A stretch of 20,571 bases of DNA from Lentzea aerocolonigenes (lineage in GTDB: Bacteria; Actinomycetota; Actinomycetes; Mycobacteriales; Pseudonocardiaceae), in contig NZ_JYJG01000433.1 of NCBI RefSeq assembly GCF_000955955.1, forward strand, positions 1 through 20,571, read 5' to 3'. Shown one piece after another: positions 1-20,571 of this stretch. Position numbers and translations under genes: made by a program. Numbering within the stretch: position 1 is the stretch's first letter; every line of letters begins with the position of its first letter. The notes beneath the pieces were generated by a model. That model saw nothing but the letters and a program-made list of their open reading frames with translations, ran no database searches and was not told the DNA's origin.

Positions 1-273
1 ACACTGAGGTCAGGCGACGCCCGCCGAGCCACCCGCCACTACAGCGGCGAGCTGCTGCCCCGTTCGGACGCACCCGTTGTGCGAGAAGAACGAGCGGACC
101 TCGCCGCCGCGGTGCGCAGGGGTGTGCTGGAGCGCGGCGATGTCGACTCGCTGCTGTCGTTCGCGGACAGCGGGGAGGACGCCGAGGTGCTCGAACGGCT
201 GCACCTGCTGCTCCCGGCCACCGATCCTCGTCACGCACTCGTCTCCTCGCGCCTGCGAAGGGCGTTGGAATAG
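1..273 (+). CDS. C-terminal fragment of a GAF-type transcriptional regulator (5' end outside window)
   Basis: An open frame enters from the left edge and stops at TAG 271-273, giving the last 90 residues of a longer protein. The visible part contains a YSGELLPRSDAPVV segment followed by an alpha-helical, Leu/Arg/Asp-rich tail. A linker of the form 'Y.G.LLP.S.AP.V' before a helical C-terminus is, as I remember it, typical of actinobacterial GAF-domain regulators that often sit near aldehyde dehydrogenase genes. Neither a GAF domain nor a DNA-binding domain lies inside the window, so the assignment rests on the tail alone. A GTG at 79 could start a 64-residue protein, but the uninterrupted upstream frame makes a truncated long gene more likely. 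Confidence 0.5.
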   Translation, partial: TLRSGDARRATRHYSGELLPRSDAPVVREERADLAAAVRRGVLERGDVDSLLSFADSGEDAEVLERLHLLLPATDPRHALVSSRLRRALE

Positions 274-274
274 G

Positions 275-291
275 CTTCCCCGCGGGGGAGG
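275..291 (+). promoter_or_regulatory. Hairpin containing the ribosome binding site of the next gene
   Basis: Bases 275-281 (CTTCCCC) can pair with 285-291 (GGGGAGG) around a GCG loop, giving a seven-pair stem with one G-U pair. The 3' arm is the purine-rich Shine-Dalgarno run (284-292) for the GTG start at 298. The stem could therefore mask the ribosome binding site, or act as a weak terminator for the upstream gene. No T-tract follows, so a classical intrinsic terminator is unlikely. Function is inferred from pairing only. Confidence 0.3.
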
Positions 292-297
292 GCGAAA

Positions 298-1047
298 GTG
301 AAGCAGTGCATCAACTGCATGACCCGGTTGCCGCGCAAAGAGGTCACCGAGGTCGCGTGGTGTGCCTTGTGCACGCCGTGCCTGCAGGTCGTGTCGGACC
401 AGATGAAGCTCCTGCACGACCGGCCTGGTGGCGCGGACGTGCAGATCTACCAGTGCGGCTGGTGCGGTGTCGCGCGCTCGTGCGGCGTCGGCTGGCGGAC
501 TCGGTGCCTCGTGTGCCTGGACGACAGGTCGGTGCCGGACCCGGCCGTGCAGAAGATCGCGCGGCGGCTGGAACTGGACGGAACCTGGCGGGAGAACTCG
601 GAGCTCATCGCCGCGCTGACCGTGAAGATCCGGCTGGCGAAGTACTTCCAGCCCGGCTGGACCGTGCTCGCGACGGACATGCACGGTTTGCCGTGGACGG
701 CGTTCCGGTGGCTGACCAAGTCGCACGGGACGTGGGGGTGCAACGCCGAGACCGGTGAGGTGGCGCGGCTCAAGCACTCGCGTGGCGAGGAGAACCTGCT
801 CTACCTGGTGCGGTACGGGAAGGTGCTCAAGTTCGGCCGTGGCAACGCCGAACGGGTCGGCGGGCACCTCTCGCTGGGCGCGGTTCCCGTGCTGGTGCTG
901 TCCGCTTCCCGCCAGGACGTCACGGTTGCCCGCGATCGTCTGAAACGTCTGCACCGCACGGAGATGGTGTCGCAACGCACGCCGGTGGACCTGTTCGCGG
1001 TGCTGCCGGACGGGCAGGACGTCACCGATCAGTTCCCGCGGAGTTGA
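298..1047 (+). CDS. Cys-rich putative zinc-binding protein with GIY-YIG/T5orf172-like C-terminal segment
   Basis: A 249-residue protein starting at GTG 298, with a strong GGGGAGGG Shine-Dalgarno five bases upstream. The N-terminal 75 residues carry ten cysteines in zinc-finger-like spacing: CINC (4-7), CALCTPC (22-28), CGWC (53-56), Cys62, and CLVC (70-73). The middle (80-160) has no motif I recognise. Residues 168-190 read LLYLVRYGKVLKFGRGNAER followed by VGGH, resembling the core of GIY-YIG and T5orf172-type domains (a 'YLV..g.vlKfGrg...Rv..H' pattern). The second catalytic tyrosine of classical GIY-YIG enzymes is replaced, so nuclease activity is doubtful. It follows the GAF-regulator tail by 24 bases and overlaps the convergent ATP-grasp gene by 26 bases at the 3' end. 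Function is unknown; nucleic-acid binding is a reasonable guess. Confidence 0.75.
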   Translation: MKQCINCMTRLPRKEVTEVAWCALCTPCLQVVSDQMKLLHDRPGGADVQIYQCGWCGVARSCGVGWRTRCLVCLDDRSVPDPAVQKIARRLELDGTWRENSELIAALTVKIRLAKYFQPGWTVLATDMHGLPWTAFRWLTKSHGTWGCNAETGEVARLKHSRGEENLLYLVRYGKVLKFGRGNAERVGGHLSLGAVPVLVLSASRQDVTVARDRLKRLHRTEMVSQRTPVDLFAVLPDGQDVTDQFPRS

Positions 1048-2371
1048 GGCCCGTCTCCAGGCCGTTGAGGATCGCGTGGCAGTCGCGGTGCAGCTGGTGC
1101 ACGTCCGGAGCGGTGACCACGAAGAGCCCCAGCCAGTTCCGGGATCCGCCGCTGGGGTCGTAGACCGGGACCGGTTCGTTCCTGGGCATCGAGAAGGCCG
1201 GGATCTCCTCCAGTTCGGTGCCCGGCGTGACGATCGCGGACCAGTCGACGTCGTCGGGGCGCCACAACGGTTGTGTGCTCCACGGTTCGCCGGCGGCGTT
1301 CGTCGGGATGACCGCGACCGACGCCGCCGCGCGGCCCGCGGTGGTGAGCATCTGGGCAGGGTAGAAGACCTCGTGGCCGAGCAGTTGGTCGACGAGCATG
1401 CCGATCGGGTCGATGCCGAAGACCTCCTCGATCTCCCGCGTGATCATCACGCCGCCGAACCGCGCGCCGGTCTCGATCAGCGTCAACGAGCCGTTCTTGC
1501 CCAGCTTGATCTCGGTGTGGGTGCCGCAGGTGTCGAGCTGCAGCGCGGTGACGGCGTCTCTCGACACCTCCTCGATGCGGCGCTGGAGGTGGTCGGGCAG
1601 AGTGCACGGGGCGGTGCTCGCGACCTCGGTGAACGGCGGGATCGCCGGCAGCCTGGCCGTGATGCACAACGGGTGGTAGACGCCACCGGCGACGATCCCC
1701 TCGACGCTCACGTAGTCGCCGTGGCCCGGCCCCGGATACCAGCCTTCCGTGGTGCCGCTGAAGATCTCCTCGACGAGCAGGTCGCCGTCGGTGTCCTGCG
1801 CGTAGAGCTCGTTCATGCCGACCTGGCTGCCCAGTTCGAGCGCGTCGGCGACCTCGGCCCACGCCTCCGCCACGTCGGTGTGGGCGTTGAGGACCAGCTG
1901 CGCGACGGAACCCGCGCCCCAGGCCGGTTTGAGCAGGACCGGCGGGGTGAGCGCGGTCAGGGCGTCAAGCAGGTCCACTTCGGACTCGACGCGGCGGAAG
2001 TCCGGGATCGGCACCTTCGCTTCTCGCCAGGTCTCGCGCATCAGCCGCTTGTCGCGCGCTCGCACCAGGTTCGGGCCCGCGCCGGCGAGGCCGAGGCGGT
2101 CCGCGACGTGGGCGATGAGCAGCACGGCGAACTCGGACAGCGTGATGATCGCGTCCGCGCCGATCGCCTTCGCGTGCCGGGCGACGAACTCGACGAGCTC
2201 CTCGCCGCGCGGGGCGTCCGGCGCGTCGACGATGTCGGTGCAGAACCGTTGTGCCGCTTCGGGTACCGGCATCAGCGCCAGCACGTGCAGCTCGCCCTTG
2301 GCGGCGATGCGCGGGAACGAGTGCTCCAGAGGCGGGCCGCCCTTGACGTACAAGTAGAGGATCTTGCTCAT
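1022..2371 (-). CDS. ATP-grasp carboxylate-amine ligase-like protein
   Basis: A 449-residue ATP-grasp enzyme starting at ATG 2371, whose start overlaps the stop of the MFS gene (ATGA). The N-terminal Rossmann-like pre-domain covers roughly residues 1-100. The ATP-grasp core follows: PVLLKPAWGAGS (144-155, Lys148 for ATP phosphates), DLLVEEIFSG (197-206, adenine hinge) and a metal-binding strand with GTHTEIKL (283-290, Glu287) and LIETGARFGG (298-307, Glu300). This layout fits the subgroup that forms an acyl-phosphate from a carboxylate and couples it to an amine, as in L-amino acid ligases (BacD type) and carnosine-synthase relatives. A C-terminal extension (345-449) may shape the substrate site. 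It is the last gene of a coupled operon with an exporter and a PEP-synthase-like phosphotransferase, which suggests dipeptide or amide formation in a small specialised-metabolite pathway. The substrate cannot be read from sequence. Confidence 0.88.
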   Translation of the reverse strand: MSKILYLYVKGGPPLEHSFPRIAAKGELHVLALMPVPEAAQRFCTDIVDAPDAPRGEELVEFVARHAKAIGADAIITLSEFAVLLIAHVADRLGLAGAGPNLVRARDKRLMRETWREAKVPIPDFRRVESEVDLLDALTALTPPVLLKPAWGAGSVAQLVLNAHTDVAEAWAEVADALELGSQVGMNELYAQDTDGDLLVEEIFSGTTEGWYPGPGHGDYVSVEGIVAGGVYHPLCITARLPAIPPFTEVASTAPCTLPDHLQRRIEEVSRDAVTALQLDTCGTHTEIKLGKNGSLTLIETGARFGGVMITREIEEVFGIDPIGMLVDQLLGHEVFYPAQMLTTAGRAAASVAVIPTNAAGEPWSTQPLWRPDDVDWSAIVTPGTELEEIPAFSMPRNEPVPVYDPSGGSRNWLGLFVVTAPDVHQLHRDCHAILNGLETGLNSAGTDR

Positions 2372-3537
2372 CCTGAGCGCTCCTTCGTGCGGACGAAACG
2401 GATCGACAGCGCGACGACGACCATCAGCAGCACCGTCGCGGCGGCGGCGTGCACCAGGAACTCGTTCATCGCGCCGCGGGCGAGGTAGCCGCCGAGCAGG
2501 AAGATCACCAGCGAGCACACCGCCCGGTCGATCAGCGACTCGATGGACAGCAACGTGGCGCGGCTGCGGGGATCGGTGATGGCGTCGTTGACGAGCTGCC
2601 GCTGGACCGGGAACGACAGGCCGGTGGCGAGCGAGAACACGCACAGGCACGCGATGGTGGCGACGAGCCCGGCCGGCGCCAGCAGTGCCAGGCACACCGC
2701 CATCACCGTGGTGAGCACGAAGACCGCCCGCAGGTCGCTCATGGCTCGGCGGATCAGGTTCGGGCGGGCCGCTCCCAGTGCCTCGAACAGCGTGGTGACG
2801 GCCATGAGCACGCCGAATCCGGCCACCGGCAGGTGTTTCGCGTCGAGGACGGGCTGGAACAGGTTGGCCTGCAGGATGCGGACCAGGGTGAAGATCGCGA
2901 CGCCCTGGACCATCAGCAGCATCAGGTAGTGATCGCGTTCGAGGGTGGCGAAGGCACGTTTGACGGCGAGTTTCTCGTGGTGGTGCTCGCCGGGCGGCAG
3001 CGGCGGGAGCCTCAACGCGATGCCGAGCGCGATGAGTGTTGCGGCGGCGGAGAGCCAGTACGGCGAGGTGAACTGCCACTGCATCAGGACACCGGCGGCG
3101 GGCAGCGCGACGACGCGTCCGGTGAGGCTGTAGGCGCGGGCGCTGCCTTCGGCTTGCGTGTAGAGGTCGTCCTGGCCGGTGCGGTGCAGGTACTCGTAGA
3201 GGTACGCGCTGCCGGCGCCGGACGTGAACGAGTAGGCGAGCGCGACCAGCAGGAAGTGGCCGAGGAAGCCCCAGTAGTTCTGCGCGAACACCGGGATCAG
3301 GTTGGCGGCGGTGAGCGTGATGGCACCGAGCTGGAGGAACCGGCGGTAGTCGAAGCGGTCCGCGAGCACACCCGTCGGCACGTCGAGCAGGCAGAACGCG
3401 ACGTAGTAGATGGCCTGGATGCCGAAGATCTGCTGGTCGGTGAGGCCGATGTCGCGCTGGTACAGGTAGAAGATCGGCAGCCACAGCAGCAGGCCGTTGA
3501 ACAGCTGGTAGCCCTTGTACAGGCGGATGACCGTCAT
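2368..3537 (-). CDS. Major facilitator superfamily transporter
   Basis: A 389-residue membrane protein with about twelve hydrophobic segments. Residues 52-66 (DVPTGVLADRFDYRR) match the MFS loop 2-3 signature. A central hydrophilic loop near 187-205 contains a GEHHHEK stretch, and the second half repeats the six-helix pattern. The start is ATG 3537, overlapping the TGA of the upstream kinase-like gene (ATGA); the stop in turn overlaps the start of the ATP-grasp gene in the same way, so all three are probably translationally coupled. In-frame codons extend further upstream, but they lie inside the upstream gene and read as a shadow. An MFS protein beside an ATP-grasp ligase recalls self-protection or export of ligase products (BacE beside BacD in bacilysin). 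Export of this operon's product is inferred. Confidence 0.9.
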   Translation of the reverse strand: MTVIRLYKGYQLFNGLLLWLPIFYLYQRDIGLTDQQIFGIQAIYYVAFCLLDVPTGVLADRFDYRRFLQLGAITLTAANLIPVFAQNYWGFLGHFLLVALAYSFTSGAGSAYLYEYLHRTGQDDLYTQAEGSARAYSLTGRVVALPAAGVLMQWQFTSPYWLSAAATLIALGIALRLPPLPPGEHHHEKLAVKRAFATLERDHYLMLLMVQGVAIFTLVRILQANLFQPVLDAKHLPVAGFGVLMAVTTLFEALGAARPNLIRRAMSDLRAVFVLTTVMAVCLALLAPAGLVATIACLCVFSLATGLSFPVQRQLVNDAITDPRSRATLLSIESLIDRAVCSLVIFLLGGYLARGAMNEFLVHAAAATVLLMVVVALSIRFVRTKERSG

Positions 3538-5444
3538 GCGTACGGGCGCAGCTGCAGCAGGTGCACGTGGTGGGAGTCGGCGGCCCACTCGATGTCGACG
3601 GGCTGGCCGAACGTGTAGTCGGGGGAGAAGTGGGACTGCAGCAGGCGTCCTGCCGTTGCGAGTCTCTGCAGCTGCTGCTTGGTCGCTTCGTCCACATCGG
3701 ACTCACCGAGCGCCACCGTGCGGCCGCCGCCCTCGACCGTGTTGAACAGGTACTGCGACGGTTGCGCCTCACCGTCGACGACGTCGGTGACCTTGCTCGC
3801 GACGTTGATGTAGACGTTGCGGAAGTCGTTGCGGTTCAACGGGTTGGTCGTGACCATGACGCCGCCGCGGTCGGACGGCACCTGCTCCTGGATGATCACG
3901 CCCATGTAGGCGTCGTCGAGCGAGATCCCGGCCTGCTCGCGCAGCCGGGTGCTGCGGTCGTTGACGAGGCTGGCCCAGACCTTCTTGACGCTGCCGAGGA
4001 TTCCGCGCGCGTCGCTGACGTGCGTGACCGACTCGTAGATGCCGGCGGCGGAGAACCCGGCGAGGTCCTCGGCGTTGGACGAGCTGCGCACGACGAACGT
4101 GCTGACGCCGGAAAGGTGCTTGATGATCGCGTCGTCGATCTCGGTGAGCAGCGCGTCCGGGAACTTCGCGGTGCGGATGAGGTGCTGCAGCTCGACGCAC
4201 TGGGCGTCGGTCTGCGGCGCGTCGAGCTCGAGGGCGAGCTTGAGCTTGCCGATGGCCTGCTGCAGGCGCGGGCTCGCTTCCAGGAACCGTTGGTGCAGTG
4301 AGAACGGCAGCGCGATGCCACGCGGGATGCGGATGTGGTCGCGGAACAGGTTTCGCGCGCCTCGGTCGAGGTCTGGCGTGCCGAGGAGCTGTTCGAGGTA
4401 GGGGAGGAGGTTCTCGCGCGGTGGCCTGGGGATGCGGTAGAAGCCGAGCCAGCGGGTGGAGCCGTTCCGCGCGACCTCGTTCAGCTCGCCCAGGTTCGCG
4501 GCCTTCGTGCCGTACCTCGTGCTGTCGCGCCACCTCAGGTCCTGGAGGTTGGCGATCTTGTCGTCGTCCAGGTCCGGCTCGTCCATCGTGACGCGGGTGG
4601 CGAGCCAGGACGGCTCTCGCGTGTCCGGCCGCTCGATCGGCTCGACACCGATCCCGGTCGCGCCGGGGTCGACCGTGTAGCGGACCCAGCGGCCGTCGAG
4701 GTGGGCGAGGGTGTCGAGCGCTTGCAACTGGATGGCGTTCGGGATGCCCCAGCCGCTCGCCAGTACGTTCGTGTGCGACAGCGGCGTGGTGTGCTCGGCG
4801 TTGACAACCCCTGTCAAGCGCGGGATGTCGTCCGGCACCTTCGCCATGACGATGATGTCGTGCCAGGCGAGCTGGTTCTCCTCGTACTCCTGCTCCGTCC
4901 GGAACACCCGGAGTCTTCCCTCGGCCGTTCCGGGATTGAGCGGGACGAATGAGTTGGTTGAGAAAAGCTCATGACTGAGAATTCGCGGCAGGACGTCCTT
5001 GGGAATGTTCGCCACGTGACTTTCCTGCAGATGATTCGCCGGTTTCAGCAGGATCGGCACGCTCTGGTCGACGTTCGCGTGCACCTCGTCGTAGAAGTAC
5101 TGGAGCATCTCGGCGGTCATTGTGTCCGCTTCGACCGTTTCGAGCGAGAAGAACCTGTGGTCGTGCAGCGCCAGGATGCCCAGGCAGAACCGGCGGTCCA
5201 CGCGGTGGTAGACCTCGAAGTTGATCTCGTCGAGCCGGCGTTCCAGCTCGTCAGGGGGCATGTGCAGGATGTGCGCCGCGATGTAGCGGACGTGGAACAG
5301 GTTCTCCCGGCTGTCCATGAAGTGGATCAGCCCGGTCTCCCGGTCCACCACCAGCTTCACGAATCGATAGCCGCTCAATGTTCCGGACAGCTGTGTGAAT
5401 GCGGAGAGAGTGAGCCGTTCACCGACCAGCGCGGGTTCCTGCAC
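3534..5444 (-). CDS. PEP-synthase/dikinase-like phosphotransferase with swivel domain before the ATP-binding domain
   Basis: A 636-residue protein starting at GTG 5444 and ending TGA 3534, overlapping the MFS start. Residues 1-190 form an N-terminal domain I do not recognise. Residues 211-238 contain the phosphohistidine swivel motif TTPLSHTNVLASGWGIPNA (219-237, His224). The C-terminal half is a PPDK_N-type ATP-binding domain: GTKAANLGEL (312-321), VVRSSSNAEDLAGFSAAGIY (451-470), IIQEQVPSDRGGVMVTTNP (517-535) and the closing QPVDIEW...LLQLRPY (614-635). PEP synthase and rifampin phosphotransferase place the ATP domain first; here the order is swivel then ATP domain, as in plant glucan water dikinases. 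No PEP/pyruvate-binding barrel is present, so it probably moves the beta-phosphate of ATP through His224 to another substrate, perhaps the ligase product. No strong Shine-Dalgarno is visible at the GTG. Confidence 0.82.
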   Translation of the reverse strand: MQEPALVGERLTLSAFTQLSGTLSGYRFVKLVVDRETGLIHFMDSRENLFHVRYIAAHILHMPPDELERRLDEINFEVYHRVDRRFCLGILALHDHRFFSLETVEADTMTAEMLQYFYDEVHANVDQSVPILLKPANHLQESHVANIPKDVLPRILSHELFSTNSFVPLNPGTAEGRLRVFRTEQEYEENQLAWHDIIVMAKVPDDIPRLTGVVNAEHTTPLSHTNVLASGWGIPNAIQLQALDTLAHLDGRWVRYTVDPGATGIGVEPIERPDTREPSWLATRVTMDEPDLDDDKIANLQDLRWRDSTRYGTKAANLGELNEVARNGSTRWLGFYRIPRPPRENLLPYLEQLLGTPDLDRGARNLFRDHIRIPRGIALPFSLHQRFLEASPRLQQAIGKLKLALELDAPQTDAQCVELQHLIRTAKFPDALLTEIDDAIIKHLSGVSTFVVRSSSNAEDLAGFSAAGIYESVTHVSDARGILGSVKKVWASLVNDRSTRLREQAGISLDDAYMGVIIQEQVPSDRGGVMVTTNPLNRNDFRNVYINVASKVTDVVDGEAQPSQYLFNTVEGGGRTVALGESDVDEATKQQLQRLATAGRLLQSHFSPDYTFGQPVDIEWAADSHHVHLLQLRPYA

Positions 5445-5526
5445 GCGCCGGAAGATACTCGCTCCGGCTGGTTTGCGGCCAGCACGTCTCAGCTGGTTCC
5501 TTTCCTTGTCTCATTGCGGTCAAGAG
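5445..5526. promoter_or_regulatory. Divergent intergenic region between the kinase operon and the glycosyltransferase operon
   Basis: This 82-base gap must hold the promoters of both divergent transcripts. It contains an inverted repeat GCTGG (5467-5471) / CCAGC (5479-5483) with a 7-base spacer, and the heptamer GCTGGTT occurs twice as a direct repeat (5467-5473 and 5492-5498, 25 bases apart). These are candidate binding sites for a shared regulator. I could not assign convincing -35/-10 hexamers on either strand. Confidence 0.35.
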
Positions 5527-6627
5527 ATGACAATCGCTGTCATGCGCGTCTTGTTCGGCGGTGTTCCCGCCGCCGGCCATCTGTTCCCGCTGATTCCCCT
5601 GGCCCAGGCCCTGCGTCACGCCGGCCACGACGTCGTCGTCGTGTCGCTGGACGGCGCCGAGTCCCTGGTGGCCGGCCTCCCGTTCGCCGGTCCCGCTCCG
5701 GGAGTCGACTGGCGCCGGACGATCCGCGCGCTCGGTGCTGCTCGCCTGCCTGCCGAGATGGCGCGCACCGTGGAGACCAACTCGGCGGACCGCGAGGCCT
5801 TCGTCGCGCTGGCCGCCCTGGTGAACGACGAGGTGGCTGAGAACGTGGCCGCCTTCGCGTCGTCGTGGCGCCCGGACCTGGTCGTCTACGAGTACCTGTT
5901 CCCGGCAGCCGCCGCGGCCGCCACGGTGCTGGGTGTTCCCGCCGTGCGGCACGACCTGGGCTTCACCGAGATCGCGCCGCTGCACGACGTGATGGTCAAG
6001 CACATGTCCGTCCCGATGGGCGAGGTGCTGTCGTTGGACGTGGCTCCGCCGTCGATGGTCGGCGGTCAGCCGCGCGGCTGGCCCCTTCGCCCCGGTGCCT
6101 ACACCGGAACCGGAGTGGTGCCGCCGCGCACGGGTCCGCGGATCGCCGTGACCCTGGGAACCGTGCCGCCCAAGGTCGGCGGGTTCTCGACGCTGGACCG
6201 GGTGGTGACGGCCGCGGCCTCGGTGGCCGCCGAGTTCGTGCTCGTCATGGGGGACATGGACATCAGCTCGCTGGGCGGACTGCCACCCAACGTGACGGCG
6301 TGCGGCTGGGTGCCGTGGGACTCGCTGGTCCGCACGTCCGACGCGGTGATCCACCACGGCGGTTCCGGCACGGCGCTGGCGGCCCTGGCCTGCGGGGTTC
6401 CGCAACTGGTACTGCCTGACGGCTCCGACCGGTTCGCCGCTGCGTCTGCGGTCGACGAGCGCGGAGCGGGCATCTCGGCGCGCGGCGACGACGTGTCCGC
6501 CGAGCTGATCTCGCGGCTGCTCACGGACTCCTCGTTGCGCGCTGCGTCCCGTGAGGTGGCGGCGGAGATCGCGGAGATGCCGTCGGTGGAGTCGGTGGCG
6601 CGACGGCTGGAGAGCCTGGTCGGCTGA
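5527..6627 (+). CDS. GT1-family (GT-B fold) glycosyltransferase, macrolide/MGT type
   Basis: A 366-residue glycosyltransferase. The N-terminal domain opens with MRVLFGGVPAAGHLFPLIPL (6-25), containing the acceptor-side His18 typical of GT1 enzymes. The C-terminal donor-binding domain has the nucleotide-sugar signature IHHGGSGTALAALACGVPQ (275-293) followed by LPDGSDRFA, the region that holds the donor's diphosphate and sugar. Enzymes of this type transfer a sugar, often a TDP-deoxysugar, from a nucleotide donor to a small-molecule acceptor in the cytosol. At 366 residues it is somewhat shorter than typical macrolide glycosyltransferases. ATG 5527 and ATG 5542 are both possible starts; neither has a clear Shine-Dalgarno, and the second would begin exactly at the conserved MRVL. 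It is divergent from the kinase-MFS-ligase operon and lies 28 bases before a sugar kinase gene. Confidence 0.88.
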   Translation: MTIAVMRVLFGGVPAAGHLFPLIPLAQALRHAGHDVVVVSLDGAESLVAGLPFAGPAPGVDWRRTIRALGAARLPAEMARTVETNSADREAFVALAALVNDEVAENVAAFASSWRPDLVVYEYLFPAAAAAATVLGVPAVRHDLGFTEIAPLHDVMVKHMSVPMGEVLSLDVAPPSMVGGQPRGWPLRPGAYTGTGVVPPRTGPRIAVTLGTVPPKVGGFSTLDRVVTAAASVAAEFVLVMGDMDISSLGGLPPNVTACGWVPWDSLVRTSDAVIHHGGSGTALAALACGVPQLVLPDGSDRFAAASAVDERGAGISARGDDVSAELISRLLTDSSLRAASREVAAEIAEMPSVESVARRLESLVG

Positions 6628-6655
6628 CTCCGGCGCAGTTGGGTAACCCACCGCC

Positions 6656-7519
6656 GTGGACGACATCGTGGTGGTGGGCCAGATAGCGCGGGACCTGGTC
6701 CTCGTCGTGGACGAAGTGCCAGGTCCCGGCGGCACGGCGCCCGTGCGGCAGCGGCGCGAGATGCTCGGCGGCAAGGGCGCGAACATCGCGGTCGGCCTGG
6801 CCCAGCTGGGCGCGCCGGTGCGGCTCGTGGGCGTGGTCGGGGACGACGACGTGGGCGCACGCCTGATCGCGCGGGCTGCCGCGGACGGCATCGGCACCGA
6901 CGCGATCGTGCGACGGCCGAACTGTCCGACCGGCCTGATCGTGGACCTCGTGGCCGACGGCCGGCGCTACCTCGAAGACCTCCCGCACGGCGTGCTTCTC
7001 GAAGAATCGGACATAACTCCGGAGATCTTCACGCGCGCGGGGACCGTCGTGCTGCAGCTGCAACAACCACCCGAGGTCGCGCTGAAGGCCGCGCAGGCAG
7101 CCGAGGGGCGGGTGGTCCTCGACGGGTCGCCCGAACGGCTGCGAGACGAACTGCTGGCACGCGCGGACGTCGTGCGGGCCGATCACCAGGAGGCCGAGCT
7201 GCTGTCCGGCCGCAAGATCACGGACGCGGACGAGGCGATCAGCGCGGCGCGAGTGGTGATGGAGCACGGCCCCGGGTTGGTGGTGTTCGCCGCGGACGGC
7301 GTCGGCAACGTGTTCGTGTGGGACGAGGGTGAACTCGTGGTGCCCCTGGGAGACGTCGAGGTGGTCGACACGACGGGCGGCGGCGACTCGTTCGTGGCGG
7401 CGCTGACGTTCGCTCTCACGCGTGGGGACGGGCCACAGGAGGCGGCTCGGCTCGCGGTGAAGGCCTCCGGGGACACGGTCGCGCGCCCCGGTGGGCGGCC
7501 GGACCTCACTGGACTCTGA
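6656..7519 (+). CDS. PfkB-family (ribokinase-like) carbohydrate kinase
   Basis: A 287-residue kinase starting at GTG 6656. It has both PfkB signatures: an N-terminal GGKGANIAVGLAQLGAP (38-54) with VGVVGDDDVG following, and a C-terminal DTTGGGDSFVAAL (238-250) with the catalytic base at Asp244. The family phosphorylates a hydroxyl of sugars, nucleosides or related compounds using ATP. The substrate cannot be fixed from sequence; the overall form is ribokinase-like. The gene follows the glycosyltransferase by 28 bases on the same strand, so they are likely co-transcribed. The gap contains an 11-base palindrome-like repeat, TGGGTAACCCA (6640-6650), just upstream of the start. It could supply a phosphorylated sugar precursor for the glycosyltransferase, or be unrelated housekeeping. 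Confidence 0.88.
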   Translation: MDDIVVVGQIARDLVLVVDEVPGPGGTAPVRQRREMLGGKGANIAVGLAQLGAPVRLVGVVGDDDVGARLIARAAADGIGTDAIVRRPNCPTGLIVDLVADGRRYLEDLPHGVLLEESDITPEIFTRAGTVVLQLQQPPEVALKAAQAAEGRVVLDGSPERLRDELLARADVVRADHQEAELLSGRKITDADEAISAARVVMEHGPGLVVFAADGVGNVFVWDEGELVVPLGDVEVVDTTGGGDSFVAALTFALTRGDGPQEAARLAVKASGDTVARPGGRPDLTGL

Positions 7520-7562
7520 TCAGGCGCGTTATCGTTGTCACGTCCGGTGAGGGGAGGTCCGC

Positions 7563-8297
7563 GTGCGAGTGCTCGCCGTCGTGCTGTTGCTCCTGTTCTC
7601 GGCGACCCCTGCGCACGCCGCGACCGGCACGTACCTCCGCCTCGGGCACTTCTCGATGGACCAGGCCCGCGTCGAGGCCACCCTCGACGGCGTCAAGCTC
7701 GGCACGCTCGACTACGCCCAGCTCTACGACTACCGCCGCGTCGAACCCGGCGACCACGTGGTCGAGTTCCGCACCGACCCGGCCTCGCCCGTGCTGAGGT
7801 CCGTGCTGGTGAAGGCGGGCGAGGGCAAGGCGTACACGGTGATCGACAGTGCGTCGGCGATGAAGGTGCTCGAAGACGACGTCAGCCTGCCGCCCAACGG
7901 CCAGGCGCGGCTGCGGGTGATCAACGCCGGTGACGCCGAAATGGACCTGCTGCGCGGCAGCGTGTTCGTGCACCGCAACGTCCCGGCGAACTCCACCACC
8001 GGCTACGCGGTGATGCTGCCCGGTTCGGACGCCCTGCAGATCACCCAGCGCGGCAAGGAGTCCACGCGGCTGGAGGCGACGCTCGAGTCCGGCGCGGTCT
8101 ACACGCTGCTGGTGAGCGCGCGCCGCATCGAGCTGCGCACGGACGCCAAGGGTGCCCAGGTCGTGCCCGGCGGCGGCCAGGAAACCGGCTTCGGCGGCAT
8201 GGCGGGCGGCTGGGACTGGCTCACCGCGCTGGTCATCGCGCTGATCGTGGGCGTCGCGATGTTCTCGGTGCGCGGCAGGCTCTTCCGGTTCGGCTGA
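7563..8297 (+). CDS. Secreted DUF4397-domain surface protein with C-terminal anchor
   Basis: A 244-residue exported protein with start GTG 7563 and Shine-Dalgarno GGGGAGG just upstream. Residues 1-19 are a signal peptide (VVLLLLFSATPAHA, likely cleavage after AHA). Residues 22-190 form a beta-rich body matching the DUF4397 pattern (YLRLGHFSMDQARVEATLDG near the start, then LRVINAGDAEMDLLRG). The C-terminal end resembles a sorting signal: a Gly-rich QETGFGG patch (206-212), one hydrophobic helix (about 218-235) and a basic RGRLFR tail. There is no canonical LPxTG. The stop overlaps the start of a class F sortase gene by one base (TGATG), so this protein is the obvious candidate substrate of that sortase. 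Its role outside the cell is unknown. Confidence 0.85.
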   Translation: MRVLAVVLLLLFSATPAHAATGTYLRLGHFSMDQARVEATLDGVKLGTLDYAQLYDYRRVEPGDHVVEFRTDPASPVLRSVLVKAGEGKAYTVIDSASAMKVLEDDVSLPPNGQARLRVINAGDAEMDLLRGSVFVHRNVPANSTTGYAVMLPGSDALQITQRGKESTRLEATLESGAVYTLLVSARRIELRTDAKGAQVVPGGGQETGFGGMAGGWDWLTALVIALIVGVAMFSVRGRLFRFG

Positions 8298-8818
8298 TGA
8301 AGGGCAAGCTCGTGATGGGCGCGGCGATCCTGGTCGCGCTGATCTACATCGTGAAGGATCCGGGCGCGGAGAAGGTGCCGGAGCCGGTGACCGTGCGGAT
8401 CCCGTCGATCGGCGTGGAAACGTCGCTGGAAGCGTTGAAACTGGGCAAGGACGGCGTCCTGGAACCGCCTACCCGCTCGGACAAGGCCGGGTGGTACGCC
8501 AAGGGGGTCGCGCCGGGCGACGCCGGACCGGCCGTGATCGCGGGTCACGTCGACTCGAAGACCGGGCCTGGTGTGTTCTTCCGGCTGCCGGAACTGCAGC
8601 CCGGCGCCGAGGTTCTGGTGGAGCGCGAGGACGGCAGCAAGCTGACGTTCGTCGTGAGTCACCGGTACGCCACGCAGAAGACCGCGTTCCCGACCGCGAT
8701 CGTCTACGGGCCGACGCCGTTGTCCGAGCTGCGGCTGGTGACGTGCGGCGGCGACTTCGACCGGGTGGCGGGCAGCTACCGCGACAACGTGATCGTCGAA
8801 GCGGTCCTCAAAGGCTGA
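8297..8818 (+). CDS. Class F sortase
   Basis: A 173-residue membrane-anchored cysteine transpeptidase. Residues 5-19 are an N-terminal hydrophobic anchor; the sortase beta-barrel follows, beginning VTVRIPSIGVETSLE. Catalytic residues are visible in order: His84 in AGHVDS (82-87), Cys150 in LVTCGG (147-152) and Arg162 in YRDNVIV (161-167). The short length, the actinobacterial context and the 'GGDFDR..GSYRDNVIV' ending fit class F. It would cleave a C-terminal sorting motif in an exported protein and attach it to the cell envelope. Its start overlaps the stop of the DUF4397 gene (TGATG), so the two are translationally coupled and probably enzyme and substrate. Confidence 0.92.
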   Translation: MKGKLVMGAAILVALIYIVKDPGAEKVPEPVTVRIPSIGVETSLEALKLGKDGVLEPPTRSDKAGWYAKGVAPGDAGPAVIAGHVDSKTGPGVFFRLPELQPGAEVLVEREDGSKLTFVVSHRYATQKTAFPTAIVYGPTPLSELRLVTCGGDFDRVAGSYRDNVIVEAVLKG

Positions 8819-8876
8819 AACAGCAAGAAGGTTGCAACAACTGCACGCCGCTGTGACCCGTGTCAGCATCCGACGC

Positions 8877-9062
8877 ATGACCAACGGAGTGCACTCTCAC
8901 GAGCACAGCCACGGCGACACGACGCACACGCATCCGCACGAGTCGCACGCGCACACCCACGTCGAACATGAGCACACGCACTCGCACGGCGGCGCGACGC
9001 ACTCACACACGCACACGCACGATGCGGCGCACACGGACGAACACGAGCACTCGCACTCCTGA
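8877..9062 (+). CDS. Small histidine-rich, probably metal-binding protein
   Basis: A 61-residue protein starting at ATG 8877 (MTNGVHSHEHSHGDT) with 22 histidines (36%), almost all in alternating H-x-H patterns together with Thr, Ser, Glu and Asp. There is no signal peptide, cysteine or hydrophobic segment. Such a composition suggests binding of nickel, zinc, copper or cobalt in the cytosol, as storage or chaperone. The frame is open further upstream to a TTG, but that part is not His-rich and the ATG start is more natural. The upstream gap (8819-8876) has a short palindrome GTTGCAAC (8831-8838), too short to call a metalloregulator site. The preceding gene is the sortase, 58 bases away; no metal transporter or regulator lies nearby. 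A low-complexity frame is a risk, but its use of many different codons supports a real gene. Confidence 0.65.
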   Translation: MTNGVHSHEHSHGDTTHTHPHESHAHTHVEHEHTHSHGGATHSHTHTHDAAHTDEHEHSHS

Positions 9063-9064
9063 GC

Positions 9065-9079
9065 CGTGGGCGACCCACG
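9065..9079. terminator. Candidate bidirectional hairpin between convergent genes
   Basis: CGTGGG (9065-9070) and CCCACG (9074-9079) form a perfect six-pair stem with a CGA loop. It sits in the 47-base gap between the convergent stops of the His-rich gene (9062) and the dehydratase gene (9110), the expected place for a shared terminator. It lacks a T-tract on either strand, as is common for GC-rich actinomycete terminators. Confidence 0.4.
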
Positions 9080-9109
9080 CCGAGTTCGAGGGCGCGGCGG
9101 TCGATCGTC

Positions 9110-10813
9110 TCAGTGGGACTCGCGGGTGACCTCGCTGCCGCTGGAGCCGACCAGGAAGTCCAGGTCGGCTCCGGTGTCGGCGCCGAGCACGTGATCGATG
9201 TAGAGCCGTTCCCAGCCTCGTGACGGTGTCGCGAACGCCTTCGACATCGCCTCGCTCGGTGCGCGTGAGAGGAAGTCCGGTGCCTCGACGTCGATCCGGC
9301 GGTTCTCCACGTCCAGCACGATGACGTCGCCGGTCCGGACCAGCCCGAGCGGCCCGCCCGCGGCCGCTTCCGGTGCCACGTGCAGGACGACCGTGCCGTA
9401 CGCGGTGCCGCTCATGCGCCCGTCGCAGATCCGGACCATGTCGCGCACGCCCTGCTCCAGCAGTTTCTTGGGCAGCGGCATGTTCGACACCTCCGGCATG
9501 CCCGGATAGCCGCGCGGGCCACATCCGCGCAGCACGAGCACGGAGTCCGCGTCCACGTCGAGATCGGGGTCGTCGATGCGGGCGTGGAAGTCCTCGATGC
9601 TGTCGAACACCACGGCTTTTCCGCGGTGCTGCAACAGGTTCGGCGACGCGGCGGCCGGTTTGATCAGGGCGCCCCGCGGTGCGAGGTTGCCGCGCAGCAC
9701 CGCGATGCCGCCTTCGGCGATGATCGGCTCGGTGCGGCTGCGGATCACCTCTGGATCCCAGATCGGCGCGTCGTCGAGGTGGTCCACGAGCGGGTTCCCG
9801 GTGACGCTCAACGCTTCCGGGTCGAGCAGGTCGCGCACTTCCCGCAGCACGGCCAGGAGTCCGCCCGCGCGGTGGAAGTCCTCCATCAGGAACCGGCCCG
9901 CCGGCTGGAGGTCGACCAGCAGCGGCACACCCGATCCGATGCGGTCGAAGTCGTCCAGCGTGAGATCGACACCGAGGCGCCCGGCGATGGCGAGCAGGTG
10001 CACCACCGCGTTCGTCGAACCACCGATCGCCGCGAGCGCCACGATCGCGTTGTGGAAGTTGGCCTTCGTGAGGAACGTGCTGGGCCTGCGGTCTTTCTCG
10101 ATCAGCTCGACGATGAGCTTTCCGGTGCCGTGCGAGGCTTCCAGCAGCCTGCTGTCCGGCGCCGGAGTGCCTGCGACGCCCGGGATGATGGTGCCGAGCG
10201 CTTCCGCGACCAGTGCCATCGTCGACGCGGTGCCCATGGTGTTGCAGTGGCCGCGACTGCGGATCATCGCGGACTCGGACTTGGCGAACGCATCCTGCGA
10301 CAACGTCCCGGCGCGGACCTCCTCCGACAGCCGCCACACGTCCGTGCCGCAGCCCAGCGGCACACCGCGGAACGTGCCGGTCAGCATCGGCCCGCCGGGC
10401 ACCACGACCGCCGGGATGTCGACGGACGCGGCGGCCATCAACAGCGCGGGAATCGTTTTGTCGCAACCACCGAGCAGCACCACGCCGTCGACGGGGTTGG
10501 CGCGCAACATCTCCTCGGCGGCCATCGCGGCCATGTTGCGCCACAGCATCGCGGTCGGGCGCACGTTCGTCTCGCCGAGCGACACCACGGGCAGGTTCAA
10601 CGGCACCCCGCCCGCCTCGTACACGCCGTTCGAGACCGACGCGGCGACCTCGTTCAGATGCGCGTTGCACGGGGTGAGGTCGGAGGCGGTGTTGGCGATC
10701 GCGATCTGCGGTCTGGTGAAGGCGTCGTCCGGGGTGCCTCGGCGCATCCAAGCGCGGTGGATGTAGGCGTTGCGGTCGTCACCCGCGTACCAGTGTTCGC
10801 TGCGCAGCCCCAC
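9110..10813 (-). CDS. IlvD/Edd-family dehydratase, sugar-acid dehydratase-like
   Basis: A 567-residue Fe-S dehydratase starting at GTG 10813. The three cysteines expected to hold the iron-sulfur cluster are Cys49 (NTASDLTPCNAH), Cys117 (LLGGCDKT) and Cys190 (RGHCNTMGTAST). Asp118 and Lys119 in GGCDKT are the metal-binding pair, the lysine being carbamylated in known structures. CDGRMSGTAYG near residue 467 is the C-terminal active-site loop. The family removes water from 2,3-dihydroxy acids. The N-terminus (LRSEHWYAGDDRNAYIHRAW) and the 567-residue length resemble arabinonate/xylonate-type dehydratases more than branched-chain IlvD (about 610 residues), so automatic naming as ilvD could mislead. 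The gene follows the NTF2-like gene with no gap (TGA then GTG). Confidence 0.9.
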   Translation of the reverse strand: MGLRSEHWYAGDDRNAYIHRAWMRRGTPDDAFTRPQIAIANTASDLTPCNAHLNEVAASVSNGVYEAGGVPLNLPVVSLGETNVRPTAMLWRNMAAMAAEEMLRANPVDGVVLLGGCDKTIPALLMAAASVDIPAVVVPGGPMLTGTFRGVPLGCGTDVWRLSEEVRAGTLSQDAFAKSESAMIRSRGHCNTMGTASTMALVAEALGTIIPGVAGTPAPDSRLLEASHGTGKLIVELIEKDRRPSTFLTKANFHNAIVALAAIGGSTNAVVHLLAIAGRLGVDLTLDDFDRIGSGVPLLVDLQPAGRFLMEDFHRAGGLLAVLREVRDLLDPEALSVTGNPLVDHLDDAPIWDPEVIRSRTEPIIAEGGIAVLRGNLAPRGALIKPAAASPNLLQHRGKAVVFDSIEDFHARIDDPDLDVDADSVLVLRGCGPRGYPGMPEVSNMPLPKKLLEQGVRDMVRICDGRMSGTAYGTVVLHVAPEAAAGGPLGLVRTGDVIVLDVENRRIDVEAPDFLSRAPSEAMSKAFATPSRGWERLYIDHVLGADTGADLDFLVGSSGSEVTRESH

Positions 10814-11242
10814 TCAAGCCTCCTGTCCGAGGCTTCCGACAGTATCCCGAGACTGCTCGTCGTAGGCGCTGGCGTGACGGTGGACCATGAGCCAGGTGCC
10901 GTGCTCGCGGCGGAAGACCGTGGTGACGCGCAACGAGTAGGACTTCGTCCTGCCCTCCGCGACGACCACCTCGGACCGTTCGATCGCGCACGCGTAACCG
11001 AGATCGCCGCTCGACTCCGCGGCCACCACCTCGATGTCCAGGTGTCTGCTGCCGTGGAACCACGACGCGACCTCGTCGAACGTCCGGTCGATCTCGGTCC
11101 AGCCGACGGCACCGAGGTGCGCACCGAACAACACCACGGGGTCAGCGTGCGACCACAGCTCCTTGCGCGGCTCCACATCGCCGTTGTGCAGGTTCTCGAT
11201 GTCACGCTCCAGCAGCGGCAGCACCTCGTCCTGAAAGCTCAT
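10814..11242 (-). CDS. NTF2-like (SnoaL/DUF4440-type) protein
   Basis: A 142-residue protein starting at ATG 11242 with a GAAAGG ribosome binding site (11251-11256) eight bases upstream. The pattern fits the cone-shaped NTF2-like fold: an N-terminal helix (FQDEVLPLLERDIENLHNGD), a mid-segment SHADPVVLFGAHLGAVGW, a helix IDRTFDEVASWF, and C-terminal strands YSLRVTTVFRREHGTWLMVH with RHAS. Proteins of this type may be isomerases, hydrolases or non-catalytic ligand binders; no catalytic residues can be assigned here. Its stop abuts the start of the dehydratase gene, so the two are coupled; the Rieske gene lies 63 bases upstream on the same strand. A joint role in metabolism of a hydroxy acid is possible but unproven. 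Confidence 0.8.
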   Translation of the reverse strand: MSFQDEVLPLLERDIENLHNGDVEPRKELWSHADPVVLFGAHLGAVGWTEIDRTFDEVASWFHGSRHLDIEVVAAESSGDLGYACAIERSEVVVAEGRTKSYSLRVTTVFRREHGTWLMVHRHASAYDEQSRDTVGSLGQEA

Positions 11243-11305
11243 GGGACAGGCCTTTCTCGTGCGGCGGTCCGGAAAGCATGACTCTCCGCACCCCGCCGCG
11301 CAGGC

Positions 11306-11722
11306 TCAGGCCACGACGATGTCGTCCCCCTTGACCTTGGTCCTGATCAGGGGCAACGGCTTCTTCGCGGGACCGGACCTGCGCTTGCCGTCCACCGAGC
11401 TGAACCGGCTGTCGTGGCACCAGCAGATGATCAGGTTGTTGTCGACCTCGCTGCACATGCAGCCCTGGTGGGTGCACTTGGCGTCGAACGCCGTGTACGT
11501 GCCCTTCTTCGGCTGGGCGACAACAACAGATGTCTCGTCGTCGAAGTAGACGACCACACCGCCGTTGAGCGGCACGTCGGCCTTCTTCGCGAGGACGGTG
11601 CCGGGCGGGAGCTTGCCGCACGGTTGATGGTCGGCGGTCGCCGTGCCCGTCGTGAGGGCGGTCGCGGCACAGCCGCCGACGAAACAGCGACGGGTGACCT
11701 GAGGGGTGCTCGGGAGCTCCAT
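11306..11722 (-). CDS. Rieske [2Fe-2S] protein with twin-arginine signal
   Basis: A 138-residue protein starting at ATG 11722 with AGGAAG (11730-11735) seven bases upstream. Residues 11-30 (RRCFVGGCAATALTTGTATA) look like a short Tat signal: twin arginines, then a weakly hydrophobic stretch. The Rieske fold follows. Cluster ligands are Cys83 and His85 in CTHQGC, and Cys100 and His103 in CWCHDSRF; Cys88 and Cys102 would form the stabilising disulfide. The cluster would be loaded in the cytosol and the folded protein exported, to act as a small electron carrier outside the membrane. Such stand-alone Tat-Rieske proteins are common in actinomycetes and their partners are mostly unknown. It is not next to cytochrome bc1 genes; the downstream neighbours are NTF2-like and dehydratase genes. 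Confidence 0.9.
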   Translation of the reverse strand: MELPSTPQVTRRCFVGGCAATALTTGTATADHQPCGKLPPGTVLAKKADVPLNGGVVVYFDDETSVVVAQPKKGTYTAFDAKCTHQGCMCSEVDNNLIICWCHDSRFSSVDGKRRSGPAKKPLPLIRTKVKGDDIVVA

Positions 11723-11816
11723 GCGCTCACTTCCTGCCGGACGTCGGGCGCGGCGGAGGCGGCTTCCTCACCTTGGCGCGTGCGGAGGAACCGGGCGAGT
11801 CCCGAATTTTCGTCGG

Positions 11817-12212
11817 CTAGAGCGGCAGGTCGGGCGGCAGCTGCAAGGCGATGGTGATCAGTGAGTGGACCCGGCCGGCGATCACCGCGAGCAGGCCGTG
11901 CATCTCCGGGGACGCGGCGTCGGCGGCTTCCTGGAGCGTGCGCAGGTCGGTGTCGATCTGGCCGAGTACCTTCGCCGTGTCGGCGGGGCCTGCCGTGAAC
12001 GCCCTCGCGATGTCTTCGAGCGGCAGGCCGTGGATCTCCAGGCGCTGCACGAGGTGGATGCGCTCCACGTCGTCGGCGCGGTAGAGGCGGTAGTTGCTCG
12101 CGGTGCGCTGCGCGGGGCTGATCAGGCCGAGGGTCGTGTAGTAGTCGACGGTGCGGATGCTGACCCCGGCACGGGCGGCGAGCTCGCCGATCTTGAGCAG
12201 TGATTCGGACAA
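11817..12212 (-). CDS. MerR-family transcriptional regulator
   Basis: A 131-residue regulator starting at TTG 12212; the start is supported by a GGAGG at 12222-12226, nine bases upstream. Residues 5-75 are a MerR winged helix-turn-helix: LKIGELAARAGVSIRTVDYY, then TLGLISPAQR and NYRLYRADDVERIHLVQRL. The rest (76-131) is a dimerisation helix and a short helical effector region without the cysteine pattern of metal-sensing MerR proteins, so the signal is probably an organic ligand or stress. It is divergent from the CNNM/Spo0M operon, and a 20-base inverted repeat lies in the shared gap. Autoregulation and control of that operon are the natural hypotheses. The 94-base region between its stop and the Rieske start (11723-11816) holds nothing else I can identify beyond the Rieske ribosome binding site. 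Confidence 0.9.
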   Translation of the reverse strand: MSESLLKIGELAARAGVSIRTVDYYTTLGLISPAQRTASNYRLYRADDVERIHLVQRLEIHGLPLEDIARAFTAGPADTAKVLGQIDTDLRTLQEAADAASPEMHGLLAVIAGRVHSLITIALQLPPDLPL

Positions 12213-12239
12213 AACAGGCGACCTCCGTCCCTAAACCGT

Positions 12240-12259
12240 ACAGTGCTACGTGCTACTGT
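12240..12259. promoter_or_regulatory. Palindromic operator, candidate MerR binding site
   Basis: The 20-base element ACAGTGCTACGTGCTACTGT has perfect outer arms (ACAGT/ACTGT) around a central ACGT and also contains the direct repeat GTGCTAC-GTGCTAC. It lies 28 bases upstream of the merR-like start and 42 bases upstream of the CNNM start. Length and symmetry fit MerR-family operators, which sit within an over-long promoter spacer. Binding is inferred from position. Confidence 0.55.
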
Positions 12260-12265
12260 TGGAGT

Positions 12266-12322
12266 ATGCCTGATGAAGCCGACATAGACGGCTGTAGTAC
12301 GTGGCCGGGTGCGTCTTGTTGA
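12266..12322 (+). CDS. Possible 18-codon upstream ORF overlapping the CNNM gene start
   Basis: ATG 12266 opens an 18-residue frame (MPDEADIDGCSTWPGASC) that ends at TGA 12320-12322, out of frame with and overlapping the GTG start at 12301. A GGAG precedes it, but only three bases from the ATG, which is close for a functional Shine-Dalgarno. The downstream CNNM start has no visible Shine-Dalgarno of its own, so coupling through this frame is conceivable. It may equally be chance. Confidence 0.2.
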   Translation: MPDEADIDGCSTWPGASC

Positions 12323-13560
12323 TCGCATCCGGCTTGCTCGCCATCGTGGTGCTCACGATCGCCACGGGGTATTTCGTCGCTCAGGAGTTCGCGTACATGG
12401 CGGTCGATCGCGGCCGTCTGCAGCAGCTCGCCGAGGCCGGCTCGAAGGCCGCCGGGCGTGCGCTCCGCGTGACTCAGAAGCTCTCGTTCATGCTTTCCGG
12501 TGCCCAGTTCGGCATCACGGTGACGGCGCTGCTCGTCGGTTATGTGGCCGAGCCCTTGCTCGGTACCGGCCTCGGCGTGCCGTTCTCGATGGTGATCGCG
12601 CTGGTGTTCGCCACGTTCGTGCAGATGGTGCTCGGTGAGCTGCTGCCGAAGAACCTCGCGATCGCCCGTCCCGAGCGGCTGGCGCTGGCGTTGAGCGCTT
12701 CGACCCTGGTGTACCTGAAGATCGCCGGTCCGGTGATCCGGCTGTTCGACGCGGCCGCGAACCGGTTGCTGCGCGCGGCCGGCATCGAGCCGGTCGAGGA
12801 GCTGCCGCAGGGCGCGACGCCCGAGGACCTCAAGGCGATCGTCGAGGACGCGGGGGAGCAGGGACACCTGGATCCCGAGCTCACGCGGCTGCTGGAACAC
12901 GGCATCGGGTTCCGTGAACTCGTCGCCGACCAGGCGATGACGCCGCGCGTGAACGTCCACACCGTACGGTTCGACGAGCCTGCTCTTCGCGTGATCTCGT
13001 TGCTGGACACCGGGAACTCGCGTTTCCCGGTGGTCGGCGAGGACCGCGACGACCTGCGCGGAATCGTCGGTCTGGCCGAGGTGCTGACGTTGACGCCGGA
13101 AGAGCGTTCGTCGGTGGCCATCGAGAAGATCGCCTCGCCCGCGCTGGTCGTGCCCGCGACGCTGCCGTTGCCCGCGGTGCTGGAAAGGCTGCGGTCCGAA
13201 CGCCGTCAGCTCGCGTGCGTGGTCGACGAGTTCGGCGGGTTCGCGGGGGTGATCTCGCTGGAGGACCTGGCCGAGGAGCTGGTCGGCGAGATCCACGACG
13301 AGGACGACCTGGTCGCGGCCCTGATCGAGAAGGTCGGCGACGACTGGCGGGTGCCGGGTCGCATGAGGCTGGACGAGATCGAGGACGCCACCGGCGTCGA
13401 GCTGCCGGTCGACGACGCCTACGACACGGTGTCGGGCCTGGTGTTGCACCAGCTGGGGCGCATTCCTGAAGCTGGCGACGAGGTCGTGCTGGACGGCGTG
13501 ACACTGCGGGTGGCCGCGGTGGCGCGCAACGTGCCGGACACGGTGGTGCTGTCCCGATGA
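12301..13560 (+). CDS. CNNM/CBS-domain membrane protein (hemolysin-like, CorC-type), first of two
   Basis: A 419-residue protein in the layout usual for this family. The DUF21/CNNM membrane domain (1-170) has hydrophobic segments near 5-25, 65-90 and 95-118 and the motifs GYFVAQEFAYMAVDR and GELLPKNLAIARPER. The CBS pair spans about 205-335 (TPRVNVHTV, SRFPVVGED, then VVDEFGGFAGVISLEDLAEE). A C-terminal CorC_HlyC domain covers about 340-416. Relatives transport or regulate divalent cations such as Mg2+ or Co2+; the name 'hemolysin' is historical. GTG 12301 is the first possible start, because TAG 12295-12297 closes the frame upstream. The stop overlaps the next gene (ATGA), a shorter paralogue, so the two may form a heterodimer. 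A MerR regulator is divergent. Confidence 0.9.
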   Translation: MAGCVLLIASGLLAIVVLTIATGYFVAQEFAYMAVDRGRLQQLAEAGSKAAGRALRVTQKLSFMLSGAQFGITVTALLVGYVAEPLLGTGLGVPFSMVIALVFATFVQMVLGELLPKNLAIARPERLALALSASTLVYLKIAGPVIRLFDAAANRLLRAAGIEPVEELPQGATPEDLKAIVEDAGEQGHLDPELTRLLEHGIGFRELVADQAMTPRVNVHTVRFDEPALRVISLLDTGNSRFPVVGEDRDDLRGIVGLAEVLTLTPEERSSVAIEKIASPALVVPATLPLPAVLERLRSERRQLACVVDEFGGFAGVISLEDLAEELVGEIHDEDDLVAALIEKVGDDWRVPGRMRLDEIEDATGVELPVDDAYDTVSGLVLHQLGRIPEAGDEVVLDGVTLRVAAVARNVPDTVVLSR

Positions 13561-14585
13561 GCATCGTGATCTCGGTGATCTTGCTGGCGTTGAACGGCTT
13601 CTTCGTGGCCGCGGAGTTCGCGTTGATCGCGGCGAAGCGGCACCGGCTGGAGCAGGCGGCCGAGACGTCCCGGGCGGCGCGCGCTGCCGTGGCGGGTGTT
13701 CGTGAGCTGTCGCTGATGCTCGCGGGCGCCCAGCTCGGCATCACGCTGTGCACGCTGGGTCTCGGCGCGCTGGCCAAACCGGCCGTCGCGGACCTGCTGG
13801 AACCGGCGCTCAAGTGGGCCGGTCTGCCGGACGCGTTCGCGTACGGCGTGGCGTTCGCGATCAGCCTGGTGCTGGTGGTGTTCCTGCACATGGTCGTGGG
13901 CGAGATGGCGCCGAAGTCGTGGGCCATCGCGCACCCAGAGCGGTCCGCGCTGATCCTGGCGCTGCCGTTCCGCGCGTTCGCCCGCTCGGTCCGCTGGCTC
14001 CTCAGTGGACTGAACTCGACGACGAACTCGTTGCTGCGTTTGATGAAGGTCGAGCCGCAGGACGAGCTGGCGCAGGCGCACCGGCCGGACGACCTGCGGA
14101 TGCTGCTGCGCCAGTCCGCGGAGCACGGCCTGATTCCCGAAGGCCAGCAACGGCTGCTGACCCGGATGCTGCAGGTTCAGCGGACAACGCTGCGCGAGGT
14201 GATGGTGCCGATCGGGCAGACGTCGTCGGTCACGGAACACACGACGGCACGGGCGATCGAGCGGCGCAGCCTCCAGTGTGGACGGTCGCGCTTCCCGGTC
14301 ACCGATCTGCGCGGCCGCTACGTCGGCCTGGTGCACATCCGCGAGGCCATGCGGGCCACGGCACGCGGTTCCGACCCTTCGGCGCGGGAGTTGATGGGCC
14401 CGGTGCTGACGCTGCCCGCGTCACTCCCGGTGGCTCAGGCCGTGACGGAGATGCGTGCCGAGCGGTCGCAGCTGGCGTTGGTCGAAGACGGCGATGTCGT
14501 TGGTATCGCCGCACTTGAAGACCTCCTCGAAGAGCTGATCGGCGACTTCGAGGACGAAACCGACACCCGCGAGAGGAAACGGTAA
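13557..14585 (+). CDS. CNNM/CBS-domain membrane protein, second of two, lacking the CorC_HlyC domain
   Basis: A 342-residue paralogue of the preceding protein, starting at ATG 13557 within the ATGA overlap. The CNNM membrane domain (1-165) repeats the same features: LNGFFVAAEFALIAAKRHRL near the N-terminus, LAGAQLGITLCTLGLGALAK, and VVGEMAPKSWAIAHPERS. The CBS pair follows (about 190-330: REVMVPIGQTSSV, SRFPVTDLRGRYVGLVHIRE, ending VGIAALEDLLEELIGDFEDE). It ends directly after the second CBS domain and lacks the C-terminal CorC_HlyC domain of its neighbour. Tandem long-plus-short CNNM pairs are common in actinomycetes, so the shorter form is probably not a truncation. A membrane cation-transport or sensing role is known for the family. 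The Spo0M-like gene begins at the next base after its TAA. Confidence 0.9.
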   Translation: MSIVISVILLALNGFFVAAEFALIAAKRHRLEQAAETSRAARAAVAGVRELSLMLAGAQLGITLCTLGLGALAKPAVADLLEPALKWAGLPDAFAYGVAFAISLVLVVFLHMVVGEMAPKSWAIAHPERSALILALPFRAFARSVRWLLSGLNSTTNSLLRLMKVEPQDELAQAHRPDDLRMLLRQSAEHGLIPEGQQRLLTRMLQVQRTTLREVMVPIGQTSSVTEHTTARAIERRSLQCGRSRFPVTDLRGRYVGLVHIREAMRATARGSDPSARELMGPVLTLPASLPVAQAVTEMRAERSQLALVEDGDVVGIAALEDLLEELIGDFEDETDTRERKR

Positions 14586-15527
14586 ATGTTCAAGCGGATG
14601 CTCAGCGCCTTCGGCGTCGGTGGCCCGTCGGTCGACACGGTGCTGGACTCGCCGCACGCGTCGCCCGGCCAGCTCGTCACCGGGCAGGTGCGCATCCAGG
14701 GTGGCAGCGCGGACGCCGAGATCGGCCAGGTCGTGCTGTCGCTCGTCACGCGCGTCGAGGTCGAGCACGGCGACCACGAGTACGGCGGCGTGTCCGAGTT
14801 CCTGCGGGTCGTGGTGGCGCAGAGCGTGCGCGTCGCCGCCGGTCAGCCGGTGTCGATCCCGTTCCAGCTGCCCATCCCGTGGGAGACCCCGATCACGGCG
14901 GTCGGCGGCGCGCAGCTGCCCGGCATGACCGTGGGCGTGCGGACCGAGCTCGTGATCGCGGGCGCGCCGGACAAGGGCGACCTCGACCCCGTGCTGATCC
15001 ACCCGCTCCCGTCGCAGGACGCGGTGCTGAACGCGTTCGGGCAGCTCGGTTTCGGCTTCCGCAGCGCGGACGTCGAGGCGGGCCGTCTGCACGGCGTGCC
15101 GCAGGAGCTCGGCTTCTACCAGGAGATCGAGTTCTTCCCGCCGGCCCACTTCGCCGGCCGCATCCAGCAGGTGGAGCTGACGTTCGTGGCGTCCCCGCAC
15201 GAGCTGTTCGTGATCCTGGAAGCCGACAGGCGCGGTGGCATGTTCTCGGCGGGCGGCGACGCGTTCGGGCACTTCCGGCTGTCGCACCAGGAGGCCCAGG
15301 TGGCCGACTGGGCTTCGTCGATCAACGGGTGGCTGGCGCAGGTGGCCGAGCGCGGCGGCGGTGCCCACCACGGCTACGACCAGCACGGTCACCACGGCGG
15401 TCACCACGGTCGGGGCATGGGCATGGGCACGGTCGTCGCGGCCGGTGCCGCGGGTGTCGTCGGCGGCATGGTGATGGGCGAGATGCTCGACGACGCGTTC
15501 GAGGACTTCGGCGACTTCGGCGAGTGA
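14586..15527 (+). CDS. spo0M: Spo0M-like sporulation-control family protein
   Basis: A 313-residue protein starting at ATG 14586, immediately after the upstream TAA, with AGAGGA (14572-14577) eight bases before. Residues 1-235 match the arrestin-like Spo0M family: MFKRMLSAFGVGGPSVDTVL, then PGQLVTGQVRIQGGSADAEI and VSIPFQLPIPWETPIT, with FYQEIEFFPPAHFAG later. Spo0M of Bacillus affects sporulation control and cell division; its role in actinomycetes is not settled. The C-terminus is unusual: a His/Gly-rich linker (about 257-281) is followed by a hydrophobic Gly/Ala/Met-rich segment (281-300) and an acidic Phe/Asp tail. The linker might bind metal and the Gly-rich segment might contact membrane or drive assembly; both are inference. 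Being third in the CNNM operon suggests a link between envelope cation handling and this protein. Confidence 0.88.
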   Translation: MFKRMLSAFGVGGPSVDTVLDSPHASPGQLVTGQVRIQGGSADAEIGQVVLSLVTRVEVEHGDHEYGGVSEFLRVVVAQSVRVAAGQPVSIPFQLPIPWETPITAVGGAQLPGMTVGVRTELVIAGAPDKGDLDPVLIHPLPSQDAVLNAFGQLGFGFRSADVEAGRLHGVPQELGFYQEIEFFPPAHFAGRIQQVELTFVASPHELFVILEADRRGGMFSAGGDAFGHFRLSHQEAQVADWASSINGWLAQVAERGGGAHHGYDQHGHHGGHHGRGMGMGTVVAAGAAGVVGGMVMGEMLDDAFEDFGDFGE

Positions 15528-15553
15528 AACCTGGATCGGAACAGTGATTGCCG

Positions 15554-15577
15554 GGCCCGCCACGGGGTAGCCGGGCC
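15554..15577 (+). promoter_or_regulatory. GC-rich hairpin upstream of the DUF6292-like gene
   Basis: GGCCCG (15554-15559) and CGGGCC (15572-15577) form a six-pair stem with a 12-base loop, placed after the Spo0M stop and ending two bases before the GTG start at 15580. It could be a terminator for the CNNM-Spo0M operon (no T-tract) or affect translation of the next gene. Weak, since such stems are frequent in GC-rich DNA. Confidence 0.25.
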
Positions 15578-15579
15578 AT

Positions 15580-15921
15580 GTGAACAGCGTGGCGAGGCAG
15601 TACGCGTGGCGGGTCACGCGCGAGCTCGGCCTGAGCGGCGAGTCGTCCTGTGTGGATCGGGACAAGCCGCTGCGGGTGTACATCGCGGTCGACGGCAGGC
15701 TGCCCGGCCACCCCGATCGTGACGTCGCTCTGCTGTGGACGGAGTGCCACGGGTGGGCGATCGCCGTCGAGGAACCCGGCGGCACCGAGCTGACCGTCGT
15801 GGCCCACCTGGGCGGAGGCGTCGAACCGCCGCCCCGCACCGTTGCCTGGTGGGTCCGGCGGCTTCAGAGCACGCGGCCGGCGACGGAGAACTCCGTCGCG
15901 CACAGCGGGCACGTCGCCTGA
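15580..15921 (+). CDS. DUF6292-like small protein
   Basis: A 113-residue protein starting at GTG 15580. The pattern ARQYAWRVTRELGLSGESSC, LRVYIAVDGRLPGHPDRDVA, LLWTECHGWAIAVE and PPPRTVAWWVRRL matches my memory of DUF6292, a small family of unknown function common in Pseudonocardiales; no biochemical role is known to me. No signal peptide or membrane segment is present. The last 19 residues lie antisense to the end of the convergent CPxC gene (15864-16265). That tail (TENSVAHSGHVA) mirrors the neighbour's coding sequence and is probably not conserved; the true family domain likely ends near residue 95. The Shine-Dalgarno is weak and a hairpin lies just upstream. Confidence 0.65.
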   Translation: MNSVARQYAWRVTRELGLSGESSCVDRDKPLRVYIAVDGRLPGHPDRDVALLWTECHGWAIAVEEPGGTELTVVAHLGGGVEPPPRTVAWWVRRLQSTRPATENSVAHSGHVA

Positions 15922-16265
15922 CCGAACAGCCGCAGAATCCCCTCCGCCACGTGCTGCCGGCCGTGGCCGATCGCGGTGTCGTGCAGCCTGCGACCGATGC
16001 CGGTGAGCCGTCGGGGATCAGCGTGGACGAGCGGGCGTGACCCGCCGGTCTCGTCGGTGCACGCCTTGTCGTAGACGACCAGCTCCGCCGCACACCCCGG
16101 ACACGGCAGGCAGTACTCCTCGCCGGCGACCGCCCACGCGAGGTCGTCCGCCCAGTACGCCACACCCTCGAACACGAGCACGCATTCCAGCAGGTACATG
16201 GCGTCGTCGGCGCCGGGCAGCAACGGACCTTCCGCGAGATCCGCGAGCTCACCCAGCGCCGTCAC
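15864..16265 (-). CDS. Paired-CPxC protein, short paralogue (function unknown)
   Basis: A 133-residue protein starting at GTG 16265 within a GTGA overlap with the stop of the upstream gene. It has two Cys pairs, CPGC (55-58) and CPLC (119-122), with spacing that could form a single zinc-ribbon-like site. Its last 48 residues match the upstream gene product at about 31 of 48 positions by eye (shared LTGI.RRL.DTA..HGR and ATCPLCATEF), so the two are tandem paralogues. It lacks the N-terminal 65 or so residues of the longer copy, including the acidic helical start. A longer frame runs upstream to 16526, but that part is a shadow of the neighbour. The 3' end overlaps the convergent DUF6292-like gene by 58 bases. 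I do not recognise a function. Confidence 0.7.
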   Translation of the reverse strand: MTALGELADLAEGPLLPGADDAMYLLECVLVFEGVAYWADDLAWAVAGEEYCLPCPGCAAELVVYDKACTDETGGSRPLVHADPRRLTGIGRRLHDTAIGHGRQHVAEGILRLFGQATCPLCATEFSVAGRVL

Positions 16266-16864
16266 GAGCCCAGGACCTGGTCGGAGACGGTGAACTCCGT
16301 CGCGCACAGCGGACACGTCGCCCGGCCGAACATGTACCGGATCGCCTCCATCACCCTCTCCCGGCCGTGTGCTGAGGCGGTGTCGTACAGCCTGCGCGCG
16401 ATGCCTGTGAGCGCGTCGGCGTCGAGCGGCTGCAACGGGCTCGTGTCGCCGATGTCGTCGATGTACGAGGCCTTCGCGATGGCCAGCTCGAACACCAGCG
16501 AGATGTTCGTGCCGCACGACGGGCACGGGACGTCGTAGTAGCGCAGGTCCAGGCCTTGAGCCAGCCGCGGCCAGTGCTTCGTGCCTTCGAACGCCAGCTG
16601 TCCGGCCAGGAGGTAGGCGTAGTAGTCGTCGGCCTCGGGCAGAAGCCGGTTCGACGCGGCGAGGAAGATGTTCGCCAGGTGCTCGTCTCGTGCGGCACCC
16701 GAAGCCATGATCGCGCCGGCGAGCGCCACGGCCTGTCGTCCCAGCTCGGGGTCGTCGACGAGGGAAGCGAGCTGGGGGAGTGCGGCGACGCTCTCCTCGT
16801 CCGCGCCACCGTCGAGCACATCGCCCATGAGCTCGTCGAGGTCTTCCTGCGAGAAGTCCGCCAT
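16262..16864 (-). CDS. Paired-CPxC protein, long paralogue (function unknown)
   Basis: A 200-residue protein starting at ATG 16864 (MADFSQEDLDELMGDVLDGG). Residues 1-75 are helical and acidic, with Leu/Ala spacing that might be a HEAT-like or TPR-like helical array (LPQLASLVDDPELGRQAVAL). The middle (80-110) has LLAGQLAFEGTKHWPRLAQG. Then come CPSC (114-117) and CPLC (184-187), each inside a predicted beta turn (VPCPSCGTNISLVFE; ATCPLCATEFTV), which together could bind zinc. There is no signal peptide, so a cytosolic location is likely. It lies 46 bases downstream of the MmpL gene on the same strand and could be read through from that operon, but a separate promoter is possible. It overlaps the shorter paralogue by four bases. 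The family is unknown to me. Confidence 0.75.
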   Translation of the reverse strand: MADFSQEDLDELMGDVLDGGADEESVAALPQLASLVDDPELGRQAVALAGAIMASGAARDEHLANIFLAASNRLLPEADDYYAYLLAGQLAFEGTKHWPRLAQGLDLRYYDVPCPSCGTNISLVFELAIAKASYIDDIGDTSPLQPLDADALTGIARRLYDTASAHGRERVMEAIRYMFGRATCPLCATEFTVSDQVLGS

Positions 16865-16910
16865 GCCCGCGATCAGACCACGGACATGACGGACTGGTGA
16901 GCGGATTCGG

Positions 16911-19061
16911 TCAGACGGTGACCGGCTCGCGCTTCTCGTTCTCGATCTCCTCCAGCGCGGTGCCCTCGACGTCGAGCTCCGGCAGCCAGCGCAGGAACTT
17001 CGGCAGCCACCAGGCGCGCTCACCGATCAGGGCCAGCGCGGCGGGCACGAGCACCATGCGGACCACGAAGGCGTCCACGAAGATGCCGACCGCCAGTGCG
17101 AACGCGATCGACTTCACCGTCGCCTCGCCCGCGGGGACGAAGCCCGCGAACACCGAGAACATGATCAGCGCGGCGGCCACGACGACCGGTGCCGCCTGGC
17201 GGAAGCCCGTGGTGATGGCCTCGATCGGCTTGGCGCCGCGGTGGTGCGCCTCGTGCATCCGGGACACCAGGAAGATCTGGTAGTCCATCGCGAGGCCGAA
17301 CAGGATGCCGATCACCAGGATCGGGGTGAGGCTGATCAGGGGGCCGGTGCTGTCGAGGTTCACCGCGTCGGCGAGCCAGCCCCACTGGAACACCGCCACC
17401 GTGGCACCGAGCGACGCGCCGATGGTCAGCAGGAAGCCGAGCACGCCGACGAGCGGCACGAGCAGCGAGCGGAACACCAGGATCAGCAGCACCAGCGCCA
17501 GACCCACGACGACGGCCAGGTAGATCGGCAGCGCGCGGTCCAGCGACGTGGCCACGTCGACGCTCACCGCGGTGGCACCGGTGACGTAGGCCTTGCCACC
17601 GTCGAGAGTTTTCAGCTCGGTGCGCAGGTCGGCGACGAGCTGCTCGGTGGCGGTGCTGTCCGGGCCGGACTTCGGGATGACCGTGACCAGCGCGGCGGAA
17701 CCGTCCGGGCTCGGCTGCGCGGGCGTCACCAGGGCGACGTCGTTCAGCTTGGCGAGCGGCTCGGCGACCTTTGTGGCGGTCGCGGCGGCGCCGTTGCCCT
17801 CGACGAGCACGAGGATCGGTCCGTTGAAGCCCTCGCCGAAGCCCTGCGCGAGGATGTGGTCGGCACGCTCCTGCGTGGAGTTGGCCGGCGGCTTCTGGAT
17901 CAGCGTGGTGTCCATGGAGGCCACCGGGATCGCGACGATGCCGAGCGCCACGACACTGAGCAGCAGTGCGACGACGCGGTTGCGGGTGACGGCCTTCGAC
18001 CAGCCGCGGATCACACCGCGGTCCTTGGGCTCGGAGCTGGTCTGCGAGCGCTCCTTGCGGGTCAGCACGCGGCGGCCGAGCATGCTCAGCAGCGCGGGCA
18101 CCAGCGTGACGGCGATCAGCACCGCTACGACGATCGTGGCCGCGGCCGAGACGCCCATCTGCGTCAGGAACGGGATGCCCGCGATCGCGAGGCCGACCAG
18201 CGCGATGACGACGGTGAGACCGGCGGTGACGACCGCGGAGCCCGCCGTGCCGACCGCGGTGGCGACGGCGTGGCCGACGTCCGAGCCGCGGCGCAGTTCC
18301 TGGCGGTAGCGGTTGATGATGAACAACGCGTAGTCGATGCCGACCGCGAGACCCAGCATCGACGCGAGGATCGGCGTGGTCGACTGCAGGTCCATGAACC
18401 CGGACGCGATGGTGATGCCGAGCGTGCCGATGCCGACGCCGATGGCGGCCGAGAGCAGGTTCATGCCCGCGGTCACGAGCGAGCCGTAGGTCAGCGCGAG
18501 GATCACGAGCGCCAGCACGACACCAACGGCCTCGGTGGGCCCGCCGACGTGCGGCGTCTGCTGCATCGCGGTGCCGCCGATCTCGACGGTCAGGCCCGCG
18601 TTGCGCGCCTTGTCGACGGCTTTGGTGAGCTCGGCGCGCTGCTCGTCGGTGACCTCACCGGGCTTCACGTCGTAGGTGACGGTGCTGTAGCCGACGTTGA
18701 CGTCCTTGTTGACGCTCGGCGCGGCGGGGTCGAGCGGGTTGGTCGCCTGCTTGACGCCCTTGAGCGCGGACTCGTCGGCGACCAGGTCGGTGATCGCCTT
18801 GACGTGCTGGGGCAGCTTCTGGCCGTCCGGGGCCTTGATCACCACTCGTGCCGTCGCGGTCTCGCCGGAGCCGAACTTGTCCTGGATGCGCTCGAGCGCC
18901 GTCGTCGACTCCTGGCCGGGGATCGACATCGAGTTGGACGTCTCACCGCCGAGCGTGAACGCGCCCACCCCGGCACCCACGAGCACCAGCAACCAGATGA
19001 GCACGACCGCGAGCCGGTGCTTGTGCGCACTTCTGCCGAGTCGGTAGAGCAGTTTCGCCAT
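16911..19061 (-). CDS. MmpL-type RND-superfamily transporter
   Basis: A 716-residue membrane protein starting at ATG 19061 with GGGAGG (19072-19077) ten bases upstream. It shows the two-fold MMPL layout: one helix (about 17-38), a large external domain (40-175), five helices, then the same arrangement in the second half. Both halves carry the Asp-Tyr proton-relay pair: GLAVGIDYALFIINRYR (Asp243-Tyr244) and GLAMDYQIFLVSRMHE (Asp593-Tyr594). These pumps use the proton gradient to export lipids, siderophores or drugs; the substrate here cannot be read from sequence. The cytosolic tail is short and acidic (GTALEEIENEKREPVTV). Five bases separate its start from the stop of the TetR gene, so the two form one operon under the tandem operators upstream. 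No lipid or polyketide synthesis genes lie next to it, which leans towards a drug or stress efflux role. Confidence 0.93.
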   Translation of the reverse strand: MAKLLYRLGRSAHKHRLAVVLIWLLVLVGAGVGAFTLGGETSNSMSIPGQESTTALERIQDKFGSGETATARVVIKAPDGQKLPQHVKAITDLVADESALKGVKQATNPLDPAAPSVNKDVNVGYSTVTYDVKPGEVTDEQRAELTKAVDKARNAGLTVEIGGTAMQQTPHVGGPTEAVGVVLALVILALTYGSLVTAGMNLLSAAIGVGIGTLGITIASGFMDLQSTTPILASMLGLAVGIDYALFIINRYRQELRRGSDVGHAVATAVGTAGSAVVTAGLTVVIALVGLAIAGIPFLTQMGVSAAATIVVAVLIAVTLVPALLSMLGRRVLTRKERSQTSSEPKDRGVIRGWSKAVTRNRVVALLLSVVALGIVAIPVASMDTTLIQKPPANSTQERADHILAQGFGEGFNGPILVLVEGNGAAATATKVAEPLAKLNDVALVTPAQPSPDGSAALVTVIPKSGPDSTATEQLVADLRTELKTLDGGKAYVTGATAVSVDVATSLDRALPIYLAVVVGLALVLLILVFRSLLVPLVGVLGFLLTIGASLGATVAVFQWGWLADAVNLDSTGPLISLTPILVIGILFGLAMDYQIFLVSRMHEAHHRGAKPIEAITTGFRQAAPVVVAAALIMFSVFAGFVPAGEATVKSIAFALAVGIFVDAFVVRMVLVPAALALIGERAWWLPKFLRWLPELDVEGTALEEIENEKREPVTV

Positions 19062-19066
19062 GATGG

Positions 19067-19618
19067 TCAGGCCTCCCGGTGCCCGAGTGCGTCGTAGCAG
19101 GTAGCGAGGATCAAGGGGCGCCACGTGGTCTTGTCGCCTTCCTGGTTGGCCAGGAGGGTGAGCACGGCCATGGCGCTCAGGGCGCCGACGATGCGGATCG
19201 CGCGGGCCAGTTCTTTCTCGGGTTCGATGACGAACATCTCGTTGAGCAGCAGCTCGTCCTGCGCCTGCTGGGGGTCCTCGCCCGGCGCGGTCATCGAGCG
19301 GAACAGCAACGCCACCAGGCCAGGCCGGTCGAGCGCGATGTCGGTGAGCAGCTCCAGCGCCCGGCGCTCCCGTGCCGGGCCTGGTTCGAGTGGCGCGACC
19401 TGGTCGGCCACGTGCCTGCTCAGCACGCGGCTCTGCTCCCACGCCGCTTCGAAGAGAGCTTCCTTGCTCGGGAAGTGGTGCAGCAGACCGGCTTTGGACA
19501 GGCCGACGGCATCGGCGAGCGTCTTGAGCGACGTCTGCTCGAAACCGTGCCGAGCGAAGAGCGCGGCGGCGGCGTCGAGGATCTTCTCGTCGACTCCGGT
19601 CCTGGGCGGTCGTGGCAT
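19067..19618 (-). CDS. TetR-family repressor of the MmpL operon
   Basis: A 183-residue regulator starting at ATG 19618. Residues 10-55 are the TetR DNA-binding domain: DEKILDAAAALFARHGFEQT, then SLKTLADAVGLSKAGLLHHF with PSKEALFEAAW. The remaining helices form the ligand and dimer domain (RALELLTDIALDRPGLVALL, LARAIRIVGALSAMAVLTLL). It is followed by the MmpL gene after five bases and preceded by two inverted-repeat operators within 65 bases, so it very likely represses its own operon and is released by a pump substrate. The divergent gene at 19704 lies close enough to the operators to share this control. Confidence 0.93.
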   Translation of the reverse strand: MPRPPRTGVDEKILDAAAALFARHGFEQTSLKTLADAVGLSKAGLLHHFPSKEALFEAAWEQSRVLSRHVADQVAPLEPGPARERRALELLTDIALDRPGLVALLFRSMTAPGEDPQQAQDELLLNEMFVIEPEKELARAIRIVGALSAMAVLTLLANQEGDKTTWRPLILATCYDALGHREA

Positions 19619-19639
19619 GTCGAAGACTTTACGGCGTTT

Positions 19640-19654
19640 ACCGACCGGTTCGGT
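19640..19654. promoter_or_regulatory. TetR operator 1 (inverted repeat)
   Basis: ACCGACCGGTTCGGT: arms ACCGA and TCGGT around a 5-base centre, 22 bases upstream of the TetR start. It is preceded by TTT and shares the 12-mer GTTTACCGACCG (19636-19647) with operator 2, exactly 21 bases (two helical turns) away. Confidence 0.75.
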
Positions 19655-19660
19655 AGGTTT

Positions 19661-19679
19661 ACCGACCGATTTGGTCGGT
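19661..19679. promoter_or_regulatory. TetR operator 2 (perfect inverted repeat)
   Basis: ACCGACCGATTTGGTCGGT: perfect 7-base arms (ACCGACC/GGTCGGT) with a 5-base spacer. It carries the second copy of the GTTTACCGACCG direct repeat (19657-19668). It lies between the TetR start and the divergent gene at 19704, 24 bases from the latter, so it may control both directions. Confidence 0.8.
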
Positions 19680-19703
19680 GGCGTTCGTCACCACAATGGA
19701 TGA

Positions 19704-20240
19704 GTGATCGAGATGCGTGCAGTCCTGGAAGTCACGGGCGGTTACCTCGAACTGTCCGGACGGATGACGCGACACGAGGTCGGCGCGGCGCTCGTAGCGA
19801 TCGCCGAGTACGGCGAAGACGAGGACTTCAGTCCGGAGATGCTTCGCGCGTTGCTGGACGAGGAGATGATCCTCATGGCCGGCGGGCTGGAGGTGCGGGA
19901 CACCGGGAGCGGCGCGGAGATCAAGCCCGGCTGCTGCGCCGGACTGGAGAGCTGGCGCAACTGGGGTGAACTGCTCGGCGGGAAGGCGCCGTGGCTCGGG
20001 CACTCACCGGAGCCCGGGGTGGAGTTCGCCGCGGACGTGGTGAGGCTCTCGCAGGACGCCGAACGTCCGGAGTCTCTCGCGTGTGAGATCCCGGTGGCGG
20101 ACCTGCCTCGACTCCTCGAGGGCGTGCGGCAGGACTTGCTCGGATTCCTCGATCTGGTGCGGCGGTGGGCGCCGGACGGGCTGGGGGAGCGGCTGGCCGC
20201 GCGGTTCGACGAGCACTTCCACATCAGCGCGCCGCTCTGA
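19704..20240 (+). CDS. Unrecognised 178-residue protein with PGCC and PWLGH motifs
   Basis: Starts at GTG 19704 (weak GGATGA upstream); ATG 19713 (MRAVLEVTGG) is an alternative. The N-terminal part (1-60) looks like two strands and a helix-rich stretch (VLEVTGGYLELSGRMTRHEV), then acidic residues. The centre has EIKPGCCAGLESWRNWGELL (72-91) with adjacent cysteines 77-78, and GGKAPWLGHSPEPGVEF (92-108). The C-terminal 50 residues are helical (DLPRLLEGVRQDLLGFLDLV). I have a sense of this motif set in actinobacterial proteins of unknown function, possibly of immunity or stress type, but cannot name a family. No signal or membrane segment is visible. It shares its upstream region with the TetR-MmpL operon and is followed after 14 bases by a DUF1905 gene. 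Confidence 0.7.
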   Translation: MIEMRAVLEVTGGYLELSGRMTRHEVGAALVAIAEYGEDEDFSPEMLRALLDEEMILMAGGLEVRDTGSGAEIKPGCCAGLESWRNWGELLGGKAPWLGHSPEPGVEFAADVVRLSQDAERPESLACEIPVADLPRLLEGVRQDLLGFLDLVRRWAPDGLGERLAARFDEHFHISAPL

Positions 20241-20254
20241 CGGAGAATCAGGGG

Positions 20255-20545
20255 ATGTTCGTCTTCGACGCGGAGCTGTGGGTCTGGGACGCCAGGCGCA
20301 TGGACACCTGGACCTTCGTCACGCTGCCCGAGGACGTCTCGGACCAGATCCGCGACATCGCCACGCCGGGAGCCGGCTTCGGCGCCGTCAAGGTCAGGGT
20401 CGGGGTGGGCGCGAGCAACTGGTCGACGTCGGTGTTCCCGGACAAGCAGTCCGGTTGCTACGTGCTGCCGATCAAGGCCGCAGTGCGCAAGAAGAACGCC
20501 ATCGAAGCAGGGGATGTCGTCGAGGTGACGGTCGAGGTCGTCTAG
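20255..20545 (+). CDS. DUF1905-domain protein
   Basis: A 96-residue protein starting at ATG 20255 with GGAG (20242-20245) nine bases upstream. Nearly the whole length fits DUF1905: FDAELWVWDARRMDTWTFVT at the N-terminus, LPEDVSDQIRD, GFGAVKVRVGVGASNWSTSV, FPDKQSGCYVLPIKAAVRKK, then the closing VEVTVEVV. This is a small beta-barrel-like domain of unknown biochemical role, common in actinobacteria and often fused to or beside YdeI-type proteins. A longer frame extends upstream into the previous gene, but the family begins at this methionine. It lies 14 bases after the preceding stop, so the two are probably co-transcribed. Confidence 0.88.
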   Translation: MFVFDAELWVWDARRMDTWTFVTLPEDVSDQIRDIATPGAGFGAVKVRVGVGASNWSTSVFPDKQSGCYVLPIKAAVRKKNAIEAGDVVEVTVEVV

Positions 20546-20571
20546 TAGTACTTCGTCAGGTCGCGCTGACC
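20542..20571 (-). CDS. Possible C-terminal tail of a convergent gene (cut by window edge)
   Basis: On the minus strand, the frame entering from the right edge reads GQRDLTKYY and stops at TAG (20544-20542), overlapping the stop region of the DUF1905 gene by four bases. Convergent genes meet this closely elsewhere in the window. Nine residues are too few to identify a protein, and this may be chance. Confidence 0.25.
   Translation of the reverse strand, partial: GQRDLTKYY

Follow-up and report, generated by a model that had tools for sequence, protein, structure and literature searches.

The window, a 20,571-nucleotide stretch of DNA from Lentzea aerocolonigenes, very probably holds a gene cluster of the phosphoramidon/talopeptin type, in which a dipeptide would be made, phosphorylated on nitrogen, glycosylated on the phosphoryl group and exported. 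We base this assignment on the homology of the glycosyltransferase to TalC, on the homology of the kinase and the ligase to those of a TalC-bearing operon (locus L130), and on the linkage of the genes in all 11 close Streptomycetaceae cases. The layout differs from that of the TalC-bearing operon, and the cluster carries an exporter gene. The product is likely a metalloprotease inhibitor; phosphoramidon is a standard inhibitor of this kind.

Gene layout of the locus

As the original prediction had it, three minus-strand genes, linked by ATGA overlaps at 2368-2371 and 3534-3537, face a glycosyltransferase gene; the open reading frames, the raw sequence and the Pfam matches agree on this arrangement (Table 1). 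The divergent gap had been given as 82 bases, which is correct if the glycosyltransferase starts at 5527. Since the N-terminus of TalC aligns with the residues encoded from 5542, a gap of 97 bases is equally likely. Scanning positions 5400-5560 for sigma-70-type promoters yielded no match.

Table 1. Features of the locus and putative domains of the dikinase-like kinase
Feature	Position	Strand	Length	Remarks
ATP-grasp ligase	1022-2371	-	449 aa	ATP-grasp_4 (PF13535), E 1.3e-7 (Pfam)
MFS transporter	2368-3537	-	389 aa	MFS_1 (PF07690), E 2.3e-21 (Pfam)
Dikinase-like kinase	3534-5444	-	636 aa	PPDK_N (PF01326), E 2.8e-37 (Pfam)
Kinase, N-terminal conserved domain	about residues 1-165
Kinase, likely His swivel domain	about residues 167-257			H224; TPLSHTN motif
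Kinase, C-terminal ATP-binding domain	residues 369-634
Divergent intergenic region	5445-5526			raw sequence; ends at 5541 with the alternative glycosyltransferase start (5542)
TalC-like glycosyltransferase, EryCIII type	5527-6627	+	366 aa	EryCIII-like_C, E 4.7e-32 (Pfam)
PfkB/ribokinase-like kinase	6656-7519	+	287 aa	PfkB, E 3.9e-41 (Pfam); outside the cluster

The PfkB gene had been counted as a fifth member of the cassette. Its distance of only 28 bases from the glycosyltransferase gene in the window favors such a single cassette, in which PfkB would provide sugar phosphate for the glycosyltransferase. The grouping of kinase, ligase, MFS and glycosyltransferase genes recurs in other genomes; PfkB does not. 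Among the ligase-carrying loci, many of which have short flanks, only the window and Lentzea terrae yielded a PfkB protein of 50% identity or more; the long loci of Kitasatospora (10), Crossiella (4) and Amycolatopsis xylanica contained no match near the ligase. The L. terrae gene is set apart from the glycosyltransferase gene by three others (by eye TetR-like, SDR-like and one more) and remains with a DUF4397-sortase pair. PfkB, neither co-conserved nor attached to the glycosyltransferase in L. terrae, was thus rejected as a member, and a five-gene cassette is extremely improbable.

Homology of the enzymes to TalC and to the L130 enzymes

In the tal pathway described by Baulig and coworkers, TalE is reportedly the kinase and TalC the glycosyltransferase. 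TalC of Streptomyces mozunensis and the window glycosyltransferase share 54-56% identity (54% with 97% of the query covered; protein name and organism are those of the UniRef entry). In a tree of all 30 chosen sequences, both proteins fell within one group of 22 rows (SH-aLRT 98). Among its structure-database matches, CalG3 was followed by the PDB rhamnosyltransferase entries 9ke1 and 9ke2. TalC is 97.4% identical to the L130 glycosyltransferase, whose gene is the last of an operon with the order dikinase-like kinase, ATP-grasp ligase, glycosyltransferase. For the supply of a dTDP-deoxysugar, profile searches for RmlC and RmlD in the window's genome found RmlD above the cut-off and RmlC at 145.7 against a cut-off of 155.75.

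The glycosyltransferase could also modify a different position or a different substrate; an N-phosphoryl dipeptide would still be made, but the product would not be a phosphoryl glycoside. Its location on the opposite strand is consistent with this, as are the Streptomyces ligase-kinase-MFS loci, in which no match to the window glycosyltransferase was found, and the sugar-free phosphophenylalanylarginine FMPI, which an excerpt of PMC6429109 records from actinomycetes together with phosphoramidon and talopeptin. Given the position of the protein inside the TalC-containing group and the linkage of its gene to kinase and ligase genes in two distinct gene orders, we regard this as very unlikely and favor glycosylation of the phosphoryl group.

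The window ligase, 64.2% identical to the L130 ligase over 447 positions, is a homologue of the ligase of the TalC operon. Its nearest solved structures are those of BacD (profile E 1.3e-75). It scored 167.5 bits with the NCBIfam BacD equivalog (alanine-anticapsin ligase), below the cut-off of 850, and its Val308 takes the place of the tryptophan of BacD that was altered in entry 3wo1. We infer a BacD-like amino-acid (dipeptide) ligase. The ligase tree was thinned to 44 of 74 ligases, and most Streptomyces rows were left out. In the MFS tree, thinned in the same way to 51 of 71 proteins, the window MFS protein grouped with those of A. xylanica, four Crossiella and the G030 clusters (SH-aLRT 99). 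It is presumed to export the product.

The window kinase is 55.4% identical over 632 positions to the L130 kinase, the gene of which adjoins that of the 97.4%-identical TalC; gene neighborhood and the names of the tal proteins let us presume that the L130 kinase is TalE. The window kinase is in turn presumed to be a TalE-like, N-phosphorylating enzyme. It scored 129.2 bits with the PPDK-type ATP-binding domain PF01326 (27 required), and its catalytic residues are intact, with H224, R453, E459, D460, E571, E619, Q631 and R633 identical in 94/94 aligned kinase rows. A His swivel domain is probably present: a second match to rifampin phosphotransferase was weak (7 bits, not significant alone), and the L130 kinase matched PF00391 below the cut-off. 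We rejected its assignment as a standard PEP synthase, PPDK or rifampin phosphotransferase because the NCBIfam equivalog cut-offs were missed (best PEP synthase score 119.4 vs 883 bits; rifamycin phosphotransferase 101.7 vs 999) and because of the likely domain order, which involves the weak swivel match. The similarity list for the kinase holds the best 120 of 1244 matches, down to 57% identity. A literature search of partial coverage found nothing on this dikinase-like family.

An unlinked copy in the window's own genome (contig 3), part of a kinase-MFS pair, is closer in plain identity (62.3%) to the window kinase than is the L130 kinase. In a tree thinned to 74 of 94 kinases, with most Streptomyces rows left out, the window kinase nevertheless clustered with the ligase-linked kinases (SH-aLRT 89), in a group that also contains rows of unseen gene surroundings, and the own-genome copy fell apart from it. 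A recent swap of the kinase from the unlinked copy is thus not supported.

Taken together with the BacD homology, the ligase would use ATP to join two amino acids to a dipeptide. From the chemistry of its family and the tal precedent, the kinase would transfer the beta-phosphate of ATP to His224 and from there to the dipeptide's free amino nitrogen, yielding an N-phosphoryl dipeptide, AMP and Pi. By analogy to TalC, the phosphoryl group would then receive a deoxysugar from the glycosyltransferase, with dTDP-L-rhamnose as the probable donor, and the MFS protein would export the product. The phosphoramidon/talopeptin logic of the original prediction finds support in the TalC homology and in the homology of kinase and ligase to the neighbors of the L130 gene. 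Its expectation that genome-mining tools may miss the locus fared less well: a Rhodococcus appears in an antiSMASH table of PMC11705897 with a 40% match to phosphoramidon, so such tools need not miss such clusters.

Conservation of the gene set across genomes

In 249 Streptomycetaceae genomes, 11 ligases at 62-66% identity were found, and kinase and glycosyltransferase genes were adjacent in 11/11 cases. The 10 long Kitasatospora loci have the order kinase-ligase-glycosyltransferase on one strand and contain no match to the window MFS protein. Among the genomes of the window's family, 9/297 encode a ligase at least 60% identical, and all 9 fall among the 32 with a kinase match of E 1e-100 or better (raw counts, kinship ignored). 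The original prediction had named, as findings against it, homologues lying apart in related genomes or an operon and glycosyltransferase never co-conserved. The kinase is indeed absent within roughly 9 kb on either side of the ligase in 6 of these 9 genomes (2 of the 6 also show no glycosyltransferase or MFS match in the fetched flanks), yet several genera have kept ligase and glycosyltransferase together, so that the outcome is mixed. In four Crossiella-type genomes, glycosyltransferase, MFS and ligase genes lie together and the kinase gene elsewhere; genome G222 encodes a ligase 50% identical and contains no long kinase homologue. A class-wide search of 394 genomes gave 7 matches, the window's genome included. 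Coverage of at least 80% was reached for the kinase in two plasmid records and for the ligase in six; a ligase search of viral contigs found no relative. In nine of 58 loci (L060-L068) the match did not extend beyond the general ATP-binding part, and these were excluded from the counts.

The Crossiella-type loci, with ligase, MFS and glycosyltransferase but no linked kinase, would also suit a kinase that serves self-protection by reversibly phosphorylating a glycosylated dipeptide inside the cell, with export by the MFS protein and reactivation outside. The enzyme class includes a resistance kinase, rifampin phosphotransferase (excerpt of PMC4844700), and a HAD-like protein is encoded just after the MFS protein in 19/26 Streptomyces loci (opposite strand) and 4/20 loci outside Actinomycetes (same strand). 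However, no such HAD match was found in the window or in the covered Pseudonocardiaceae loci (those as far as L074, the flanks of some being short), the kinase gene adjoins a TalC-like gene in every close Streptomycetaceae case, and the title of the tal paper (Baulig et al. 2019, Chem. Sci. 10, 4486; cited in PMC9961378 and PMC12305651) names an N-P-bond-forming kinase. We consider self-protection very unlikely and a biosynthetic N-phosphorylation the preferred role.

Kinase-MFS pairs and known systems

Kinase and MFS genes are adjacent in Bdellovibrionales, Elusimicrobia and other bacteria outside Actinomycetes, and also in Actinomycetes. All 20 fetched loci outside Actinomycetes carry the pair without this ligase or glycosyltransferase; neighbors were listed by eye for 14 of the 20. 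The HAD-like proteins mostly have, by eye, a signal-peptide-like start. Because the pair is widespread and the N-terminal domain of the kinase is strongly conserved, the kinases of different phyla may phosphorylate one common acceptor. Tentatively, we propose that the pair might be old and make and export N-phosphoryl (phosphoramidate) metabolites, phosphoramidon being one branch, and that ligase, glycosyltransferase, regulator and HAD-like partner might be later additions. A literature search of partial coverage found no known product of the cross-phylum pair.

To our knowledge, genes have been assigned to only a small number of natural N-P compounds. The occurrence of related kinase-exporter pairs in highly diverse bacteria suggests that there are further compounds of this kind. 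The analysis places a tal-like gene set with an exporter gene in Lentzea, and the comparison gives a set of loci with the glycosyltransferase, without it, or with the kinase-MFS pair alone as candidates for new N-phosphoryl peptides.

With the tal cluster of S. mozunensis the window shares a TalC-like enzyme, and with the L130 operon kinase (55%) and ligase (64%). It differs from the tal-type Kitasatospora loci in its divergent glycosyltransferase gene and in the MFS gene between kinase and ligase. Among solved structures, BacD of the bacilysin system comes closest to the ligase; BacE is the exporter of that system, and in the window an MFS gene adjoins the ligase gene. The bacilysin system is not known to include a comparable kinase or glycosyltransferase. 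The L-glutamine kinase of Campylobacter jejuni is presumably akin to the dikinases. Like the proposed window kinase, it phosphorylates nitrogen with ATP, its acceptor being the glutamine amide (excerpt of PMC6429109). Rifampin phosphotransferase, PEP synthase and PPDK clearly have the ATP-binding domain in common with the window kinase, and probably the His swivel domain; this domain likely precedes the ATP-binding domain in the window kinase, whereas the His of rifampin phosphotransferase is C-terminal (excerpt of PMC4844700). The phaseolotoxin cluster has ATP-grasp peptide ligases and the PPDK-like PhtL, of which AgnD1 and AgnD2 (agnD1/agnD2, agrocin 84) are called homologues in an excerpt of PMC4530439. 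By description, these proteins would fall in the same PPDK-like class as the window kinase, and the authors of that paper tie PhtL and its homologues to N-P bond formation.

Gene layout and the probable tie to talopeptin-type biosynthesis

The positions of the five window genes and both ATGA overlaps agree with the original prediction, as we confirmed from ORFs and raw sequence, and in a Pfam scan all five genes matched the expected families. The glycosyltransferase may start at 5542 instead of 5527, because the initial residues of TalC, the glycosyltransferase of the talopeptin producer Streptomyces mozunensis, match those encoded from there. The window layout is reproduced in Amycolatopsis xylanica, minus PfkB. 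The cysteine-rich protein gene shares 26 bases with the ligase gene, at the latter's 3′ end; the cysteine-rich protein had no Pfam or NCBIfam match, and its Lentzea terrae counterpart is 90% identical. The DUF4397-sortase pair keeps company with PfkB in L. terrae.

Features of the window and of relative loci (L-numbers)
Feature	Coordinates	Strand
Cysteine-rich protein	298-1047	+
ATP-grasp ligase	1022-2371	-
MFS protein	2368-3537	-
Dikinase-like kinase	3534-5444	-
Glycosyltransferase	5527-6627	+
PfkB	6656-7519	+
DUF4397 protein and class F sortase	7563-8818	+
Divergent PAS/LuxR-type regulator, example (ORF clustering)	L040:6963-8255	
HAD-like protein, example	L013:13171-13746	

When protein sequences were queried with the glycosyltransferase, TalC was among the matches (54% identity, 97% of the query covered). 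The L130 glycosyltransferase shares 97.4% identity with TalC. In L130, a Kitasatospora-type locus, kinase, ligase and glycosyltransferase follow each other on one strand; the names talE, talD and talC would match this order. Identity between window and L130 proteins was 55.4% for the kinase (632 positions), 64.2% for the ligase (447 positions) and 56.2% for the glycosyltransferase (361 positions). In trees made by a quick method from thinned sequence sets, with SH-aLRT as sole support, the glycosyltransferases of these clusters and TalC formed a single 22-row group (SH-aLRT 98), which includes four database proteins of unseen gene surroundings. The original prediction had ascribed phosphoramidon/talopeptin logic to a five-gene cassette including PfkB. 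Judged by sequence, the window holds a predicted phosphoramidon/talopeptin-type cluster in Lentzea, a layout variant with a putative exporter gene.

Five of the 10 Kitasatospora loci (L129-L132, L134) carry a gene from one ORF cluster at a distance of 1 to 6 kb from the tal-type operon; the one copy scanned with Pfam, that of L134, is an Atg22-like MFS protein.

Co-conservation of ligase, kinase and glycosyltransferase

In the window's own family, the ligase was found in 10 of 297 genomes, 9 of them at 60% identity or above. All 9 belong to a set of 32 genomes whose kinase match reaches E 1e-100 or better, a plain count that ignores kinship; the tenth (G222, 50% identity) has no long kinase. 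The kinase adjoins 3 of these 9 ligases (one degenerate), the glycosyltransferase stands alongside 6, and 2 have neither beside them. Four Crossiella-type genomes hold glycosyltransferase, MFS and ligase together, with a single kinase elsewhere in the genome.

In L. terrae (L012, L070), the operon is degenerate, with large parts missing between matching pieces (kinase residues 30-460, MFS residues 328-376, ligase minus its first 21 residues); this could instead be an assembly fault.

Among Streptomycetaceae, 41 of 249 genomes had a ligase match at E 1e-60. Kinase and glycosyltransferase adjoin all 11 ligases at 62-66% identity. At about 49-52%, the kinase lay inside the 1.5-kb flanks of 9 of 10 ligases, and a glycosyltransferase at least 50% identical in none of the 10. 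At 42-45% (20 ligases, loci made for 11), all 11 loci contained the kinase and none the glycosyltransferase. The window-type MFS had no match in the 10 long Kitasatospora loci.

All ligase-linked kinases used in the kinase tree sit in one 35-row group (SH-aLRT 89), which also holds some rows with unseen surroundings; the unlinked Lentzea kinase copy branches apart from this group. In the MFS tree, the window protein joins six MFS proteins of other clusters (SH-aLRT 99). This kinase-MFS copy of Lentzea-type genomes adjoins an IlvD/Edd-type dehydratase (31%) in L069, L071 and L072; a further neighbor resembles, by eye, a KDPG aldolase gene.

The kinase-MFS pair and its neighbors

Outside Actinomycetes (Bdellovibrionales, Elusimicrobia and others), the kinase was directly followed by a same-strand MFS gene in 20/20 loci, L021 being counted by tree placement and the L051 contig stopping inside the MFS gene; none of the 20 had a match to the window-type ligase. 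In one Elusimicrobia locus, a different ATP-grasp-like gene adjoins the pair (Pfam, below cut-off). By ORF clustering, a divergent regulator-like gene stands alongside all 26 Streptomyces ligase-kinase-MFS sets, its PAS/LuxR-type assignment coming from Pfam on one locus and the annotation of two plasmid records.

HAD-like proteins are encoded after the MFS gene in L013, L018, L020, L058 and 19 Streptomyces loci, in the latter on the opposite strand. Their starts are mostly signal-peptide-like by eye, and Pfam matches of the two scanned were weak to moderate. HAD phosphatases usually carry D-x-D; here, D-L-G-x-T-L occupies that position. The protein is possibly an extracellular partner. On a Streptomyces plasmid (L144), a 46% ligase relative shares its stretch with genes for a polyketide synthase, a dioxygenase and two further ATP-grasp proteins, with no window-type kinase among the annotated genes there.

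Ligase specificity and kinase architecture

Among solved structures, BacD is closest to the window ligase. Val308 aligned with the BacD tryptophan replaced by alanine in entry 3wo1, Trp332 in the usual numbering; in BacD, Trp332 restricts the first amino acid to alanine. All 21 ligases assigned to the glycosyltransferase-type group have V or L at the equivalent site, and 37 of the 38 ligases of one Streptomyces group have A there. Because V or L stands in place of this alanine-limiting tryptophan, a larger first residue, such as leucine, is plausible for the window ligase.

The kinase C-terminus is a PPDK-type ATP-binding domain (Pfam). A His swivel domain likely lies N-terminal to it, as suggested by a second, low-scoring (7 bits) alignment with rifampin phosphotransferase, a PF00391 match below cut-off in the L130 kinase relative and the TPLSHTN motif of the kinase. 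When residues chosen for invariance in an earlier 56-row alignment were checked in 94 aligned rows, His224 and seven ATP-domain residues were identical in all 94, as were 12 of 15 N-terminal positions. With the swivel domain preceding the ATP-binding domain, the kinase would differ from rifampin phosphotransferase, whose His is C-terminal (PMC4844700).
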